DNA of 64,000 nt from Solirubrobacter ginsenosidimutans (lineage in GTDB: Bacteria; Actinomycetota; Thermoleophilia; Solirubrobacterales; Solirubrobacteraceae): NCBI RefSeq assembly GCF_027587205.1, contig NZ_JAPDOD010000015.1, positions 62,001-126,000 of the forward strand. Reading direction: 5' to 3'. The notes beneath the pieces are model-generated. The model was not told the origin of the DNA and did not search any database. It saw nothing but the letters and a program-made list of their open reading frames with translations. Below, piece by piece: positions 1-64,000 of the stretch (position 1 is its first letter; the number at the start of each line of letters is the position of its first letter). Made by a program: the position numbers and the translations under genes.

Positions 1-499
1 AGCGGCTGATCGGGCGCTTCTCGGCCGCCTCGAGCACGAACCCGTCGGCGTCGACGCGGACGTAGGACCAGCGCGGGTGGACCGCGTCGAAGGTGATCAC
101 GCCGCCGTCGAGCCCGGCCGCCTCGAAGCCGGCGAGGATGTTCGGCAGGTCGTCGTCGAGCACGTGGTCGCCGTTGAAGACCAGCAGCGGCTCGTCGCGG
201 TCGATGTGGCTGATCGCGTGCAGCGCCGTGCACGCCGCGCCGCTGGCCAGCGCGGGGACGCCGAGCACGGTGGCGTCCGGCGCCAGCAGGCGGATCACGT
301 CGTCGGTGTGATGGCGCCGGTTCTCCTCCTCGCGCACGAGGAAGATGGCCTCCGAGGCGGTGTCCATGACCTCGCCGAGGCCTTCGATCACCCGCTGCAC
401 CAGCGGCTTGCCGTCGATCTCGACGAGGTTCTTCGGGTACTTGAACCCGGCGACCTCGAACAGCGCGCTGTCACCGGCCATCAGGACGAGCAGCCTCAC
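1..499 (-). CDS. Sugar nucleotidyltransferase, partial (3' end beyond window)
   Basis: The visible 166 residues look like the N-terminal Rossmann-type half of a sugar-phosphate nucleotidyltransferase. There is an N-terminal strand with LMAGDS in place of the usual GGxGTR loop, then YPKNLVEIDGKPL, and later FNGDHVLDD, which fits the metal-binding aspartate of the family. The GTG start at 499 overlaps the stop of the upstream HAD gene by four bases (GTGA); an ATG at 481 is the alternative. It is the third gene of a tight phosphodiesterase-HAD-nucleotidyltransferase run. A role in making an activated sugar or phospho-group for surface or flagellin decoration is inferred from context only. Confidence 0.7.
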   Translation of the reverse strand, partial: MRLLVLMAGDSALFEVAGFKYPKNLVEIDGKPLVQRVIEGLGEVMDTASEAIFLVREEENRRHHTDDVIRLLAPDATVLGVPALASGAACTALHAISHIDRDEPLLVFNGDHVLDDDLPNILAGFEAAGLDGGVITFDAVHPRWSYVRVDADGFVLEAAEKRPISR

Positions 500-1128
500 G
501 CGACCACGCTCCCCTCGACCGCCGCGATCCGCGTCGTGACGCGTTCGAGGTTCACGTCGCCCGGATCCTCCACGACGAGGACGTGCGCGCCTGCGGCCGT
601 GGCGGCCTTGATGCCGTTCTCATTGTCCTCCACGATCAGCGTCTGCTCCGGCGCGACGTCGAGCATCGACATCGCCTTGACGTAGATCTCCGGGTCGGGC
701 TTGCCGCGGGAGACGTCCTGGTTTGAGACCATCACGTCGAGGTAGCGCGCGAGGTCGGAGCGCTCCATCATCTCCTCGACCGTCCGGCGCACGGAATTGG
801 AGGCCACGCCCAGCGCGTACCCGGCCTGCGCGAGGCGGGCGAGCATGTACTGGTGCTGGAAGACCGGCTTGCAGCGGGTGGCGACGAACTCGAGCGTGTA
901 CTGCTGCTTGAGGCCGTTGAGGAACGAATGCAGCTCCCGCGGCAGGCCGTGCTCCACACTGAGCATCTCGAGCTTGCGACCGGTCGGCAGGCCGTCGTAG
1001 GCGCTGAGGTGCTCGTAGCGGGTGATCTCGTAACCGAGCAGCCCGAGCGCGCGATTGAGGGCTTCGTAGTGCCAGTCGCGCGCGTCGATGAGCACGCCGT
1101 CCATGTCGAACAGCACGGCTTTGATCAT
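496..1128 (-). CDS. HAD-superfamily phosphatase (beta-PGM/phosphoglycolate phosphatase-like)
   Basis: This 210-residue protein has all four HAD motifs: FDMDGV with nucleophile Asp8 and Asp10, ASNS at 109-112, the lysine in RGKPDPEIY at 143, and VEDNENG at 167-172. A helical cap lies between motifs I and II, typical of the beta-phosphoglucomutase/GmhB-like branch. The start at MIKAVLF is chosen because motif I must be near the N-terminus and because its ATG overlaps the upstream stop by four bases; an upstream in-frame extension is Arg/Gly-rich and unlikely. It probably dephosphorylates or mutates a sugar phosphate used by the downstream nucleotidyltransferase (inference). Confidence 0.8.
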   Translation of the reverse strand: MIKAVLFDMDGVLIDARDWHYEALNRALGLLGYEITRYEHLSAYDGLPTGRKLEMLSVEHGLPRELHSFLNGLKQQYTLEFVATRCKPVFQHQYMLARLAQAGYALGVASNSVRRTVEEMMERSDLARYLDVMVSNQDVSRGKPDPEIYVKAMSMLDVAPEQTLIVEDNENGIKAATAAGAHVLVVEDPGDVNLERVTTRIAAVEGSVVA

Positions 1129-1751
1129 GCGAAGACCTCCTGCGCCTCCAGCGGATGGTCGGTGCACAGGTGCACGCGCGGATCGGCCCAGACGTCCCAA
1201 CGGGCCCACTGCTCCCACGTCTCGCGATGCTCGCGGCGGTGCAACTCGGGCGAGACCACGGCGACGTGCTTGCCGGCGGCCAGGTGCGCGGCGATCTTCG
1301 GCTCGTCGATGAACCCGCCCGCGAAGTCGTCCAGCCAGACACCGCCGGCCGCGTCGTAGAGCGACGGGTCGGCCTCGAGGTCGCTGTGGCGGGTGTAGAA
1401 CGGGAGCGCCGACTGCGCGTAGCCGCGCGTGTCCGGCACCGACATGTCGAAGGCGAACCAGCGCTCGGCCGGCACGCGCGCCAGCGCCTCGGTCAGCAGC
1501 GCATGCAGGCCGTCGGCCTTGACGTTGACGGCCAGCAGGCCTGGTGTGCCCTGCGCCAGGTACTCGTCCAGGACCGCGTCGAAGCCCAGCGCGCCGGCGA
1601 CGGGCGGATCGTGGCTGACCACGAGCTCACCCGCGAGGTCGCGAACGTCGATCTCGATCCCGAAGCCGTTGACGAAGGCGTCGCGAAACGCCTCGAGCGT
1701 GTTGCGCTGGCTGGCCACGACCCAAAGGCCGCGATGAGCGAGCAAAGTCAT
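1125..1751 (-). CDS. Glycerophosphodiester phosphodiesterase-like protein
   Basis: The N-terminus carries AHRG (His6), RNTLEAF (Asn17, Glu20), EIDVR (Glu33, Asp35) and SHDPP (His47, Asp48), the catalytic and metal-binding set of GDPD-family TIM barrels. At 208 residues it is shorter than typical bacterial GDPDs (about 240-300), so the C-terminal barrel strands are reduced. Short relatives of this kind occur in capsule and surface-glycan loci with HAD and nucleotidyltransferase genes, matching the neighbours here. The true substrate is unknown. The gene starts 32 bp after the CHAP gene and may be transcribed with it. Confidence 0.7.
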   Translation of the reverse strand: MTLLAHRGLWVVASQRNTLEAFRDAFVNGFGIEIDVRDLAGELVVSHDPPVAGALGFDAVLDEYLAQGTPGLLAVNVKADGLHALLTEALARVPAERWFAFDMSVPDTRGYAQSALPFYTRHSDLEADPSLYDAAGGVWLDDFAGGFIDEPKIAAHLAAGKHVAVVSPELHRREHRETWEQWARWDVWADPRVHLCTDHPLEAQEVFA

Positions 1752-1783
1752 GAGCCGCTGCGCACCTCTCGGCGCATGCTAAC

Positions 1784-2413
1784 TCAGCCGAGCCGCACGT
1801 AGCCGATAGCCGGGCGCTGGCCCGGGGCGTACGAGCGCCGCGAGACCTGATCGGAGGAGTTGCCCTCGATCGTGTTGATGGTGCCATCAGTGCCGACGGA
1901 CTCGACGACGCCGATGTGCTCGTCCCAGACGATCAGATCGCCGGGCTGGGGCTTGACGTCTGCGCCCGTGTTCGGGATCGCCTTGCCGGCCTTCTGCGCC
2001 CACGCGTACACGTCGTCGACGCGGCCGAAGCCCTGACCGTTGTCGCCGAGCGGGACACCCGTCTCGCGCGCCGCCCACGAGGTGAAGTACGCGCACCACG
2101 GGCCGACGCCTGAACCGGCGGTGGCCTGGCGGTACTGAGCGATGCGGGGGGAGTCGTTGGAGCCGGGAGGCTGCTCGGCGACGCCGACCTCGTTGCTGAC
2201 GAGGTTGACGATGGCCTGGCCGGCGCTGGAGGCGGGCTGCTGCGCCGCCGTCGTGCCCGCGAGCGTGGCGGTCCCGGCGCTCTGGAGCGCGGTCGAGAAG
2301 GTCGTCGTCGACGCGGGAGGAGTGGTGGCGGTGGCGGCCGGAGCGGCTGCCGCAGGAGCCGCGAAGAGCGATTGCAGCTGGGCGATCCGGGCGAGGGCGA
2401 CGTCGTAACTCAT
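1784..2413 (-). CDS. CHAP-domain peptidoglycan hydrolase, probable flagellar accessory
   Basis: Residues about 64-209 form a CHAP (NlpC/P60-like) domain, with WCAYF giving catalytic Cys107, DEHIGVVE giving His166, and EGNSS (Glu183/Asn185) completing the active site. It would cleave an amide or peptide bond in peptidoglycan. There is no ordinary signal peptide. The first 45 residues (helix ending ARIAQLQSLF, an Ala/Thr/Pro linker, then FSTALQ) align with the N-terminus of the flagellar lytic transglycosylase at 22139-22825, suggesting the same targeting route, perhaps the flagellar export apparatus. A sigma-28-like promoter lies just upstream. The CHAP call is firm; the flagellar role is inferred. 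Confidence 0.85.
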   Translation of the reverse strand: MSYDVALARIAQLQSLFAAPAAAAPAATATTPPASTTTFSTALQSAGTATLAGTTAAQQPASSAGQAIVNLVSNEVGVAEQPPGSNDSPRIAQYRQATAGSGVGPWCAYFTSWAARETGVPLGDNGQGFGRVDDVYAWAQKAGKAIPNTGADVKPQPGDLIVWDEHIGVVESVGTDGTINTIEGNSSDQVSRRSYAPGQRPAIGYVRLG

Positions 2414-2423
2414 GCACGGTCTG

Positions 2424-2450
2424 CTTCGACACTCGTCCAGAGAAACTTGA
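2424..2450 (-). promoter_or_regulatory. Sigma-28-like promoter of the CHAP gene
   Basis: TCAAGTTTC (-35 core TCAA at 2447-2450), a 16-nt spacer and GTCGAAG (2424-2430, compared with GCCGATA). The ATG is 10 nt past the -10 element, so the transcript would be nearly leaderless. The -10 element is the most divergent of the set. Confidence 0.5.
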
Positions 2451-2463
2451 GGTCTTAACGCAG

Positions 2464-2491
2464 ACGGGCGGCCTCGTAAGAGGCCGCCCGT
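2464..2491 (-). terminator. Hairpin, probable terminator of the glycosyltransferase unit
   Basis: A perfect 12-bp stem (2464-2475 with 2480-2491) with a four-base loop, lying between the end of the glycosyltransferase pair and the CHAP promoter. No long U-tract follows on either strand. Confidence 0.5.
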
Positions 2492-2593
2492 TAGCGATCC
2501 GTCCCTCGGTGGGGTATGTGTGGGTTGCCCTCCAGCAACCCGTATGTACCTCGAACTACGAGAGTGGGAGGGGGCGGGGATGCCCTGTATGGC

Positions 2594-2654
2594 TCCTACA
2601 GTCGCCGTCCTTGGCTAACCGTGGTATTCGGCAGCCGCAGATGAACCTGTAGGA
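2594..2654 (-). other. Structured non-coding element of unknown class
   Basis: An 8-bp closing stem (TCCTACAG at 2594-2601 with CTGTAGGA at 2647-2654) encloses an inner hairpin built on GGCT/AGCC and CCG/CGG. A separate 7-bp hairpin lies at 2522-2541. It starts only 7 bp past the stop of the glycosyltransferase at 2661. It does not match the GEMM (c-di-GMP) or ydaO (c-di-AMP) consensus as I know them. It may be a 3'-UTR structure or a small RNA; the direction is uncertain. Confidence 0.3.
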
Positions 2655-2660
2655 ACTTCT

Positions 2661-3710
2661 TCAGGCCGTGACCGGCGCGAACTCCATCAGCACGTCGCGC
2701 CAGGCCTCCGCCGTCACCTGGACGCGGCGGTGCTCGGTGACGTAGGCGCGGGCCTGGGCCCCGATGCGCTCGCGCAGCTCACGGTCGTCGACCAGCTCGA
2801 GCAGCGCGGCCTCGGCCTCGGCCGGCGTGCGCGCGTGCATGCCGGTGACGCGGTCCTCGATCTCGGGGTAGACCTCGGGATCGGCGATCAGCGGGACGCC
2901 GGCGGCGCTCGCCTCGAGCCAGCGCAGGTCGCTCTTGCCCCGGAACAGGTTGTTCTCGGCCGACGGCGCGATGGCCATGTCGAACAGGCTCAGCGTCGCC
3001 GGGTAGACCTCGAGCTTGGCCGGCAGCACCGGGATCGCCCGCTCGGCCCCGAACTCCTCGATGTACTCCAGCGCGGCGAGGTGACCCGCCGACATGAAGC
3101 GGGCCTCCGGGCGACTGCGCAGCACGGAACGGAGCGCGGGCTCCCAGCGCGCGAGCGAGGCCTTGTGGCCGACGCCGCCCGACCAGCCGATCGTCACGCC
3201 TTCGCGCTCGATGCGGGGATGCGAGTAGCGCGGCAGGTCGATGCCGTTGGGGCAGGTCCACGTGCGCGGGTTGTGCGCCCGGTAGCGCCGGGCGAGGTAG
3301 TCGGTCGAGCAGATGATGCCGTCGGCGACGTGCATCGAGAGCTCCATCTGGCGCACGAACTCCGCGTCGAGCGTCTCGCTCATCTCGTGCGACTTGATCT
3401 TGCGCGCGGACTGGACGTAGTCGTCGATCTCGTAGAGCACGGTGACGCCCGCGTCCTGCAGCTCGCGGATCAGCTTCAGCCAGACCTTGCCCCGCGCCTG
3501 CTGCACGACGACGACCTCGTAGTCGAAGAGGTCGTCGAGCTGCGGCGGAGTGGCGTCGAAGCCGGTCACGAGGCGAAGGGCCGAGACCTTGATGTCAGAG
3601 ACCCAGGCCGCGTAGTCGGCACCGAGCGCGACCGCGGGCAGGAAGCACCGGTAGTACGAGATCATGTCGGGTCCGTACCCGACGAACATGGTCTTGGGCA
3701 GCGGCTTCAT
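2661..3710 (-). CDS. Glycosyltransferase, GT4-like (GT-B fold)
   Basis: A 349-residue protein. The N-terminal half carries YEIDDYV and a CPNGIDLPRY segment typical of GT4-type enzymes. The C-terminal half has GWSGGVGHK, IAPSAENNLFRGKSDLRWLEASAAGVPLIA-type donor-binding architecture (roughly residues 245-300) and a closing helical segment. It probably transfers a sugar from a nucleotide-sugar donor in the cytoplasm. Its ATG shares one base with the TGA of the upstream GT2 gene (TGATG), so the two are translationally coupled. The location beside three flagellin genes and a sigma-28-like promoter suggests flagellin glycosylation, which is inference. Confidence 0.8.
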   Translation of the reverse strand: MKPLPKTMFVGYGPDMISYYRCFLPAVALGADYAAWVSDIKVSALRLVTGFDATPPQLDDLFDYEVVVVQQARGKVWLKLIRELQDAGVTVLYEIDDYVQSARKIKSHEMSETLDAEFVRQMELSMHVADGIICSTDYLARRYRAHNPRTWTCPNGIDLPRYSHPRIEREGVTIGWSGGVGHKASLARWEPALRSVLRSRPEARFMSAGHLAALEYIEEFGAERAIPVLPAKLEVYPATLSLFDMAIAPSAENNLFRGKSDLRWLEASAAGVPLIADPEVYPEIEDRVTGMHARTPAEAEAALLELVDDRELRERIGAQARAYVTEHRRVQVTAEAWRDVLMEFAPVTA

Positions 3711-4486
3711 CAGATGATCTCCGCGACCCAGGGCCGGAAGTCGGTGGTGGCGTGCTTGGAGCGCAACAGGCCCGCGCTGGTCGTCCCGCTCTTGGGCTCG
3801 ACATCGACGACGACGAGCGACTCGGCGCGGACGCTGTGCTCGAGGATGCACTCGCCGCCGGCCTGGCTGACGCGCAGGCAGTAGTCCAGCGCGGCATCGG
3901 AGCCCTCGAGCTGCTCGTCGAAGAGCCCGACCGGGTTGATCCACTCGCGGCGGATCAGCTGCAGGTCGGTGCCGACCGGGCAGAGCACCGGCTTCTGCAC
4001 GTCGAGCAGCTGGCGCGGCACGTTGCGCAGCCGAGCGCTCCACGAGCGGCGGAAGAAGGAGAAGAAGTAGCCCGCGTGGCGGATCATGCCCTCTGGGTTC
4101 ACGACGGCGCCGCCGACCACGGCCGCGGGGCGACCGTCGGTGCCGGTGCGGGCCTTCAGGCGGGCGAGCCAGCCCGGGGAGTCGAGCACGAGGCCTTGCC
4201 CGACGAGGCACACGTCCATGCCGTGCTCGGCCGCGGCGATCAGGCCGACGTTGAACGCCGCTGAAGTGCCGCTGCCGTCCTGCTGGAGAACGTACGCGCA
4301 GCCCAGCTCGGACGCGGCGACCTCGATCATCTGCGCGAACGGCGCGGGTGAGCGGTCGTCGACCACGAGAACCATCGACTCGGCCGCGGTCGTGGTGAGG
4401 GAGACGAGCGTTTGGAGGAGGGGCTCGATCTCTTCGTCGCTTTCCGCGCGAGCGGGCACGACGAGTAGCGTTGGGACGGATTCCAC
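3710..4486 (-). CDS. Glycosyltransferase, GT2-like (GT-A fold)
   Basis: A 258-residue protein with the GT2 pattern: LLVVPARAES start, VVDDRSP (first Asp pair near residues 42-44), GTSAAFNVGL, and a later LIRREWINPVGLFDE acceptor-side motif common in GT2 enzymes. The usual DxD after GLxxA is replaced by GQGLVLDSPGW, so metal or donor binding may be altered. The start is GTG at 4486, only 8 nt beyond the -10 element of a sigma-28-like promoter; the message is probably leaderless. It is the first gene of a two-gene unit with the GT4 at 2661-3710. Confidence 0.78.
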   Translation of the reverse strand: MESVPTLLVVPARAESDEEIEPLLQTLVSLTTTAAESMVLVVDDRSPAPFAQMIEVAASELGCAYVLQQDGSGTSAAFNVGLIAAAEHGMDVCLVGQGLVLDSPGWLARLKARTGTDGRPAAVVGGAVVNPEGMIRHAGYFFSFFRRSWSARLRNVPRQLLDVQKPVLCPVGTDLQLIRREWINPVGLFDEQLEGSDAALDYCLRVSQAGGECILEHSVRAESLVVVDVEPKSGTTSAGLLRSKHATTDFRPWVAEII

Positions 4487-4494
4487 GTGGGCTG

Positions 4495-4521
4495 TATCGG
4501 CACCCCACCCACGCGGCTTTA
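4495..4521 (-). promoter_or_regulatory. Sigma-28-like promoter of the glycosyltransferase pair
   Basis: TAAA (4518-4521), 16-nt spacer, GCCGATA (4495-4501) on the minus strand. It is a near-perfect FliA-class match and the GTG start codon is 8 nt further on. Confidence 0.75.
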
Positions 4522-4540
4522 GGCCGTCACAACGACGAAC

Positions 4541-4566
4541 GCGGGGCCTCGTCGCCGAGGCCCCGC
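4541..4566 (-). terminator. Terminator hairpin of flagellin gene 1
   Basis: An 11-bp perfect GC-rich stem (4541-4551 with 4556-4566) and four-base loop, 17 bp after the flagellin stop, followed by a moderately T-rich stretch on the minus strand. Confidence 0.65.
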
Positions 4567-4583
4567 TGGTCGCGAATCGCTGC

Positions 4584-5402
4584 TTAGCGCAGGAGCGAGA
4601 GAACGCTCTGCGGGGCCTGGTTGGCCTGCGCGAGCATGCTCGTGCCGGCCTGCTGCAGGATGTTGAGCTTCGTGAACTTCGTCATCTCCTCCGCCATGTC
4701 CACGTCGCGGATACGCGACTCCGAAGCGGTGAGGTTCTCCTGGTAGGTCGCCAGGTTGTTCAGGCGATGCTCGAGGCGGTTCTGCACGGCGCCGAACGCG
4801 GCACGCGCGGTGGAGACGTCCTTGATGGCGTTGTCGATGTCGGAGACCGTGACGGCCGACAGCGCGGCCGCGTCGGACGCGCCGAGGACCACCGAGACGG
4901 CCGAGCCGCCGGCCAGGTCGATGGCGCTGGCGGCGATGGTCTCGCCGTCGTTGGCGCCGACCTGGAAGTTCAGCGTCGAAGCGGCGTTGAGCAGCTTGGT
5001 GCCGTTGAATGCCGTGTCGGAGCTGATCGCCGTGATTTCGGTGCCGAGCTGGTTGACCTCGGCGGCGATGGCGTCCTTGTCCTCGGTAGCGAGGGTGTCG
5101 TTGAGCGACTGGACCTTCAGGTCACGGATGCGCTGCAGCATCGAGTGAACCTCGGTCAGCGCGCCTTCCGCCGTCTGGACGAGCGAGACGCCGTCCTGGG
5201 CGTTGCGCTGCGCCTGGGCGAGGCCGCCGATCTGACCGCGCATCTTCTCGGAGATCGCGAGACCCGCGGCGTCATCGGCGGCGCGGTTGATGCGGTAGCC
5301 GCTGGAAAGCTTCTCCATCGACTTCGACGCGGCGGACGCCGTGGCCGTCAGCTGACGGTGGGTGTTGAACGCTTCGACGTTGTTCTGAATACGAAGGCCC
5401 AT
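4584..5402 (-). CDS. fliC: Flagellin (paralog 1)
   Basis: A 272-residue flagellin. The conserved N-terminal D0/D1 region opens [18 protein letters not shown] and includes [19 protein letters not shown] (about 33-51). The C-terminal region includes [13 protein letters not shown] and ends [13 protein letters not shown]. The middle (about 135-195) is the only variable part, so there is no large D2/D3 domain. It polymerises into the filament after export by the flagellar type III apparatus. The gene is monocistronic with its own promoter, leader hairpin and terminator. The coding sequence is nearly identical at both ends to paralogs 2 and 3. Confidence 0.97.
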   Translation of the reverse strand: MGLRIQNNVEAFNTHRQLTATASAASKSMEKLSSGYRINRAADDAAGLAISEKMRGQIGGLAQAQRNAQDGVSLVQTAEGALTEVHSMLQRIRDLKVQSLNDTLATEDKDAIAAEVNQLGTEITAISSDTAFNGTKLLNAASTLNFQVGANDGETIAASAIDLAGGSAVSVVLGASDAAALSAVTVSDIDNAIKDVSTARAAFGAVQNRLEHRLNNLATYQENLTASESRIRDVDMAEEMTKFTKLNILQQAGTSMLAQANQAPQSVLSLLR

Positions 5403-5405
5403 GAT

Positions 5406-5422
5406 TCAACGCTCCTTGTTGA
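5406..5422 (-). promoter_or_regulatory. Ribosome-binding site in a hairpin loop, flagellin 1 (second CsrA site candidate)
   Basis: On the mRNA, UCAAC and GUUGA form a 5-bp stem presenting AAGGAGC, so the Shine-Dalgarno GGA is in a loop 9 nt before the ATG. CsrA recognises GGA in loops. The same element occurs unchanged at 7368-7384. Confidence 0.5.
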
Positions 5423-5441
5423 TCGGGTGAAGGGCTGCCTC

Positions 5442-5462
5442 GAGGCGACTCCATGTCGCCTC
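5442..5462 (-). promoter_or_regulatory. AUGGA-loop leader hairpin of flagellin 1 (putative CsrA site)
   Basis: An 8-bp perfect stem (GAGGCGAC/GUCGCCUC) with loop AUGGA, at the predicted 5' end of the transcript, 39 nt before the ATG. ANGGA in an apical loop is the recognised CsrA signature. Confidence 0.7.
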
Positions 5463-5471
5463 AATCACGGT

Positions 5472-5497
5472 GATCGGCCCGCCGGCCGCGTTCTTTA
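5472..5497 (-). promoter_or_regulatory. Sigma-28-like promoter of flagellin 1
   Basis: TAAA (5494-5497), 15-nt spacer, GCCGATC (5472-5478). The leader is about 60 nt. Confidence 0.75.
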
Positions 5498-5503
5498 ATG
5501 CGG

Positions 5504-5526
5504 ACGGGCGGCCAGTGGCCGCCCGT
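5504..5526 (-). terminator. Terminator hairpin of flagellin gene 2
   Basis: A 10-bp stem (5504-5513 with 5517-5526) and three-base loop, 28 bp past the flagellin 2 stop and immediately upstream of the flagellin 1 promoter. Confidence 0.6.
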
Positions 5527-5554
5527 CGAGGAGGGAGGAGTGCGCGCTAGCGCT

Positions 5555-6376
5555 TTACTGGCGCAGCAGCGACAGGACGCTCTGCGGGGCCTGGTTGGCC
5601 TGCGCGAGCATGCTCGTGCCGGCCTGCTGCAGGATGTTGAGCTTCGTGAACTTCGTCATCTCCTCCGCCATGTCCACGTCGCGGATACGCGACTCCGAAG
5701 CGGTGAGGTTCTCCTGGTAGGTCGCCAGGTTGTTCAGGCGATGCTCGAGACGGTTCTGCACCGCGCCGAAGGCCGCGCGGCCGGTCGAGACGTCCTTGAT
5801 GGCCGCGTCGATGTCGGAGATGGCGATCGCCGAGAGCGTGGCCTGGTCGGATGCGCCGAGGACCACCGAGACCGACGAGCCGCCGGCCAGGTCGATCTTG
5901 GACGCCGAGATCGACTCGCCGTCGTTGGCGCCGACCTGGAAGTTCAGGGTCGCGGTGCCGTCGAGCAGGGTCGTGCCGTTGAACGCGGTGGTGGTGCCGA
6001 TCTTCGTGATCTCGTCGCTGAGCTGGCCGACTTCGGCCGCGATCGCGTCCTTGTCCTCAGAAGCGAGCGTGTCGTTGAGCGACTGGACCTTCAGGTCACG
6101 GATGCGCTGCAGCATCGAGTGAACCTCGGTCAGCGCGCCTTCCGCCGTCTGAACGAGCGAGATGCCGTCCTGGGCGTTGCGCTGGGCCTGGGCGAGACCG
6201 CCGATCTGACCACGCATCTTCTCGGAGATCGCGAGACCCGCGGCGTCATCGGCGGCGCGGTTGATGCGGTAGCCGCTGGAAAGCTTCTCCATCGACTTCG
6301 AAGCAGCAGCGCTCGTCGCGGAGAGCTGACGGTGTGTGTTGAAGGCTTCGACGTTGTTCTGAATGCGAAGGCCCAT
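5555..6376 (-). CDS. fliC: Flagellin (paralog 2)
   Basis: A 273-residue flagellin with the same conserved D0/D1 ends as its neighbours and a short variable centre, different mainly around residues 118-190. It ends SVLSLLRQ, one residue longer than paralogs 1 and 3. The ATG at 6376 is preferred over an in-frame TTG two codons upstream, because AAGGAG lies 8 nt before the ATG and because both paralogs start MGLRIQ. Its leader differs from the other two except for the AUGGA hairpin loop, so this paralog may respond differently to CsrA. Confidence 0.97.
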
Positions 6377-6399
6377 GGCCAAGACTCCTTGTAAGGAAC

Positions 6400-6416
6400 G
6401 GCCGCTCCATGCGGCC
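6400..6416 (-). promoter_or_regulatory. AUGGA-loop leader hairpin of flagellin 2 (putative CsrA site)
   Basis: A 6-bp stem (GGCCGC/GCGGCC) with loop AUGGA, 23 nt before the ATG. The stem sequence is unrelated to those of flagellins 1 and 3, while the loop is identical. Confidence 0.65.
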
Positions 6417-6433
6417 CGGACGGATACGGGAAG

Positions 6434-6460
6434 TTTCGGCAGCCCAATCGAGCGGCTTTA
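6434..6460 (-). promoter_or_regulatory. Sigma-28-like promoter of flagellin 2
   Basis: TAAA (6457-6460), 16-nt spacer, GCCGAAA (6434-6440). The transcript would start near 6427, just ahead of the AUGGA hairpin. Confidence 0.7.
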
Positions 6461-6466
6461 GCGCTT

Positions 6467-6530
6467 AAACGCGTCCGGGTCCGTACCCGCCAGGCCGAAG
6501 CCTGGAGAACACGGACCCGAGAAGGCGTTT
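6467..6530 (-). terminator. Compound hairpin after flagellin gene 3
   Basis: Nested stems: AAACGC/GCGTTT (6467-6472 with 6525-6530), CGGGTCCGT/ACGGACCCG (6476-6484 with 6511-6519) and CCAGGC/GCCTGG (6490-6495 with 6500-6505). It starts 12 bp past the flagellin 3 stop and abuts the flagellin 2 promoter. Confidence 0.55.
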
Positions 6531-6542
6531 AGCGGGGTCTGC

Positions 6543-7364
6543 CTAGCGCAGGAGCGAGAGAACGCTCTGCGGGGCCTGGTTGGCCTGCGCGAGCATGCTC
6601 GTGCCGGCCTGCTGCAGGATGTTGAGCTTCGTGAACTTCGTCATCTCCTCCGCCATGTCCACGTCGCGAATCCGCGACTCGGAGGCGGTGAGGTTCTCCT
6701 GGTAGGTCGCCAGGTTGTTCAGGCGATGCTCGAGGCGGTTCTGCACCGCGCCGAACCCGGCGCGAGCGGTCGAAACGTCCTTGATGGCCGCGTCGATGTC
6801 GGAGACCGTGACCGACGACAGCGACGACGCGTCGGACGCGGTGAGGACCTTGGAGACGGCCGAGCCGCCGGCCAGGTCGATCTGGCTCGCCGTGATCGTC
6901 TCGCTGTCGTTGGCGCCGACCTGGAAGTTCAGCGTGCCCGAAGCGCTGTTGAGCAGCTTGATGCCGTTGAACGCCGTGTCGGAGCTGATGGCCGTGATCT
7001 CGGTGCCGAGCTGGGAGACCTCGGCCGCGATCGCGTCCTTGTCCTCAGAAGCGAGCGTGTCGTTGAGCGACTGGACCTTCAGGTCACGGATGCGCTGCAG
7101 CATCGAGTGAACCTCGGTCAGCGCGCCTTCCGCCGTCTGAACGAGCGAGATGCCGTCCTGGGCGTTGCGCTGGGCCTGGGCGAGACCGCCGATCTGACCA
7201 CGCATCTTCTCCGAGATGGCAAGGCCGGCAGCGTCGTCCGCAGCGCGGTTGATGCGGTAGCCGCTGGAGAGCTTCTCCATCGACTTCGAAGCGGCGGTCG
7301 CCGTCGTGGTGAGCTGACGGTGAGTGTTGAACGCCTCGACGTTGTTCTGGATACGAAGGCCCAT
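6543..7364 (-). CDS. fliC: Flagellin (paralog 3)
   Basis: A 273-residue flagellin with the same conserved ends, starting [18 protein letters not shown]. The central region (about 120-195) differs from the other two by scattered substitutions and one extra residue near position 140. The 31 bases just before the ATG, including the ribosome-binding site, are identical to those of paralog 1, so the two probably arose by recent duplication including the leader. Which paralog dominates the filament cannot be told from sequence. Confidence 0.97.
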   Translation of the reverse strand: MGLRIQNNVEAFNTHRQLTTTATAASKSMEKLSSGYRINRAADDAAGLAISEKMRGQIGGLAQAQRNAQDGISLVQTAEGALTEVHSMLQRIRDLKVQSLNDTLASEDKDAIAAEVSQLGTEITAISSDTAFNGIKLLNSASGTLNFQVGANDSETITASQIDLAGGSAVSKVLTASDASSLSSVTVSDIDAAIKDVSTARAGFGAVQNRLEHRLNNLATYQENLTASESRIRDVDMAEEMTKFTKLNILQQAGTSMLAQANQAPQSVLSLLR

Positions 7365-7367
7365 GAT

Positions 7368-7384
7368 TCAACGCTCCTTGTTGA
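7368..7384 (-). promoter_or_regulatory. Ribosome-binding site in a hairpin loop, flagellin 3 (second CsrA site candidate)
   Basis: Identical to the element of flagellin 1: a UCAAC/GUUGA stem with AAGGAGC in the loop, 9 nt between the AAGGAG and the ATG. Confidence 0.5.
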
Positions 7385-7405
7385 TCGGGTGAGAGGGCTT
7401 ACGAC

Positions 7406-7426
7406 GAAGCGACTCCATGTCGCTTC
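7406..7426 (-). promoter_or_regulatory. AUGGA-loop leader hairpin of flagellin 3 (putative CsrA site)
   Basis: An 8-bp stem (GAAGCGAC/GUCGCUUC) with loop AUGGA, 41 nt before the ATG. Compared with flagellin 1, one G-C pair has become A-U on both arms, a compensatory change. Confidence 0.7.
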
Positions 7427-7435
7427 AGCCAAGCT

Positions 7436-7461
7436 AATCGGCGCTCGCCGATGAGACTTGA
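7436..7461 (-). promoter_or_regulatory. Sigma-28-like promoter of flagellin 3
   Basis: TCAAGTCT (-35 core TCAA at 7458-7461), 15-nt spacer, GCCGATT (7436-7442), in the gap after the upstream membrane gene. Confidence 0.7.
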
Positions 7462-7470
7462 GGGAGTTGC

Positions 7471-7845
7471 TTAGACCGTTCGGGCCTGGCGCTCGGCCGC
7501 TTCGCGCTCGCGCTCTTCGCGCTGGGCCTTGAGCTTCTCTTCGCGCTCTTCCTCGAGCTGGCGCACCTCGGAGATGACGATGTGGCGCCAGATGACGATC
7601 GCGAAGCGCCAGACGACCACGTTGGCCACGATGCCGGCCAGCAATGCGCGCCAGACGGCGTCGAACAAGTCCTGGTCGCCGACGATGTTCAGGGCGAGGA
7701 CGAGCGCGAAGACGATCAGCGCCGCGCGCGTGCGGGCGCGGCGGATACCGGCCTTCGCGCGCGGGTGCGCGGCGATCGACACGACCAATTCGGGCTTCTC
7801 GCCCTTCTCGGACTTGCCCTTGCCCTTGTCCTTTTCCTTGGCCAT
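7471..7845 (-). CDS. Small membrane protein with C-terminal coiled coil, unknown function
   Basis: A 124-residue protein with a Lys/Glu-rich cytoplasmic N-terminus (1-38), two hydrophobic segments (about 40-56 and 64-88) and a highly charged heptad-like C-terminal helix (93-122). I recognise no domain. Its ATG shares one base with the TGA of the PilZ gene (TGATG), making it the last gene of the fliO-to-pilZ operon. A partner role with the PilZ protein or the flagellar base is conceivable but only inferred from the coupling. Confidence 0.75.
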   Translation of the reverse strand: MAKEKDKGKGKSEKGEKPELVVSIAAHPRAKAGIRRARTRAALIVFALVLALNIVGDQDLFDAVWRALLAGIVANVVVWRFAIVIWRHIVISEVRQLEEEREEKLKAQREEREREAAERQARTV

Positions 7846-8462
7846 CAGCCTCGGGAGGCCCGCAGCGCTTTGACCTCGCGGTCGCGGATGTAGCGCATCA
7901 GACGATCCTCGTCGGGACGCGACACGCTGTCAAAGCGAATGCCCTTCTGGTGCTCATCGGAGCCGACGCGCACCACACGCCCAAGGGCTTCCAGCGGCGG
8001 GCCGTCCGGCATCTGAAGCACGATGCGGACGTCGATCTCCAGCGGCAGGCTGAACTTGTCGGCGATGCGCATACCGCGGCAGGAGAGATCGAGCGTGGTC
8101 GTCTCGCCGCCGACATCCTCGTCGATGCCGCGGATCGTGACATCCAGGTGCGCCGCGACGCGGACGAACTCGCGCCGCTGGATGCGTTCGACGTCGCCGC
8201 TGAGCGCGATGGTGAGCGAGCCCGCCTTCTGCGCGGAGAGCGCGCCGGTGTAGCGGTGGATCCCGCGCCCGGAGGTGATCTCGACCGCGATCTCGTGCCC
8301 GACGAGCCGTTCGATGCGGTCGTCCTTGACCGCCAGGGCGACGGTGACCGACGCCGCGTCGGCCTTCTCGATCGTCGCCGGGAGGATGCCCACGTGGACG
8401 TTGCGCACGATCACGTGCTGGCCCGGGGTCAGGGTCGGCGCTGAGGCGGGCACGGAGCTCAT
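7845..8462 (-). CDS. PilZ-domain c-di-GMP-binding protein (YcgR/YpfA-like)
   Basis: A 205-residue protein with an N-terminal YcgR-like beta domain (about 10-92) and a C-terminal PilZ domain. RREFVR at 96-101 supplies the RxxxR motif, and DLSCRG at 125-130 supplies the D/NxSxxG motif; together these bind cyclic di-GMP. Such proteins act as flagellar brakes on MotA or the rotor. Position at the end of the flagellar export operon, downstream of flhF, supports that role. No diguanylate cyclase or phosphodiesterase of the GGDEF/EAL type is visible in the window. Confidence 0.88.
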   Translation of the reverse strand: MSSVPASAPTLTPGQHVIVRNVHVGILPATIEKADAASVTVALAVKDDRIERLVGHEIAVEITSGRGIHRYTGALSAQKAGSLTIALSGDVERIQRREFVRVAAHLDVTIRGIDEDVGGETTTLDLSCRGMRIADKFSLPLEIDVRIVLQMPDGPPLEALGRVVRVGSDEHQKGIRFDSVSRPDEDRLMRYIRDREVKALRASRG

Positions 8463-8466
8463 GTGA

Positions 8467-9957
8467 TCAGGGAAGCAGCTGGGCCGCCAGCTCGGCGGGA
8501 TCGGCGGGGCTGACGCCCGAGCGGGCGCAAATATAGGACAGCGGGTGCCCGGCCTTGAGCGCGAGCTCGATCGGGGCGCCCGGGCGCTTGGTCTCGTCGG
8601 CGTGCGAGAGCACCACGTGGGTCGCGCCGAGCGGGGCGAGCGCCTCGGAGAGCTCTTCGGCGGCGGCGGCGCTGAGCGTCGCCGGCAGCGCGAGGTGGAC
8701 CTCGTTGACGTCGAGCAGCTTGAGCTCCGCCGCGAGCGTCTTGATCTCCGCCGGGGAGCTCGACAGACCGACCGCCGGGGTGTCGATCAGCGTGATCAGC
8801 GGGCGGGCGGCGCCGAGGCGCTTCTTGGCCTGCTCGCCGTCCTTGGCCTGGATGACCGCGACGCCCAGCGGCTGCAGGCGGGCGGCGAGCGTCGTGTCCC
8901 CGCGCAGGGAGATCACCGCGACGTCGGCGCCGACGGCGACGTAGGACGCGGCGATGTAGGCGACCGTCGACGTCTTACCGGCACCGCCGCCACCCACCAG
9001 CGCGATCGTGCGCGGCTCGGTGCCGAGCTTACGGAACACGTCGATCCGTCCCGCGAGCACGTTGCGCACGAGCTTCTTGATGTTGCGTGGCGAGGTGAAC
9101 GGCAGGCCGTGCACGACGGCCTCGCGGACGACGTCGGCGGCGAGCGCCTGGCTCAGCCCGGCGGCCACCAGCCGCTGCTCGGCCGCGTCGGCGGCCTGCG
9201 GGCGATCGGGCAGCAGCGGGTCCGAGCCCGGCCCGGCCGGGCGCGGCGCCTGCGGGATGGCGAACCCGGTGGGCGCGTCGAAGGTGAACGCGGGCGCGTC
9301 CGGCTCCGCCTCGGGCTCCTCGAGCTCGGGCTCGGGCTCCTCGTCTTCGAGGACCGGTTCGGGCTCAGGCTCCGGTTCCGGCTTGGCCTGCACGGGCACG
9401 ACGGGCGGCTCGGGTACGGCCTCGGGCTCCGGCATCGGCTCGGCGACCGGCGGCTTGGGCGCCGCGCGGCGGATGGCGTCCTGGTTCGGCTGCGGGCCGT
9501 AGAGCCCGGTCGGGCCGGAGATGTTCGCCGGATCGAAGAAGTCCTCGTCGAACGAGACGGCCGCTTCGCCGCGCGGCGGGTCCAGCCGGCGGTCCTCCGA
9601 GACGGTCGCGGAGAAGAAGTCATCCTGCGGACTCGTCCCGCGCGCGGCGGCCGCGAGCGCGTCGGCGAACGGCGTCGCCTGCTCGAACAACGCCTGAACG
9701 GCCGGGGACGAGAGTCCCTCGGCCGTGGCACGGTCGTTGCGGATCTCCAACGCGCGCTCCTCCCCGAGTGGACCGCGCGCATCGACCTCGACGTAGGGGC
9801 GCTGGAAGAAGCCTCCGACTCCACCGGTCAGACCCTCGCGCCGCCGGAGCACGATCGCGTCCGGCCCCAGTTCCTCCCTGATCTGCGGGAGGATCTCCTC
9901 CAGGCTGCGCCCGCGGAAGGTCTTGACGTCCGGATCGTTGCTCGTGGAGGCTTCCAT
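8467..9957 (-). CDS. flhF: FlhF, SRP-type GTPase
   Basis: A 496-residue protein. The N-terminal basic domain (VKTFRGRSLEEILPQIREELGPDAIVL, about 11-37) is typical of FlhF, followed by a long Pro/Glu-rich linker (about 165-255), a helical N domain and a G domain with P-loop VGGGGAGKTST (322-331). FlhF localises the flagellar base. The G3 motif reads DTPAVG rather than DTAGR, and the G4 region has SHADET where TKxD is expected, so nucleotide binding or hydrolysis may be weakened. Its usual partner flhG is not next to it; the following gene is pilZ. Confidence 0.9.
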   Translation of the reverse strand: MEASTSNDPDVKTFRGRSLEEILPQIREELGPDAIVLRRREGLTGGVGGFFQRPYVEVDARGPLGEERALEIRNDRATAEGLSSPAVQALFEQATPFADALAAAARGTSPQDDFFSATVSEDRRLDPPRGEAAVSFDEDFFDPANISGPTGLYGPQPNQDAIRRAAPKPPVAEPMPEPEAVPEPPVVPVQAKPEPEPEPEPVLEDEEPEPELEEPEAEPDAPAFTFDAPTGFAIPQAPRPAGPGSDPLLPDRPQAADAAEQRLVAAGLSQALAADVVREAVVHGLPFTSPRNIKKLVRNVLAGRIDVFRKLGTEPRTIALVGGGGAGKTSTVAYIAASYVAVGADVAVISLRGDTTLAARLQPLGVAVIQAKDGEQAKKRLGAARPLITLIDTPAVGLSSSPAEIKTLAAELKLLDVNEVHLALPATLSAAAAEELSEALAPLGATHVVLSHADETKRPGAPIELALKAGHPLSYICARSGVSPADPAELAAQLLP

Positions 9958-9981
9958 TCATGCGCTCCTAGTTGTCGGACA

Positions 9982-12072
9982 CTAGGCGGCCACGGCCTGC
10001 GCCGCGCCGATCACTCCAGTGGTCTCTACCCCGATTCCCGGGCTGATCTCGTTGTACGAGCAGACCGCCAACTGTGGCAGCCGCTGCTCGCACAACTGTC
10101 GCAGATGCCGGCGGACTCGCGCCGAGCAGAGCAGCACCGGACGGCCGCCCGCGGCGATCGCGTACTCGACCTGTTCGGCCGCTGACTCGACGACCTGCGC
10201 GGCCAGATTCGGGTCCATCGCGAGGAACTCGCCGTCGGCGGTCTGGACGAGCGCTTCGGCCATCGCCTGCTCGAGCGACGGGTCGAGCGCGATGACGCGC
10301 AGCGTGCCCTCCGCGTCCAGGAACGGGGCGGTGATCGTGCGGCCCAGCGCCTGCCGGGCGTACTCGGCCAGCATCGAGGGATCGCGGGTGAGGCGGGCCT
10401 TGTCGCCGATCGCCTCGAGCACGGCGCCCAGGTCGCGGATCGAGACGCCCTCGCGCAGCAGCGACTGCAGCACGCGCTGGACCTCGCCGAGCGACAGGAC
10501 GTCCGGCACGATCTCCTCGACGACCGCCTGGTTGAACTCCTTGAGCTGGTCCAGCAGGTGACGCGTCTCCTGGCGGGTGAGCAGCTCGGAGGCGTGCGCG
10601 CGGATCATCTCGGTCAGGTGGGTCACGACGACCGACTCGGCGTCGACCACGGTCCAGCCCAGCGCCTCAGCCTCGGCGCGGCCGGACTCCGGAATCCACA
10701 CCGCGGGCAGGCCGAAGGCCGGCTCGGTGGTCGGGATGCCCGGCAGCTGACCCATGGCGTCGCCGGGGTTCATGGCCATATGGTGCCCCGCCATCACGCC
10801 GCCGCGTGCAACTTCTGAGCCACGCACGCGCATGACGTACTCGTGCGAGTCCAGGCCGACGTCGTCGCGGATGCGGACCGGCGGGATGACGACGCCGAGC
10901 TCCGAAGCGATCTGGCGGCGGATCGTGCCGACGCGGGCGAGCAGCGTTCCGCCCGCGCCCTTGTCGACGAGCGGCACCAGGCCGAAGCCGATGGCGAGCT
11001 CGAGCGGGTCGACGGCGAGCGCGTCCAGTGCAGCGTCGCGCGGCGCGGGCAGCTGCCCCTGGTCGGGCGCCGCGGCGGCCGCGGCCACGTCGAGGACTTC
11101 CTGCTGACGGGTGTTCGGCTTGTTGCGCAGGCTCCAGCCGACGGCGAAGAAGATGCCGCCGATGACGAAGAACGGCAGCTTCGGCAGGCCGGGCACGAGG
11201 CCGAACGCGATGATCATGACGCCCGCGACGAGCGGCGCCTTGCGCTGGTCGAGGATCTGCTTGGAGACCGTCGAGCCGAGGTCCTGATCGGAGCCCGCGG
11301 AGCGGGTGACGAGGATGCCCGTGGCGACCGAGATCAGCAGCGCCGGGATCTGCGCGCAGAGGCCGTCGCCGATCGAGAGCAGCGAGAAGTGGTGGCCGGC
11401 CTCGGCGAACGGCATGCCCTGCTGGACCACGCCGATGACGATGCCGCCGAGCAGGTTGATGCCGGTGATCAGGATGCCGGCCATCGCGTCGCCCTTGACG
11501 AACTTCGAGGCACCGTCCATCGCGCCGTAGAAGTCCGCCTCCTGGGCGACCTCCGCGCGACGCTTGCGCGCCTCCTCGTCGGTGATCTGGCCGGTGTTGA
11601 GGTCGGCGTCGATCGCCATCTGCTTACCGGGCATGGCGTCGAGGGTGAAGCGCGCCCCGACCTCGGCCACGCGGCCGGCGCCGTTGGTGATGACGACGAA
11701 CTGGATCACGATCAGGATCAGGAAGACGACGAGGCCGACGACGATGTTGCCGCCCACGACGAAGTTGCCGAACGCCTCGACCACGTGACCCGCGTCGCCG
11801 TGGAGCAGGATCAGTCGCGTCACCGACACGTTGATCGCCAGGCGGAAGAGCGTGGTCAGCAGCAGGATCGTCGGAAACGACGAGAAGTCCAGCGCCCGCG
11901 GCACGTACATCGTCGCGACGACGATCATCAGCGCCGCGGAGATATTCAGGGTGATGAAGAAGTCCAGCAACACCGGCGGCAGCGGGATGATCAGCATCGC
12001 CACGATCAGGACGACGCCACCCGCGGCTGCGAGATCGGCATGCTTGCCGAGCTTGGACAGGACGTTGTTCAT
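9982..12072 (-). CDS. flhA: FlhA, flagellar export gate protein
   Basis: A 696-residue protein with about eight N-terminal transmembrane segments, the FHIPEP-family cytoplasmic loop (GRVAEVGARFTLDAMPGKQMAIDADL, about 131-156) and a large C-terminal cytoplasmic domain (about 345-696) that forms the docking ring for chaperone-substrate complexes. Length and motif order are normal for the family. The ATG overlaps the flhB stop by four bases; flhF follows after 24 bp. Confidence 0.97.
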   Translation of the reverse strand: MNNVLSKLGKHADLAAAGGVVLIVAMLIIPLPPVLLDFFITLNISAALMIVVATMYVPRALDFSSFPTILLLTTLFRLAINVSVTRLILLHGDAGHVVEAFGNFVVGGNIVVGLVVFLILIVIQFVVITNGAGRVAEVGARFTLDAMPGKQMAIDADLNTGQITDEEARKRRAEVAQEADFYGAMDGASKFVKGDAMAGILITGINLLGGIVIGVVQQGMPFAEAGHHFSLLSIGDGLCAQIPALLISVATGILVTRSAGSDQDLGSTVSKQILDQRKAPLVAGVMIIAFGLVPGLPKLPFFVIGGIFFAVGWSLRNKPNTRQQEVLDVAAAAAAPDQGQLPAPRDAALDALAVDPLELAIGFGLVPLVDKGAGGTLLARVGTIRRQIASELGVVIPPVRIRDDVGLDSHEYVMRVRGSEVARGGVMAGHHMAMNPGDAMGQLPGIPTTEPAFGLPAVWIPESGRAEAEALGWTVVDAESVVVTHLTEMIRAHASELLTRQETRHLLDQLKEFNQAVVEEIVPDVLSLGEVQRVLQSLLREGVSIRDLGAVLEAIGDKARLTRDPSMLAEYARQALGRTITAPFLDAEGTLRVIALDPSLEQAMAEALVQTADGEFLAMDPNLAAQVVESAAEQVEYAIAAGGRPVLLCSARVRRHLRQLCEQRLPQLAVCSYNEISPGIGVETTGVIGAAQAVAA

Positions 12073-13136
12073 GCTGCAACCTTCCGGGCGCCGGCGACGC
12101 GGTAGACGTAGGCGAGGAGCTGCGCCACGGCGTGGAACATGTCCTCGGGGATCTGACGCCCGATCTCGACGTTGGCGTACAGCGTGCGCGCCAGCGGTGG
12201 GTCGGGGACGATCATGACGCCGGCGTCCTTGGCGGCTTCACGGATCTTGAACGCGAGGTTGTCGACACCCTTGGCGACCACGATGGGCGCCGAGCTCCCG
12301 CTCGAGTACTTGAGCGCGACGGAGTAGTGGGTGGGGTTCGTGACGATCACGTCTGCGGTGGGAACTGCGTCCATCATGCGTGCGCGGGAGAGCTCCATTG
12401 CCCGTCTGCGCTGCGCAGATTTGATTTCGGCAGGGAGGCCTTGCTGCTTGAACTCCTGCTTGATCTCCTCCTTGTCCATCTTCAGACCCTTGTTGTGCTT
12501 GTGCTTCTGGTACGCGTAGTCGATGGCGGCGATCAGCAGGTAGGCGATCGCGGCGCGGGTCGCGATGGTCATGACCATCGAGCCGACCAGCGGGATCAGC
12601 TCTTGCGGCGGCATCCCCACCAGCGCGGCCATCTCGTCGAGCTTCGGGAAGACCGCGAAGGCGGCGATCGCGCCGACGATCGCGGTCTTGATCAGGTTCT
12701 TGCCCGACTCGAACGCGAAGTGCTGCGGGTTGAAGAGGTTCTTCAGGCCTGAGGCCGGGTTGAGCTTCTTGAAGTCGGGCTTGATCGCCTGCGGCGTCGG
12801 CTTCAGGCCGACCTGGGCGGTGGCGGCGACGAGGCCGGCGACGAAGCACGTGCCGACGATCGGCAGGATCGCCAGGCCGATGTGCTGCCCGACCATCATG
12901 AAGAGCGTTCCGACGCCCTGGCGGTCGACGACCTGCGGATGCGCCATCAGGTCGATGACCTGCGTCATCGCGATCTTCATCTGCTGCATGGCCTTGGGGC
13001 CCGCGGCGGAGAGCGCGATCAGGCCGGCGAGGAGGATCGCGGCGCCGTTGATGTCGGCGGACTTCGCGACCTGGCCCTTCTTGCGCGAATCCTCCTTCTT
13101 CTTGGGTGTTGCCTTCTCGGTCTTGTCGTTGGCCAT
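12069..13136 (-). CDS. flhB: FlhB, export switch protein
   Basis: A 355-residue protein with a basic N-terminus (EKATPKKKEDSRKKGQVAKS), four transmembrane segments and a cytoplasmic domain with the self-cleaving NPTH site at 267-270. Cleavage there switches export from rod/hook to filament substrates in concert with FliK. A truncated paralog of just this C-terminal domain is encoded at 41429-41698. It lies between fliR (4-bp gap) and flhA (4-bp overlap). Confidence 0.97.
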   Translation of the reverse strand: MANDKTEKATPKKKEDSRKKGQVAKSADINGAAILLAGLIALSAAGPKAMQQMKIAMTQVIDLMAHPQVVDRQGVGTLFMMVGQHIGLAILPIVGTCFVAGLVAATAQVGLKPTPQAIKPDFKKLNPASGLKNLFNPQHFAFESGKNLIKTAIVGAIAAFAVFPKLDEMAALVGMPPQELIPLVGSMVMTIATRAAIAYLLIAAIDYAYQKHKHNKGLKMDKEEIKQEFKQQGLPAEIKSAQRRRAMELSRARMMDAVPTADVIVTNPTHYSVALKYSSGSSAPIVVAKGVDNLAFKIREAAKDAGVMIVPDPPLARTLYANVEIGRQIPEDMFHAVAQLLAYVYRVAGARKVAA

Positions 13137-13140
13137 GGCG

Positions 13141-13923
13141 CTAGGCGGCCTTCAAGAAGTGCAGGGCCTCGACGACGGAGTCGTGCAGCGAGCCGATGAA
13201 GAAGTTCGAGACGAAGGGCAGCGACGCCCCCAGCAGCACCAGGCCGACGATCATCTTGGCCGGGAAGCCGACCGCGAAGATGTTCATCTGCGGCACGACG
13301 CGCGAGACCACGCCGAAGGCGGCGTCCGTGATCGTCAGCGCGATGATCACCGGCGCGCCGATCATGAACGCGGAGGCGAAGATGCCCGAGAACGCGATCT
13401 GCGCGCCCTCCACCATCGAGCCGATGGCCGGCGCGTCCAGCAGCGGGACGGCTTCGTAGGTGCGGCCGAGGCCCCTGATGATCCAGGCGTCGCCCCCGAT
13501 CGCGATCAGGATCGCGACGCCGAAGAGTGAGTACAGCTGGGCGATGACGGTCGACTGGTTGCCCGTGACGGGGTCGACCAGCGAGCCGAACGAGAACCCG
13601 ATCAGCGTGTCCAGCAGCGAGCCCGCGACCTGCAGGCCGGCGAACATCGCCGCAAGGGCGTAGGCGAAGGCGAGACCGACAACGACCTCCTTCACGATCA
13701 GGCCGCCGTAGGCGAGCGGATCGAGATCGATCGTGCCGTGCTTGACGACCGGCATCAGGCCGACCGCGAGGCCGACGGCGATGATCGAGCGCACGCGCCC
13801 CGGGATCATCTTGCTCGAGAACAGCGGAGCGAGGATGAAGAGCGGGGAGACCCTGGCGAGGACCAGGAAGAAGGCAGCGACCTGCTGCTCGGAGAACCGA
13901 GCGAGGAGTTCATTGGCGGTCAT
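13141..13923 (-). CDS. fliR: FliR, export gate membrane protein
   Basis: A 260-residue polytopic membrane protein with the FliR pattern: VSPLFILAPLFSSKMIPGRVRSIIAVGLA near residues 25-53 and GSLVDPVTGN near 117-126. It forms the FliP-FliQ-FliR export channel. It begins 3 bp after fliQ. Confidence 0.95.
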   Translation of the reverse strand: MTANELLARFSEQQVAAFFLVLARVSPLFILAPLFSSKMIPGRVRSIIAVGLAVGLMPVVKHGTIDLDPLAYGGLIVKEVVVGLAFAYALAAMFAGLQVAGSLLDTLIGFSFGSLVDPVTGNQSTVIAQLYSLFGVAILIAIGGDAWIIRGLGRTYEAVPLLDAPAIGSMVEGAQIAFSGIFASAFMIGAPVIIALTITDAAFGVVSRVVPQMNIFAVGFPAKMIVGLVLLGASLPFVSNFFIGSLHDSVVEALHFLKAA

Positions 13924-13926
13924 CCG

Positions 13927-14199
13927 TCAGCTCCCGACGTAAAGCGGGATCTGCTGCCACAGCTCGGTCGTCCAATCGACGATCGTGCTGAGCATCCACG
14001 GGCCGGCGATCGCGATGACCGCGACGAGGCCGAGGATCTTCGGGATGAAGGAGAGCGTCTGCTCCTGGATCTGCGTCACTGCCTGCAGGATCGAGATCAG
14101 CAGGCCGACGACCAGGCCGACGAGGAGCATCGGGAGGGCGATCTTCATGGTGACGCCCATGGCGTCGACGATGAGGGAGACGACCTTGTCCTGGCTCAT
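13927..14199 (-). CDS. fliQ: FliQ, export gate membrane protein
   Basis: A 90-residue protein with two hydrophobic hairpin helices and the family segment LPMLLVGLVVGLLISILQA-VTQIQEQTLSFIPK. The start MSQDKV is set by the four-base ATGA overlap with fliP. A longer upstream in-frame reading is a shadow of fliP. Confidence 0.95.
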   Translation of the reverse strand: MSQDKVVSLIVDAMGVTMKIALPMLLVGLVVGLLISILQAVTQIQEQTLSFIPKILGLVAVIAIAGPWMLSTIVDWTTELWQQIPLYVGS

Positions 14200-14837
14200 G
14201 ACATGTGGAAGCTCTGAACGAGCGACGAAGTGACGAGGTTCCAGCCGTCCACGAGGATGAACAGCAGGATCTTGAACGGCAGGGAGATGAAGACAGGAGG
14301 CAGCATCATCATCCCCATCGACATCAGCGTGGACGAGACCACGAGGTCGATGATCAGGAACGGCAGGAAGATCAGGAAGCCGATCTGGAAGGCCGTCTTG
14401 AGCTCGGAGATGATGAACGCCGGGATCAGGACCTGCGTCGGGACGTCGGCGCGAGTCTTGACGTTCTTGGTGTCGGAGAGCTTGACGAAGAGCGCGACGT
14501 CTTTGTCGCGGGTCTGCTTCCACATGAAGTCGCGCAGCGGCAATTCGGCGCGCTTGAGCGCCACCGTCTGGGAGATCGAGCCCTTCTGCAGCGGGTCGTA
14601 GGCGTCGTGCTTGATCGTCTTCAGCGTGGGGCTCATGACGAACAGCGTCAGGAAGAAGGCGATGCCCACGAGGACCTGGTTCGGCGGTGCCGTGGGCGTG
14701 CCGAGGCCGGTGCGAATGAAGCTGAGGACGATCAGGATGCGCGTGAAGCCGGTGACCGTGAACAGCAGCGCGGGGACCAGCGAGATGCCGCCGACGAACA
14801 GCAGCAGCTGGACCGCGTTGGAGCCGTCGGTCTTCAC
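14196..14837 (-). CDS. fliP: FliP, export gate membrane protein
   Basis: A 213-residue protein with FliP signatures: TGFTRILIVLSFIRTGLGT (about 29-47), the periplasmic loop, FIISELKTAFQIGFLIFLPFLIIDLVV (about 141-167) and a MMMLPP motif. It is shorter than usual (about 240-250 residues) because it lacks the cleaved N-terminal signal peptide found in many FliP proteins; only a few polar residues precede the first membrane segment. It overlaps fliO and fliQ by four bases each. Confidence 0.95.
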   Translation of the reverse strand: MKTDGSNAVQLLLFVGGISLVPALLFTVTGFTRILIVLSFIRTGLGTPTAPPNQVLVGIAFFLTLFVMSPTLKTIKHDAYDPLQKGSISQTVALKRAELPLRDFMWKQTRDKDVALFVKLSDTKNVKTRADVPTQVLIPAFIISELKTAFQIGFLIFLPFLIIDLVVSSTLMSMGMMMLPPVFISLPFKILLFILVDGWNLVTSSLVQSFHMS

Positions 14838-15376
14838 TTGACCACCGTCTTGGAGCGCAGCGCGTTCATGAAGCCCTTGGGGGCCGCGGCGGGCTCGAGG
14901 CTGGCGAGCGTCGCGCCCATCGGCACGGTGACGGTCGGCGGGCCCTCGATCAGGCCCAGCGCGCGGGCCTCGGCCTCGCTGTAGCGGCGGATCGGGGCGA
15001 TCGCGTTCTCCGCGGTGCCGAGCAGGACGATCTCGCGGCCGGCGCGCACCAGGTGCAGCGACTTGTGGGCGCCGAGCGGCAGCGTGGCCAGCGTCTCCAG
15101 ACCCTCACCGGCGGAGGCGGTGTCCTTGGAGCTCTTGACCTGCTTGAGCACCCAGTAGAGGCCGTAGATGACGCCCAGGACGACCGCGAGGCCGATGATG
15201 GTGCGCACGAGGCCGCCGCTGGAGTTCGCGGTGTGCGAAGTCGTGTCCTTGGCGGTCGAGCTGAACGCTTTCGGGTCCAGCGTGGTGTTCTCACCGGTGC
15301 CCGCCGCGAACGCGGCAGGGGCGGTGAGCAGGCAGCCGAAGACGGCCGCGGGAAGAATGGCGTGGAGGGTCCGCAT
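14834..15376 (-). CDS. fliO: FliO-like export assembly protein
   Basis: A 180-residue protein with a signal-type N-terminus (MRTLHAILPAAVFGCLLTAPAAFA), a Ser/Thr-rich linker, one transmembrane segment (about 58-77) and a small FliO-type beta domain (ETLATLPLGAHKSLHLVRAGREIVLLG, about 94-120). FliO helps assemble the FliP ring. It is the first gene of the export operon and carries a sigma-28-like promoter and a leader hairpin upstream. No strong ribosome-binding site is visible before its ATG. Confidence 0.88.
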   Translation of the reverse strand: MRTLHAILPAAVFGCLLTAPAAFAAGTGENTTLDPKAFSSTAKDTTSHTANSSGGLVRTIIGLAVVLGVIYGLYWVLKQVKSSKDTASAGEGLETLATLPLGAHKSLHLVRAGREIVLLGTAENAIAPIRRYSEAEARALGLIEGPPTVTVPMGATLASLEPAAAPKGFMNALRSKTVVK

Positions 15377-15395
15377 CTTTACCGAGGAGGTGGAG

Positions 15396-15416
15396 GTGAG
15401 CCCGGATCAGGCTCAC
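15396..15416 (-). other. Leader hairpin of the fliO operon
   Basis: A 7-bp stem (GTGAGCC/GGCTCAC) with a seven-base loop, at the predicted 5' end of the fliO transcript. The loop has no GGA, so this is not an obvious CsrA site. It may stabilise the 5' end. Confidence 0.4.
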
Positions 15417-15422
15417 GGCTCG

Positions 15423-15449
15423 TATCGGCCGGTGGGTAGCGAAACTTGA
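15423..15449 (-). promoter_or_regulatory. Sigma-28-like promoter of the fliO-flhF operon
   Basis: TCAAGTTTC (-35 core TCAA at 15446-15449), 16-nt spacer, GCCGATA (15423-15429). The -35 side matches the CHAP promoter over nine bases. The leader is about 40 nt. Confidence 0.72.
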
Positions 15450-15534
15450 ACGTCGACTTCCGGTCGTTTGACTCAGGACATCCGGGCCGATGCCGACCAC
15501 GCGCGTAACTGATGGCATGCGCGGATGGCTGAAA

Positions 15535-16482
15535 CTACGTCGTCTCATTCGCGTCCTCCGACGCATCGGACCTATCCCCGCGTGCCCGCGAAGCCGGGGT
15601 CGGTGATGGAGCGGCGGGTCGAGACTTGGCAACGCGCGGTGCCGGCAAGTCGACGGTTCCCCCGCTCGAGCGCACCCGTTCAAACCGCAGCTCGTTGATC
15701 ACCGCGCCGGCGAGCACCACGAGCGCCAGCACGTAGAACCAGACGAGCGCGATCAGCACGAAGACCGCGCTCGTCCCGATCCGCAACGTCGAGACGTTCG
15801 AGAGATACAGCGGGAACGTCGCGTCGACCAGACCCATGGCGAGCGTCGCGCTGATCGCTCCCGGCCACACGCACGACCACGGGATCGCGCCCTTGGGCAC
15901 CGCCGCGTACGTGATGCACAGCGCGAGGAACAGGACCAGCAGGCCGACCGCGATCCCGCCGGAGTAGACGAGGTCGCGGCCGTCGCCGAGGCCGAACGGC
16001 AGGTCCTTGGCGCCTGAGGCGGCGATCGCCTGCACGGTTGGCACCGCGACGCTCGCGGCGATGAAGATCAGGACCACGAACAGCATCCCGAAGCCGAACA
16101 GCTTCTGCCGGACCCACGAGCGGCACGGCAGGTGGTAGATGCGGCAGAACGCGGTGTCGAGCGCCCCCCAGAAGGAGGCGCCGACCCACAGCGATGAGAC
16201 CAGGGCGACGATGCCGACCGTGGTCGAGGACTGCTGCAGCCGGCGGACGCCCTCCACCAGCGTGCTCTGCGCCGCGGTGGGAAAGATCGTGCGTGCGTCG
16301 TTGATGACCGACGCGGCCAGCTCGGGGCTGCGCAGCACCCGCCCGGCGACGAACAGGGCGATCAGCGCGAGCGGGAAGATCGACAGCAGCAGGTTGTACG
16401 CCACCATCGCGGCGAGGCCGGTCAGACCGTCCTCGTACGCCTTGCGCCAGAAGGAAGCGACGGCTCGGGCGGCGCGATGCAC
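15535..16482 (-). CDS. YihY/UPF0761-family inner membrane protein
   Basis: A 315-residue protein with about six transmembrane segments and the family pattern: DGLTGLAAMVAYNLLLSIFPLALI near residues 18-41, SSLWVGASFWGALDTAFCRIYH near 96-117, and a cytoplasmic Pro/Arg/Asp-rich tail from about 275. The family was once called ribonuclease BN; its function is unknown and not tied to flagella. It sits between two flagellar operons on the same strand, 28 bp after fliN. Confidence 0.85.
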   Translation of the reverse strand: MHRAARAVASFWRKAYEDGLTGLAAMVAYNLLLSIFPLALIALFVAGRVLRSPELAASVINDARTIFPTAAQSTLVEGVRRLQQSSTTVGIVALVSSLWVGASFWGALDTAFCRIYHLPCRSWVRQKLFGFGMLFVVLIFIAASVAVPTVQAIAASGAKDLPFGLGDGRDLVYSGGIAVGLLVLFLALCITYAAVPKGAIPWSCVWPGAISATLAMGLVDATFPLYLSNVSTLRIGTSAVFVLIALVWFYVLALVVLAGAVINELRFERVRSSGGTVDLPAPRVAKSRPAAPSPTPASRARGDRSDASEDANETT

Positions 16483-16510
16483 ACCGCCCGTATACCGCGT
16501 CTCGCCAGGT

Positions 16511-16870
16511 TTAGGCGTCGTGGGCGGCTTCCGCCGCCTCGGTCGCGCTCTTGGGCGCGAGCACCTCGGTGACCCGGAGGCCGAATTCCTCGTCGATCAC
16601 GACGACCTCGCCGCGGGCGATCGGCTTGCCGTTGACCAGCAGGTCGACGGGCTCGCCGGCGAGCCGGTTGAGGGTCACGATCGACCCCGGGCCCAGCGCG
16701 AGCGCCTCGCGGATCGTCATCTGGGTCCGGCCGACCTCGACCGCGAGCTCCACCGACACGTCGTGCAGGCGGGAGAGCTCTTCGGCCGTGACCGGGTGCG
16801 GAGCCGCAGGCGGCTCCACGGGCCCGGCCGTGGTGGTCTCGAAGGGTGCGTAATCGACGGTTTCAGCCAT
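16511..16870 (-). CDS. fliN: FliN, rotor C-ring protein
   Basis: A 119-residue protein. The C-terminal SpoA/FliN domain (about 32-105) has [57 protein letters not shown] and is complete. It forms the lower C ring with FliM and FliG. It lies directly after fliL, exactly where fliM is expected in most flagellar operons, and no fliM is present in the window. There is no CheC/FliY extension that could stand in for FliM. Confidence 0.93.
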
Positions 16871-16877
16871 GGGGTCT

Positions 16878-17321
16878 CTACTGAACGGTTAGGTCTGAGA
16901 ACAGGACGTGCTCGACCTTTACATCGGTGTACTTCTTCAAGGACTTGAGGATCTTCTCCTTGAGCTTGTCGCGACCGCTCTCACCGATGAGGTCCTTGTC
17001 GGTCGCGTCGGTCAGCTCAGCGGTGATGAGATCGCGGACGATGCCCTCCTGGGACATCGCGCCGTAGCCCTCGGGCGGCGTCGACGTCTCGTGGCCGCCC
17101 GCGGCGACGGTCGAGGTGTCGTCGTGGGCGAGGACGAGGCCGATCTGCATCTTGGCGAAGCGGCCGTCGGCCAGGTTGATCAGGAACTCCTTCTGGAGCA
17201 TGTAGACCGTGCCCTGGACGTGCGGCTTGGGCTCCGCCTTGGCCGGCTTGGCGAGGACGAACTTGTACACGCCGCCGAGCACGGCGAGCAGAGCGATGAC
17301 TGGGACGATTTTCTTGACCAT
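16878..17321 (-). CDS. fliL: FliL, stator-associated protein
   Basis: A 147-residue single-span membrane protein: N-terminal transmembrane helix (about 4-22), a linker, and a periplasmic FliL domain containing [25 protein letters not shown] and a C-terminal [10 protein letters not shown]...[20 protein letters not shown] pattern. FliL rings surround MotAB stators. An internal Gly/Ser/Thr loop (about 68-85) is longer than usual. It lies between motB (20-bp gap) and fliN (7-bp gap). Confidence 0.92.
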
Positions 17322-17341
17322 GGAATTAGCGCCTCCATGCG

Positions 17342-18190
17342 CTAGGGAGTTGACTCCGTGTCGGTGCTGCTTGTGTGGATCCGGGAGAGGACGATCTCCA
17401 CCCGCCGGTTCCGGGCACGGCCTTCCGCCGTGGAATTCGTGTCGATCGGGATCTGGCTGCCGAAGCCCTGCACGGTCATCCGGTTCGCGAGGACGCCGAT
17501 CTCGGCGAAGTCGTTGACCACTGCGGCGGCGCGATCGCCGGACAGGTTCCAGTTGGACTGGTAGCGCGAGTTCGAGATCGGCTGCGAGTCCGTGTAGCCC
17601 TCCACGACGACGGGATGGCTGTGCTCGTCGCGCACGATCTGGCCGATCTTGGCGACCAGGCGGTGCGCCTCGGGGTGCAGGACCGCCTCACCCGAGGAGA
17701 AGAAGACCTTGTCCGTGAGCAGCTGGATCACCAGGCCGCGCCGGCGCACGGTCACATTGACCTTGCCCGAGACGCCGGCCTCCTTGGCGAGCTTGTCCAC
17801 GCGCCGCTTGAGCGCGCGGAAGTCCTGCTCCTCCTGCTTGGCCAGCTTCGCTTCCTCGGCGACGTTGTGCTGGCGACTCGTGTTGTTGATCGCGGTCAGC
17901 GGGCGCAACGACGGCAGGGGCGGCTCAACCGCGGACTGCTTGGTCTTCTTCTCGTCCGAGCCCGAGTTGAGCATCGAATGACCGCCGTCGAGCACGGCCC
18001 CCGAGAACGCGTCCTTGAGGGACTTCTGGAGCGCCTCGAATTTGGACGTGTTCACGGAGGAGATCGCGAAGAGCACCATGAAGAGGCAGAACAGGAGCGT
18101 CATCATGTCCGCGAAGGACACGAGCCAGCGTTCCTCGTTCTCGTGCTCCTCCTCATGGTGAGCCCGCTTCTGTCGCTTGTGCCCAGCCAT
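17342..18190 (-). CDS. motB: MotB, stator protein
   Basis: A 282-residue protein. The charged His/Glu/Arg-rich N-terminus is followed by the single transmembrane helix with the ion-carrying Asp28 in SFADMMTLLFCLF. A linker and a C-terminal OmpA-like peptidoglycan-binding domain (about 150-270, with VEGYTDSQPISNSRYQSNWNLSGDRA) complete it. It anchors the stator to the wall. Ion specificity cannot be settled from these residues alone. Confidence 0.95.
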   Translation of the reverse strand: MAGHKRQKRAHHEEEHENEERWLVSFADMMTLLFCLFMVLFAISSVNTSKFEALQKSLKDAFSGAVLDGGHSMLNSGSDEKKTKQSAVEPPLPSLRPLTAINNTSRQHNVAEEAKLAKQEEQDFRALKRRVDKLAKEAGVSGKVNVTVRRRGLVIQLLTDKVFFSSGEAVLHPEAHRLVAKIGQIVRDEHSHPVVVEGYTDSQPISNSRYQSNWNLSGDRAAAVVNDFAEIGVLANRMTVQGFGSQIPIDTNSTAEGRARNRRVEIVLSRIHTSSTDTESTP

Positions 18191-18196
18191 GACGGA

Positions 18197-18997
18197 CTAC
18201 GCGGCCGCCTTCTCGGCGTTCGCGGCCTTGGCCGCTTCCGGATCGACGCGCAGCGCCGGCGGGACGAAGGTGATGAGCTTCTCCTGGACCACGCGCGGGT
18301 TGTCGCCGGCCTGGATGGACAGGATGCCCTCGACGATCAGCGCGCGGGCGTGAAGCTCTTCCTGGGAGAGCTGCTTCAGGCGCGAGCTGATCGGGAGGTA
18401 GAGCACGTTCGCGGACGCCACGCCGAGCAGCGTGGCCACGAACGCCGCGGAGATCGACGGGCCGAGGGTCGCCGGCTTGTCGAGGTTGGCGAGCACGTGG
18501 ATCAGGCCGAAGACGGTGCCGATGATGCCCATGGTCGGGGCGTAGCCGCCGGCCTTGTCGAACGGCTGCACGCTGGCGATGTGACGCTTGCGCATCGCGT
18601 CGTTCTCGGACTCGAGGATGTCGGCGACGAGGTCGGGGTCGGTGCCGTCGACGACCAGCTGCAGGCCCTTGCGGGTGTAGGGGTCCTCGATCGTGGACGT
18701 GACCTCGTCGAGGGCAAGCAGGCCGTCGCGGCGCGCGGCCTCGGCGTACCCGACCAGCTCGGCGACCTTCGCGTTGAGGTCGTGCTGGGGCGGGTTGAAC
18801 GCCTTCATGAACATCTTCGGGATGTTCGTGATGCTGGCGAAGCTGGTGCCGATGATCACGGCACCGAGCGTTCCGCCGAGCACGATGCTCATCGCGGAAG
18901 GGGACAGGACCGCCATGGGGTTGGAACCCTCCATGGTCGCTCCGAGATACAGGCCGACGATCGCGACGACCAGGCCGATTGCGGATGAGGCCTTCAT
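18197..18997 (-). CDS. motA: MotA, stator protein
   Basis: A 266-residue protein with four transmembrane segments and the MotA signature GGYAPTMGIIGTVFGLIHVL (about 151-170), with the conserved prolines in the last membrane pair. The cytoplasmic loop between segments 2 and 3 bears charged residues for FliG contact. It overlaps flbD by four bases and precedes motB by 6 bp. Confidence 0.95.
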   Translation of the reverse strand: MKASSAIGLVVAIVGLYLGATMEGSNPMAVLSPSAMSIVLGGTLGAVIIGTSFASITNIPKMFMKAFNPPQHDLNAKVAELVGYAEAARRDGLLALDEVTSTIEDPYTRKGLQLVVDGTDPDLVADILESENDAMRKRHIASVQPFDKAGGYAPTMGIIGTVFGLIHVLANLDKPATLGPSISAAFVATLLGVASANVLYLPISSRLKQLSQEELHARALIVEGILSIQAGDNPRVVQEKLITFVPPALRVDPEAAKAANAEKAAA

Positions 18998-19287
18998 CGG
19001 TCGCTCTCCTCGTCATGGTTGATGGGTGGATTGGCGGCGGTCGCGGCGACGAGCGTGAGGCCCGCTTCGCTGCGGCGCTTGGGGGTGCTGGGCATGGCGC
19101 CGGCGAGGATCGAGGAGCGCCACTTCTGGATGGCGGCGACGACGTCGTCGGCCTTGTCGGCCACGAGCACCTTCTGATGCGTGGTCAGGGTCACCACCGT
19201 GTCCGGCGTCGAGTCGATGGCGACGATCAGGTCGGGGTTGAGGTAGAAGACCTCAGCCCGCGCGGATAGGCGGTGGAGACGGATCAC
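18994..19287 (-). CDS. flbD: FlbD-family protein
   Basis: A 97-residue protein. The first 65 residues (MIRLHRL...FYLNPDLIVAIDSTPDTVVTLTTHQKVLV) are the small FlbD domain found upstream of motAB or flgE in Gram-positive flagellar loci. The last 30 residues are a poorly conserved extension. The start is GTG at 19287, 8 nt after a sigma-28-like -10 element, so the message is probably leaderless. It heads the flbD-motA-motB-fliL-fliN unit. Confidence 0.88.
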   Translation of the reverse strand: MIRLHRLSARAEVFYLNPDLIVAIDSTPDTVVTLTTHQKVLVADKADDVVAAIQKWRSSILAGAMPSTPKRRSEAGLTLVAATAANPPINHDEESDR

Positions 19288-19295
19288 ACCCCTAA

Positions 19296-19321
19296 GATCG
19301 GCATATGTCCTAGGGTCTTAA
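19296..19321 (-). promoter_or_regulatory. Sigma-28-like promoter of the flbD-motAB-fliLN operon
   Basis: TTAA (19318-19321), 15-nt spacer, GCCGATC (19296-19302). The GTG start codon is 8 nt beyond. Confidence 0.65.
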
Positions 19322-19326
19322 ACGGA

Positions 19327-19350
19327 AAAGGCTCCCCGAGGGGAGCCTTT
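19327..19350 (-). terminator. Intrinsic terminator after flgE
   Basis: AAAGGCTCCC/GGGAGCCTTT, a 10-bp perfect stem with a four-base loop, followed on the minus strand by TTTTCCGTT. It lies 31 bp after the flgE stop and just before the flbD promoter. Confidence 0.85.
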
Positions 19351-19381
19351 CGCCGTGGAGTCAGGACTGCGACCAGCGCGG

Positions 19382-20233
19382 TTAGCGCTTGAGGTTGACC
19401 AGGTCCTGCAGCATCTCGTCGGCCGTCGAGATGACGCGCGAGTTGGCCTGGAAGCCGCGCTGCGCGGTGATCATGTTGGTGAACGTCGACGCCAGGTCGA
19501 CGTTGGACATCTCGACCGCGCCGGCGGTCGTGGTGCCGAGGCCGTTGATGCCCGGGGTGCTGATGGTCTTCTGCCCCGAGTTGGCCGAAGTGACCCAGCG
19601 GTTGCCGCCCTCGCGCTCGAGGCCGGCGGAGTTCGAGAACGTCGCCAGGGTGATGCGGTACGGGGTGACGCGCGTCTGGGACGTCGGGTCGATGTAGGAC
19701 ACGCCGCCCGACTGGTCGATGGCGACGCCGGTCGCGCCGGCCGGGACCTTGATCGCGACGTCGGTCGGGATCGGGTTGCCGGTGCCGTCGAGCGCGTAGC
19801 CGGTCACGTACTGGCCGGTCTGCGTCGTCAGGAAGCCCTTGTTGGAGATCGAGAAGTTGCCGGCGCGCGTGTAGGCCGTCGGCGTGATCGGATCGTTCGT
19901 GCCCGACGGGTTGCCCTCGCCGATCTGGAAGAACCCGTCGCCCTGGATCGCGACGTCGAGCGGGTTGCCGGTCGTCTGGACCGCGCCGCTGGTCATCAGG
20001 TTGTCGATCGAGCCGAGGCCGACGCCGAGACCGACCTGGGCGCCGTTGGAGCCGCCGGTGGCGGTCGTCGCGCCGGCGGCACCGCGCTGGAGCTGGTTCA
20101 GCGAATCCGAGAACGTCACGCGCGCGGACTTGTAGCCGATCGTGTTGACGTTCGCGATGTCGTTGGCCGTGACATCCAGCATGACCTGGTGCTGCTTGAG
20201 GCCGCTGATGGCGGCGAACATGCCTCGCATCAT
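19382..20233 (-). CDS. flgE: FlgE, flagellar hook protein (short form)
   Basis: A 283-residue protein with the rod/hook family N-terminal motif (MFAAISGLKQHQVMLDVTANDIANVNTIGYKSAR), the central NPLDVAIQGDGFFQI and the C-terminal VDLASTFTNMITAQRGFQANSRVISTADEMLQDLVNLKR. It is much shorter than a typical hook protein (about 400 residues), so the outer D2 domain is missing or small. It is called FlgE rather than FlgG because it follows flgD and fliK. Two consecutive ATG codons are possible starts. Confidence 0.88.
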   Translation of the reverse strand: MMRGMFAAISGLKQHQVMLDVTANDIANVNTIGYKSARVTFSDSLNQLQRGAAGATTATGGSNGAQVGLGVGLGSIDNLMTSGAVQTTGNPLDVAIQGDGFFQIGEGNPSGTNDPITPTAYTRAGNFSISNKGFLTTQTGQYVTGYALDGTGNPIPTDVAIKVPAGATGVAIDQSGGVSYIDPTSQTRVTPYRITLATFSNSAGLEREGGNRWVTSANSGQKTISTPGINGLGTTTAGAVEMSNVDLASTFTNMITAQRGFQANSRVISTADEMLQDLVNLKR

Positions 20234-20267
20234 GAGGGGGAGTGCTCCTTGTTAGGGCGCCGCCGGA

Positions 20268-20693
20268 TCAGGCGACTTCGGTGATGGTGGAGGGATCGAT
20301 GCCGGTCTGGCCGGCGACGGTGATGGTCGAGACGCCGTCCTTGGACGTCGCGACGCGCTCGACCTTGCCCGTGTGCGGCGCCTTGTCGGTGCCGGTGTAG
20401 GTCACCGTGCGACCGATCAGGCCGACCGCGGAAGAGGTGTTCAGCGACTGGGCGATCTGCGTGTTCGTGGACGCCATGTTCGTGATCTGCTCGACCATGG
20501 AGAACGACGACATCTGCTGCATCGACTCGTTGGAGTCCATCGGCTTGGTGGGGTCCTGATGCTGCAGCTGGGCGATGAACATCTTCAGGAAGCCGTCTTT
20601 GTCCAGCGCCGCCTTGGGGTTCGAGACGTTGGTCGAGCCCGTCTGGGGCCCGGCCGTGGTCGTCATGGGCGGAACGGTCGTCGTGTCAGGCAT
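20268..20693 (-). CDS. flgD: FlgD, hook cap / scaffolding protein
   Basis: A 141-residue protein with the conserved FlgD N-terminal region (ALDKDGFLKMFIAQLQHQDPTKPMDSNESMQQMSSFSMVEQITNM, about 29-73) and a short C-terminal part (VGLIGRTVTYTGTD...) without a full Tudor/FnIII module. It caps the growing hook. It lies between fliK and flgE. Confidence 0.93.
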   Translation of the reverse strand: MPDTTTVPPMTTTAGPQTGSTNVSNPKAALDKDGFLKMFIAQLQHQDPTKPMDSNESMQQMSSFSMVEQITNMASTNTQIAQSLNTSSAVGLIGRTVTYTGTDKAPHTGKVERVATSKDGVSTITVAGQTGIDPSTITEVA

Positions 20694-20719
20694 TGGAGAG
20701 GGTCCGATCGGAGGGTGTG

Positions 20720-22132
20720 TCAGGCCAGGACGTCGACGTGGACGCCGTCAGGAAGGACAAGAGTGGTTTCGGCATTGGCCGGCGCATCCATGAGGAGAGC
20801 GCTCTCATTTGCGCTGGAACGGCGGGTGTTCTGACCGAATCCGGGCTTGTAGCGGTCATCGCCGAAGCCGTCCGTGCTGAAGCCGGCGGGCTGGTCCTGA
20901 CGCTTGTCGGACGTCGAGACGTCCAGCGAGAGCAGGGTGACGTTCTTGTCCTCGAGCTGACGCTTGAGATCGTCGCCCGCCGACGCGAGCATGCGCGCGG
21001 CCTCGGGGGAGTCGGCGACGAGCATCGCGTGGAGGCCGGCGCTGGTGCTGCGCAGCCGGACCTCGATCCCGCCGAGCTCGGCCGGCTTGAGGTTCAGCCG
21101 GGCGTGCTCGACGCCCTTGCTCGACATCATGTGGACCATCACGCCCGTGGTCGCGACCGCGCGGCTGAGCGGCACGGCGCGCTGGACGCTGGGCGTCGAG
21201 GGCATCGCGGGTGCGGCGTTCGGAGCGATCGGGCTCGTGGTGATCGGCTGGGGCGCGGAAGGCGCGGGGGCTTCGGCCGGCTTGGCGGTGTGCTGCGCGG
21301 GCGTGGCCGGCTGCGCAGGCGCCGTGTCCTGCGGCTGAGGCTGGGACTGCGCGTCGTCCGGGTTCTGCTGCGGCTGCGACGCCGCGTCCTGCGCCGGGGC
21401 GGCGGGAGCGTCGGTCGCGGGCGCCTGGACCTGCGGCTTGGTGAGGTCGATGCCCGCGGGCAACGTGGTGTCGGCGGTCGCCTCGGCCGGGAGGCCTTCG
21501 AGCGCGATGGCGCCCGGTGTGGCCGTCGCGGTCGTGGCCGTGGCCGCCGCGTCGGCAGCGGTCGTAGCCGCGGTTGCGGTCGCATCGGCCGCGGTGGCGG
21601 CGATCGCGTCGACGGTGCCCGAGAGGGTCGCCTGTGCGGTGGTGGCCGCGGCGACCGAGGCGGGGACCTGGCCGGCGAAGGCCGGAAGCGTGGGTCCGGT
21701 GGCGGGCGTCTCAGCCGCGGGCGTGCCCTGCGGAGGCAGCGGGGAGGTGAGCTGCAGCGCGAAGAGGTTCGGCGCGATCGTCACCGTCGGCTTCTGCTCG
21801 GTGTTCGCGTCCTGCGTCGCTTCGTCGGTGGGCGCCGGTGCGTCGGCCGGCGGCGGCGCATCGTCAGTCTGGTTGGCCGGCTTGCGCTTGTCGCCCGCGC
21901 GGTGCGCGTCGTCGCTGCGGCGCTGCTTGTCGATGTGCCCGTGGTCGTCGTCGCGACGGTTCGCCGGGTTGTCGTCGCGACGGACGGGCTGGTCGCCCTT
22001 CTTCGGCGTCGCGGCGCCCAGGAGCGCGGAGAACATGTCGGTCGGCGGAGCCGGGGTGCGTCCCGCGGCCGAAGCCGGGCGGTCAGCAAGTGCCGTGCTG
22101 CGCGAGGGCGCAGCGGTGCGGTCGGTGGTCAT
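20720..22132 (-). CDS. fliK: FliK, hook-length control protein
   Basis: A 470-residue protein. A long Ala/Pro/Thr/Gln-rich disordered region (1-335) serves as the ruler, and the C-terminal Flg_hook domain (about 345-430) contains HARLNLKPAELGGIEVRLRSTSAGLHAMLVADSPEAARML, including the LxPxxLGxIEV core that contacts FlhB. Order in the operon (transglycosylase-fliK-flgD-flgE) supports this as the true hook-length protein. A second, different FliK-like protein is at 41691-42824. Confidence 0.92.
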   Translation of the reverse strand: MTTDRTAAPSRSTALADRPASAAGRTPAPPTDMFSALLGAATPKKGDQPVRRDDNPANRRDDDHGHIDKQRRSDDAHRAGDKRKPANQTDDAPPPADAPAPTDEATQDANTEQKPTVTIAPNLFALQLTSPLPPQGTPAAETPATGPTLPAFAGQVPASVAAATTAQATLSGTVDAIAATAADATATAATTAADAAATATTATATPGAIALEGLPAEATADTTLPAGIDLTKPQVQAPATDAPAAPAQDAASQPQQNPDDAQSQPQPQDTAPAQPATPAQHTAKPAEAPAPSAPQPITTSPIAPNAAPAMPSTPSVQRAVPLSRAVATTGVMVHMMSSKGVEHARLNLKPAELGGIEVRLRSTSAGLHAMLVADSPEAARMLASAGDDLKRQLEDKNVTLLSLDVSTSDKRQDQPAGFSTDGFGDDRYKPGFGQNTRRSSANESALLMDAPANAETTLVLPDGVHVDVLA

Positions 22133-22138
22133 GGGCCT

Positions 22139-22825
22139 CTAGATCTCGGAGGGGAGCGCGCCGATGGAGCCGGCGGTGGAGGGGGACGGAGTCGGAGTCG
22201 TTTCGGCACCGGCGCGGTAGGCCGCGGCGTTGGCCTGCACGATGCGGACGTAGTTCTGGGTCTCGGCGTACGGCGGCACGCCGCCGAAGCGCTGCACCGC
22301 GCCCGGGCCCGCGTTGTAGGCCGCGAGCGCCTTGGTCACGTCGCCGCCGAAGGTGTCGAGCTGCTGCTTGAGGTACTTGGCGCCGCCGTTGAGCGACTGC
22401 ACGGGGTCGAGCACGTTGCTCACGCCGAGGCCGGAGGCCGTCGACGGCATCAGCTGCGTGAGGCCGCGGGCGCCCGCGCCGGAGCCGGCGTTGGGGTTGA
22501 AGCCGGACTCCTGCTTGACCAGGCCCGCCAGCAGGGCGGGATCGACGCCGTTGGCGGTCGCGGCTGCCGTGATCTCGGCGGCGTAGGGCGTGCCAGCGGG
22601 GAGGCTCGAGCTGCTCGAGATGGCGCTCGCCGTGGTGGCGGCGGGTGTGCCCGTCGCGAGCGAGGAGAAGGCCGTCGGGGTGGCGCTCGTCGTCGCGTTC
22701 TGCAGTGCCGTCGAGAAGCTGGTGGAGGTCGGGGTGGTCGCGGTCGTCGCGGCCGGCTGCGGGCTACCGGAAGCCAGCATCGCTTGCAGCTGGCTGACAC
22801 GGCTGATCACGGCTTCGATACTCAT
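22139..22825 (-). CDS. Lytic transglycosylase (SLT domain), flagellar
   Basis: A 228-residue protein. Residues about 80-205 form an SLT lysozyme-like domain: catalytic Glu106 in [17 protein letters not shown] (121-129), and [10 protein letters not shown] (168-177). It opens glycan strands for rod and hook passage. It has no signal peptide. The N-terminus ([17 protein letters not shown], linker, FSTALQ) resembles that of the CHAP protein at 1784-2413. The start is set by a four-base overlap with fliJ; an upstream in-frame extension is rejected. Confidence 0.93.
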
Positions 22826-23286
22826 GCGGCGAGGGCCCCTCCACGTCGGTGAACGGCGAGCGCGAGCTCGTCCAGGGTGTTTTGGGACTTCCTTGCCCAC
22901 TCTGCGTCGTGCTCGGCCTTCTGGCGTTCCTTGAGCTTGTCGATGGCCTGCCGGTCGCGGGCGGCGGCGGCGAGCACCTCCCGGCGCACGGCCACTTCCG
23001 CCTCACGGCGCGCCAGCTCGATCGACGCGTCGATCCGCAGGCGTTCGGTCCGCTCGATGAAGGCCTGCGCCGAGAGAAAGTCAGATGAAGAGAGCCGCTG
23101 CGACTGAACGGTCGCGCGAGAGTGATCGCGAGCGGCGATCGCGGCGTCGGTGGCCTGCTCGAGCATGGCTTCACCTTCCGCGCGTACACGCAGTTCGTTG
23201 CTGAGGTTCTCGCGGGCGCGATCTTCCGCGCGTTCACGGATCGTTCGGACTCGCTCGAGCCGGAACGTGAACGAGGGCGTCTCCAC
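22822..23286 (-). CDS. fliJ: FliJ, flagellar export chaperone
   Basis: A 154-residue, almost wholly helical, Arg/Glu/Ala-rich protein beginning [32 protein letters not shown], the FliJ-type coiled coil that inserts into the FliI ATPase ring. The GTG at 23286 is chosen because the family pattern starts here and a sigma-28-like -10 element ends 9 nt upstream; the longer reading to 23355 would place the promoter inside the coding region. It heads fliJ-transglycosylase-fliK-flgD-flgE, apart from fliH/fliI. Confidence 0.85.
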
Positions 23287-23295
23287 GAAAGGAGC

Positions 23296-23322
23296 TATCG
23301 GCACATGGGGTCCAGACCTGAA
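23296..23322 (-). promoter_or_regulatory. Sigma-28-like promoter of the fliJ-flgE operon
   Basis: TTCA (23319-23322), 16-nt spacer, GCCGATA (23296-23302). The GTG of fliJ is 9 nt downstream. Confidence 0.65.
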
Positions 23323-23411
23323 GTGGCCACCGACAAGCGTCCAGCCGTGCTGCATCTCGCGCGCGCTCGCGCGCGAGGACCTCTCGGGCGGCGCGGATCG
23401 TAGTTCGGGCG

Positions 23412-23888
23412 ATGCGCGTCTGCGCGACCCTCCTCCTGAGTGCTCTGGCGCTGCTCGTCACTCCGGCCGCACCGGCGGTCCCGCCGCCGAGCAGCCGCGT
23501 GCTGTCGGCCGACCTGCGGGTGAGCGCGCCCACGTCGAAGCTGATCCTGCGGGTGCCGCGCGTGGGACGCTGGACCGCGACCTGCCCGGCGGCGTCCGGG
23601 ACGGTCGGCGTGCGCTTCGTCGCCGACCACCTCTTGGCGACCTCCGACATCGTCGTCGCGCGCTCCTCCGGACCGCCGCTCGGCCTGCGCGTCGACGCGG
23701 GCGACACGGTGCTCGCGGAGCCACCCGCCGCCGTGCTCTCGCAACGCTGGCAGATCGCTCCCTTCGCGTCCGCCCAGGTCCACGTGACCGCGGCGACGGT
23801 CGTCGCGCGCCGCGTGGACGAGTCGCAGTGCTCCGCCTCCGTCGTCGCGGTGATCGGCCCGGACCAGGGCGCGACGGTGACGGGATGA
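23412..23888 (+). CDS. Secreted protein, unknown function
   Basis: A 158-residue protein with a clear signal peptide (MRVCATLLLSALALLVTPAAPA, cleavage after about 22). The mature part is beta-rich with alternating hydrophobics and two Cys (in TATCPA and SQCSAS) that could pair. No family recognised. Its TGA overlaps the next gene's ATG (ATGA). It runs divergently from fliJ and starts the accessory stretch. Confidence 0.65.
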   Translation: MRVCATLLLSALALLVTPAAPAVPPPSSRVLSADLRVSAPTSKLILRVPRVGRWTATCPAASGTVGVRFVADHLLATSDIVVARSSGPPLGLRVDAGDTVLAEPPAAVLSQRWQIAPFASAQVHVTAATVVARRVDESQCSASVVAVIGPDQGATVTG

Positions 23889-24904
23889 CCGCGCGCCGCG
23901 CCCTGACCTGCGCGGTTTTGGCGGCCGCCGCCGCGACCGCGCCGCTCTCCGCGGCCGCGCGCCCGGCCGCAACGACCCTCGCCACCCTCGCGCCCCACGC
24001 CGCCGCCACGCTGCTCACCGCCCCCACGCGCCGTCTCGCGGCGTCACTCGCCGCGCCGACGCGCGCGGCCCCCACGCCGCCCGCCGCCTCGGATCCCGCC
24101 GCGGGGCTGAGCTGGACGCTTCCCGCCGGGTGGGAGCCGGTGCGGTCGCAGCTCACCGCGCTCGTGCAGCCGGTGCACCGGCTCGCCGCCGCGACCTTCC
24201 CGTTGCGACAGGACGCGCCCGATCGGGACTGCGGGCCGGAGACGGCGCGGGCGCAGATTCCGGCCGGTGGGGCGCTCGTGTACCTGCTCGAGGATCGCGA
24301 GGCCGAGGCGAGGCCGAAGCGGCTCGCCCACTATCCGGCGCGGCCGCGGCACTTCCGGGTCGCCCGCGCGCGCACGTACGAGTGTCTGGGGCTCGGCGCG
24401 ATCGTGTGGTGGACCGAGCAGGGTCGCGCATTGCAGGCGCAGGTCGTGCTCGGGCCGCGCGCGGGCGCCGCCCGCCGGCACCAGGTCGAGGCGCTGCTGG
24501 ACTCGCTCGTCGTCCAGGCGATCGCTCCTCCCGCGCCACCCACCGGCTGGCGCTCCGTGGTCTCGGGCGCGTACGACTCGATGCGCGTCCCGCCCGGCTG
24601 GCAGGCGCATGCGCTCAAACGCGTTCACACGACGCCACGCTCGCGCCGCCTGTTCCGGGTCGCCAACCCCGCCGACACGGTCGTCGTGCGGGTCACCGAG
24701 CAAACGCGCGGGCGGCCTTCGCCGGCCTTCCCGCCCGCCGCGTCCGCGCTCGTCTTCGACGCCCACCGCCGCGCCGGCCTCAGCTTCCGCGGCTTCCGCT
24801 TCTCGATCCGCATCTTCACCCGCCCGGGGTCGAGCGCGAGCGACCTCGCGTGGGCGGAGATCAGCGCGCGCTCACTGGGCGTGTCGGGTGTCGGACGGGG
24901 TTAG
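23885..24904 (+). CDS. Secreted protein, unknown function
   Basis: A 339-residue protein with a signal peptide (MTARRALTCAVLAAAAATAPLSAAA), an Ala/Thr/Pro-rich linker to about residue 75, and two similar segments starting LSWTLPAGWEPVRSQ and YDSMRVPPGWQAHAL, each followed by a strand-rich stretch. This suggests a duplicated unit of about 120 residues. No known family. Four-base overlap with the preceding secreted protein; an ECF sigma gene follows after 7 bp, so these may form a cell-surface signalling unit. Longer upstream in-frame reading is rejected. Confidence 0.65.
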   Translation: MTARRALTCAVLAAAAATAPLSAAARPAATTLATLAPHAAATLLTAPTRRLAASLAAPTRAAPTPPAASDPAAGLSWTLPAGWEPVRSQLTALVQPVHRLAAATFPLRQDAPDRDCGPETARAQIPAGGALVYLLEDREAEARPKRLAHYPARPRHFRVARARTYECLGLGAIVWWTEQGRALQAQVVLGPRAGAARRHQVEALLDSLVVQAIAPPAPPTGWRSVVSGAYDSMRVPPGWQAHALKRVHTTPRSRRLFRVANPADTVVVRVTEQTRGRPSPAFPPAASALVFDAHRRAGLSFRGFRFSIRIFTRPGSSASDLAWAEISARSLGVSGVGRG

Positions 24905-24911
24905 GCTTGCG

Positions 24912-25499
24912 ATGTCGACCGAGGAGCACGCGGTGCAGGATGTGGTCGCCGGGAGGTTGCGTGTGGCGCGGCCACTGAGCCGCCGCGGCGACGCCGCGCT
25001 CGTGCGCGCCGCCCAGGGCGGTTCCGCCGAAGCCGTCGAGGAGCTGTTCCGGCGCCACTGGCCTTCGGTCCACCGCTCCGCCTGGCTGGTCGTGCACGAC
25101 GCCGCGGCCGCCGAGGACATCGCGCAAGAGGCGTTCGTCAGCGCGCTGCGGGCGCTGGACCGCTTCGATCGCCGCCGGCCGCTCGCCCCGTGGCTGCATC
25201 GCATCGTCGTCAACCGCGCGATCGACTGGTCGCGCGCCCGCGCACTGCGCCCCGAGACCGGCGCCGACACGCTGCCCGAGCCGGTCGCACCGGAGACCTC
25301 GGTCGAGCTCGGCGACGAGCTCGTGGCCGCGCTCGCCGACCTCGGGCCCGAGCATCGCGCGGTCGTCGTCCTGCGCCACCTCCTCGGCTACACGCCGGGT
25401 GAGATCGCGACGATGCTCGACCTCCCACGCGGGACCGTGAACTCGCGCCTGCGCCGCGCCCTGGACGCGCTCTCGCTCGCGCTGGAGGAGGAGCGATGA
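24912..25499 (+). CDS. ECF-type RNA polymerase sigma factor
   Basis: A 195-residue protein with sigma region 2 (about 27-100: AAQGGSAEAVEELFRRHWPSVHRSAWLVVHDAAAAEDIAQEAFVSALRAL, then WLHRIVVNRAIDWSRAR) and region 4 (about 135-190: ALADLGPEHRAVVVLRHLLGYTPGEIATMLDLPRGTVNSRLRRAL). It lacks regions 1 and 3, as ECF factors do. The next gene overlaps by four bases and encodes a membrane protein that is its likely anti-sigma factor. Confidence 0.93.
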   Translation: MSTEEHAVQDVVAGRLRVARPLSRRGDAALVRAAQGGSAEAVEELFRRHWPSVHRSAWLVVHDAAAAEDIAQEAFVSALRALDRFDRRRPLAPWLHRIVVNRAIDWSRARALRPETGADTLPEPVAPETSVELGDELVAALADLGPEHRAVVVLRHLLGYTPGEIATMLDLPRGTVNSRLRRALDALSLALEEER

Positions 25500-26632
25500 C
25501 CCGCGACCAGGTCGACGCCCTCGAGCGGGCGCTGCGCGAGGCCGAGCCGCCCGACGCCGGGCCCGCCCGCGAGCGTGCGCGCCGGACCGTTCTCGCCGCC
25601 CACGACGCCACGCGGACGCGGCGGCGGGCGCGGCGGGCGGTGCCGCTCGTCTGCACGGCGCTGGCGGCGATCCTCGCGGCGCTCTTCGTCACCCAGCGCG
25701 ACAGCGGTCCCGCGCAGGCGGTCGAGCGGCTCGTGCGCGAGATCGTGCGCGAGCCGAAGGCCACGCCGGTGCCGGTACCGAAGAGCGAGTTCGCGCTCCC
25801 CGCCGCCGGCCGGCTGCTGGTCAGCGGCGCCGACGGCCTCTTCGTGGTCAGCCGCAACGGCCACCGGACCGCGCTCGGCGACTACGAAGACGCCGACTGG
25901 TCGCCGCGCGGATGGTTCGTCGCCGCGACCAACGCCCGCACGCTCACCGCGCTGAACCCGGCCAACGGCCACGTGCGCTGGAAGGTGCAGCCTGGTGGCC
26001 CGGTCTCGCTCCCGCGCTGGGCGCCGGACGGCTTGCACATCGCCTACCGCGCCGGCCACACGCTCCGGATCGTCTACGGCAACGGCGAGCATGACGTCAT
26101 CGCGGGCCGTGACATGGCCGCGGTCGCGCCCGCGTGGCGGCCGAACACGCCCCGCACCGTCGCGTGGGCGGCCGGCGACGGCACCGTGACGGTCGAGGAC
26201 GCCGACACCGCGAAGGTCCTGTGGACGTTCCGCAGCGGCGCCGTGCGCCACCTCGCCTGGTCCGACGACGGCCGCACACTCCTGATCGCGGGGCGCCGCC
26301 ACGGCACCGTCCGCGACCTCGTTGCCGGCACCAGCACGCCCCTCCGGCTCGACGGCGACCTGCTCGCGGTCGCCGCCGCCCGCGGCCGGTTCGCGTTTGC
26401 GGTCCGGCGCGGGACGCGCACCGAGATCCGCCTGCGCGGCACGGTGCTCGTCTCCGCCGCGGGCCGCCTTGACGACCTCGCCTGGTCGCCGGACGGCCGC
26501 TGGCTCCTCGCGGGCGACGCTACGACGGGAGAGTGGCTGCTCGCCCGCGCAACGGGACGAGCGTCCGTGTCCTCGCTCAGCGTCGCCCCGCGTTTCGGCT
26601 CCGGAGCGAGGACCCGGGGGTGGTGCTGCTAG
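25496..26632 (+). CDS. Membrane-anchored beta-propeller protein, probable anti-sigma factor
   Basis: A 378-residue protein with an N-terminal cytoplasmic helical region (1-46), one transmembrane helix (about 47-66) and an extracytoplasmic repeat region (about 95-365). The repeats have WD40/TolB-like units such as DADWSPRGWFVAA, PRWAPDGLHIAYR, HLAWSDDGRTLLIAG and DLAWSPDGRWLLAGD. Translational coupling to the ECF sigma gene (ATGA) makes it the likely anti-sigma sensor. No HxxxCxxC zinc motif of the ZAS class is present. The ligand is unknown. Confidence 0.75.
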   Translation: MTRDQVDALERALREAEPPDAGPARERARRTVLAAHDATRTRRRARRAVPLVCTALAAILAALFVTQRDSGPAQAVERLVREIVREPKATPVPVPKSEFALPAAGRLLVSGADGLFVVSRNGHRTALGDYEDADWSPRGWFVAATNARTLTALNPANGHVRWKVQPGGPVSLPRWAPDGLHIAYRAGHTLRIVYGNGEHDVIAGRDMAAVAPAWRPNTPRTVAWAAGDGTVTVEDADTAKVLWTFRSGAVRHLAWSDDGRTLLIAGRRHGTVRDLVAGTSTPLRLDGDLLAVAAARGRFAFAVRRGTRTEIRLRGTVLVSAAGRLDDLAWSPDGRWLLAGDATTGEWLLARATGRASVSSLSVAPRFGSGARTRGWCC

Positions 26633-27786
26633 TGGATCGCCGGGTCCGCGCCGAGGGCGACGCGGCCGACGAGGTCATAGGCGCGGTTCGCGCCGAGCGG
26701 GTGCATGAAGGCACCGGCGCGGACGTCGCGATACGCGCGGGCGAGCGGGTGACCGCTCCGATAGCCGGCGCCGCCCGTCAGGGTCAGCGCGCGGTCGACG
26801 ACGCGGCAGGCCGCGTCGTTGGTGAAGGTCTTCGCCGCCTGTGCCTCGGCGAAGAGCGCCGCGATGTCCTCGCGGCGTTCGTCGACGAGCTGCGCGGCTC
26901 GGGAGAGCGCGCCGCGCGCCGCCGACAGGTCCATGGCGCTCTCGGCGACCAGCGCACGCGAACGTGCGTCGTCGCTTCGGCGAGCGGCCTGGAGCGCCTG
27001 GTCCTGCGCCGCCTCGGCGATGCCGAGCGAGGCGGCGGCGTGGAACAGGCCGGCATTCAAGTTGCGGGACATGTAGCCATCGGCGTCACCCACGGGGAAG
27101 CCACCGCGCAGGGCTGCTGCGGGGAGCGCTACGGCGTCGAACGTGACGGAGTGGCTGCCGGAGGCGCGCATGCCGAGCGCGTCCCAGTCGCCGTGCACGG
27201 TGACGCCTGCGGCGTCGGCCGGCACCATCGCGTAGCCGTAGCGCTCCCCGCCGTCCTCCCCGGCGAACGAAACCGAGGTGTAGAGGACGGTCGCCGCGGG
27301 TGAGCCGGTGCAGAACAGCTTGCGGCCGTCGATCCGCCAGCCGTCCGGCGTGCGGGTCGCGACGGTTCCCGGACGGGTGAGGTCCTGCCCGGGCTCGCTC
27401 ACCGCCGCCGACATGCGCACGCCGTCGCGGGCGATCCGCTCCAGCGCGGGCGCGAGCTTCTCCGCTCCACGCTCGTACATCCGCACCATGTTCAGCAGCG
27501 CGGCCATGTGCATGTTCACGCCGATCGCGAGGGAGGCGTCGGCACGCGCCAGGCGGCTGTTGCCCACCACGACGTCGTGCAGGCAGCTCGCGCCCATCCC
27601 GCCGAGGTGCTCCGGGATCGGCGCCGCGTAGTAGCCCGCGGCGGCGAGGCGGTCGGCGCCGGCGTGCGGGTAGCTGCCGTCGCGGTCGTGGGCGGCCGCG
27701 TGCGGAGCGATCTCCGCCGCCAGCGTCTCGGCCAGCGCCACGAGGCGCTCCCCGGGCTCCGTGCGTGCGGTCAGGGCGAGCGACAT
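26629..27786 (-). CDS. Acyl-CoA dehydrogenase-fold flavoprotein
   Basis: A 385-residue protein with the acyl-CoA dehydrogenase order: N-terminal helical domain (YYAAPIPEHLGGMGAS, about 52-67), middle beta domain (GWRIDGRKLFCTGSPAA, about 148-164) and C-terminal helical domain ending LTGGAGYRSGHPLARAYRDVRAGAFMHP. The ending resembles flavin monooxygenases of the same fold (DszC/HpaB group D) as much as true dehydrogenases, and no clear catalytic Glu is visible. A flavin reductase gene lies at 29222-29713. It converges with the propeller gene (4-bp overlap of ends). Confidence 0.75.
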   Translation of the reverse strand: MSLALTARTEPGERLVALAETLAAEIAPHAAAHDRDGSYPHAGADRLAAAGYYAAPIPEHLGGMGASCLHDVVVGNSRLARADASLAIGVNMHMAALLNMVRMYERGAEKLAPALERIARDGVRMSAAVSEPGQDLTRPGTVATRTPDGWRIDGRKLFCTGSPAATVLYTSVSFAGEDGGERYGYAMVPADAAGVTVHGDWDALGMRASGSHSVTFDAVALPAAALRGGFPVGDADGYMSRNLNAGLFHAAASLGIAEAAQDQALQAARRSDDARSRALVAESAMDLSAARGALSRAAQLVDERREDIAALFAEAQAAKTFTNDAACRVVDRALTLTGGAGYRSGHPLARAYRDVRAGAFMHPLGANRAYDLVGRVALGADPAIH

Positions 27787-27792
27787 CGGTGG

Positions 27793-28362
27793 TTACTCCG
27801 CCACTGCCTCGATGGAGATCGGCACGCCGTTGCGCACCATGTCGTAGACCGCGGAGCGCTTCTGGGCGTTCTCCACGATCGCGCGCAGCTTCTCGGCCGG
27901 CGCATCGCCCTTGATGTGGAACGTCGCGCGGATCTGGGTGAAGCCGTTGCGGAAGGCGTCGTCGATGCCGAGGCAGCCGCGCACGTCCATGTCGCCCTCG
28001 AAGGTCGAGGAGACCTCGGTCAGGCGCACCTTGCGCGCCGACGCGCTGTACACGAGCGTCGTCGTCAGGCACGCGGCGAGCGCGTGCAGGAGGTACTCGG
28101 CCGGGTTCGGGCCGGTGTCGGTGCCGAGCAGCACGGCGGGCTCGCCGGCGTCGAGCAGGAAGGCTTCGGTGCGGGTCGTGTCCTCCCCGCCGGCGCCGAA
28201 GAAGCCCTTGATGGTCGAGCGGTTGTGGGCGCCGTTGAGCCACTGGTTGGTGGCGCGGAAGGTGAACGCGCCGAGCTCGGGCTGGGCGCCGATGGCGTCC
28301 AGCGTCCCGAACATCTGCTGCGTGTCGACCCCGTTGCGGATCGTTGAGGCGAGCGTCGTCAT
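27793..28362 (-). CDS. OsmC-family protein
   Basis: A 189-residue protein of OsmC fold. The first redox Cys is in LLHALAACLTTTLVYSA, but the second conserved Cys region reads QKRSAVYDM, where Ala/Ser replace the expected Cys. Classic organic hydroperoxide peroxidase chemistry is therefore doubtful; this matches the YhfA-like subgroup. It lies 6 bp upstream of the acyl-CoA dehydrogenase-like gene on the same strand, probably co-transcribed. Confidence 0.85.
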   Translation of the reverse strand: MTTLASTIRNGVDTQQMFGTLDAIGAQPELGAFTFRATNQWLNGAHNRSTIKGFFGAGGEDTTRTEAFLLDAGEPAVLLGTDTGPNPAEYLLHALAACLTTTLVYSASARKVRLTEVSSTFEGDMDVRGCLGIDDAFRNGFTQIRATFHIKGDAPAEKLRAIVENAQKRSAVYDMVRNGVPISIEAVAE

Positions 28363-28443
28363 GGCCGGTAGGTTCCGGCCGAGCGGTTCACCGCCAGGGG
28401 TCCTTCGAGTAAACGGCTGGTAGGTGCGGCTCGTACTACCGGG

Positions 28444-29139
28444 TCACGGCGAACAGCCGCCACTCCCGCGAGGTCCCGGCAGCGCGACGGCGCCCCGCTC
28501 CTCGAAGGCGACGCCCGAGAGCGCGACGAGGTCGTGCACGGTCGAGGTGGCGAGGATCTCGCCGGGGCGCGCGGCCTCTGCGACGCGCACCGCGATATCC
28601 AGCGCGGGGCCGGTCAGCGTGCCGTTGTGGCGCTCGCACTCGCCCGTGTGCACGCCGGCGCGCAGCTCGGGCTGGACCTCGGCCAGCGCGGCCGCGCAGC
28701 GGACCGCGCGTGCGGGACCGTCGAAGCTCGCCCGCACGCGACCCTCCGGGGCGGGGAGCGTGTCGCCGCGGAAGCGGGCGACGACCGCGCGGGTGAACCC
28801 CCTGTCGAGCGCCGCGCGGCCCTCGGCCTGCAGGCGCTCGAAGCGCACGACGTTGATCAGCTCCGGGTCCACCTCGAGCGCGTAGCCGGGCTGGCGGGTC
28901 TGCAGCGTGCCGGCGGGGAGCGCCTTGCGCAGCGCCGACACGTGGATGTGGACCATCTTGACCGCGGAGTCGGGGACGTCCTCGCCCCACAGGTCGTCGA
29001 CGAGCCGCTCCACCGACACCGTGCGGTTGGCGTCCAGCAGCAACCGGGCGAGCAGCGCGCGCGGTTTGCGACCCCCGAGCATGAGTGGTTTGCCGCCGCC
29101 GTCGAGTACCTCGAGCGGGCCAAGAACGCGGTAGTCCAT
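28444..29139 (-). CDS. SARP-type winged-helix protein fused to a degenerate cyclase half-domain
   Basis: A 231-residue protein. Residues 1-95 form a SARP/OmpR-type winged helix (MDYRVLGPLEVLD, RALLARLLLDANRTVSVERLVDDLWG, VHIHVSALRKAL). Residues about 95-110 look like the beginning of a BTAD domain that is cut short. Residues about 115-222 resemble the second half of a class III nucleotide cyclase (SFDGPARAVRCAAALAE, RAGVHTGECE, GPALDIAVRVAEAARPGEILATSTVHDLVA), without the first metal-binding FTD segment and without GDGF. It is probably regulatory, not catalytic. The 3' end appears frameshifted: a shift near 28475 would give the family ending WRLFAVTR and a stop at 28436. Confidence 0.7.
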   Translation of the reverse strand: MDYRVLGPLEVLDGGGKPLMLGGRKPRALLARLLLDANRTVSVERLVDDLWGEDVPDSAVKMVHIHVSALRKALPAGTLQTRQPGYALEVDPELINVVRFERLQAEGRAALDRGFTRAVVARFRGDTLPAPEGRVRASFDGPARAVRCAAALAEVQPELRAGVHTGECERHNGTLTGPALDIAVRVAEAARPGEILATSTVHDLVALSGVAFEERGAVALPGPRGSGGCSP

Positions 29140-29221
29140 TGCGGATCGCTCACGCTATCCGACTGCCAGGCGTTTACCCCAGGCCTACCGAGCGTTGGCG
29201 CGCCACCCGTTCACTGCCTCC

Positions 29222-29713
29222 ATGTCCGACTCCTTCATCAATGCCATGGGCGCGGCCGTCACCGGTGTCACCGTGGTCACCACGGTGGCGGAGGGCGCGC
29301 CGATCGGGCGCACGGTCAGCGCGATGTGCTCCGTCTCCGCCGAGCCGCCGCTCCTGCTCGTCGCGATTCGCACCGAATCGCCGCTCGCCGCCGCCATCGC
29401 GTGGCGCGGGGAGTTCGCCGTCAACGTCCTCGCTGACCATCAGGCCGCTCTGGCCGAAACCTTCGCCGGCCGCGGTGCTGCCCCGCAGGCGTTCGACGAG
29501 CGCGACTGGTGGCCGCTCTCGAGTGGCTCGCCGCCGCTGCTGCACGGCGCCGCCGCGCGCTTTCGCTGTGACGTGACATCGATGACCGTCGCCGGCACCC
29601 ACACGCTCGTCCTCGGCGCCGTCACCCGCGCGGAGCGCGGCGCCACCACTCCCCTCGCCTACACCCGGCGCGGCTACGTCGCGCCCTTGACCACCGAAAG
29701 GCTCGCCGCATGA
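29222..29713 (+). CDS. Flavin reductase-like domain protein (FMN-binding split barrel)
   Basis: A 163-residue protein with the flavin-reductase pattern: AMGAAVTGVTVVTTVAEGAPIGRTVSAMCSVSAEPPLLLVAI near the start, then EFAVNVLADHQAALAETFAG, and GTHTLVLGAV near the C-terminus. It would supply reduced flavin to a monooxygenase, possibly the acyl-CoA dehydrogenase-fold protein at 26629-27786 (inference). ATG at 29222 is chosen over an upstream TTG. Its TGA overlaps the following small gene. Confidence 0.85.
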   Translation: MSDSFINAMGAAVTGVTVVTTVAEGAPIGRTVSAMCSVSAEPPLLLVAIRTESPLAAAIAWRGEFAVNVLADHQAALAETFAGRGAAPQAFDERDWWPLSSGSPPLLHGAAARFRCDVTSMTVAGTHTLVLGAVTRAERGATTPLAYTRRGYVAPLTTERLAA

Positions 29714-29928
29714 ACTCGCACCTGCACGCCCAACTGCACGCCCATGGCATCCTCGTCGTCGGCGACGTCGACCTGCCCGCTCCCGAGGCGCATGCACGCC
29801 TGCGCGACGCGCTCCGGCGCCGCTATCCCGCCGGCCTCGGTTCGTACGTGTTCTGGCGCCGGGCGGAGCCGGGCGAGCTGCACGTCTCTGACGCGAGCGT
29901 CGCCGCGCTGGTCAGCGCAGCACGCTGA
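29710..29928 (+). CDS. Small protein, unknown function
   Basis: A 72-residue reading frame, translationally coupled (ATGA) to the flavin reductase. It has an N-terminal His-rich stretch (NSHLHAQLHAHG) and helical Arg/Ala-rich remainder. The last 17 bases overlap the convergent hydrolase gene. The coupling argues for a real gene; no family recognised. Confidence 0.45.
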   Translation: MNSHLHAQLHAHGILVVGDVDLPAPEAHARLRDALRRRYPAGLGSYVFWRRAEPGELHVSDASVAALVSAAR

Positions 29929-31159
29929 ACAGCCGCAGCTCGCCGAGCGATCCGCGCTCGTCGAACTCGATCCCGGAGCCGGCGACGAGGTCCTGCACCG
30001 TCGAGGTGGCGAGGACCTCTCCGGGCTGGGCGGTGCTGGCGAGATAGGTGGCGACCGCGAGGGCGGAGCCGCTCAGCATCCCGTCGCGCAGTTCGCACTC
30101 GCCCGTGTGGATGCCGGCCCGGAGCGCGGGCACGTTGTCGGCCAGCGCGGTCGCGCAGCGGACCGCGCGGGCGGGGCCGTCGAAGCCCGCTCGCACCTTC
30201 CCGGGGGGCGCGTCGAGCGCGCGACCGCGGAAGCGGCTGAGCACCGAGTCGAGCAGCGCTCCTTCCGACGCGGGGAGATCTGCCTCGAGCACGGTCGTCA
30301 GCACCATGCCCCCGTTCGTCGGCGGGGCGCCGTTGACGCCGCCGAGGAAGAGCTCGATCTGGTCGAGCACGGCCTTCTGGTCGCCCTCCCAGGGCAGATG
30401 GTCGACGCCGGGGACCGCGACGACCCGCGCGCCGGGCAACCGCGCGCCCATGTACTCGCTCGCCTCGCGCAGGTACTCGTGCTCGCGGTGCAGGACGAGC
30501 GTCGGCACGCGCACGGTGGGCAGCACCGGCCGCACGTCGATCTCCTCGTTCATGTCGGTGATCGCCGCGACCGCGCTCGGGCTCGCCCCGCGCACGAGAT
30601 AGGACGTGTACCACTCGATCGCCTCGGCGTCCTCCGCGATCGACGGCGCCCGTTCGGCGAGGAACCGCCGGGCCGCGTACTCGCCCCACTGCTCCGCCGT
30701 CGGCCGCAGCCAACCGTCCTGCTCCGTCCGGCGCCCGATCGTATAGTCCGGCGCCCAGTTGCGGCGCGCGTAGGAACCCATCGTCACCAGCGCACGGGTG
30801 CGGTCGGGATGCGTCGCGGCGAAAAGGGCGCACATCGGCCCGCCCTCGGACACGCCCACCACGGCGGCGCGCTCGACGGCCGCGGCGTCCATCACCGCGC
30901 GCACGTCATCCATCCGCTCCTCGAGCGATGCGATCCCCCACACCCGATCCGACAACCCGGTTCCCCGCTTGTCGAACAGGATCAGCCGCCCCATGTTCGA
31001 GAGGCGGGTGTAGAAGGACGCGAGCGCCGGCCACTCCCACCCGGGCTGGAACGAGCACACCCACCCGTGCACGAAGACGATGTCCAGCGGGCCGTCACCG
31101 ACGACCTGATAGGCGATCGAGTAGCCACCGACGGACTCGACGTAACGAATGGGCTCCAT
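29912..31159 (-). CDS. Alpha/beta hydrolase fused to a degenerate cyclase half-domain
   Basis: A 415-residue protein. Residues 1-285 form an alpha/beta hydrolase: oxyanion region FVHGWVC, FDKRGTGLSD, nucleophile elbow VGVSEGGPM, and catalytic His in GVDHLPWEGD. Residues about 300-415 match the second half of a class III cyclase (RFRGRALDAPPGKVRAGFDGPARAVRCA, RAGIHTGECE, PGEVLATSTVQDLVAGSGIEFDERG...LRLFSVLR). Full relatives have FTDIVGS before and GDGFLATF where this protein has GKVRAGF, so both metal-binding aspartates are lost. The same half-module occurs at 28444-29139. Confidence 0.82.
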   Translation of the reverse strand: MEPIRYVESVGGYSIAYQVVGDGPLDIVFVHGWVCSFQPGWEWPALASFYTRLSNMGRLILFDKRGTGLSDRVWGIASLEERMDDVRAVMDAAAVERAAVVGVSEGGPMCALFAATHPDRTRALVTMGSYARRNWAPDYTIGRRTEQDGWLRPTAEQWGEYAARRFLAERAPSIAEDAEAIEWYTSYLVRGASPSAVAAITDMNEEIDVRPVLPTVRVPTLVLHREHEYLREASEYMGARLPGARVVAVPGVDHLPWEGDQKAVLDQIELFLGGVNGAPPTNGGMVLTTVLEADLPASEGALLDSVLSRFRGRALDAPPGKVRAGFDGPARAVRCATALADNVPALRAGIHTGECELRDGMLSGSALAVATYLASTAQPGEVLATSTVQDLVAGSGIEFDERGSLGELRLFSVLR

Positions 31160-31216
31160 GTTGTGCGCAGAACGCTACATGGACGGTGAGGTCCGTCCTA
31201 GCCGAGGATGAGCCCC

Positions 31217-31270
31217 AACCTAAAGAGGGTCTGACCCCCTTTACATAAACGGGGTCAGACCCCCTTTAGA
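31217..31270. repeat. REP palindrome, left copy
   Basis: A 54-bp sequence identical to 31852-31905. It is an imperfect palindrome with about 17-bp arms centred on TTTACATAAAC; the core motif GGGGTCAGACCCC is a widespread REP type linked to RAYT transposases. Confidence 0.9.
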
Positions 31271-31308
31271 AACGGGGCGAGATCGTGGGTGTGGCGCCTA
31301 GAGAGGAC

Positions 31309-31869
31309 ATGGCACGTCAACTGCGCATGGACTTCGAGCCGGGTGTTCACCACGTGTGGGCGCGCGGCAATGGTCGGCAAGTGATCTACCTGGCCGACAC
31401 CGACCGTCACCTGTACTTGGGCCTGTTGGGCCGCTGCATCGACCGGATGGACTGGTCCTGTCTGGCGTACTGCCTCATGGACAACCACCTCCACCTGCTG
31501 ATCGAGACCCGCAAGACGAACCTCAGCGCGGGTATGCAGCGGCTCCACGGCAGCTACGCGAGCGACTTCAATCGCCGCCACCGGCGGAGCGGGCATTTCT
31601 TCCAGGGTCGGTTCGGCAACGAGCCGATGGCCGACGAGGAGCAACTCGTCTCCACCCTCGGCTACATCGCCGCCAATCCGGTCGCCGCCGGGCTGTGCGA
31701 CACGCCCGACGAGTGGCGGTGGAGCAGTCACGGCGCGCTCGTTCGCGGCGCCGCGCCACGCTGGCTCGACCAGCCCGCCGTCTACCGCTACCTCGCGGCC
31801 GGCGGCGGAGATCCCCACGATCGCTACCTCGAGCTGATCAAGACCCGCGCGAACCTAAAGAGGGTCTGA
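31309..31869 (+). CDS. REP-associated tyrosine transposase (RAYT, Y1/HUH)
   Basis: A 186-residue protein of the IS200/RAYT class. It starts MARQLRMDFEPGVHHVWARGNGR, has the HUH metal site in YCLMDNHLHLLIE (about 54-66) and the catalytic-Tyr helix region GSYASDFNRRHRRSGHFFQGRF (about 81-102), followed by the family ending LVSTLGYIAANPVAAGL and EWRWSSH. It nicks and joins single-stranded REP hairpins. The ATG at 31309 gives the usual N-terminus. The final codons (NLKRV and stop) lie inside the right REP copy. Confidence 0.92.
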   Translation: MARQLRMDFEPGVHHVWARGNGRQVIYLADTDRHLYLGLLGRCIDRMDWSCLAYCLMDNHLHLLIETRKTNLSAGMQRLHGSYASDFNRRHRRSGHFFQGRFGNEPMADEEQLVSTLGYIAANPVAAGLCDTPDEWRWSSHGALVRGAAPRWLDQPAVYRYLAAGGGDPHDRYLELIKTRANLKRV

Positions 31870-31905
31870 CCCCCTTTACATAAACGGGGTCAGACCCCCT
31901 TTAGA
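31852..31905. repeat. REP palindrome, right copy
   Basis: Identical to 31217-31270. It contains the last codons of the transposase and also lies just after the convergent fliI stop at 31913, so it could act as a transcription terminator for both genes. Confidence 0.9.
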
Positions 31906-31912
31906 TAACCGG

Positions 31913-33373
31913 CTAGGAGGGGATGTGGAGCGGGGGGATGGCGTTGTGCAGCGGCATGCCCGCGTGGTCGGGCGGGAGTTCGAAGACGCCGTCGACGATG
32001 GGGGCCTCGAAGGAGCCGCTCAGGGTGGCGAGTTGGCCGAGGGTGGCGTCGGCGTGTTCGGCGGAGGAGGGTTCGGTGACGCCTTGCTTGAGGAAGGCGT
32101 CGATCGGGCCGCGGGCGGAGATGGCCGCGTCGACCAGTGGGTCTGTGCCGGCCTGGTAGGCGCCGATAGCGATCAGGTCGGCCTTCTCCTTGTAGGTCGC
32201 CATGAGCTTGCGGACCTCGTTGCCGGCGGCGCGAACCTCGGGGGAGACGATCTCGCCGACCAACCGCGAGACCGAGGCCAACACGTCGACCGCGGGGTAG
32301 TGACCCGCGTGGGCGAGGTGGCGCGACAAGACGATGTGGCCGTCGAGGATGCCTCGGACGGCGTCGGCGATCGGCTCGTTCATGTCGTCGCCGTCGACCA
32401 GCACGGTGTAGAGGCCGGTGATCGAGCCAGAGGGGGAGGTGCCGGAGCGCTCGAGGAGCTTCGGGAGCATCGCGAAGACCGACGGCGTGTAGCCGCGGGT
32501 GGCGGGCGGCTCGCCGATCGCCAGGCCGACCTCGCGCTGGGCCATCGCGAAGCGGGTGACCGAGTCCATCATCAACAGCACGTCGCGGCCCTGATCGCGG
32601 AAGTACTCCGCGATCGCGGTGGCCGTGAACGCCGCCTTCAGGCGCACGAGAGCGGGCTGGTCGGACGTCGCGCAGACCACGACCGAGCGGGCGAGACCTT
32701 CCTCACCCAGGTCGCGCTGCATGAACTCCAAGACCTCTCGGCCGCGCTCGCCGACCAGGCAGATCACGTTGATCTCGGCCGAGGTCGAGCGGGCGATCAT
32801 GCCCAGCAGCGACGACTTGCCGACACCGGAGCCGGCGAAGATGCCGAGGCGCTGCCCGCGCCCGCAGGGGACCATGGCGTCCAGTGCGCGCACGCCCAAG
32901 GAGACGCGCTCGTCGATTCGCGGGCGCGACAAGGGGTCAGGCGGGGCGGCTTCGGCCGCGCGCCACATCAAGTTCGGGATCGGGCCCTTGCCGTCCATAG
33001 GACGACCCAGCCCATCCAGCGCGCGGCCGAGCAGTGCATCGGACACGTTGACCGACAGCGGCTGACCCGACGCGGTCACCCGCGCGCCCGGGCCGATGCC
33101 CGCGGCCTCGCCCAGCGCCATCAAGAGCGTCCGGCCGGCGCGGAAGCCGACGACCTCGGCGGGCACGGACGGACGGCCGCGGCCGGTCTCGATCGTGCAC
33201 ACCTCACCCACCTCGGCCTCGAGGCCGGTGGCTTCGACGATCAGGCCGATCAGGTCGACCACGCGGCCGGTCCGCCGGTGCAGATCCGCGTCGCGGATCG
33301 CCAGCGTGGCCTCTGAGAGCAGGTCTTCGTTGGCGTCGACCGCGTCGAGCGCCGCATCCATCACCGAGAACAC
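31913..33373 (-). CDS. fliI: FliI, flagellar export ATPase
   Basis: A 486-residue F1-like ATPase: Walker A GIFAGSGVGKSSLLG, the ERGREV loop, Walker B DVLLMMDSVTRFA, and GEPPATRGYTPSVFAMLPKLLERSG. It powers delivery of export substrates with FliH and FliJ. Start choice is uncertain: GTG 33373 is favoured because a GCCGATA element lies 8 nt upstream, the spacing seen at several flagellar genes here; GTG 33364 and ATG 33361 are alternatives. It is the last gene of the flgB operon. Confidence 0.9.
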   Translation of the reverse strand: MFSVMDAALDAVDANEDLLSEATLAIRDADLHRRTGRVVDLIGLIVEATGLEAEVGEVCTIETGRGRPSVPAEVVGFRAGRTLLMALGEAAGIGPGARVTASGQPLSVNVSDALLGRALDGLGRPMDGKGPIPNLMWRAAEAAPPDPLSRPRIDERVSLGVRALDAMVPCGRGQRLGIFAGSGVGKSSLLGMIARSTSAEINVICLVGERGREVLEFMQRDLGEEGLARSVVVCATSDQPALVRLKAAFTATAIAEYFRDQGRDVLLMMDSVTRFAMAQREVGLAIGEPPATRGYTPSVFAMLPKLLERSGTSPSGSITGLYTVLVDGDDMNEPIADAVRGILDGHIVLSRHLAHAGHYPAVDVLASVSRLVGEIVSPEVRAAGNEVRKLMATYKEKADLIAIGAYQAGTDPLVDAAISARGPIDAFLKQGVTEPSSAEHADATLGQLATLSGSFEAPIVDGVFELPPDHAGMPLHNAIPPLHIPS

Positions 33374-33381
33374 AGAGGTCT

Positions 33382-33407
33382 TATCGGCAGCGAGCCGGAG
33401 ATCATGA
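33382..33407 (-). promoter_or_regulatory. Possible internal sigma-28-like promoter before fliI
   Basis: GCCGATA at 33382-33388 with TCAT 15 nt upstream (33404-33407), overlapping the end of fliH. The -35 match is weak; the -10 and the 8-nt distance to GTG 33373 fit the leaderless pattern. Confidence 0.35.
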
Positions 33408-34019
33408 GCGGCCGAGCGCGGCGGCGACGACCTCGCCCGCGCGCTCGAGCTTGGTCTCCACGCGCGCGTCGACGTCACCCACCGGCGTGCGCACGATGCA
33501 CCCGCCGCGAGCCACGCGCCGCTCGGCCTCGACGATGCAGTGCTCGATGCCGCCGAGCGAAGCCCGCAGGCCGTCCATCGCCTCGCGGACGATCTCGAGG
33601 TCGTCCGGGTTCACCAGGACGGTGATCCGGTCGCGCTCGACGATCCCGCGCAGCGCCATCTCGACGGCCCCGACGACCTTCTCCGGCTCCAGGCCGAGCG
33701 TGACGCCGACGATCTTCTTCGACAGCGCCAGCCCGAGTTCGACCGCACGGCGCTCGAGCTCAGTCGCCATCTCGGCCTGCTGCGCGCGGACGTCGGCGAT
33801 CGCCTGCGTCAGCGCGGCGAGCGCCGGCTCCAGCGAAGCGATCGCGTCGGAACGCCCCGAGGCGTAGCCCTCGTTGCGCGCCTCCTCGCGGATGCGTTCC
33901 GCGTCCTCGCGCGCCTCGGCGAGGACGTCCAGGACGGCCTCGGCGTCCGAGACCGGAGCGCGCGGCGGAGCCAGCGGCTCCAGCGCCTTGAAGTCGAACT
34001 CGGCGATCAGCCCGCTCAT
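33402..34019 (-). CDS. fliH: FliH, export ATPase regulator
   Basis: A 205-residue protein, mostly a long helix (about 25-95, Glu/Ala/Arg-rich), with a C-terminal FliH/HrpE domain (KIVGVTLGLEPEKVVGAVEMALRGI, VNPDDLEIVREAM, RVARGGCIVRTPVGDVDARVETKLERA). It holds FliI to the C ring through FliN. It starts directly after the fliG stop. Confidence 0.9.
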   Translation of the reverse strand: MSGLIAEFDFKALEPLAPPRAPVSDAEAVLDVLAEAREDAERIREEARNEGYASGRSDAIASLEPALAALTQAIADVRAQQAEMATELERRAVELGLALSKKIVGVTLGLEPEKVVGAVEMALRGIVERDRITVLVNPDDLEIVREAMDGLRASLGGIEHCIVEAERRVARGGCIVRTPVGDVDARVETKLERAGEVVAAALGRS

Positions 34020-35066
34020 CTAGACCAGCGCGTCCTCTCCACCCGCACCGCGGGAGATGACGATCGCACCGGCCTCCTCGAGGCGGCGCACGACGCCGAC
34101 GATGCGGCCCTGCGCCTCCTCGACCACGCGCTTGCGCTGCGGCGGCTGGAAGTCGATCTCCTCGCGCAGCAGCTCGGCGCCACGCTCGGACATGTTCGAG
34201 AAGATGCGACCGCGAACGTCCTCGTTGACACCGCGCAGGGCGATGGCGAGGTCCTTCTGGTCGACCTCCTTGAGCACCATCTGGATCGAGCGGTCGTCGA
34301 GCTTGACGACGTCCTCGAAGGTGAACAGCAGCAGGCGGATCTCCTCGGCGAGCTCGGAGTCGGCCTTGGCCAGCTCGTCGAGCACGTTGCGCTCGGTCGT
34401 GCGATCGGCGCTGTTGAGGATGTCGGCGAGCGACTTGACGCCGCCGGCGACCGCGTACTCCTGGGCGCCGACCGCGGACAGACGCGAACGCATGACGCTC
34501 TCGACCTGCGCGACGACCTCCGGGCGGGTCTCGCCCATCATCGCGATCCGCAGGGCGACGTCGGCCTGGATCTCGGTGTCGATGTTCGAGAGCACCTGCG
34601 ACGCCAGCGTGGTGTGCAGGTTCGAGACGACCAGCGCGACGGTCTGCGGCGACTCGTTGCGCAGGAAGACGACGATCTGCTCGGCCGGCGTGCGGCGCAG
34701 GAACTCGAACGGGCGGCGCTCGATCGTGGCCGCGAGGCGGCCGATGATCTCGTCCGCGCGGTCCTCACCCAGCGACCGCATGAGCACGCTGCGGGCGAAG
34801 TCGACGCCGCCTTCGGCGAGGTAGTCCTCCGCGAGCACGGACTCGACGGCCTCGGTGATGACGTCGCGACAGACCTCGGTCGGGATCTTCTGGGCCTTGG
34901 CGAGCTCAAGCGAGAGCGCCTCGACCTCGGTGTCACCCAGGAACTTGAAGATCTCGCTCGCCCGCTGCTCGCCGATCGCGACGAGCAGGGCGGCGGCCTT
35001 CTGGACTCCCTTCAGGGACGACTTGGTGACGGGTGCGTCGCCGGTGGTGGCCAATGCGGTGCTCAT
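34020..35066 (-). CDS. fliG: FliG, rotor switch protein
   Basis: A 348-residue protein with N-, middle and C-terminal FliG domains. The middle domain has the EHPQ-like segment (here RNESPQTVALVVSNL), which normally binds FliM. The C-terminal torque helix region contains FTFEDVVKLDDRSIQMVLKEVDQKDLAIALRG, with the charged residues that face MotA. It is complete, so FliM would be expected somewhere in this genome even though it is not in the window. Confidence 0.96.
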   Translation of the reverse strand: MSTALATTGDAPVTKSSLKGVQKAAALLVAIGEQRASEIFKFLGDTEVEALSLELAKAQKIPTEVCRDVITEAVESVLAEDYLAEGGVDFARSVLMRSLGEDRADEIIGRLAATIERRPFEFLRRTPAEQIVVFLRNESPQTVALVVSNLHTTLASQVLSNIDTEIQADVALRIAMMGETRPEVVAQVESVMRSRLSAVGAQEYAVAGGVKSLADILNSADRTTERNVLDELAKADSELAEEIRLLLFTFEDVVKLDDRSIQMVLKEVDQKDLAIALRGVNEDVRGRIFSNMSERGAELLREEIDFQPPQRKRVVEEAQGRIVGVVRRLEEAGAIVISRGAGGEDALV

Positions 35067-35070
35067 CGTC

Positions 35071-36615
35071 CTAGTCCTCCGCCATCCAGGCCTTGACCTG
35101 CGCGGCGACGCGCTCGGGCTCGCGCTCCATCAGCTGGTCGAGCTGATGCAGGCTGGCGTCCGGCACGCGCGGCGGCAGCATGGCCGAGGCGGCGGTGTCG
35201 AGGTAGTTCGGCTGCGTGCGGGCTTCGAGCTGCGCCAGCGACATCGGCTCCTCGATCGTCGTCAGCCAGGCCGGCGTGCCGAGGTTCTCGCTCTCGCGCT
35301 TCTTCAGCCCGCGGGTCATGAAGAAGAGGAAGAGCAGGCTGGCGAGGCCGAGGCCGACCCACTTGAGCGGGCCGAGCATCGTCGTCGGGACCGGGCCCGC
35401 CTTGGGCGTGACCGGCTTGGCGAACGCCATCTGCTGGGCGGTCATCGTGTCGCCGCGCGCGGTGCTGATGCCGGCCGCGGCGGCCACGGTCGACTTCAGC
35501 TGGGTGAAGACGGCCGGCGGGACCGACTTGTCGACGATCAGCGCGACGTCGAGCTTGTTGATCGCGCCACCGGCCTTCTTGGTGTCGGTGACGGTCTTGT
35601 CGACGCCGTACTGCGTCGAGCCCTTCTTGGACTTGTAGTTGCCCGTGCCCGCGGCGTTGGCGTTGCCGTTGTTGGAATAGGTCGGGACGTTGGAGCCCGT
35701 GCCCGCCTTGCCGGCCGCGTTGGCCGCGCCGGTGCCGGTCAGCGTCTCGTTGTCCACGGTCGTCGAGAGCGGAACGGTGTTGGTGCCGTACTTCAGCGCC
35801 TTCTCGGTCGTCTCGTCCATGTTGAGGTCGGCGTTGACCTTGACCTGCGCCTTGCCCGGGCCGAGCGTTCCGGCGAGCATCGCGTTGATCGTGGCTTCCT
35901 TCTGGCGGGCGAAGCGCGCCTCGGCGCTCTGCTTGCTCGAGCCGCTTCCGTCGCCGCCGGCGTCGGCGGACGGCCAGAGGATGGCGCCGGTCGCGTCGGT
36001 GATCGTCACGTTGTCGGTCTTGAGGCCCTGGACGGCGCCGGCGGCGAGCTGCGCCATGCCGCGCACGGCACCCGGCTGCAGCGTGTCGGCGGAGTTGCCG
36101 AGCATGATCGACGCCGTCGCCGGCGAGGAGGTGTCGGCGAACAGGTCGTCCTGCGGCATCACGATCTGCACGCGCGGGCTGGAGACGCCGTCGATGCCCG
36201 AGAGCGTCTTGGCGACCTCACCCTCGAGGGCGCGCTGCGCGGTCTTCTGCTGCTGGAACTGCGAGGCACCCAGCTTGGACTGGTCGAGCAGCTCGTTGCC
36301 GGGCTGCGTGCCGCCGCCCGAGACCGAGACGCCCTGGCCGGCGAGCGCGATACGCGCCTGCGCCGTGGAGGCCTTCTCGACGGCGAGCGCCGTTCCATTG
36401 TTCCGGAGCTCGTAGGCGACGCCCTGCGTGTCCAGCGCGGCGGTGATCTTGCCCGTCTGAGCGGGGTCGAGACCGGTCGCGATCAGCGCGTAAGACGGAG
36501 CCGTGGCGATCTTGAGCATGACGAACGCGATCGCGAGGATCGCGACGGCCGACACGCCGAGCACGGCTTTCGTCTTGGCCGGGAGGGCGAGGAGGTTTTG
36601 GAGGAACGGCGGCAT
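35071..36615 (-). CDS. fliF: FliF, MS-ring protein
   Basis: A 514-residue protein with an N-terminal transmembrane helix (about 15-35), ring-building motifs with YALIATGLDPAQTGKITAALDTQGVAYEL and the RBM3 region, a Gly/Asn-rich periplasmic loop (about 300-330), a second transmembrane helix (about 425-445) and a C-terminal cytoplasmic tail with the FliG-binding segment (QLDQLMEREPERVAAQVKAWMAED). It forms the base on which export gate and C ring assemble. Confidence 0.96.
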   Translation of the reverse strand: MPPFLQNLLALPAKTKAVLGVSAVAILAIAFVMLKIATAPSYALIATGLDPAQTGKITAALDTQGVAYELRNNGTALAVEKASTAQARIALAGQGVSVSGGGTQPGNELLDQSKLGASQFQQQKTAQRALEGEVAKTLSGIDGVSSPRVQIVMPQDDLFADTSSPATASIMLGNSADTLQPGAVRGMAQLAAGAVQGLKTDNVTITDATGAILWPSADAGGDGSGSSKQSAEARFARQKEATINAMLAGTLGPGKAQVKVNADLNMDETTEKALKYGTNTVPLSTTVDNETLTGTGAANAAGKAGTGSNVPTYSNNGNANAAGTGNYKSKKGSTQYGVDKTVTDTKKAGGAINKLDVALIVDKSVPPAVFTQLKSTVAAAAGISTARGDTMTAQQMAFAKPVTPKAGPVPTTMLGPLKWVGLGLASLLFLFFMTRGLKKRESENLGTPAWLTTIEEPMSLAQLEARTQPNYLDTAASAMLPPRVPDASLHQLDQLMEREPERVAAQVKAWMAED

Positions 36616-36623
36616 GGTTCAGG

Positions 36624-36929
36624 TCAGACCTGGGTGTGGAAGATTTCCTGGGCGGCCTCGACGGCCTTGGTGCGGATCTGGCCCGCGAGCTGCATCGAGA
36701 GCTGCGCGCGCTCGACGGCCATCACGACCGCGGTCGGATCAGAGGCCTGCCCGGTGGCGAGCGCCTGGGCCTGGGCCGACGCGTCGTTCTGCGTCTTGGC
36801 CAGCGCCTCGATGGAGTCGCCGAGCATCGAACCGAAGCTCGAACCCGACTCACCGGTCGGCGCGGTGGCCTCGACCGGCTGGATCTGCCATTCGGCGCCG
36901 GAAACGGCGAGGGACGGGTCAACGGTCAT
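36624..36929 (-). CDS. fliE: FliE, MS ring-rod junction protein
   Basis: A 101-residue protein with the FliE pattern: GSSFGSMLGDSIEALAKTQNDASAQAQALATG and VVMAVERAQLSMQLAGQIRTKAVEAAQEIFHTQV. It joins the MS ring and rod and is the first export substrate. It overlaps flgC by four bases and precedes fliF by 8 bp. Confidence 0.95.
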   Translation of the reverse strand: MTVDPSLAVSGAEWQIQPVEATAPTGESGSSFGSMLGDSIEALAKTQNDASAQAQALATGQASDPTAVVMAVERAQLSMQLAGQIRTKAVEAAQEIFHTQV

Positions 36930-37375
36930 CGGAGGATCTCCAGGGTCTTGGCGAACATCTGCTTGGAGGCCGACATCGCGGTGACGTTGGCTTCATACGA
37001 GCGCTGCGCGTCGATCAGGTCCACCATCTCGGTGACCGTGTCGACGTTCGGCATGCGCACGTAGCCCTGCGCATTGGCATCCGGGTGGCTGGGGTCGTAG
37101 ACGAGCTTGCCGTCGGTCGCGTCCTCGGTGATCGCCGTGGCCTGGACGCCGCCGGGCGCGACGCCCGACCCGCTGCCCATGGCCTTGCTCAGCGCCGAGC
37201 CGAAGCCGTCGCCGCTGCCGACCGCCTCGAGGGTGACCTCCTTGCGGCGGTAGGGCGTGCCGGCGGCCGTCTTGGTGGTCTCCGCGTTGGCGAGGTTCTC
37301 AGCCGTCACGTTCATCCGCAGGCGCTGCGCGGTGAGCGCGCTCGCGGAGATCTCCATGCCACCGAACATCGACAT
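36926..37375 (-). CDS. flgC: FlgC, proximal rod protein
   Basis: A 149-residue rod protein: N-terminal MEISASALTAQRLRMNVTAENLANAETTKTA and C-terminal GYVRMPNVDTVTEMVDLIDAQRSYEANVTAMSASKQMFAKTLEILR. It shares one base with the flgB stop (TGATG). Confidence 0.96.
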   Translation of the reverse strand: MSMFGGMEISASALTAQRLRMNVTAENLANAETTKTAAGTPYRRKEVTLEAVGSGDGFGSALSKAMGSGSGVAPGGVQATAITEDATDGKLVYDPSHPDANAQGYVRMPNVDTVTEMVDLIDAQRSYEANVTAMSASKQMFAKTLEILR

Positions 37376-37737
37376 CAGTTGACACCCATGGCCGCACGCA
37401 GGATCGCGTTGCGGGTCTTGGCGACCGAGACGGCGGCCGACTGCTCGAGCGCGTTGGCCGACAGCTTGGCCGACTCGTTCTCGACGTCGATCGAGTTGCC
37501 GTCGGCCTGTGTGGCGCCGACGGTCGGATCGGCCTGGGTGGTGAAGCTCGTCGCCTTCACGGCGCTCTTGGCGTCCGAGGAGCCGAGTGCCGCGGCCAGC
37601 GCGCTGTGGAAATCCACATCAACACGCTGGTAACCGGGCGTGCTCGCATTGGCGATGTTCGCCGCGAGCGCCTCATTGCGCTGTGACGCGCCTGAGATGC
37701 TGCGCTCGAGCGCCAGCTGGGTGGTATCGATCAGCAC
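37375..37737 (-). CDS. flgB: FlgB, proximal rod protein
   Basis: A 120-residue rod protein with ERSISGASQRNEALAANIANASTPGYQRVDVDFHSAL near the N-terminus and a C-terminal helix (SAKLSANALEQSAAVSVAKTRNAILRAAMG). GTG start at 37737 with AGGAG 12 nt upstream. It heads the seven-gene flgB-flgC-fliE-fliF-fliG-fliH-fliI operon. Confidence 0.94.
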   Translation of the reverse strand: MLIDTTQLALERSISGASQRNEALAANIANASTPGYQRVDVDFHSALAAALGSSDAKSAVKATSFTTQADPTVGATQADGNSIDVENESAKLSANALEQSAAVSVAKTRNAILRAAMGVN

Positions 37738-37819
37738 GGGACGGAAGGGCTCCTGGAGGGAAGAGGGGGCGGCCCGTCCATGAGCCTGTCGGCGTCCCGT
37801 CCTTGGGTCGCACTCTCCC

Positions 37820-37846
37820 TATCGGCCCTCGCCAGATCGACCTTTA
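37820..37846 (-). promoter_or_regulatory. Sigma-28-like promoter of the flgB-fliI operon
   Basis: TAAA (37843-37846), 16-nt spacer, GCCGATA (37820-37826), a near-perfect FliA match. The GTG of flgB is 82 nt downstream, so this unit has a real leader with a ribosome-binding site. Confidence 0.78.
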
Positions 37847-37894
37847 GGGTCAAGACCTGACATTTTTGGCCGCACAGGGCGCTTAACGGCCGAT

Positions 37895-37914
37895 GGCCGC
37901 GCTTAGGCGCGGCC
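37895..37914 (-). terminator. Hairpin over the stop codon of the fliT-like gene
   Basis: An 8-bp stem (GGCCGCGC/GCGCGGCC) whose loop contains the TAA stop codon. No U-tract follows; it may mark the end of the flaG-fliD-fliS-fliT unit. Confidence 0.4.
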
Positions 37915-38229
37915 GTCGATCGAGGTGGCGGCGGGGCGGCGGTAACCGCCGCTGTAGCCGACCAACGCGGTGTGTCCGCGTTCGAGGTTTCCGAGTTTCT
38001 GCTGGGTGAACGCCCGAGCCGTCGCGACCCCCGCGTGGATCTCACGCTGGAGCTCGAGCAGGCGCTCGAGCTGTGGTCGCGCCTCGGCCGGAGGAGCGCC
38101 GAGCGCCTCAGCGGCGGTCAAGCGCTCCGCGGACGCCGCCGGGAGCTCATCCCAGCGGCCGTCGCGGACCAGCGCAAGTTCGTGTTCGGCGAGTTCAACC
38201 AGCGCGGCCCAGGGGGCCTCAGGCTTCAC
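37903..38229 (-). CDS. FliT-like flagellar chaperone candidate
   Basis: A 108-residue helical protein (LVELAEHELALVRDGRWDELPAASAERLTAAEALG...LERLLELQREIHAGVATARAFTQQKLGNLERGHTALVGY). Size, helix content and position right after fliS (11-bp overlap) match FliT/FlgN-type chaperones for the filament cap, though sequence similarity alone is weak. Confidence 0.65.
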   Translation of the reverse strand: MKPEAPWAALVELAEHELALVRDGRWDELPAASAERLTAAEALGAPPAEARPQLERLLELQREIHAGVATARAFTQQKLGNLERGHTALVGYSGGYRRPAATSIDGRA

Positions 38230-38677
38230 TGCCGGCGATCTCTGCCCAAGCCTCGCGGAGCTCGGACAGCAGCTCCGAGACCTCCTCGATCTTGGTCGGG
38301 TCCTGCTCGGCGGCCGCCTCCATCAGGTGCCGGCGGCAGAACGCGTAGATGCCCTGCAGGCGACTGGCGATCTCGCCGCCGCGGTCATGGTCGAGCGTGA
38401 CGGTCAGCTCGTCGATGATCGCCTCCGCACGACGCATGCGGTCCTGCGACTGGCGGCGATCACCTTCGCGCATCGCGTAGGCGGACTGAAAGAGGAAACG
38501 GAGGCAGCCGTCGTAGAGCATCACCACGAGGCGCCCGGGGGGTGCCGTGAGGATGCTCTGCTGCTTATAAGCGGCAGATTGGTTGCCGGCGTAGGTGGCC
38601 AACGAAGGCTCCTGAGTCGGAGGGAGGGACTGGATCGGACGGTTGAACAGCGGCTGAGCCGAGTGCTTCAGGCTCAT
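38219..38677 (-). CDS. fliS: FliS, flagellin chaperone
   Basis: A 152-residue protein. The FliS core begins at AAYKQQSILTAPPGRLVVMLYDGCLRFLFQSAYAM (about 35-69) and continues with the helical bundle to LLSELREAWAEIAG. An N-terminal extension of about 30 residues precedes the normal start; the first ATG is kept because it overlaps the fliD stop by four bases, but a later start is possible. In Bacillus-type systems FliS also helps set free FliW levels by binding flagellin. Confidence 0.9.
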   Translation of the reverse strand: MSLKHSAQPLFNRPIQSLPPTQEPSLATYAGNQSAAYKQQSILTAPPGRLVVMLYDGCLRFLFQSAYAMREGDRRQSQDRMRRAEAIIDELTVTLDHDRGGEIASRLQGIYAFCRRHLMEAAAEQDPTKIEEVSELLSELREAWAEIAGSEA

Positions 38678-40107
38678 CTGAGGGAGGGCAGCGAGGAGAT
38701 CTGGCTCGTGAGCCAGGCCTGCTGGGTCTGCGATTGGTTGAGCGCGGTCTCCATCGCGGTGAACTGCGCCTTCAACCGGGCCTGCGTGCTCGTCATGCGG
38801 TCGTTGAGCTTGGTGATCTGAGCGGTGAAGTCCTTCAGGGTCGTGTCATCGCTCGCCATCCGACCGGTGAGGACGCCGCTGGTGCTCGTCTGCTTGTCGA
38901 CGAAGCCCGTCAGCAGCGACGAGACGCCCTTGGTCGCGCCCTTGCCCGTGAACAGGTCGCGGACCTTGGTCCAGTCGGTGTTCAGCGCGGTGGTGAGCAC
39001 CGTGGAGTCGAAGGTGAGCTTGCCGTCCTTCGCCTCCTGGGTCACAGCGGCGCCCGTGGACTTGGGGATCGTGATGCCGATGTCGGCGAGGCTGGTCAGC
39101 CCGAGGCCGGTGACGACCTGGGTCATCTGGCTCTTCATCTGACCGAGCATCGAAGTCAGCCCGGAGTCGCCGAACAGCGAGCCCGCCTGAAGGCCGGACG
39201 TCGTCGTCGCCTTCGGGTCGTTCTTCTCGGTCAGCTGCGCGCGGGTGGCGGTGACGACCGCGTTGTACGCGTCGACGAGCGCCTGGACCTTCTTGCCGAC
39301 GCCGGCGGTGTCGATCGCCGCGGCGGTCGTGGTGACCGACATCGGGGACGCGGTGATGCCCTTCAGCGTCAGGCGGACGCCGGGGATCGCGTTATCGACG
39401 ATGTTGGATTCCGAGGTGCGCGCGACGGCCTCGCCGTCGAGCTTGAAGGAAGCGTTGAGGGTCGTGCCCGTGCGCGAATACGTGCCGTCCTCGACGATCG
39501 AGCTGCCGGCGCCCATGGCGGCCGGGTCCACCGTGAAGTCCGAGCTCTGCCCGGTCTTGCGCGAGGAGAAGACGATGCGCTCGTTGTTGGACGCGTCCTT
39601 GATCACCGCGGCGTAGACCGGGGCGTTCTCGTTGGCGTTGATCGCCGTCGCGACGTCGGACGCGGTCGCATTGGCGGCGACCGAGACCGTCACCTTGCTG
39701 GCGCCGGTCGCGAGCGGGTCGGACCCGTAGTAGAGGTCGAAGCTGCCGGCCGTCGCGCTCGGGGTGTAGGTGAACCCGTGCTGCGCGGAGGAAGCGAGCT
39801 TGTCGATCTGAAGCGTGTGGCCGCCGATGCCGGCGCCGCCGAGCAGCGCGACGTCGAGCTTGGTCGGGTCCGCGGACGACGTCGTCTGCGTGGCCTTCCA
39901 GGTCGCCGTGTCGCTCAGTGCGGCCGCGGCGGACTTGAAGGCGTCGAGCTTGGTCTTGATCGCGGAAAGGTCGTCCTTGTGGGCCTGGACCTTGACCTGC
40001 CGCATCTGGACGGCGACGACCTTGTTCTGCTCCAGCGCCATGAGCTGGGAGATGATCGAGTCGGTGTCCAGTCCGGACGCCATACCAGTCAGCGAAATGC
40101 CGGCCAT
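38674..40107 (-). CDS. fliD: FliD, filament cap protein
   Basis: A 477-residue protein with the N-terminal FliD domain (MAGISLTGMASGLDTDSIISQLMALEQNKVVAVQMRQVKVQAHKDDLSAIKTKLDAF), variable middle, and the C-terminal FliD_C region ending in a coiled coil (LNDRMTSTQARLKAQFTAMETALNQSQTQQAWLTSQISSL). It caps the filament and guides flagellin folding. It lies 12 bp after flaG. Confidence 0.95.
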   Translation of the reverse strand: MAGISLTGMASGLDTDSIISQLMALEQNKVVAVQMRQVKVQAHKDDLSAIKTKLDAFKSAAAALSDTATWKATQTTSSADPTKLDVALLGGAGIGGHTLQIDKLASSAQHGFTYTPSATAGSFDLYYGSDPLATGASKVTVSVAANATASDVATAINANENAPVYAAVIKDASNNERIVFSSRKTGQSSDFTVDPAAMGAGSSIVEDGTYSRTGTTLNASFKLDGEAVARTSESNIVDNAIPGVRLTLKGITASPMSVTTTAAAIDTAGVGKKVQALVDAYNAVVTATRAQLTEKNDPKATTTSGLQAGSLFGDSGLTSMLGQMKSQMTQVVTGLGLTSLADIGITIPKSTGAAVTQEAKDGKLTFDSTVLTTALNTDWTKVRDLFTGKGATKGVSSLLTGFVDKQTSTSGVLTGRMASDDTTLKDFTAQITKLNDRMTSTQARLKAQFTAMETALNQSQTQQAWLTSQISSLPSLR

Positions 40108-40119
40108 CGTGGGGACTCC

Positions 40120-40485
40120 TTAGAGCTCTGCGCCGGACATGATGTCCAGCGCCTTCGCGGGCGGGATGGTCTTGATCACGTTGCCGTCGAGGTCGCGGAC
40201 CTCGATGACGACACGATTGGACGCCTCGTCGCGCGAAAAGTGGAGTTCGCGGTTCTGCTTGTGCAATTCCTGCACGCGCTCCGCTGCCTGATCCACCATC
40301 TCGCGCGCCTGGGCCGTCGGGGCGGGGGGCACATCGCCGAGGATCGTGTCCTTGGTGTGGTCGACGTCGGTCGCTGCCGGATTCACCGCGTGCAGCGGCG
40401 AGGGCGGCATGACGGCACCGACGGACGCTGTCGCCGGGGCGGCGACCTGTTCGTACGGGGATGGGGTGAAGCGACCGATTTGCAT
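40120..40485 (-). CDS. flaG: FlaG-family protein
   Basis: A 121-residue protein. The C-terminal half (about 70-120: ELHKQNRELHFSRDEASNRVVIEVRDLDGNVIKTIPPAKALDIMSGAEL) is the FlaG domain; the N-terminal half is Pro/Ala/Thr-rich. FlaG is linked to filament length control and is commonly upstream of fliD, as here. The ATG is 11 nt past the -10 element of its promoter, so the message is nearly leaderless. Confidence 0.9.
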   Translation of the reverse strand: MQIGRFTPSPYEQVAAPATASVGAVMPPSPLHAVNPAATDVDHTKDTILGDVPPAPTAQAREMVDQAAERVQELHKQNRELHFSRDEASNRVVIEVRDLDGNVIKTIPPAKALDIMSGAEL

Positions 40486-40496
40486 CTCAACCCTGG

Positions 40497-40522
40497 TATC
40501 GGCGATCGTCGCTCGAGCTTGA
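40497..40522 (-). promoter_or_regulatory. Sigma-28-like promoter of flaG-fliD-fliS-fliT
   Basis: TCAA (40519-40522), 15-nt spacer, GCCGATA (40497-40503). Confidence 0.72.
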
Positions 40523-40532
40523 ATGCGCCGAC

Positions 40533-41351
40533 TCAGCCGACGGCTGAGAAGAGCACCGCGTCATCGCTCAGTTGTTGCTTGAGCGTGCGCTTGAGCTGGG
40601 AGTGGATCTGGCAGATGCGGCTCTCCGAGACACCCATGACCTCGCCGATCTCGCGCAGGGTCAGGTTCTTCACGTAGAGCAGGACGGCCACCTCGCGCTC
40701 GCGCTGCGGGAGTGTGTCGAAGGCGCGACGGAACTTCTCCTTGGCCTCCGTGTTGGCGGCCTGGTGCTCCGGGTCCAGGCGGCTGTCGCCGTCGGCCAGC
40801 GTGTCGATGCGCTCGACGGTGGTCTCGTCGTCGGAGATCACGAGCGTGTTGAGCGACGTGACGTCAGAGACGGCGATGTCGTCCTCGCGCCGGCGAAGGT
40901 CGTCGACGGAGATCGAGAGCGCGGCGGCGAGCTCCTCACGCGCCGGGCGGCGACCGTGGATCGTCGTGAACTGATCACGCGCCTTGGCGATGTCGCGCTC
41001 CCACCGGCGCAGCGAGCGCGGGGCCCAGTCCTGACGGCGGAGCTCGTCGAGTACGGCGCCGTGGATGCGGGTCCACGCGAACTGCTCGAGCGTCGCGCCC
41101 TTCTCGGGGTCGTAACGGTCGATCGACGCGATCAGTGCCTCGAGGCCACAGGAGATGAAGTCCTCGACCTCACACCGCGCGGGGAGTTCCCGGACCTTCT
41201 TGAACACGATGTACTTGACCAGCGGCGCATAGGTCATCACCAGGCGATTGCGCACCTGGAGATCTCCTGTGGCCTTGTACTCGCGCCACAACGCGAGAGC
41301 ATCCTCCGCGGAAACGCGGCGGCGGGTGCCTGGGGACGAAGTCGGCTTCAT
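40533..41351 (-). CDS. fliA: FliA, flagellar sigma-28 factor
   Basis: A 272-residue sigma factor with regions 2 (RNRLVMTYAPLVKYIVFKKV, VEDFISCGLEALIASIDRYDPEKGATLEQFAWTRIHGAVLDELRR), 3 and 4 (FDTLPQREREVAVLLYVKNLTLREIGEVMGVSESRICQIHSQLKRTL), the WhiG/FliA/SigD subgroup. It would recognise the TAAA-N15/16-GCCGATA sites in this window. The start at MKPTSSPG is chosen because upstream in-frame sequence overlaps the neighbouring gene and lacks family similarity; an AGGAG lies about 13 nt upstream. No anti-sigma FlgM gene is seen nearby. Confidence 0.95.
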   Translation of the reverse strand: MKPTSSPGTRRRVSAEDALALWREYKATGDLQVRNRLVMTYAPLVKYIVFKKVRELPARCEVEDFISCGLEALIASIDRYDPEKGATLEQFAWTRIHGAVLDELRRQDWAPRSLRRWERDIAKARDQFTTIHGRRPAREELAAALSISVDDLRRREDDIAVSDVTSLNTLVISDDETTVERIDTLADGDSRLDPEHQAANTEAKEKFRRAFDTLPQREREVAVLLYVKNLTLREIGEVMGVSESRICQIHSQLKRTLKQQLSDDAVLFSAVG

Positions 41352-41401
41352 TGCAGGAACTGCGCTCCTAGAGGGAGGGACGATCAAACGGACGAAGGCT
41401 G

Positions 41402-41428
41402 TATCGGGCGCAGGCCCCACAACCTTCA
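41402..41428 (-). promoter_or_regulatory. Possible sigma-28-like promoter of fliA
   Basis: TGAA (41425-41428), 16-nt spacer, CCCGATA (41402-41408). One mismatch in each box; it implies autoregulation, with about 50 nt from the -10 to the ATG. Confidence 0.5.
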
Positions 41429-41698
41429 TCACCGATTTGGGGTAGGTCCCTTTCCAGACAAGCCATACGCCCACGCCAGGACCTCGGCCACGGCGGTCCA
41501 CATCGCCTCCGGAACCTCCTGCCCGAGCGACAACTGCGCGAGCATCGACGCGAGCTCCGGATCGCGGTGCACGGGCACTCCGGCCTCACGTGCGCGCTCG
41601 AGAATCGAAGCGGCCAGATGTCCCTTGCCGGCGGCGACGACCTGCGGGGCGCCGTCACCGGTGTATTTCAGCGCCGCGGTCACCCGATTCTCAGGCAT
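41429..41698 (-). CDS. FlhB C-terminal-domain paralog (FhlB/YlqH-like)
   Basis: An 89-residue protein colinear with the part of FlhB after its NPTH site: RVTAALKYTGDGAPQVVAAGKG against YSVALKYSSGSSAPIVVAKGVD in FlhB, and REAGVPVHRDPELASMLAQLSLGQEVPEAMWTAVAEVLAWAYGL against its C-terminal end. It has no membrane part and no NPTH. It pairs with the FliK-like gene upstream (8-bp overlap), as ylqG-ylqH do in Bacillus. Alternative ATG at 41716. Confidence 0.82.
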   Translation of the reverse strand: MPENRVTAALKYTGDGAPQVVAAGKGHLAASILERAREAGVPVHRDPELASMLAQLSLGQEVPEAMWTAVAEVLAWAYGLSGKGPTPNR

Positions 41699-42824
41699 AG
41701 AGATCCAACGGCTCATTTCGGGGGCGGATCTTCACCGTTGTCTCCAAACCTGCGGCCTCCAATCTGGCGCGTAGACGCTCAGAGGCATCGCTGGCAATGG
41801 CGTGTGGCCGGCCCGCCGGCGTCGTGACCTCGGCGAGCAATCGCTCACCGCGCAGCTCTAGGCGCAGCTCGAGGCGGCCGAGCGTCGGCGAGTTGAACGC
41901 GAGCGAGACGACGTCCGCGGGCTCGCCGTCGGCGCCGCGGCGCCGTGCGGGCGGCTCCTCCACCTCGACCTTGGGCGGCTGCAGCTGCATCGCCGCAGCC
42001 AAGGTCGGGACCATCGGGTTCTGGGCGATCGGCGTCGCCGCCTGGGCCTGCGCCGGCTGGGTGGGCGGGGCGGGTTCGGTGGCCTGGGTCGCCGGCGCGG
42101 CCTGGGGGGTCTGCGCCGCTTCGTGCGCCGGTCCCGGCTGCGCCGGCTGTGGCGACGGTTGGGCGGTCTGCCCCGACGGGCCGGGCTGCGCCGGTTGGGC
42201 CGCTTGACCTGGCTGCGCGGGCTGTTCCGGTTGGCCGGGCTGCGCCGCCTGTCCCGGTTGCGCCGCCTGACCCGGTTGGCCGGGCTGCGCCGCCTGTCCT
42301 GGCTGCCCCGCCTGACCCGCTTGGGCCGGTTGCGCGGGCTGACCGGGCTGGCCCGCTTGACCGGGCGGCGCCTGCTGACCCGGCTGCGCGGCCTGACCGG
42401 GCTGCGCAGCCTGGGTGGGTGGGGCCGCCTGCGCCGGCTGGCCCGGCTGGGCGGTCTGGCCGGGCAGCGCCGGCTGGGTCGGCACCGCCCGTCCCGCCTG
42501 CCCGGCGGGCGGCGCGTACGTCGCCGGGCCCGCCGGCGCCTCCGGTGCGGGCTTGGCCGCCGGGCCTGCCGTTCCCGGCTGCTGCTGCGGCGCGATCCGC
42601 AGCGTCACCCGCTCCGCCGTGACCTCTTGTACCTGCAGCCTGAGCGTCGCGCCCGCCTGCACCTCGGGCGGGAGCTTCGCGGTGACGGGCACGCCGGCGA
42701 TCACGATCACGGCGCCTGCCTGGCCCGTGGACGCCACACGAGCCATCAGGCTCGCGCCTTGACGGATCACGAAGCCGGGGATCTGGTTGCGCAGGAGCGC
42801 CGGGGTGACCGCGATCGGATCCAT
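41691..42824 (-). CDS. Second FliK-like protein with Pro-Gly-Gln repeats (YlqG-like)
   Basis: A 377-residue protein. The N-terminal domain (about 1-85: VIVIAGVPVTAKLPPEVQAGATLRLQVQEVTAERVTLRI) resembles YlqG-type FliK relatives. Residues about 105-245 are a low-complexity tract of repeated AQPGQ/PAQ units. The C-terminal Flg_hook-like domain (about 295-377) has FNSPTLGRLELRLELRGERLLAEVTTPAGRPHAIASDASERLRARLEAAGL. Together with the FlhB-like gene it forms a FliK/FlhB-like pair of uncertain role, apart from the main fliK and flhB. Confidence 0.8.
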   Translation of the reverse strand: MDPIAVTPALLRNQIPGFVIRQGASLMARVASTGQAGAVIVIAGVPVTAKLPPEVQAGATLRLQVQEVTAERVTLRIAPQQQPGTAGPAAKPAPEAPAGPATYAPPAGQAGRAVPTQPALPGQTAQPGQPAQAAPPTQAAQPGQAAQPGQQAPPGQAGQPGQPAQPAQAGQAGQPGQAAQPGQPGQAAQPGQAAQPGQPEQPAQPGQAAQPAQPGPSGQTAQPSPQPAQPGPAHEAAQTPQAAPATQATEPAPPTQPAQAQAATPIAQNPMVPTLAAAMQLQPPKVEVEEPPARRRGADGEPADVVSLAFNSPTLGRLELRLELRGERLLAEVTTPAGRPHAIASDASERLRARLEAAGLETTVKIRPRNEPLDLYA

Positions 42825-42828
42825 GACC

Positions 42829-42855
42829 TCAAGGATCTCAAGCGCAGCGCCGATG
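42829..42855 (+). promoter_or_regulatory. Sigma-28-like promoter of the flgF/G-csrA operon
   Basis: TCAA (42829-42832), 16-nt spacer, GCCGATG (42849-42855) on the plus strand. The ATG of the first gene is 9 nt downstream. Confidence 0.68.
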
Positions 42856-42864
42856 GGGTGCCCA

Positions 42865-43563
42865 ATGGATCGAGGCCTCTATCTCGCAGCCTCCGGCATG
42901 CTCGCCGAGCAGCTGCGCCAGGACCAGATCGCGAACGACCTCAGCAATTCGTCAACGTCGGGCTACAAGGCCGAGCGCACGACGCAGCAGTCATTCGGGA
43001 ACCTGCTCCTCACCAACTCCGTCACGGGCGCCACCATCGGCTCACAGAGCACCGGCGTCCAGGTCACGAACACGGTCACCGACTGGACGCCGCAGGCGCT
43101 CAAGGACACCGGCGAGCCGCTGGACATGGCCATCAACGGCGACGGCTTCTTCGCCGTTCAGACCGCCAAAGGCGTGCGCTACACCCGCAACGGCGAGTTC
43201 TCCTCCGATGCGCAGGGCAACCTCGTGACCGCGATGGGCGACCCGGTGCTCGGCCGCAATAACCAGCCGGTCAAGCTCGGCGCCGACGGCAAGGTCGATC
43301 CCCGCAACCTCAACGTCGTCCTGCTCACCAACCCCGAGAAGGTCGGCGACAACTACATCACCGGCACGCCCGGCACCCCGGCCGGACAGGTCGCGGGGTC
43401 GGTCCGCGCGGGTGCCCTCGAGGGCTCCGGCGCCAACGCCAACCAGGCGATGGTGGACATGATCGAGTCGATGCGGGCCTACGAGGCCGGCCAGAAGGTC
43501 ATCCACACGATCGACGAGACGCTCGGCAAGGCCGCGTCCTCCGTCGGATCCGTCAGCAACTAA
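42865..43563 (+). CDS. FlgF/FlgG-type rod protein
   Basis: A 232-residue rod protein: MDRGLYLAASGMLAEQLRQDQIANDLSNSSTSGYKAERT, GEPLDMAINGDGFFAVQT, and ANQAMVDMIESMRAYEAGQKVIHTIDETLGKA. It is the first of two tandem FlgG-family genes and is probably the FlgF-type distal rod protein (FlhO-like in Bacillus). Start ATG 42865 is set by the family N-terminus and by the promoter 9 nt upstream; the message is probably leaderless. Confidence 0.88.
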   Translation: MDRGLYLAASGMLAEQLRQDQIANDLSNSSTSGYKAERTTQQSFGNLLLTNSVTGATIGSQSTGVQVTNTVTDWTPQALKDTGEPLDMAINGDGFFAVQTAKGVRYTRNGEFSSDAQGNLVTAMGDPVLGRNNQPVKLGADGKVDPRNLNVVLLTNPEKVGDNYITGTPGTPAGQVAGSVRAGALEGSGANANQAMVDMIESMRAYEAGQKVIHTIDETLGKAASSVGSVSN

Positions 43564-43596
43564 AGCCCTCCGTCCTCTCCGCCGATCTAGGTACCA

Positions 43597-44340
43597 ATGC
43601 TCGAAGGACTCCGAACCGCAGCGGCCGGCATGCAGGCCCAGCAGCAGAAGCTGGATGCCGTCTCCAACGATCTCGCCAACGCGAACACCGACGGCTACAA
43701 GCGCCTCCGCACCGGGTTCTCGGACCTCCTGTACGAGCGCGGCGGCCGGCCGACGACCTCGGCCAACGCCCAGCTCGGCTCCGGCTCGCGCCTCGTCAAC
43801 AACGGGCGCACCTTCCAGCAGGGCAACCTGCGCGAGACCGGCGAGCCGCTCAACGTCGGCATCGAGGGCGAAGGCTTCATCAAGATCAAGCTCACCGACG
43901 GACGCCAGGCGCTGACGCGTGACGGCGACCTGCACGTCGACGGCATGGGCCGCCTCGTGACCAACTCGGGCGCGTTCGTCCAGCCGCAGATCACGATCCC
44001 CAAGGGCGTCGGAGCGAGCCAGATCTCGATCGCCCAGGACGGCACCGTCCTCGCCGCCGGCCAGAACGTCGGCAAGATCGCGCTCGCCAGCGTTCGCTCA
44101 CCGGCGAACCTCGAGTCCGTCGGCGGCACCAACGCCTTCGTCCCCACCGCGAAGTCGGGCGCCGCCATCGCCGCGCCCGCCGCGACCGTCCTCAAGCAGG
44201 GCTCCGTCGAGGCCTCCAACACCGACGTCGCCTCGTCGATGACGGACATGATCGAGGCCCAGCGCGCCTATCAGCTGACGTCCAAGGCGATCCAGACCGC
44301 CGATCAGATGATGGAGATCGCCAACGGGGTCAAGCGATGA
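43597..44340 (+). CDS. flgG: FlgG, distal rod protein
   Basis: A 247-residue protein: MLEGLRTAAAGMQAQQQKLDAVSNDLANANTDGYKRLRTGFSDLLYE, GEPLNVGIEGEGFIKIKLTDGRQALTRDGDLHVDGMGRLV, and VEASNTDVASSMTDMIEAQRAYQLTSKAIQTADQMMEIANGVKR. Its end overlaps the flgJ-like gene by four bases. Confidence 0.93.
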   Translation: MLEGLRTAAAGMQAQQQKLDAVSNDLANANTDGYKRLRTGFSDLLYERGGRPTTSANAQLGSGSRLVNNGRTFQQGNLRETGEPLNVGIEGEGFIKIKLTDGRQALTRDGDLHVDGMGRLVTNSGAFVQPQITIPKGVGASQISIAQDGTVLAAGQNVGKIALASVRSPANLESVGGTNAFVPTAKSGAAIAAPAATVLKQGSVEASNTDVASSMTDMIEAQRAYQLTSKAIQTADQMMEIANGVKR

Positions 44341-44600
44341 GCCTCCCCGTCGTCTCCAACGCCGCGCTGCCCGCCGACGTCCGCAACGCCGGCCCCCAGG
44401 CGCAGAAGAACTACCAGGCCGCGCTCAGCTTCGAGAAGGTCCTGGTCGGCGAGCTCGTCAAGGAAATGGTCCCGAAGGACAGCGAGCTGTCGGACAGCCC
44501 GTACGCCTCGAACATGCAGGACACGCTTTCGACCGCGCTGGTCGGCGGACAAGGGCTGGGCCTCGCCCGCCAGCTTTACAAGGAGATGCAGTCGTCGTGA
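44337..44600 (+). CDS. FlgJ N-terminal-domain-like rod assembly protein
   Basis: An 87-residue protein corresponding to the rod-binding domain of FlgJ (AALSFEKVLVGELVKEMVPKDSELSDSPYASNMQDTLSTALVGGQGLGLARQLYKEM). It has no muramidase domain; wall hydrolysis would be left to the separate transglycosylase and CHAP proteins. Four-base overlaps with flgG and flgN. Confidence 0.88.
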   Translation: MSLPVVSNAALPADVRNAGPQAQKNYQAALSFEKVLVGELVKEMVPKDSELSDSPYASNMQDTLSTALVGGQGLGLARQLYKEMQSS

Positions 44601-45109
44601 GCACGATCCTCGAGGCTGAGCTGCTCGTCCACCTGGACACGCAGACCAACTCCGCACGCCATCTCCTCAAGCTCGTCCTCGCCCAGGGCGCGGCCATCCG
44701 CGAGCGCGACACCGACGCGGTGCTCGCCCGCCTCGCGGACATCCAGTCCGAGATGGTCCGCCGCGGCAGCCTGGAGCAGGAGCGCGCACGGCTGCTGCAG
44801 CGCGCCGGCTCGGCCCTCGGCGTCTCCGCCACCACCGTCACGCTCGAGCGGCTGTGCACGCTCGTCACTCCGGGTGCCGCCAAGGCGGCCATGGAACGTT
44901 CGGCCGAGCTTCGCGGACTGCTGTCCGAGATCGCTCGCGAGCACGGCATCAACCGCGCCCTGATGCGTCAGGAGCTCACGTTCCTCTCGCACCTGACACG
45001 GCTGATCGGCCAGGAGCCCGAGGCCGGCTACTCCCGTCCCGGGTCAAACCCCAACGCATCCGCCCCCGCCGCGCCAGCCGTCTATCGCGCGCTCGACCTA
45101 CAGGCGTAA
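44597..45109 (+). CDS. flgN: FlgN-like chaperone
   Basis: A 170-residue helical protein (LEAELLVHLDTQTNSARHLLKLVLAQGAAIRERDTDAVLARLADIQSEMVRRGSLEQERARLLQRAG) of FlgN type, directly before flgK and flgL, whose products FlgN escorts. GTG start overlapping the flgJ-like stop. In many genomes flgM precedes flgN, but here the flgJ-like gene does. Confidence 0.85.
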   Translation: MSTILEAELLVHLDTQTNSARHLLKLVLAQGAAIRERDTDAVLARLADIQSEMVRRGSLEQERARLLQRAGSALGVSATTVTLERLCTLVTPGAAKAAMERSAELRGLLSEIAREHGINRALMRQELTFLSHLTRLIGQEPEAGYSRPGSNPNASAPAAPAVYRALDLQA

Positions 45110-45118
45110 CCCCTCCAA

Positions 45119-46465
45119 ATGCCTATTTCTTCTTTCTACGGGATGCAGACGTCGCTGCGCGGCTTGATCGCGCAGCAGCGAATGCTCGACACCACCGGCC
45201 ACAACATCGCGAACGCGTCGACGGTCGGCTACTCGCGCCAGGAGGCGCTGCTCTCGGCCTCGATGGCCCAGCAGGTCACCGTCTCCGGCTCGTCCGTCGC
45301 CGTCGGCTCGCACCTCGGCTCCGGCGTCGACGTCCAAGGCTTCCGCCGCATCCGCGATCAGTTCCTGGACGCGCAGTACCGCGCCCAGAACACGAACCTG
45401 AGCGACTGGAAGTCGCGCGCCGAAGGCCTCGACTCCGCCGAGCTCTCGCTCAACGAGCCCTCCGACACCGGCATCCAGGCCCAGCTGACGAAGTTCTGGG
45501 GCGCCTGGTCGGACCTGTCGAAGTCCCCTGACGACCAGGCCGCCAAGCAGGCGCTGGTCCAGCAGGCGGGCGCGCTGACCGACGCGATCCACTCCGTGCG
45601 CTCGCAGATGTCGGACGCGCAGGCCGCAGCCACCACCCAGTACGACCAGATCGTCGGTCCTGGCGGCGAGGTCGAGAAGATCTCGACCGAGCTCGCCGGC
45701 CTTAACAAGACGATCAGCTCGTTCATCACCAACGGCGACAGCCCGAACGACCTGATGGACCGCCGCGACCTGCTGATCGATCAGCTCTCGACGTACGGCC
45801 AGGTCTCCGTCGACCAGCTCGCCAGCGGCTCGACCAACGTCTCCTTCGTCGATGGCACGACCGGGACCAAGTACCCGATCGTGACCGACCAGTCCGCGGA
45901 CTGGGCCGGCCCTCCCGGCGGCGGCTGGTCTCCCGGCGGCCAGATGGGCGGCCTGCTCGCGATCGGCAAGTCCGGCGGCACGATCGACGGCTACCTCCAG
46001 AGCATGGACGACTTCTCGAACTCGCTCGCCACCGCGGTCAACAACGCGTACGGCGGGCAGTTCTTCGACGTCGGCTCGCCCGCGGGCGCCACGATCAACG
46101 TCGCGGCCCCGATCGCGGCCGCGCCGGCGAGCATCGTCTCCGGCACCGGCGCCTCGGGCTCCAACGACCTCGCCATGGCCGTCTCGCAGCTGCGCGGCAA
46201 CGCCGCGATCGACGGCGTCTACAAGGCGTTCGTCGCGAAGGTCGGCGGAGACCTCAACGAGTCCACCCGCATGCAGGCCAACGCCCAGGTCCTCGCCGAC
46301 TCCGTCGAGGATCGCCGCCAGAGCGTGGCGGGCGTCTCGATGGACGAGGAGATGTCCAACCTCGTGCGCTTCCAGCGCGCCTACCAGGCCTCCGCACGCG
46401 CCATGTCAACGATGGACGAGATGCTGGACGTCCTCATCAACCGCACCGGAAAGGTCGGTCTGTAG
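45119..46465 (+). CDS. flgK: FlgK, hook-filament junction protein 1
   Basis: A 448-residue protein: SSFYGMQTSLRGLIAQQRMLDTTGHNIANASTVGYSRQEALLSA, GSGVDVQGFRRIRDQFLDAQYRAQN, DLMDRRDLLIDQLSTYGQV, and VSMDEEMSNLVRFQRAYQASARAMSTMDEMLDVLINRTG at the end. Length is slightly below average. It lies 9 bp after flgN and 4 bp before flgL. Confidence 0.96.
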   Translation: MPISSFYGMQTSLRGLIAQQRMLDTTGHNIANASTVGYSRQEALLSASMAQQVTVSGSSVAVGSHLGSGVDVQGFRRIRDQFLDAQYRAQNTNLSDWKSRAEGLDSAELSLNEPSDTGIQAQLTKFWGAWSDLSKSPDDQAAKQALVQQAGALTDAIHSVRSQMSDAQAAATTQYDQIVGPGGEVEKISTELAGLNKTISSFITNGDSPNDLMDRRDLLIDQLSTYGQVSVDQLASGSTNVSFVDGTTGTKYPIVTDQSADWAGPPGGGWSPGGQMGGLLAIGKSGGTIDGYLQSMDDFSNSLATAVNNAYGGQFFDVGSPAGATINVAAPIAAAPASIVSGTGASGSNDLAMAVSQLRGNAAIDGVYKAFVAKVGGDLNESTRMQANAQVLADSVEDRRQSVAGVSMDEEMSNLVRFQRAYQASARAMSTMDEMLDVLINRTGKVGL

Positions 46466-46469
46466 TCCC

Positions 46470-47393
46470 ATGCGCATCACCACCTCCATGGTCCAGCGCA
46501 ACGTCCTCTCGGACCTCAACACGCTGCAGACCGCACTCGCCAAGACGCAGTCCAAGGCCGCCTCCAACAAGGAGATCACGCGCCCGTCGGACGATCCGTT
46601 CAAGGCCGCTCAGGCAATGGGCATGCGGGCGAACATCGGCGCCAACGAGCAGCTGATCCGCAACATCCAGGACGCTCAGGGCTGGCAGGACTCGACCGAG
46701 TCCGCGCTGGACTCGATCACCCAGTACGTCAACCGTGCGCACGACCTGCTGCTGCAGGGCGCCACGGACACCGCCGACGCGGACTCCAAGATGGCGATCG
46801 CCAAGGAGATCGATCAGATCATCCAGGGCGTCAAGGAGACCGCGAACGCCAGCTACGGCGACAAATACATCATGTCCGGGACCGCGACCTCGGTCGCGCC
46901 GTACCTGATGGGCGACGACGACACCTACCAGGGTGACCTCGGCGGCCTGGACCCGGCCACGCCCGGCATCGTGCGTGAGATCGGCCCCGGCGTGACGATG
47001 ACGATCAACTCGGTCGCGGTCGAGATCCTCGGCGACGGTCGCACCAACCCGACCGACGGCAAGCTGCTCAACCAGCTGCGCGACATCTCCGATCACCTCA
47101 AGGCCAACGACGGCGCCGCCCTGCGCGGCGGCGACATGACCGGCCTGCAGAACCGCCTCGACGGGCTGCTCGAGATCCGCGCCCGCAACGGCGCGCAGAC
47201 CAACCGGCTCGAGGCCGCTCACACGCGGATCGATCAGATCAACGGCACCCTGACCGACCAGCTCTCGCAGACCGAGGACGCTGACATCGGCAAGACGCTG
47301 ATCGACTTCAACTCGCAGTCCGCCGCCTACCAGGCCGCGCTGAAGGCCGGCGCGAACATCGTGCAGGCGTCGCTCATGGATTTCCTCCGCTGA
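46470..47393 (+). CDS. flgL: FlgL, hook-filament junction protein 3
   Basis: A 307-residue flagellin-like protein: MRITTSMVQRNVLSDLNTLQTALAKTQSKAASNKEITRPSDDPFKAAQAMGMRANI and, at the C-terminus, RNGAQTNRLEAAHTRIDQINGTLTDQLSQTEDADIGKTLIDFNSQSAAYQAALKAGANIVQASLMDFLR. Confidence 0.96.
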   Translation: MRITTSMVQRNVLSDLNTLQTALAKTQSKAASNKEITRPSDDPFKAAQAMGMRANIGANEQLIRNIQDAQGWQDSTESALDSITQYVNRAHDLLLQGATDTADADSKMAIAKEIDQIIQGVKETANASYGDKYIMSGTATSVAPYLMGDDDTYQGDLGGLDPATPGIVREIGPGVTMTINSVAVEILGDGRTNPTDGKLLNQLRDISDHLKANDGAALRGGDMTGLQNRLDGLLEIRARNGAQTNRLEAAHTRIDQINGTLTDQLSQTEDADIGKTLIDFNSQSAAYQAALKAGANIVQASLMDFLR

Positions 47394-47400
47394 GCCGATA
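47374..47400 (+). promoter_or_regulatory. Possible sigma-28-like promoter of fliW-csrA
   Basis: TCAT (47374-47377), 16-nt spacer, GCCGATA (47394-47400) overlapping the flgL stop. The -10 element is perfect, the -35 weak. It would let fliW and csrA be expressed apart from the long operon. Confidence 0.45.
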
Positions 47401-47445
47401 CGGCCACTAGATCCTTTCTCCACCCTCCAGGAGACCCCTGTAAGC

Positions 47446-47883
47446 ATGTCCACCCTCACCATCGACTCTTCGCGCTTCGGCACGCTCGAGATCGCGTCCG
47501 CCGACGTGATCGAGTTCCCGGCCGGCCTGATCGGGCTCGGCGGGCGCCAGTACGCGCTCGTCACCCAGGACGGCGACAGCGCGTTCTGCTGGCTGCACTC
47601 GATCGACGACCCGTCGATCGCGCTGCCGGTCACGAACCCGTGGAACTTCTTCGCCGACTACTCGGTCGACGTCTCCGACGAGGCGTCGCAGGCGATCACG
47701 TCCGACGCGGCCGACGTCGCGGTCTTCGTGACGATCCGCGCCGGCGCCGAGCTCTCGGACTTCTACGCCAACCTGCGTGCACCGATCTTGATCGCCGACG
47801 GCCAAGGCCACCAGGTCATCAATGAGTCCCCGGACGCTCCCGTCCGCGCCCCGCTCTTCCCGGCCATCGTCGCCGCGGCCTAA
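47446..47883 (+). CDS. fliW: FliW, flagellar assembly factor and CsrA antagonist
   Basis: A 145-residue protein of the FliW fold (VIEFPAGLIGLGGRQYALV, AFCWLHSIDDPSIALPVTNPW, TIRAGAELSDFYANLRAPILIADGQGHQVI). In Bacillus FliW binds either flagellin or CsrA: when flagellin is exported, freed FliW sequesters CsrA and flagellin translation resumes. It sits 28 bp upstream of csrA, the standard arrangement, and its circuit targets are probably the three flagellin leaders in this window. Confidence 0.94.
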   Translation: MSTLTIDSSRFGTLEIASADVIEFPAGLIGLGGRQYALVTQDGDSAFCWLHSIDDPSIALPVTNPWNFFADYSVDVSDEASQAITSDAADVAVFVTIRAGAELSDFYANLRAPILIADGQGHQVINESPDAPVRAPLFPAIVAAA

Positions 47884-47911
47884 CCCGACCAGCTGAATCC
47901 AAGGAGGAACC

Positions 47912-48130
47912 ATGCTGCTCATCACCCGCCGCGCAGGCGAGAAGATCATGGTGGGCGACGACATCGTCGTCCACATCAAGGAGATCGTCGGCAACACCGT
48001 CCGCGTCGGCATCGAGGCTCCGCGCTCGACCCCGATCTACCGCGAGGAGATCTGGCACGCCGTCCGCGAGGAGAACCGCGCAGCCGCCCAGGCGCCGTTC
48101 GAGCTACCGACAGCCACTCCCGCCGCCTAG
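47912..48130 (+). CDS. csrA: CsrA, RNA-binding translational regulator
   Basis: A 72-residue protein with the CsrA core MLLITRRAGEKIMVGDDIVVHIKEIVGNTVRVGIEAP and YREEIW; the RNA-contact residues near Arg6 and the IYREEI/V segment are present. An Ala/Pro extension of about 15 residues follows the core. It dimerises and represses messages with GGA in hairpin loops near the ribosome-binding site. It has a strong AAGGAGG ribosome-binding site. Confidence 0.96.
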   Translation: MLLITRRAGEKIMVGDDIVVHIKEIVGNTVRVGIEAPRSTPIYREEIWHAVREENRAAAQAPFELPTATPAA

Positions 48131-48135
48131 CTCCC

Positions 48136-48167
48136 AAGGCCGCCCACCAGGGCGGCCTTTGTTTTTT
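48136..48167 (+). terminator. Strong intrinsic terminator after csrA
   Basis: A 10-bp stem AAGGCCGCCC/GGGCGGCCTT with loop ACCA, then TGTTTTTT. It ends the plus-strand flagellar operon. Confidence 0.92.
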
Positions 48168-48192
48168 GCCCGGGCGGGTAGCGTCTGCAGGT

Positions 48193-48864
48193 ATGAACCT
48201 TGCCAAGACCGCCCGCAACGCCGCGGTCGCCGATCTCGCGATCGCCTTCGCGCGTGACCGCCTCGCGGCTCAACTTCCCGGTGTGAAGCCGCGCAAGCGG
48301 CGCCCCGGCAAGAAGACGCTGCTGATCGGCGGCATCGCCGCCACCGCTGCCGCCGCCCTGCTGCTCAAGCGCGACAAGGTGACGGCGCTGTTGCCCGGCC
48401 GCAGCGACGAGCCGTCGCCGTCGGAGCCGAGTTACACGCCGCCTCCTGTCTCCAACTACGACGCTCCTGGTCCGGTTGCGAACACCGCGACCCCGGTGCC
48501 GGCGCCACCCGCGTTCGCGTCGCCGACCATCGACGAGGCCGAGGAAGAGGCCGCCGCCGCGGCCGAGGCCGCCAACATCGGTGGCACGGTCTCCGACTAC
48601 GCCGGCCCTGCCGGCGAGTACGCCACCGACGCGGAGTCGCCGCTCGCGGAGGCCGGCGAAGGCGAGTCCGAAGGCGAGGAGCAGACCGATCTCGAGCTGC
48701 GCGAGGCCGCTGAAGACGACGAGGACGGCCTCAGCCCCGAGCAGGCGCAGATCGAGGAGGCGATCGACGATGCCGCGAATCCGCTCGCGGGCGAGGAGGC
48801 CGACCCCGGCCGCCCGGGCGGCGACCCGGAGTGGCGGACCTGGTCCGGCCGCACCGAGCAGTAG
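48193..48864 (+). CDS. Membrane-associated protein with acidic tail, unknown function
   Basis: A 223-residue protein. A basic N-terminus (NLAKTARNAAVADLAIAFARDRLAAQLPGVKPRKRRPGKK) leads into a short hydrophobic stretch (about 44-58) and then a low-complexity Pro/Ala-rich and strongly acidic C-terminal region (from about 110, many Glu/Asp). No domain recognised. It lies alone after the flagellar terminator. Confidence 0.6.
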   Translation: MNLAKTARNAAVADLAIAFARDRLAAQLPGVKPRKRRPGKKTLLIGGIAATAAAALLLKRDKVTALLPGRSDEPSPSEPSYTPPPVSNYDAPGPVANTATPVPAPPAFASPTIDEAEEEAAAAAEAANIGGTVSDYAGPAGEYATDAESPLAEAGEGESEGEEQTDLELREAAEDDEDGLSPEQAQIEEAIDDAANPLAGEEADPGRPGGDPEWRTWSGRTEQ

Positions 48865-48951
48865 GCGTGAAAGTGGGGCGGGAGACCGCCCCGACGCGCC
48901 GAAGTTAACCCGCGCCTTGCCCGCATCGGCCACAATAGGAGCGAGTTCTCG

Positions 48952-50475
48952 ATGAGCACGCTCGTGGGCATGCAGCTCAGTGGCCGCTACCGGCTCGACG
49001 CCCAGATCGGCGCCGGCGGTATGTCGACGGTCTACAAGGCGTTCGACGTCAACCTCGAGCGCCGCGTGGCCATCAAGCTCCTGCACCGGGAGATGTCCGC
49101 GGACTCCGATCAGCTGGAGCGCTTCAGGCGCGAGGCGCGGGCGGTCGCGCAGCTCTCGCACCCGCACATCGTGGGCGTGATCGACGCCGGCGAGGACGAG
49201 AACCGGCCCTACATCGTCTTCGAGTACGTCGAGGGCGAGACCCTGAAGGACCGGATCCGGCGGCTCGGGCGGCTGCCGGTGGACGAGGCCCTGGCCTACG
49301 CGATCGAGATCGCGCGAGCGCTCGGCTGCGCGCACGCGCACGAGATCGTGCACCGCGACGTCAAGCCCCAGAACGTCCTACTGGACCCCGAAGGCTCGGC
49401 CAAGGTCACCGACTTCGGGATCGCCCGCTCGCTGCGCGACGACGGCCTGACCGCCGACGGCCGGGTCCTCGGCACGACCGACTACGTCTCGCCCGAGCAG
49501 GCGCTCGGCCACGACGTCGACGGCCAGTCGGACATCTACTCGCTGGGCATCGTGCTCTACGAGATGCTCACCGGGGACGTCCCCTTCCACGGCGAGAACC
49601 AGATCTCGGTCGCGATGAAGCACGTCCGCGAGGACATCCCGGACATCCAGCGCATCCGCCCCGAGGTGAGCGCCACCACCGCGGCGGTGCTGGACCGCAT
49701 GACCGACAAGGACCTCGCGCACCGCTACGCCGACGTCCCGTCGCTGATCGCCGACCTCGAGGACGCGCTCGCGCTGGAAGCTGCCCGCCAGGGCACCTCG
49801 ACCGGCGAGGCGACCGCGGTCATCCGCACGCTCCCGGCCCGCGCCCGCCGCCGGCTGCCGTTCCGGATGCGTCACTCGCTGCCGGTGCTGGTGATCATCG
49901 GCCTGATCGCCGTCGCCGTGGCGATCGTGGTCATCGTCTCGCGCGAGGTCCCGCCGCGCGTCGAGCGCGGCACCGGGCCCGGCCGGATCGAGCAGTCCAC
50001 GCCCACCGGCACCAAGGTCGTCTCGGTCCCGCGCGGGTCCGCCCACGACTACGACCCGCTGGGCGACAACGAGGAGCACAGCGAGGAGTCCAGCCGCGTC
50101 GTCGACCGCGACGACGGCACCGCCTGGACGACCGAGAGCTACCAGGACGGGCTCGAGGGCGCGGGCAAGTCCGGCGTCGGCATCTACATCGACGCCAAGC
50201 CCAAGGTCGCGGCGGTGCAGATGCAGATCGACACGCCCCAGCCGGGCTTCAAGGCGACGATCTACGCCGCCCCGCCCGGCGCCGTGCCGAAGTCCGTGCC
50301 CGAGGGCTGGACGAAGGTCGGCGCCGGCACGGTCTCGACCTCCAACAAGCGCATCAAGCTCGACACCGGCGGGACCGAGTACCGCTACTACCTGGTCTGG
50401 ATCACGAAGCTCGCGCCGGGCTCGACCAACGCCGAGATCTCAGAGATCCGCCTCTTCCAGGAAGTCGCGGCCTAG
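48952..50475 (+). CDS. Membrane serine/threonine kinase with discoidin-like extracellular domain
   Basis: A 507-residue protein. The kinase domain (about 11-270) has GAGGMSTVY, VAIKLL, HRDVKPQNVLL, DFGIARS and DIYSLGIVLYEML, all active-type. A transmembrane helix follows at about 305-328. The outer part (about 355-507: YDPLGDNEEHSEESSRVVDRDDGTAWTTESYQDGLEGAGKSGVGIYIDAKP...YRYYLVWITKL) resembles galactose-binding/F5-8C-type domains seen on actinobacterial MurJ-associated proteins. It has no PASTA repeats. A cell-wall ligand is plausible but unproven. Confidence 0.88.
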   Translation: MSTLVGMQLSGRYRLDAQIGAGGMSTVYKAFDVNLERRVAIKLLHREMSADSDQLERFRREARAVAQLSHPHIVGVIDAGEDENRPYIVFEYVEGETLKDRIRRLGRLPVDEALAYAIEIARALGCAHAHEIVHRDVKPQNVLLDPEGSAKVTDFGIARSLRDDGLTADGRVLGTTDYVSPEQALGHDVDGQSDIYSLGIVLYEMLTGDVPFHGENQISVAMKHVREDIPDIQRIRPEVSATTAAVLDRMTDKDLAHRYADVPSLIADLEDALALEAARQGTSTGEATAVIRTLPARARRRLPFRMRHSLPVLVIIGLIAVAVAIVVIVSREVPPRVERGTGPGRIEQSTPTGTKVVSVPRGSAHDYDPLGDNEEHSEESSRVVDRDDGTAWTTESYQDGLEGAGKSGVGIYIDAKPKVAAVQMQIDTPQPGFKATIYAAPPGAVPKSVPEGWTKVGAGTVSTSNKRIKLDTGGTEYRYYLVWITKLAPGSTNAEISEIRLFQEVAA

Positions 50476-50824
50476 AGGCCCCGCACGTCAACTGCGCCGG
50501 GCGTGGTGCCGACATCCCCGTCCGTGCCGGGCCTTCCGGTGATCGGTTTCGGCGAGCAACGAAGTCATGCGTGAAGGGGGTCCAACTCGACCAGTGCGAA
50601 CCTGATCGAAACCCGCGATCCGTCCCTCAAACGCGCATGGTCGACCATGGCGAGCGGGACAGCGCGAGTGCGGGACACACTGACCAGCCCACGCCCGTAA
50701 CTGTCGGTATCCCGGCACCACACTTCGAGCCAACAGAGCCGCGCCGAGCGGCGAACGACGGCGAGTCAGACCCGGGGGGTGCGCCACTCCCCCTCCCCAC
50801 CCGGCGCAGTTGACGTTCGTCCCT
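50476..50824. other. 349-bp gene-free interval with terminal inverted repeat
   Basis: It lies between convergent kinase and ddl genes and holds no credible gene; a weak minus-strand reading lacks family similarity. It is framed by the inverted repeat listed separately and has a central 12-bp palindrome, ATGGTCGACCAT (about 50637-50648). It could be a small non-autonomous element or a bidirectional terminator region. Confidence 0.5.
50485..50816. repeat. 17-bp perfect inverted repeat bounding the kinase-ddl gap
   Basis: 50485-50501 and 50800-50816 are exact reverse complements (ACGTCAACTGCGCCGGG). Just outside, CTAGAGG occurs on both sides in inverted orientation; each contains the TAG stop codon of the adjacent gene, separated from the 17-mer by 5-6 bases. 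The span is 332 bp. Confidence 0.8.
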
Positions 50825-51814
50825 CTAGAACGCGACGGCGCGTTCGGTCTCGAAGCGCTCGATGGCGAGCGCCAGCAGGCGATCGCAGAGGGCCGGGAAC
50901 GAGAGGCCTGAGGCCTCCCAGAGCTTGGGGTAGACACTCGTCTCGGTGAAGCCCGGCAGCGTGTTGAGCTCGTTGACCAGCACCCGCTCGCCGTCCTCGA
51001 CGAAGAAGTCGACCCGCGCCAGGCCCGAGCATCCCACCCGCACGAACGTGTCGCACGCGAGCCGTCGCACCTCGCCCAGGACGTGCTCCGGGAGCCGCGC
51101 CGGCGCCACCAGCTCCATGCCGCCCGGCTGGTACTTGGCCTCGTAGTCGTACCAGTCGGACCCGGTGAGGACGATCTCGCCCGGGATCGAAGCGTCGGGC
51201 TCGCCGTTGCCGAGCACGGAGCACTCGACCTCCATGCCCGCCGAGAAGCCCTCGACGATCACCAGCGAGTCGTGGGCGAAGGCCGCGTCCAGGGCCGGGC
51301 CCAGCTCGGACTCGGACCAGACCTTGGCGATCCCGACCGAGGAGCCCAGGCGGGCCGGCTTGACGAACACCGGGGTGCCCAGCACGGCGAGCTCACGCGT
51401 CACGGCCTCGGGCTCGGCCTGCCAGCGCGCCAGCCGCACGCCCGCGTACGGGACCTGGGGAACATCCGCGGCGGCGAGCACCTCTTTGAAGACGATCTTG
51501 TCCATGCACAGCGACGACGCGAGGACGCCCGCGCCGACGTAGGGCACGTCGAGCAGCTCGAGCAGGCCCTGCAGCGTGCCGTCCTCGCCGAACGGACCGT
51601 GCAGCACGGGGAAGACGACGTCGGCGCCGAGCAGGCCGCCGCCCGGTCGCAGCGAGAGCTCTGCGCCCTCGAACACCCACGCGCCGCCGCGCTCGATCGT
51701 CACCGGCAGCACCTCGTGGCCCGCGGCGACGACGCCTGCGCGAACCGCTGCGGCGGAGCTGAGGGAGACGTCGTGCTCGGACGAGCGCCCGCCCGCGAGG
51801 ACCGCGACCTTCAT
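50825..51814 (-). CDS. ddl: D-alanine--D-alanine ligase
   Basis: A 329-residue ATP-grasp enzyme: N-terminal GGRSSEHDVSLSSA, HGPFGEDGTLQGLLELLDVPYVG, FVKPARLGSSVGIAKV, and ARVDFFVEDGERVLVNELNTLPGFT with the metal-binding acidic and Asn residues. It makes the D-Ala-D-Ala dipeptide for peptidoglycan precursors. It is the last gene of the fhaA-pknB operon (4-bp overlap with pknB), an unusual but logical cell-wall addition. Confidence 0.95.
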   Translation of the reverse strand: MKVAVLAGGRSSEHDVSLSSAAAVRAGVVAAGHEVLPVTIERGGAWVFEGAELSLRPGGGLLGADVVFPVLHGPFGEDGTLQGLLELLDVPYVGAGVLASSLCMDKIVFKEVLAAADVPQVPYAGVRLARWQAEPEAVTRELAVLGTPVFVKPARLGSSVGIAKVWSESELGPALDAAFAHDSLVIVEGFSAGMEVECSVLGNGEPDASIPGEIVLTGSDWYDYEAKYQPGGMELVAPARLPEHVLGEVRRLACDTFVRVGCSGLARVDFFVEDGERVLVNELNTLPGFTETSVYPKLWEASGLSFPALCDRLLALAIERFETERAVAF

Positions 51815-53640
51815 CCGACGGTCGGGGTCGGCGTCGGAGTCGGAGTGGGCGACGCCGACGGCGTCGGCGTGGCGCCGTTGGAGCCCAGGAAGATCGTCAC
51901 GGTCGCGCCCGTCGAGCGGGGCGTGCCCGCCGCGGGGTTCTGGTCGCTCACGCGATCCAGGTTGTCCGGGTCGGGGCGGGTGCGGACCTGCACCTTGAAG
52001 CCGGCCTTCTCCAGGATGGCGGTGGCCTCTTCCTCGGTTGGATGATCGGTCGTCACGTCTGGCACCTTGGGTCGTTCGGCGGCCACGGTCAGCGTGACCG
52101 CGGCGCCCTTGTTCACGCTCGTACCCGAGGGCGGATCCTGCTCCATCACGGTTCCGGCCGGTTGCGTCGTCTCCTGCTCGGTCACGTCGGCGGTCAACCC
52201 GAGCTGCTCGAGCTGCGCCACCGCGTCCGCCTGCTGGAGCCCGACGACCTTCGGGACCGTGATGCCTTCAGAGCCCTGGGAGATGGTCAGGGTGACAGTC
52301 CGGCCCTTCGTCAACGATTCGCCGGCCTTCGGCGAGGTCGAGATGACGTCGCCCTTGGCCACCGAATCCGAGAACGCGTCCTTGGTCTTGGTCTTGAACC
52401 CGGCCGCCGTGACCGCATCCACCGCATCGCTCTCGGACTGCCCGACGACGGCCGGAACCGGGGCCTCGCCCTTACCGGAGGAGATGAACGCCGTGACGGT
52501 CGAGCCCTCCTTGACCCGCTCGCCCGCCGCCGGGTCCTGCTTGATCACCTCGTCGCGCGGGACGTCGTCGGACACCTGCGCGACGAACGTGATCTCCAGG
52601 CCGGCGCGGTGGGCGACGTCGGCCGCCTCGCTGGCGGTGCGCCCCTTCAGGCTCGGGACGTCGACCTTGTTGCCCGCGATCGTCAGGTACGCGCCGAGGG
52701 CGATCGCGGCCAGCGCGAAGATCACCAGCGCCCAGACCCACCAGCGGGTGCGGCGCCGCTCGTCCTCCCACGGCTCGCCCGGCGCCGGCTCCATCACGAT
52801 CTCCCGCGTGGGCGCGTGGCGGGCGCGTTCGAGCGCGGCGATGAACTCCTCGGCGCTCTGGAAGCGCCGCGCAGGGTCCTTCTCCAGCGCGCGCATCACG
52901 ACCGCCTCCAGCGCGGGCGAGATGCCGCGCTCCAGCTGACCTGGCGGGACCGGGCGCTCGTTGATGTGCTTGATCGCGATCGAGATCGGCGCCTCGCCGT
53001 CGAACGGCACCTGGCCGGTCAGCAGCTCGTAGAGGACGACGCCGGCCGAGTAGAGATCCGCGCGGCGGTCGACCGGCCGGCCCTCGGCCTGCTCGGGTGA
53101 GAGGTACTGCATCGTGCCGACGATCGCGCCGGTCTGGGTCATCTCGGACGTCTCGCCGGCCCGGGCGATGCCGAAGTCCGCCACCTTGGCCTGGCCGTCG
53201 GCATCGACGATCACGTTCTGCGGCTTGACGTCGCGGTGCACGATCCCGCGCCGGTGCGCGTAGCCGAGCGCGCGCAGGACCTGCTCGGTCAGGCCGACCG
53301 CGATGTCGGCCGGCAGCGGCCCGCGCTCGGTCACGAGCTCCTTGAGCGTCTTGCCGTCGACCAACTCCATCGCGATGTACGGCGTCCCGTCCCACTCCGA
53401 GCGGTCGAAGATCGCCACGATGTTGGGGTGGGTGAGGCCGGCGGCGGCCTGCGCCTCGCGGCGGAAGCGCTCGTGGAACTCCGGGTCCTCGACGAAGCGC
53501 CCGCCCATCAGCTTGACGGCCACGCGGCGACCGAGGACCTCGTCTTGGGCGCACCAGACCTCGGCCATCCCACCGGCGCCGAGGCGCCGCTGCGCCCGAT
53601 AGCGGCCGTCGATCAGCGTGTCGCGGGCGACCGTGTGCAT
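51811..53640 (-). CDS. pknB: PASTA-domain serine/threonine kinase PknB
   Basis: A 609-residue protein: kinase domain (about 12-270; GAGGMAEVW, VAVKLM, HRDVKPQNVIV, DFGIARAG, DLYSAGVVLYELL), a transmembrane helix (about 302-324), four PASTA repeats (starting VDVPSLKG, APVPAVVG, ITVPKVVG and PKVPDVTT) and a Thr/Pro tail (PTPTPTP). It senses peptidoglycan fragments or lipid II and phosphorylates division and wall enzymes. It starts directly at the pbpA stop. Confidence 0.96.
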   Translation of the reverse strand: MHTVARDTLIDGRYRAQRRLGAGGMAEVWCAQDEVLGRRVAVKLMGGRFVEDPEFHERFRREAQAAAGLTHPNIVAIFDRSEWDGTPYIAMELVDGKTLKELVTERGPLPADIAVGLTEQVLRALGYAHRRGIVHRDVKPQNVIVDADGQAKVADFGIARAGETSEMTQTGAIVGTMQYLSPEQAEGRPVDRRADLYSAGVVLYELLTGQVPFDGEAPISIAIKHINERPVPPGQLERGISPALEAVVMRALEKDPARRFQSAEEFIAALERARHAPTREIVMEPAPGEPWEDERRRTRWWVWALVIFALAAIALGAYLTIAGNKVDVPSLKGRTASEAADVAHRAGLEITFVAQVSDDVPRDEVIKQDPAAGERVKEGSTVTAFISSGKGEAPVPAVVGQSESDAVDAVTAAGFKTKTKDAFSDSVAKGDVISTSPKAGESLTKGRTVTLTISQGSEGITVPKVVGLQQADAVAQLEQLGLTADVTEQETTQPAGTVMEQDPPSGTSVNKGAAVTLTVAAERPKVPDVTTDHPTEEEATAILEKAGFKVQVRTRPDPDNLDRVSDQNPAAGTPRSTGATVTIFLGSNGATPTPSASPTPTPTPTPTVG

Positions 53641-55026
53641 CTACTGCCCCAGCGCCTGCAGGACGCGCTTGGCGATCGGCGCGGCGACCGTCCCGCCCTG
53701 ACCCTTCTCGTGGTCGATGACGACCGCGACGGCGTCCTTGCCGGCGAAGCCGATGAACCAGAGATCGTTGATGCCCTGGGCGATGTTGATCTCGGCCGTG
53801 CCGGTCTTGCCGGCCACCTCGACGCCCTCGAGCGCCGCGGCGGTACCCGATCCCTCACGCACGACGGACTTCATCATCGTCGTCAGCTTGGCGGCGCTCT
53901 CCTCGGACATGACGCGCTCGGCCTCCTTGGGCAGCGGCGTCTCCACCGTCCGGCCGTCAGGATCGATGACCTTCTCGACGAGACGCGGCTCCATCCGCAT
54001 GCCGCCGTTGCCGATCGTCTGCGCGACGGTCGCCATCTGGAGCGGCGTGACCAGGAGTAGCCCCTGGCCGATCGCGGTGCGCCCGACGTCGACGCGGCTG
54101 GAGCTCATCGGCAGGATCGTGCCCTTTCGGTTGGGCCCGCTCGTCGACATCTGATCGCGCGGATAGTCCATCGGCGGCTTCTGCCCGAACCCGAAGCGGT
54201 CCATGTACTCCTGCATCGTCTTGCGCCCGAGCTTGACGCCGACCTCGGCCCACACGGTGTTGACGGAGTGGGTGAGCGCGTCGGTCAGCGTGATGTCCCC
54301 GAAGTTCTCCCCGCCGAAGTTGTTCAACACCGTGCCCGAGATGACCTTCCCGTTCTTGCCGCTGACCTTGGAGTCCGGCTGGTACTTGCCGGAGTCGATC
54401 GCCGCGGTCGCCGTCACGGTCTTGAACGTCGAACCGGGCGGATACAGGCCCTGGGTGGCGTTGTTGAAGGTCGTCGTGCCCTTCTTGCCGGGGTCGGCAG
54501 GGTCGAAGGACGGCGTCCCGGCGAGCACCCGCACGGCGCCGGTCTTGACGTCGAGGGCGACCACGGCGCCCTTGTGGCCCTCCAGCGCGTCGAATGCGAC
54601 CTGCTGCGCCTTGGGATCGAGCGTCGTCTGCAGGTTGTCGCCCACCCGGTCCTTGGAGATGATCGAGTCCAGTACGCGGCTGAGCTCCTCCTTGCGGCCG
54701 GTGAGCGCGTCGTTGTACTGCTTCTCCAGGCCGGAGCGCCCGAACTGGACGCTGTCGAAGCCGACGGCCTGGGCGAACAGCTTCCCCGTCGGGTAGCGGC
54801 GGGTGTAGCGCTTGCCGGAGAGCGACGTGCTCCCGGCCAGGACCGTGCCGTCGGCCGCCCGGATCACGCCCCGCTTGATCTGCTGCTCCTCGAGCACGAC
54901 CCGGCTGTTGTTGTTGTTCTCGCGCAGCCGCTGCGCCCCGAACACGGCCCAGCGCGAGCTGAAGCCCACCAGCACGGCGAACATCACCGCGAAGAGCGCG
55001 AACAGCCGGAAGATCGGCGCGTTCAT
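53641..55026 (-). CDS. pbpA: Class B penicillin-binding protein (PbpA-type transpeptidase)
   Basis: A 461-residue protein: N-terminal membrane anchor (about 5-25), an N-terminal PBP domain, and a transpeptidase domain with SxxK in PPGSTFKTVTA, SxN in THSVNTVW and KTG in VAGKTGTAEI. It cross-links peptidoglycan with its SEDS partner encoded just upstream (4-bp overlap). Confidence 0.95.
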   Translation of the reverse strand: MNAPIFRLFALFAVMFAVLVGFSSRWAVFGAQRLRENNNNSRVVLEEQQIKRGVIRAADGTVLAGSTSLSGKRYTRRYPTGKLFAQAVGFDSVQFGRSGLEKQYNDALTGRKEELSRVLDSIISKDRVGDNLQTTLDPKAQQVAFDALEGHKGAVVALDVKTGAVRVLAGTPSFDPADPGKKGTTTFNNATQGLYPPGSTFKTVTATAAIDSGKYQPDSKVSGKNGKVISGTVLNNFGGENFGDITLTDALTHSVNTVWAEVGVKLGRKTMQEYMDRFGFGQKPPMDYPRDQMSTSGPNRKGTILPMSSSRVDVGRTAIGQGLLLVTPLQMATVAQTIGNGGMRMEPRLVEKVIDPDGRTVETPLPKEAERVMSEESAAKLTTMMKSVVREGSGTAAALEGVEVAGKTGTAEINIAQGINDLWFIGFAGKDAVAVVIDHEKGQGGTVAAPIAKRVLQALGQ

Positions 55027-56315
55027 GACTGCCCCGGCCGCCGCGCCCGGTTGGAGATCAGCAGCAGCAGCGCCAGCAGCACGAAGTTGGCCACGATCGA
55101 GGACCCGCCGTAGGAGATGAACGGCAGCGTGACGCCGGTCAGCGGGATCACGCGCGTGACGCCGCCGATGATCACGAAGACCTGCAGCGCCATCACCGCG
55201 GTCAGACCGGTCGCGAGCAGCTTGCTGAACGAGTCCGTCGCCAGCGTCGCGATCTTGAACCCGCGCTCGGCGATCAGCAGGTAGGTGAGGATCACGCCGC
55301 AGCCGCCGACGAGCCCGAGGTCATTGACGATGACCGCGTAGATCATGTCCGTCTGCGGCGCCGGCAGCAGCGCCGCCCCGTCGGGGAGGTTCAACAGCGC
55401 CGCGCCCAGCCCCTGCCCGAAGAGCCCGCCGTCCGCCATCGAGAAGAGCCCGTTGGCGATCTGGTAGCCCGCGCCGTGGTACTGCGGGAACGGATCGAGC
55501 CAGATGTCGATCCGGTCCTGCACGTGCCCGACCGTCGTGGCGAAGAACCACGCCCCGGCGCCGAACAGCAGGAGCCCCACCACCACGAAGCTGAGCCGGT
55601 TGGTCGCGACGTAGATCAGTGCCAGGAAGGCGCCGAAGTACATCAGCGAGGAGCCGAGGTCGCGGATGAAGACGAGCATCAGCATCGCCGCGCCCCAGAC
55701 CACGAGCAGCGGGCCGAGATGCCGGATGCGCGGGATGGTCAGGCCGAGGAAGCGCCGCGAGGACTGCACCAGCACCTGCCGCGTGTCCCGCAGATAGGCG
55801 GCGAGGAAGATGACGATCGCGATCTTGCCGAACTCCGCGGGCTGGAACGAGATCGGCCCCAACTTGACGCCCAGGTAGGCGCCGTTGACCTGCTGGCCGA
55901 TCCCGGGCACGCGCGGCAGGACGAGCAGCGCCAGGCCGAGGAACGCGATCGTGTACCGGTAGCGCTCGAGGATGCGGAAGTCTCGCAGCGCGATGATCGT
56001 GATCACGAACGCGATCAGCCCGATCACGAACCACTGCGCCTGATCGCGCGCGAGGGTCTCGTCGATCCGGTAGACGACCACCAGCCCGAAGCAGGCGAGC
56101 ACGGCGACGAGCGGGAACAGGTACGGATCGGCGTAGGGCAGCGTGAAGCGGATCACGAGGTGCCCGGCGAAGCACAGGCCGAGGAAGATCGCGCCGTAGG
56201 TCAGCGAGACGTTCGAGAGCACGGCCGAGCGCTGGATGAAGATCGCCGCGAAGCCGGCAGTCAGCAGCAACGACGCCGGGATCAGCGCCAGCAGCTCGCG
56301 GTTGCGCGCGCTCAT
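55023..56315 (-). CDS. SEDS-family glycosyltransferase (FtsW/RodA)
   Basis: A 430-residue protein with about ten transmembrane segments and the SEDS signatures GVKLGPISFQPAEFGKIAIVIFLA and the later GGCGVILTYLLIAERG and GVTLPFISYGGSSIVANF. It polymerises glycan strands and acts with the adjacent PbpA. FtsW or RodA cannot be decided; in Actinobacteria this operon member is usually called RodA. Confidence 0.94.
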   Translation of the reverse strand: MSARNRELLALIPASLLLTAGFAAIFIQRSAVLSNVSLTYGAIFLGLCFAGHLVIRFTLPYADPYLFPLVAVLACFGLVVVYRIDETLARDQAQWFVIGLIAFVITIIALRDFRILERYRYTIAFLGLALLVLPRVPGIGQQVNGAYLGVKLGPISFQPAEFGKIAIVIFLAAYLRDTRQVLVQSSRRFLGLTIPRIRHLGPLLVVWGAAMLMLVFIRDLGSSLMYFGAFLALIYVATNRLSFVVVGLLLFGAGAWFFATTVGHVQDRIDIWLDPFPQYHGAGYQIANGLFSMADGGLFGQGLGAALLNLPDGAALLPAPQTDMIYAVIVNDLGLVGGCGVILTYLLIAERGFKIATLATDSFSKLLATGLTAVMALQVFVIIGGVTRVIPLTGVTLPFISYGGSSIVANFVLLALLLLISNRARRPGQS

Positions 56316-57655
56316 TTAGAAAGTCGTCCCTCTTCGGCGGCCTTCACCAGGCTCTCGGCGTCGTCCTTGGCGCGCAGCTTGTGGTCCGTGAAGGTCGCGC
56401 GGCGCGCGGCAGGGAGGCTCTGGAGGGTGACGCCTGAGGCGCGAACCGGAGAGTAGAGCCGGATCCCGAGCGGAAGGTCGTACGGAAGCCCGTGATAGAG
56501 GGTGACGACGTTGCCGCGGGATTCGTCGACGCCGACGAAGAAGACCTGACGCGTTGCGAGCCAGAAGGCCACCAGAAGGCCCAGAAGGCAGCTGACGGCG
56601 ATCAGCTTGCCCGGCGAGAACCACCGGCGGCGCCGGCGCTTCGGCGGGGTCGGTGGGGCGTGGGCGTGCCCCTCTTCGATCGGTTGAGCGCGCGGGCGCA
56701 CCGCGGAGAGCGCGACGGTCCCCGAGGCGCGGTACTCCGCCTCGGCCTCGTCGCTCGCCCGCGTCGCTCCCTGCGTGTGGCCCGTCTCATCCCAGCGGCG
56801 CGTGCTGCCCTGCGGGCGGCTCACGCCCTGGCGAGGCTGGGCGACGGCCTCGCCCTGGAAGGTGTTGTACTCACGTGTGTCCTCATCGACGATCGAGGAC
56901 GAGGCCGCGTCGGAGGCGGACGCCGGACCGTCGATCTCCTCGAGTGAGAAGAGGATCACGGTGATGTTGTCGCGCCCGCCGGCGGCGTTGGCAGCGGCGA
57001 TCAGGCCGCGGCCGAGCTCCTCCAGCGTCCCCGTGTGGTCGATCAGCAGCGGCTTGAGCTTGTCCTCGCGCACCATCGACGTCAGCCCGTCGCTGCAGAC
57101 CAGGAACAGATCGCCGCCGCGGGCGCCGTATTCCTCGACGTCGACCATCACGTTCGGCTCGGGCCCGAGCGCGCGCGTGATCACGGAGCGCTGCGGGTGC
57201 GTCTCCGCCTGCTCCTCGGTCAACTTGCCGAGACGCACGAGGTCGCCGACGAGCGAGTGGTCGTCGGTCAGCCGCTCGAGCTCACCGTCGCGCACCCGGT
57301 AGCAGCGGGAATCGCCGACATGCGCGACCGTCACCGAGTTCCCGCCCACGTAGGCGGCGGTGACCGTCGTGCCCATGCCGGCGCGCTGGGTCTCCGAGCG
57401 CGAGCGAGCGTGGATCCGCTGGTTGGCCGTCTCGATGATGCGCACCAGCGCGTCGGCCGGTGACTCCCCGTCCGGGACGCCGCCGTCGAAGGCCTCGACC
57501 GCCATCTCGGACGCGACCTCCCCGGACTGGGCGCCGCCCATGCCGTCGGCCACCACGAAGAGCGGCGCGCGGACGAAGTAGTTGTCCTCATTGCCCTGCC
57601 GTTGCAGGCCGAGGTCGGAACCGTGCCAATGATCAGCGATTCGCAGCATGCTCAA
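56312..57655 (-). CDS. pstP: PP2C-type serine/threonine phosphatase PstP
   Basis: A 447-residue protein. The PP2C domain (about 7-240) has RQGNEDNYF, VADGMGGAQSGEVAS, TVAHVGDSRCYRV, LVCSDGLTSMV and GGRDNITVILF, covering all metal-binding aspartates. A long linker leads to a transmembrane helix (about 347-367) and a short outer domain. It reverses PknB-type phosphorylation. Overlaps of four bases with fhaB and the SEDS gene. Confidence 0.95.
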   Translation of the reverse strand: MSMLRIADHWHGSDLGLQRQGNEDNYFVRAPLFVVADGMGGAQSGEVASEMAVEAFDGGVPDGESPADALVRIIETANQRIHARSRSETQRAGMGTTVTAAYVGGNSVTVAHVGDSRCYRVRDGELERLTDDHSLVGDLVRLGKLTEEQAETHPQRSVITRALGPEPNVMVDVEEYGARGGDLFLVCSDGLTSMVREDKLKPLLIDHTGTLEELGRGLIAAANAAGGRDNITVILFSLEEIDGPASASDAASSSIVDEDTREYNTFQGEAVAQPRQGVSRPQGSTRRWDETGHTQGATRASDEAEAEYRASGTVALSAVRPRAQPIEEGHAHAPPTPPKRRRRRWFSPGKLIAVSCLLGLLVAFWLATRQVFFVGVDESRGNVVTLYHGLPYDLPLGIRLYSPVRASGVTLQSLPAARRATFTDHKLRAKDDAESLVKAAEEGRLSK

Positions 57656-58140
57656 CGCTCGAAGGAGAATTCACTGTCGCCGATCCTGATCCGGTCACCG
57701 GCGTGCAGGGGCTGTGGGCCGCGCAGCGGTTCACCATTCAGGTACGTACCGTTCGTGGAGCCAAGGTCCTCCAACACCATCACATCCCCCTGCGGGACGA
57801 GGCGCGCATGACGCGCGGACGCAAATCCATCCTCGAGGCGAATGTCCGCCTGATCGCCGCGCCCGAGCAGCGCGCCGTCGCTCAGATCATAGGCGGACCC
57901 GGCGGCGAGGCCCGCTCCGGCGTTCACCCGCAGCTTCGGCGCACCCCCGTCGCGGCCGAGCGGAGCGGACGCGGTGTACATGCCGGTGGCGTCCTCGAAG
58001 TCCGCACTCGGACCGAGGTAAACGTCCTCGGAACCGCCCCGCAGGTCCTTCAGCGCGGAGCGCGCGACCCAGAGCAGGAAGAGATACAGGACGGCCAGGA
58101 AGCCGAACTTCAGTGCGACGGCGATCGGGTCGAGCTCCAT
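57652..58140 (-). CDS. fhaB: FhaB, membrane-anchored FHA protein
   Basis: A 162-residue protein with one N-terminal transmembrane segment (about 8-30) and a C-terminal FHA domain (about 78-160: LLGRGDQADIRLEDGFASARHARLV, LEDLGSTNGTYLNGE). It binds phosphothreonine peptides, linking kinase signalling to the wall machinery. Sits 3 bp after fhaA. Confidence 0.93.
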   Translation of the reverse strand: MELDPIAVALKFGFLAVLYLFLLWVARSALKDLRGGSEDVYLGPSADFEDATGMYTASAPLGRDGGAPKLRVNAGAGLAAGSAYDLSDGALLGRGDQADIRLEDGFASARHARLVPQGDVMVLEDLGSTNGTYLNGEPLRGPQPLHAGDRIRIGDSEFSFER

Positions 58141-58143
58141 CCG

Positions 58144-58899
58144 TTACTCCAGCTCGAAGGTCACCCGTGAGGTGCCGATCTCGATCACGTCGCCGTCCTT
58201 GAGCGACTGGGGTCCGTTCACACGGCGTCCGTTGACCTTGATGCCGTTCGTCGAGCCCAGGTCGTTGACGATCCACGACCCGCCGGAGGGACGCACCTCG
58301 GCGTGGTGGCGGGAGACGTTGGGATCGTCGATCACGACGTCGGCGTCCCGGCTGCGGCCCATGACGGCGCCCTTGGAGCCGACGATCTCCGCGCGGCCGT
58401 CGAGGCGCAGGCGGGCGCGGCCCCGGCGCGGGTCGGGCTCGCGCAACGGTTCCTGCACGCGGTCGGCGGTCGAGTAGACCATCGTGCGGCCCTCGTCGGC
58501 CTGGCTGGGGCCATCGGCCTCGCGCTGCGGCGGCGTGACGCGGCGCGCCTGGATCCCGAACTCGCCCAGGCGCAGCTTCTCGTCGGTCTTGAACACGACG
58601 CGCGGGCTGGTGCCGAGCGTGATGCGCTCGCGGCGGGCGTGCTCGAGCAGATACCCCGACAGCTCAGAGGCCAGTTCGCCCTCGGTGCCCTCGAACTGCG
58701 CGCGGTCCTCCGGGGACAGCCACACGGCGTATTCGTTCGGTGCGTAGACGCGCGAAAGCGACTGGACTTTGTGCTCGTCCATCTCTTTGGCAAGTTTGCG
58801 CGCGATCTCGACAGGGCGGACCTCGGACTTGAAGGCGCGCGAGAACGTGCCCTCGACGAGCCCGGCGAGCTTTGATTCAAGGCTGCGCAGCACGCTCAT
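58144..58899 (-). CDS. fhaA: FhaA, DUF3662 plus FHA domain protein
   Basis: A 251-residue protein. The N-terminal DUF3662 domain (about 1-120: LRSLESKLAGLVEGTFSRAFKSEVRPVEIARKLAKEMDEHK) precedes a linker and a C-terminal FHA domain (VMGRSRDADVVIDDPNVSRHHAEVRPSG, DLGSTNGIKVNGR). It is the first gene of the fhaA-fhaB-pstP-SEDS-pbpA-pknB-ddl operon. The distance from the upstream kinase is 57 bp. Confidence 0.94.
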   Translation of the reverse strand: MSVLRSLESKLAGLVEGTFSRAFKSEVRPVEIARKLAKEMDEHKVQSLSRVYAPNEYAVWLSPEDRAQFEGTEGELASELSGYLLEHARRERITLGTSPRVVFKTDEKLRLGEFGIQARRVTPPQREADGPSQADEGRTMVYSTADRVQEPLREPDPRRGRARLRLDGRAEIVGSKGAVMGRSRDADVVIDDPNVSRHHAEVRPSGGSWIVNDLGSTNGIKVNGRRVNGPQSLKDGDVIEIGTSRVTFELE

Positions 58900-58956
58900 G
58901 AGCGGCTACCCGGACGTGGTGGCCATGATTGCCGGTGCACAGTATCCGGCTCAGCG

Positions 58957-60648
<1,692 letters not shown>

Positions 60649-60733
60649 CAGGCACCCGGTTCGTCGCGCCGCGTCCGTTCCCTCCGACCCCCCTGTTACG
60701 TTGAAACTTGCCGGATCCCCCGAGGAGACGAAT

Positions 60734-61891
60734 TTGTCCTTCTTCGACGAGGACGACGAGCCACCACGCACCGCACGCACCCGCGTGCGCTCATCATCGC
60801 CGCCGCCACGACGCGGCCGGGTCACCTCCGGCTCGCCGATGGACGCCCAAACCGTGCTCGTGCGGCGGATGATCGCGGGCATCGCCGGCGTCGTGCTGCT
60901 GCTGATCCTGTTCTTCCTCGTCCGCGCCTGCAACAACACCCGCCACGAGAACGCGCTCAAGGACTACACCCGCCAGGTCTCGGCCATCGGGACCGAGTCC
61001 CAGCAGCAGGGCGAGCAGCTCTTCAAGGCGCTCGGCGCCGCCGGGCAGGGCTCGCCGACCGACCTCTATCAGTCGATCCTCGCGCTCAAGGGCTCGGCCG
61101 ACCAGTCGCTCAAGCAGGCCCAGGCGCTCAGCGTCCCCGGCGACATGTCGCCCGCGCAGCAGTCGTTGCTGATCACGCTCGAATTGCGTCGCGACGCGCT
61201 GCAGGCGACCTCGGACAACATCAAGGACGCACTCGGCGATCCGGGCGACAACGCCGACGCCGCGATCAACCACATCGCCGGGCAGATCAACGCGATGAAC
61301 GCCTCCGACGTGCTCTACCAGACCCGCGTGCAGCCGCTGATGAAGTCCGCGATGGCGGGAGCCGGCCTGCCGTACACCATCTTGCCGTCGCAGTTCGTCC
61401 GCGAGATCTCGTGGGTCTCGCCCGCGTACGTCGCGCAGAAGCTCGGGACGCAGCTCTCGGCCGGCACCGACGCCAACGGCACGGACACGACGAAGAAGAA
61501 CCAGACGACCGGCCCGGGCCTGCACGGCACCGGCCTCAACAGCACCGTCTACGGCAACGTCACGCTGCAGCCCGGCGTGTCCAACCGGCTCACCTACGTC
61601 AAGGGCCAGGCGTTCGTGGTGACGTTCACCAACCAGGGCGACAACGACGAGTTCGACGTCAAGGTCACGCTGAAGATCGCCAACGCCAGCGGTTCCGGCA
61701 CGCCGATCACGCTTACGAAGACCGTCCCGCAGATCACCAAGGGCCAGAAGCTCCCGGTCGAGCTCCCGCTCAACCGCGAGCCGGCACTCGGCGCCGCCGT
61801 CAACGTGAGCGTCACCGTCGCCGCCGTTCCGGGCGAGAAGAAGACCGACAACAACAAGTCGACCTACCCCACGCTCTTCGCTCAGGGCTGA
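60734..61891 (+). CDS. Membrane-anchored secreted protein, unknown function
   Basis: A 385-residue protein with an acidic then Arg-rich cytoplasmic N-terminus (SFFDEDDEPPRTARTRVRSSSPPPRRGR), one transmembrane helix (about 44-66, IAGVVLLLILFFLVRA), a helical outer part (about 70-190) and a C-terminal beta domain (about 265-385) of the CARDB/Ig-like type (QAFVVTFTNQGDNDEFDVKVTLKIA). TTG start at 60734 chosen because GAGGAG lies 7 nt upstream. Divergent from the polytopic kinase. Confidence 0.78.
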   Translation: MSFFDEDDEPPRTARTRVRSSSPPPRRGRVTSGSPMDAQTVLVRRMIAGIAGVVLLLILFFLVRACNNTRHENALKDYTRQVSAIGTESQQQGEQLFKALGAAGQGSPTDLYQSILALKGSADQSLKQAQALSVPGDMSPAQQSLLITLELRRDALQATSDNIKDALGDPGDNADAAINHIAGQINAMNASDVLYQTRVQPLMKSAMAGAGLPYTILPSQFVREISWVSPAYVAQKLGTQLSAGTDANGTDTTKKNQTTGPGLHGTGLNSTVYGNVTLQPGVSNRLTYVKGQAFVVTFTNQGDNDEFDVKVTLKIANASGSGTPITLTKTVPQITKGQKLPVELPLNREPALGAAVNVSVTVAAVPGEKKTDNNKSTYPTLFAQG

Positions 61892-62067
61892 GGTGGCCCC
61901 GGCCGTGAGTTCGACGCATTCCGACGGGCCCGGACCACCCCTGCCGGGCGGCGGCCGCCACACACGTACCACCAGTATGCGAGCGGCGTCCGCCGCGGGC
62001 AGGGGCGCCCCGTGATCTGGCCGGCGATGCGCCGAACTCCCGGCCGGGACCACTAGCCTCTGGGGTT

Positions 62068-62598
62068 GTGTCGGACTTCTCGGCTGCCCCGGGGATCGTT
62101 GCCCTCGCCGCCGCCGCGGCGGCGCTGATCTCCCTGATCTGGCTGCTTGTGCTCAGCATCCGCTTCCGGCGGGTGCGCGGCGCGCAGCGGCTCGTGCTGG
62201 GCGAGTACGGGCAGACCGACCTGGTCGCGCACGCGAGCGAGTTGCAGCAGGCGTTCGAGGTGCTGCACGGGCGGGTCGAAGAGGTCGCCCGCCAGCTCAC
62301 CGAGCGCATGGCGGCGGCCGAGGATCGCCTCGACGGAGCGATCGCGTACCGCTCGCTCGTCCGCTACGACGCCTACGGCGAGATGTCCGGTCACCAGTCG
62401 ACGACGATCGCCCTGCTCGACGCCGATCACAATGGCGTCGTGCTCTCTTCGATCGCGCACCGCGATACTGCGCGTCTGTACTGCAAGCAGATCAACGCCG
62501 GGCAGGGCGAGCATCAGCTCTCGCCCGAGGAAGTCGAAGCCGTCCGGCTGGCGCTGGCCGGCGGCGAGGTGCAGTCCGTGATCCTGGAGTCTGGGTGA
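62068..62598 (+). CDS. DUF4446 family membrane protein
   Basis: A 176-residue protein with one N-terminal transmembrane helix (about 8-31), a helical linker (AHASELQQAFEVLHGRVEEVARQL) and the DUF4446 C-terminal region (YRSLVRYDAYGEMSGHQSTTIALLDADHNGVVLSSIAHRDTARLYCKQI). Function unknown. GTG start; a TAGCCT -10-like hexamer ends 8 nt before it, so the message may be leaderless. Overlaps pheA by four bases. Confidence 0.88.
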   Translation: MSDFSAAPGIVALAAAAAALISLIWLLVLSIRFRRVRGAQRLVLGEYGQTDLVAHASELQQAFEVLHGRVEEVARQLTERMAAAEDRLDGAIAYRSLVRYDAYGEMSGHQSTTIALLDADHNGVVLSSIAHRDTARLYCKQINAGQGEHQLSPEEVEAVRLALAGGEVQSVILESG

Positions 62599-63428
62599 GA
62601 GTCGCGTACCTCGGCCCGCCCGGCACGGTCAGCGACGAAGCCCTGACCGCGGCGGCGCCCGATGCCGAGCCGGTCCCACTGTCCACCTTGCGTGACGTCG
62701 TGCTCTCGGTCCAGGAACGGCGGGTCGAGCGGGCGCTGGCGCCGGTCGAGAACGCGCTCGAGGGCGGCGTCGACCCAGTGCTCGACGCGCTCGCGCTCGA
62801 GGCGCCGGACGTCGCGCTGATCGGCGAGGTCGTCCAACCGGTCTCCTACTGCCTGGCCGCCGGCCGCGAGCTCCCGCTGGACGAGATCACGATGGTGCTC
62901 TCGCATCCGCAGGCGCTGGGCCAGTGCAAGCGCTGGCTGGCGACCCACATGCCCGGCGCCGCCGTGGTCCCGGCGGCCTCCACGGCCGACGCGGTCCGCG
63001 ACGTCGCGCAGGACGGCTCGGGCACCCACGCCGCGATCGGCCCGCGGCTCGCCGCCCGCCGCTACGGCGCGGTGATGCTCGCCGAAGGCCTCGAGGACGA
63101 CGCCGGCAACGCGACGCGCTTCGCCTGGATCGCCCATGCCGACGCGGCACCGCCGCCGCCGGAGCACGGCCCGTCGAAGACGATCCTGGTCTTCTGGGGC
63201 ATGGGCTCAGGCGCCTCGGGCTGGCTCGTCTCGTGCCTGGCGGTGTTCGCGTTCGCGGGCATCAACCTCACCCGCATCGAGTCCCGCCCCCTGCGTCAGG
63301 GCATGGGCGAGTACATGTTCTTCCTCGACCTCGAGGGCTCCACCGCGGACCCGGCGGTCGCCGGCGCGGTCCAGGGCCTCAAGCGCCACGCCGAAGTGGT
63401 TCGAGTCCTGGGCTCGTTCGCTACCTAG
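62595..63428 (+). CDS. pheA: Prephenate dehydratase
   Basis: A 277-residue protein: catalytic domain (about 1-185) with YLGPPGTVSDEA, VENALEGGVDPVLD, LSHPQALGQC and AASTADAVRD...THAAIGPRLAARRYG, and a C-terminal ACT regulatory domain (about 195-277) with the ESRPLRQGMGEYMFFLDLEG motif. It converts prephenate to phenylpyruvate and is feedback-regulated by phenylalanine in the family. GTG start overlapping the DUF4446 stop. Confidence 0.95.
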   Translation: MRVAYLGPPGTVSDEALTAAAPDAEPVPLSTLRDVVLSVQERRVERALAPVENALEGGVDPVLDALALEAPDVALIGEVVQPVSYCLAAGRELPLDEITMVLSHPQALGQCKRWLATHMPGAAVVPAASTADAVRDVAQDGSGTHAAIGPRLAARRYGAVMLAEGLEDDAGNATRFAWIAHADAAPPPPEHGPSKTILVFWGMGSGASGWLVSCLAVFAFAGINLTRIESRPLRQGMGEYMFFLDLEGSTADPAVAGAVQGLKRHAEVVRVLGSFAT

Positions 63429-63464
63429 GGTTTTCCGGCAGGACCTACCGCTACACTGCCCAGC

Positions 63465-64000
63465 GTGGCAACCGCTGTACCCCCAGGACCACTGGGGTCC
63501 GTGCCGCCCGGAGACCACCCGCGGCACGGACCTGAAGCTGACGGCTCCAGTAGCCGTTGGAGTGGTGGTCGTGTGCTCGTCCTCAATGCGACGTACGAGC
63601 CAATCAACGTGTGCACCGTGCGGCGCGCCACCGTCCTGCTGCTCAAGGACAAGGCCGAAGTCGTCGAGGTGGGCACCAAGGACCTGCACTGGGCCACCGG
63701 CTCGCTGCCCCGCCCGGTCGTGATCCGCCTCGTGACCTACGTCCGCATCCCGCGCGACACCCACAAGCGCAAGATCACCCGCCGCGCCGTCTTCGCCCGC
63801 GACGGTTGGATGTGCCAATACTGCGGCGCCCGCACGAGCCTCACGGTGGACCACGTGATCCCCCGCTCCAAGGGCGGCGGGTCCGGCTGGGACAACATCG
63901 TCGCCTCCTGCGCCCCGTGCAACCGCCGCAAGGCCGACCGCCTGCCGCACCAGATCAACATGCACCCGCGCACCAAGCCCCACACCCCGGGCGCCCACAT
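63465..64000 (+). CDS. HNH endonuclease family protein, partial (3' end beyond window)
   Basis: The visible 178 residues have a disordered N-terminus (ATAVPPGPLGSVPPGDHPRHG), then VLVLNATYEPINVCTVRRATVLLLKDKAEVVEVG typical of actinobacterial HNH proteins, and the HNH core CQYCGARTSLTVDHVIPRSKGG...WDNIVASCAPCNRRKADR with two CxxC zinc pairs. Its role is unknown. GTG 63465 is chosen because TACACT lies 7 nt upstream, suggesting a leaderless mRNA; a later GTG before LVLNATYE is the alternative. Confidence 0.85.
   Translation, partial: MATAVPPGPLGSVPPGDHPRHGPEADGSSSRWSGGRVLVLNATYEPINVCTVRRATVLLLKDKAEVVEVGTKDLHWATGSLPRPVVIRLVTYVRIPRDTHKRKITRRAVFARDGWMCQYCGARTSLTVDHVIPRSKGGGSGWDNIVASCAPCNRRKADRLPHQINMHPRTKPHTPGAH

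Follow-up and report, generated by a model that had tools for sequence, protein, structure and literature searches.

A conserved ANGGA-loop hairpin in flagellin leaders suggests a CsrA-FliW-flagellin circuit in an actinobacterium

Flagellin leaders and the fliW-csrA locus

The window, by which we mean the whole 64,000-nucleotide stretch of Solirubrobacter ginsenosidimutans DNA analyzed here, contains three flagellin genes on the minus strand, each with a leader hairpin (SL1) and a sigma28-like promoter. The features of this region are as follows.

4584..5402, minus strand: flagellin 1, 272 aa
5406..5422, minus strand: SL2 of flagellin 1, UCAAC-AAGGAGC-GUUGA, spans the ribosome-binding site and covaries in relatives
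5442..5462, minus strand: SL1 of flagellin 1, 8 bp, loop AUGGA
5471..5498, minus strand: sigma28-like promoter of flagellin 1, TTAAAG / GCCGATCA, read by eye
5555..6376, minus strand: flagellin 2, 273 aa
6385..6390, minus strand: ribosome-binding site AAGGAG of flagellin 2, context ACAAGGA, GGA paired with UCC in the predicted fold
6400..6416, minus strand: SL1 of flagellin 2, 6 bp, loop AUGGA
6433..6461, minus strand: sigma28-like promoter of flagellin 2, CTAAAG / GCCGAAAC, longer spacer, read by eye
6543..7364, minus strand: flagellin 3, 273 aa
7368..7384, minus strand: SL2 of flagellin 3, UCAAC-AAGGAGC-GUUGA, spans the ribosome-binding site
7406..7426, minus strand: SL1 of flagellin 3, 8 bp, loop AUGGA
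7435..7462, minus strand: sigma28-like promoter of flagellin 3, CTCAAG / GCCGATTA, read by eye

The three SL1 hairpins listed in the initial annotation were found at these positions, and their sequences were confirmed on the minus strand: GAGGCGAC-AUGGA-GUCGCCUC (5462-5442), GGCCGC-AUGGA-GCGGCC (6416-6400) and GAAGCGAC-AUGGA-GUCGCUUC (7426-7406) for flagellins 1, 2 and 3, respectively. The compensatory exchange between genes 1 and 3 was also verified (G-C to A-U). Hairpins with an ANGGA loop and at least 6 perfect pairs occur five times on both strands of the 64 kb, as compared with a mean of 0.65 in Markov-simulated windows (20 simulations); three of them are those of the flagellin leaders, and the other two lie near 8327, within the PilZ frame, and near 17338, at the motB-fliL junction. 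The folding energies of leaders 1, 2 and 3 were mildly low relative to dinucleotide shuffles (z of -1.72, -0.34 and -1.37), and no Rfam family matched at or above its gathering score anywhere in the window.

The promoters were called against what we take to be the sigma28 consensus, and the sigma28-like pattern is enriched 5' of hairpin leaders. A scan for sigma70-type promoters, ill-suited to flagellin promoters of this kind, found none. The distance from GCCGA to the hairpin is about 11, 19 and 11 nt for genes 1, 2 and 3. All three hairpins had been placed at the 5' end of their transcripts; they do lie near the predicted ends, but that of flagellin 2 begins about 10 nt inside.

The genes flgK, fliW and csrA and a flgL-like gene are located on the plus strand of the same window:

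45119..46465, plus strand: flgK, Pfam FlgK_D1 4.9e-36
46470..47393, plus strand: flgL-like gene directly 5' of fliW, Pfam Flagellin_N 6.7e-18
47446..47883, plus strand: fliW, 145 aa, Pfam FliW 4.1e-25
47912..48130, plus strand: csrA, 72 aa, Pfam CsrA 5.5e-21; R44, V51, N55 and a C-terminal extension

The gene at 46470..47393 is presumably flgL, a name that we assign from its position. The Pfam matches confirmed the adjacent csrA and fliW genes at 47446-48130. According to PMC7829508, R44 of CsrA is an RNA-binding residue, and V51 and N55 bind FliW; all three are kept in the 72-aa CsrA of the window, which also has the C-terminal extension. Its position 4 is occupied by I; L4 is highlighted as a CsrA contact residue in PMC7652899.

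Conservation of the hairpin among relatives

Flagellin leaders of relatives were located by tblastn, which yielded 119 leaders from Thermoleophilia, 92 of them without csrA close upstream. An ANGGA-loop hairpin was found in 62 of these 92, against a dinucleotide-shuffle expectation of 1.3 on average and 4 at most in 50 shuffles. Among the 30 leaders that failed this strict test, several have GGA in other loops and others show nothing evident; one (the second gene of L154) lies directly behind another flagellin. When the search was made blind to the loop, a hairpin of at least 6 pairs was detected in 75/92 leaders, and GGA was present in or beside the loop in 56 of the 75, compared to 99/831 in shuffles. 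In a comparison of the 256 loop words of the form xNyzw, ANGGA ranked first (41/89), with the runner-up at 4/26. The AUGGA loop, described as invariant, is so in the three leaders of the window; the relatives keep A-N-GGA, and the second loop base varies freely among them. In 68 Thermoleophilia hairpins, the loop was of five bases in 46 and of six in 22 (ties scored as five).

Covariation was measured on 44 leaders. Paired bases filled 96.7% of cells, double-change cells numbered 50 versus 9.9 in shuffled alignments, and the covariation score was 0.568 versus 0.180 shuffled, with slid controls at or below 0.096. Double changes affected 6 of the 7 pairs, a number equalled in 58/500 shuffles. 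The retention of the loop while the stem changes had been taken as strong evidence of function. Three paralogues with one compensatory change are weak evidence by themselves, but the relatives strengthen the argument: rather than being lost in related genomes, A-N-GGA is conserved and covarying in both Thermoleophilia and Actinomycetia. As judged from these sequences, the assignment of the hairpin as a probable CsrA site holds up better than three paralogues alone could show.

A covariation search with a model of the hairpin had also been proposed. The covariance model R1, applied to 299 genomes with a threshold of E<=1e-4, gave 53 matches in 34 genomes, every one abutting a flagellin start, and can serve as a means to pick out flagellin leaders. 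The window leaders 1, 2 and 3, all three in the training set, scored E values of 4.4e-12, 2.1e-6 and 6.1e-10. We inspected the eight best matches beyond E 1e-4: six were within reading frames, and two (L265 and L266, with 26.8 and 25.9 bits) immediately preceded another start codon; we make no claim for these two.

The ribosome-binding site had been suggested to be a second CsrA site. It reads AAGGAG in all three window leaders, so that by sequence a second GGA lies over the ribosome-binding site in each. In relatives, it often lies inside a second covarying hairpin: SL2 was found around AAGGA in 24 of 69 leaders, compared to a mean of 3.8 and a maximum of 10 in 500 re-deals. The suggestion thus gains from the covarying AAGGA hairpin, which genes 1 and 3 share with relatives, but in gene 2 the GGA is predicted to be paired.

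Association with csrA and fliW

In Actinomycetia, the hairpin was present in 33/37 flagellin leaders, mostly with the loop ACGGAC or ACGGAU. The csrA gene was found in 44 of 48 flagellin genomes versus 12 of 346 other genomes, and fliW was present in the same 44 and absent from the same 4. Flagellin genomes make up 44 of the 56 sampled Actinomycetia genomes with csrA, and 55 of these 56 have a single csrA match. This tie of csrA to flagellin genomes and to fliW fits a chiefly flagellar CsrA in Actinomycetia.

Among the fetched Firmicutes loci, the hairpin tracks csrA: it was found in 26/27 loci with csrA versus 0/16 without, the csrA-less loci being largely kin and this kinship uncorrected. 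The former count becomes 27/28 if L056, whose genome was not searched for csrA, is included. The fliW gene was missing from all 16 genomes of the csrA-less loci, so these Firmicutes, which have neither gene, lack the element as well. One Thermoleophilia genome, G309, counts against such a rule. No csrA was found in 4 of 60 Thermoleophilia flagellin genomes (G105, G288, G309 and G352). G105 and G288 yielded no leader, and the G352 leader (L162) fails the strict test, but of the three G309 leaders one (L187) has the hairpin. Either this genome speaks against a strict link between hairpin and csrA, or it is incomplete.

Proposed control of flagellin synthesis

The observations on which we build are the hairpins, their conservation and covariation, a two-part leader specific to flagellin, the co-occurrence of this leader with csrA and fliW, the fliW-csrA gene pair and the key residues of CsrA. 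By analogy with Bacillus and Campylobacter, from which CsrA binding, repression, relief by FliW and the binding of flagellin to FliW are inferred, we consider it highly probable that the three flagellin mRNAs are two-site CsrA targets, with FliW relieving the block and flagellin made in step with export. One pocket of the CsrA dimer would grip the 5' hairpin with its A-N-GGA loop, and the other would grip AAGGA of the ribosome-binding site, often itself in a small hairpin. Occupancy of both sites would block flagellin translation, and binding of CsrA by FliW, encoded beside it, would lift the block. Unexported flagellin would take up FliW, and its synthesis would in this way be matched to export.

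The strong stem of the hairpin and its location at, or close to, the predicted 5' end would also suit a mere 5' cap, which shields an abundant, long-lived mRNA against degradation, the loop sequence being incidental. Some csrA-less Firmicutes leaders indeed keep a small GGA-less hairpin there, such as GAAGG-CAAGA-CCTTC in L051, which is suggestive, with 2/21 leaders below 0.05 versus shuffles (unadjusted). Such a cap does not account for A-N-GGA being kept while the stem and the second loop base vary, nor for the lack of the ANGGA hairpin in all 16 csrA-less Firmicutes loci examined, and we regard it as very improbable, although mRNA protection could be a second role of the hairpin. The site might instead serve a second, fliW-free CsrA paralogue, with FliW not in control. 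Many Thermoleophilia have a second csrA of different sequence, in several cases with R at position 55, and in the metagenome-assembled genome G011 only the fliW-free type was found, yet its leader L013 has the hairpin. However, G005 and G008 carry the hairpin and one csrA match each, of the fliW-linked type, and in Actinomycetia single csrA matches prevail and fliW accompanies csrA in all 44 flagellin genomes that have it; control by a second paralogue is thus very improbable. A recent duplication of the upstream region, or its gene conversion, with no functional meaning, would explain why the 3' halves of leaders 1 and 3 are nearly identical, but its probability is negligible, and as the sole account of the element it is refuted by covarying conservation among diverged leaders of Thermoleophilia and by the different stems and loops in another class, Actinomycetia.

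Two-site control by CsrA and FliW can be compared with known systems. The window has the gene neighborhood flgK-flgL-fliW-csrA, which we take to be the Bacillus order as well. In the hag leader of B. subtilis, CsrA has two sites, of which one covers the ribosome-binding site (PMC7652899), as predicted here for the flagellin leaders. In contrast to hag, the three flagellin paralogues of the window lie far from csrA and carry one hairpin each; most Thermoleophilia hairpins have a five-base ANGGA loop, and the csrA-adjacent flagellins of relatives lack the hairpin. In Campylobacter jejuni flaA, as described in PMC4894983, CsrA binds two ANGGA stem-loops, SL2 covering the ribosome-binding site, with compensatory changes among relatives. 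Our leaders resemble flaA in all these respects, the binding being predicted; the differences are that C. jejuni belongs to another phylum and that here fliW adjoins csrA and there are several target flagellin genes per genome. The high-affinity CsrA/RsmE site is an ANGGAN hexaloop, the SELEX consensus is RUACARGGAUGU, and the SELEX hairpins have mostly at most 4 pairs and six-base loops (PMC7652899). The fixed A and GGA with a free base between them agree with this site, as do AC before and GU after the loop in most Thermoleophilia stems. In contrast, the stems of the window hairpins comprise 6-8 pairs and their loops five bases, the loop size that also predominates in Thermoleophilia, and the Actinomycetia loops are mostly the two six-base words given above.

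No report of a CsrA-FliW-flagellin circuit in actinobacteria was found in the open-licence literature searched. Since the hairpin recurs in many flagellated actinobacteria, it is very probable that the flagellin brake of Bacillus and Campylobacter also operates in this actinobacterium, which would extend it to Actinomycetota.

Two classes of flagellin leader and a candidate further target

In relatives, flagellins directly behind csrA form a separate class: none of 17 has the hairpin or a sigma28 pattern, and in 15/16 genomes with such a gene a paralogue carries the hairpin. The window itself has no flagellin behind csrA. The flagellin protein tree shows 11 switches between the classes, no fewer than 9 of them forced, which indicates that the leader, not the protein, defines the class. 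We tentatively suggest, as a possibility that is somewhat doubtful, that the hairpin divides the flagellins within a cell into two regulatory groups: copies with sigma28 promoters would be under the CsrA-FliW checkpoint, and the hairpin-free copy behind fliW-csrA, produced along with FliW and CsrA as a pilot flagellin, would escape this checkpoint or set it. Genomes that contain both classes provide a natural paired test of the role of the hairpin.

One further candidate lies outside the flagellin genes:

17327..17362, minus strand: motB-fliL junction, possible further CsrA target, GAC-ACGGA-GUC followed by UAGCGC-AUGGAG-GCGCUA over the fliL ribosome-binding site

Both motifs are also found 5' of fliL in 5 of 8 relatives, and fliL may therefore be a further target of CsrA.

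ANGGA-loop hairpins and the csrA-fliW pair in the window

The three hairpins reported in the initial annotation (SL1, the leader stem with an ANGGA loop) are present exactly where they were claimed, on the minus strand and each in a flagellin leader, and Pfam confirmed the fliW and csrA genes assigned in the same window.

4584-5402, minus strand: flagellin 1, hairpin in leader
5555-6376, minus strand: flagellin 2, hairpin in leader
6543-7364, minus strand: flagellin 3, hairpin in leader
47446-47883: fliW, Pfam match
47912-48130: csrA, Pfam match

Only five ANGGA-loop hairpins with at least six perfect pairs were found in the whole window on either strand, where 20 Markov-simulated windows gave an average of 0.65. 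A 124-aa reading frame with no Pfam match lies upstream of flagellin 3 (7471-7845, minus strand). Flagellin similarity assigns the window to a relative of Solirubrobacter.

R44, V51, N55 and the C-terminal extension are all present in the window CsrA, and position 4 is I, not L. Loss of V51 or N55 of CsrA is reported to weaken FliW binding in C. jejuni, as is loss of N55 in Bacillus (PMC7829508). Many Thermoleophilia relatives encode a second CsrA paralogue (MLVLTRKSNQSIMIG...; loci L080-L090 and others), which has R or N as residue 55 and no fliW match alongside. The CsrA-FliW-flagellin circuit is already known from Bacillus, Campylobacter and others (PMC7652899, PMC4894983), Actinobacteria are listed among the groups that may use FliW for CsrA control (PMC4682653), and in a survey of flagella across actinobacteria CsrA and FliW each appear once, in a gene list (PMC10746217). 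A CsrA site in a flagellin leader of actinobacteria was not found described in the open-licence literature searched.

Conservation and covariation of the hairpin in Thermoleophilia

Flagellin matches were found in 60 of the 299 Thermoleophilia genomes searched, and 56 of these 60 (hand count) provided leaders, which with those of the window made a set of 121 (119 unique). The rows L150 minus, L230 first, L206 and L232 were excluded for being too short, lacking a start or not being flagellin, and L224 yielded no start. Hairpins were scored by one fixed rule, which required an ANGGA or ANGGAN loop, at least five pairs with one mismatch tolerated, and a position 15-75 nt before the start. The conservation in related genomes that the initial annotation had proposed as a check was borne out: of the 92 leaders that have no csrA in the 600 nt upstream, 62 carried the hairpin, compared with a mean of 1.3 and a maximum of 4 in 50 dinucleotide shuffles; with csrA within that distance, 6 of 27 leaders did. 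Irrespective of the loop, a hairpin of at least six pairs occurred in 75 of the 92 leaders, and GGA lay within or adjoining the loop in 56 of these, versus 99 of 831 hairpins from shuffled leaders. When all 256 words of the form xNyzw were compared, at least six perfect pairs closed ANGGA in 41 of its 89 occurrences and the runner-up in 4 of 26. The second loop base of 68 hairpins was U in 26, C in 21, A in 11 and G in 10, so that the N of ANGGA is a truly free position. Outside the Solirubrobacter group, 28 of 43 hairpin leaders (e.g. L181, L166 and L153) share a conserved GGGAC box, which holds one more GGA, directly 3' of the hairpin; none of the 19 inside the group, window included, has it.

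Of the 68 hairpin leaders, 44 entered the alignment on which covariation was measured; after thinning and omission of the more divergent ones, this set leans to clean cases. The 7-pair stem was 96.7% paired, a value inflated by the pairing-demanding detector that picked the rows; such picking does not create double changes, which filled 50 cells versus 9.9 in shuffles. The covariation score was 0.568, compared with 0.180 when shuffled and at most 0.096 in slid controls. The number of stem pairs showing a double change (6 of 7) was not unusual, as 58 of 500 shuffles reached it.

A second hairpin (SL2) often surrounds the ribosome-binding site. Of the 69 leaders in which this site is of AGGA type and csrA is not close upstream, 24 had it inside a stem of at least four Watson-Crick pairs, compared with a mean of 3.8 and a maximum of 10 when flanks were re-dealt among leaders in 500 rounds. 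Since the stems differ (UCAAC/GUUGA, UCAUC/GAUGA, ACAUC/GAUGU, UCUUC/GAAGA and UCGAC/GUCGA), the second-site stem covaries too. It is present in window genes 1 and 3; in gene 2 the GGA of the ribosome-binding site is predicted to pair with UCC. The two GGAs of a leader are 20-63 nt apart (median 37). The same two-stem-loop plan is described for Campylobacter jejuni flaA (PMC4894983).

Promoter context and csrA-adjacent flagellins

A strict sigma28-like pattern was found within 180 nt of 38 of the 62 hairpin leaders (mono-shuffles, 17 of 1240); it also accompanied 9 of the 30 leaders lacking the hairpin and, where csrA lies no more than 600 nt upstream, 7 of 27. Among the 38, 29 have a hairpin that begins 9-17 nt past GCCGA, which places it at or near the predicted 5' end. 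Seventeen flagellins start 130 nt or less from where a CsrA match ends, and neither the hairpin nor the strict pattern was found in any of them. Sixteen genomes have both a csrA-adjacent and another flagellin copy; in 15 the hairpin is on another copy and missing from the csrA-adjacent one. The exception is G010, whose other copies carry GGA in different loops. In a protein tree of 43 flagellins the two classes were intermixed, with 11 changes, at least nine of them forced by well-supported branches, indicating that the hairpin tracks promoter context and not protein lineage. GGA-type ribosome-binding sites still precede the csrA-adjacent flagellins, which bears on whether these escape CsrA; such copies possibly add a new wrinkle to the known circuit.

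In 10 of 28 leaders (Solirubrobacter flagellin arrays, L002, L003, L140 and L227) the sigma28 promoter sits inside a perfect terminator-like palindrome (e.g. AAAGATCGGCCC-CTCG-GGGCCGATCTTT), as if one flagellin gene's terminator and the next one's promoter shared bases. The window's three leaders are among the 28 and have no promoter palindrome.

Co-occurrence with csrA and fliW

csrA was found in 27 of 43 genomes of the Firmicutes loci searched. Of 28 loci treated as csrA-bearing, 27 had a hairpin of at least four pairs and 24 one of at least five, versus 0 of 16 csrA-less loci at either threshold; without hairpin-positive L056, whose genome was outside the csrA search, the counts with csrA become 26 of 27 and 23 of 27. 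Most of the csrA-less Firmicutes are lactic-type bacteria related to one another, so the 16 do not count as independent cases, and L072 and L073 come from one genome. Counted by leaders, the hairpin occurred in 34 of 38 with csrA and 0 of 24 without. Left out of the count were the csrA-bearing Bacillota locus L022 and, for want of a usable leader, L050 and L074. fliW was found in none of the 16 csrA-less Firmicutes genomes. Some of their leaders (e.g. L051, L053 and L023) have small 5' hairpins with GGA-less loops such as CAAGA, weakly suggesting that the loop GGA was lost along with csrA.

Among 394 Actinomycetia genomes, flagellin was found in 48, csrA in 56 and both in 44; fliW was present in these 44 and not found in the other four flagellin genomes. 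The hairpin occurred in 33 of 37 leaders (30 loci, better-matching genomes), where mono-shuffles gave a mean of 0.36 and a maximum of 2, and in 13 of 13 Curtobacterium/Frigoribacterium-type loci. L335 of genome G735, the sole usable leader from a csrA-less genome, is among the four without it. In Thermoleophilia, 56 of the 60 flagellin genomes have csrA, and 62 of 118 csrA genomes have no flagellin match, which implies that csrA has other work there too. Two loci are probably contaminated or misnamed: L071 is from a MAG named Patulibacter whose flagellin contig carries a Curtobacterium-like leader, and the leaders of L039 (Sedimentibacter sp. SX930) are nearly identical to those of Trichococcus.

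Specificity and a possible fliL target

R1, a covariance model built from aligned hairpin leaders, matched the window's three flagellin leaders, all in its training set, at E-values of 4e-12, 6e-10 and 2e-6; the next-best match in the window had 0.01. Over the 299 genomes it gave 53 matches at E<=1e-4, spread across 34 genomes, of which at least 12 were new to the model, since its training set includes 41 genome leaders. Fifty-two of the 53 adjoin a match from the flagellin search, and the remaining one adjoins the ninth flagellin of the same array. The next eight matches were inspected; six lay within reading frames and two before other genes. At L266 (G174:C6:231369-231426) a flagellin-like leader, GGTCAC-ACGGA-GTGACC followed by TCTTCAAGGAGGAAG, precedes a 249-aa reading frame; this 25.9-bit match could be due to chance. 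Because R1 describes the two-part leader only and was run with stricter filters, which lose weak matches, its specificity leaves room for other CsrA targets.

Another of the window's five ANGGA hairpins, UAGCGC-AUGGAG-GCGCUA, covers the fliL ribosome-binding site directly behind motB, and GAC-ACGGA-GUC lies 10 nt upstream of it.

17327-17362, minus strand: motB-fliL junction, two GGA hairpins

This junction may be a second CsrA target; we regard it as a lead only, since the first motif lies inside motB codons and the genomes sharing both motifs are close. The two motifs were not found in G004, G005 and G008, and precede fliL in five of the eight relatives (G001, G002, G003, G009 and G229, all of close Solirubrobacter type), among which the bases surrounding both motifs differ.
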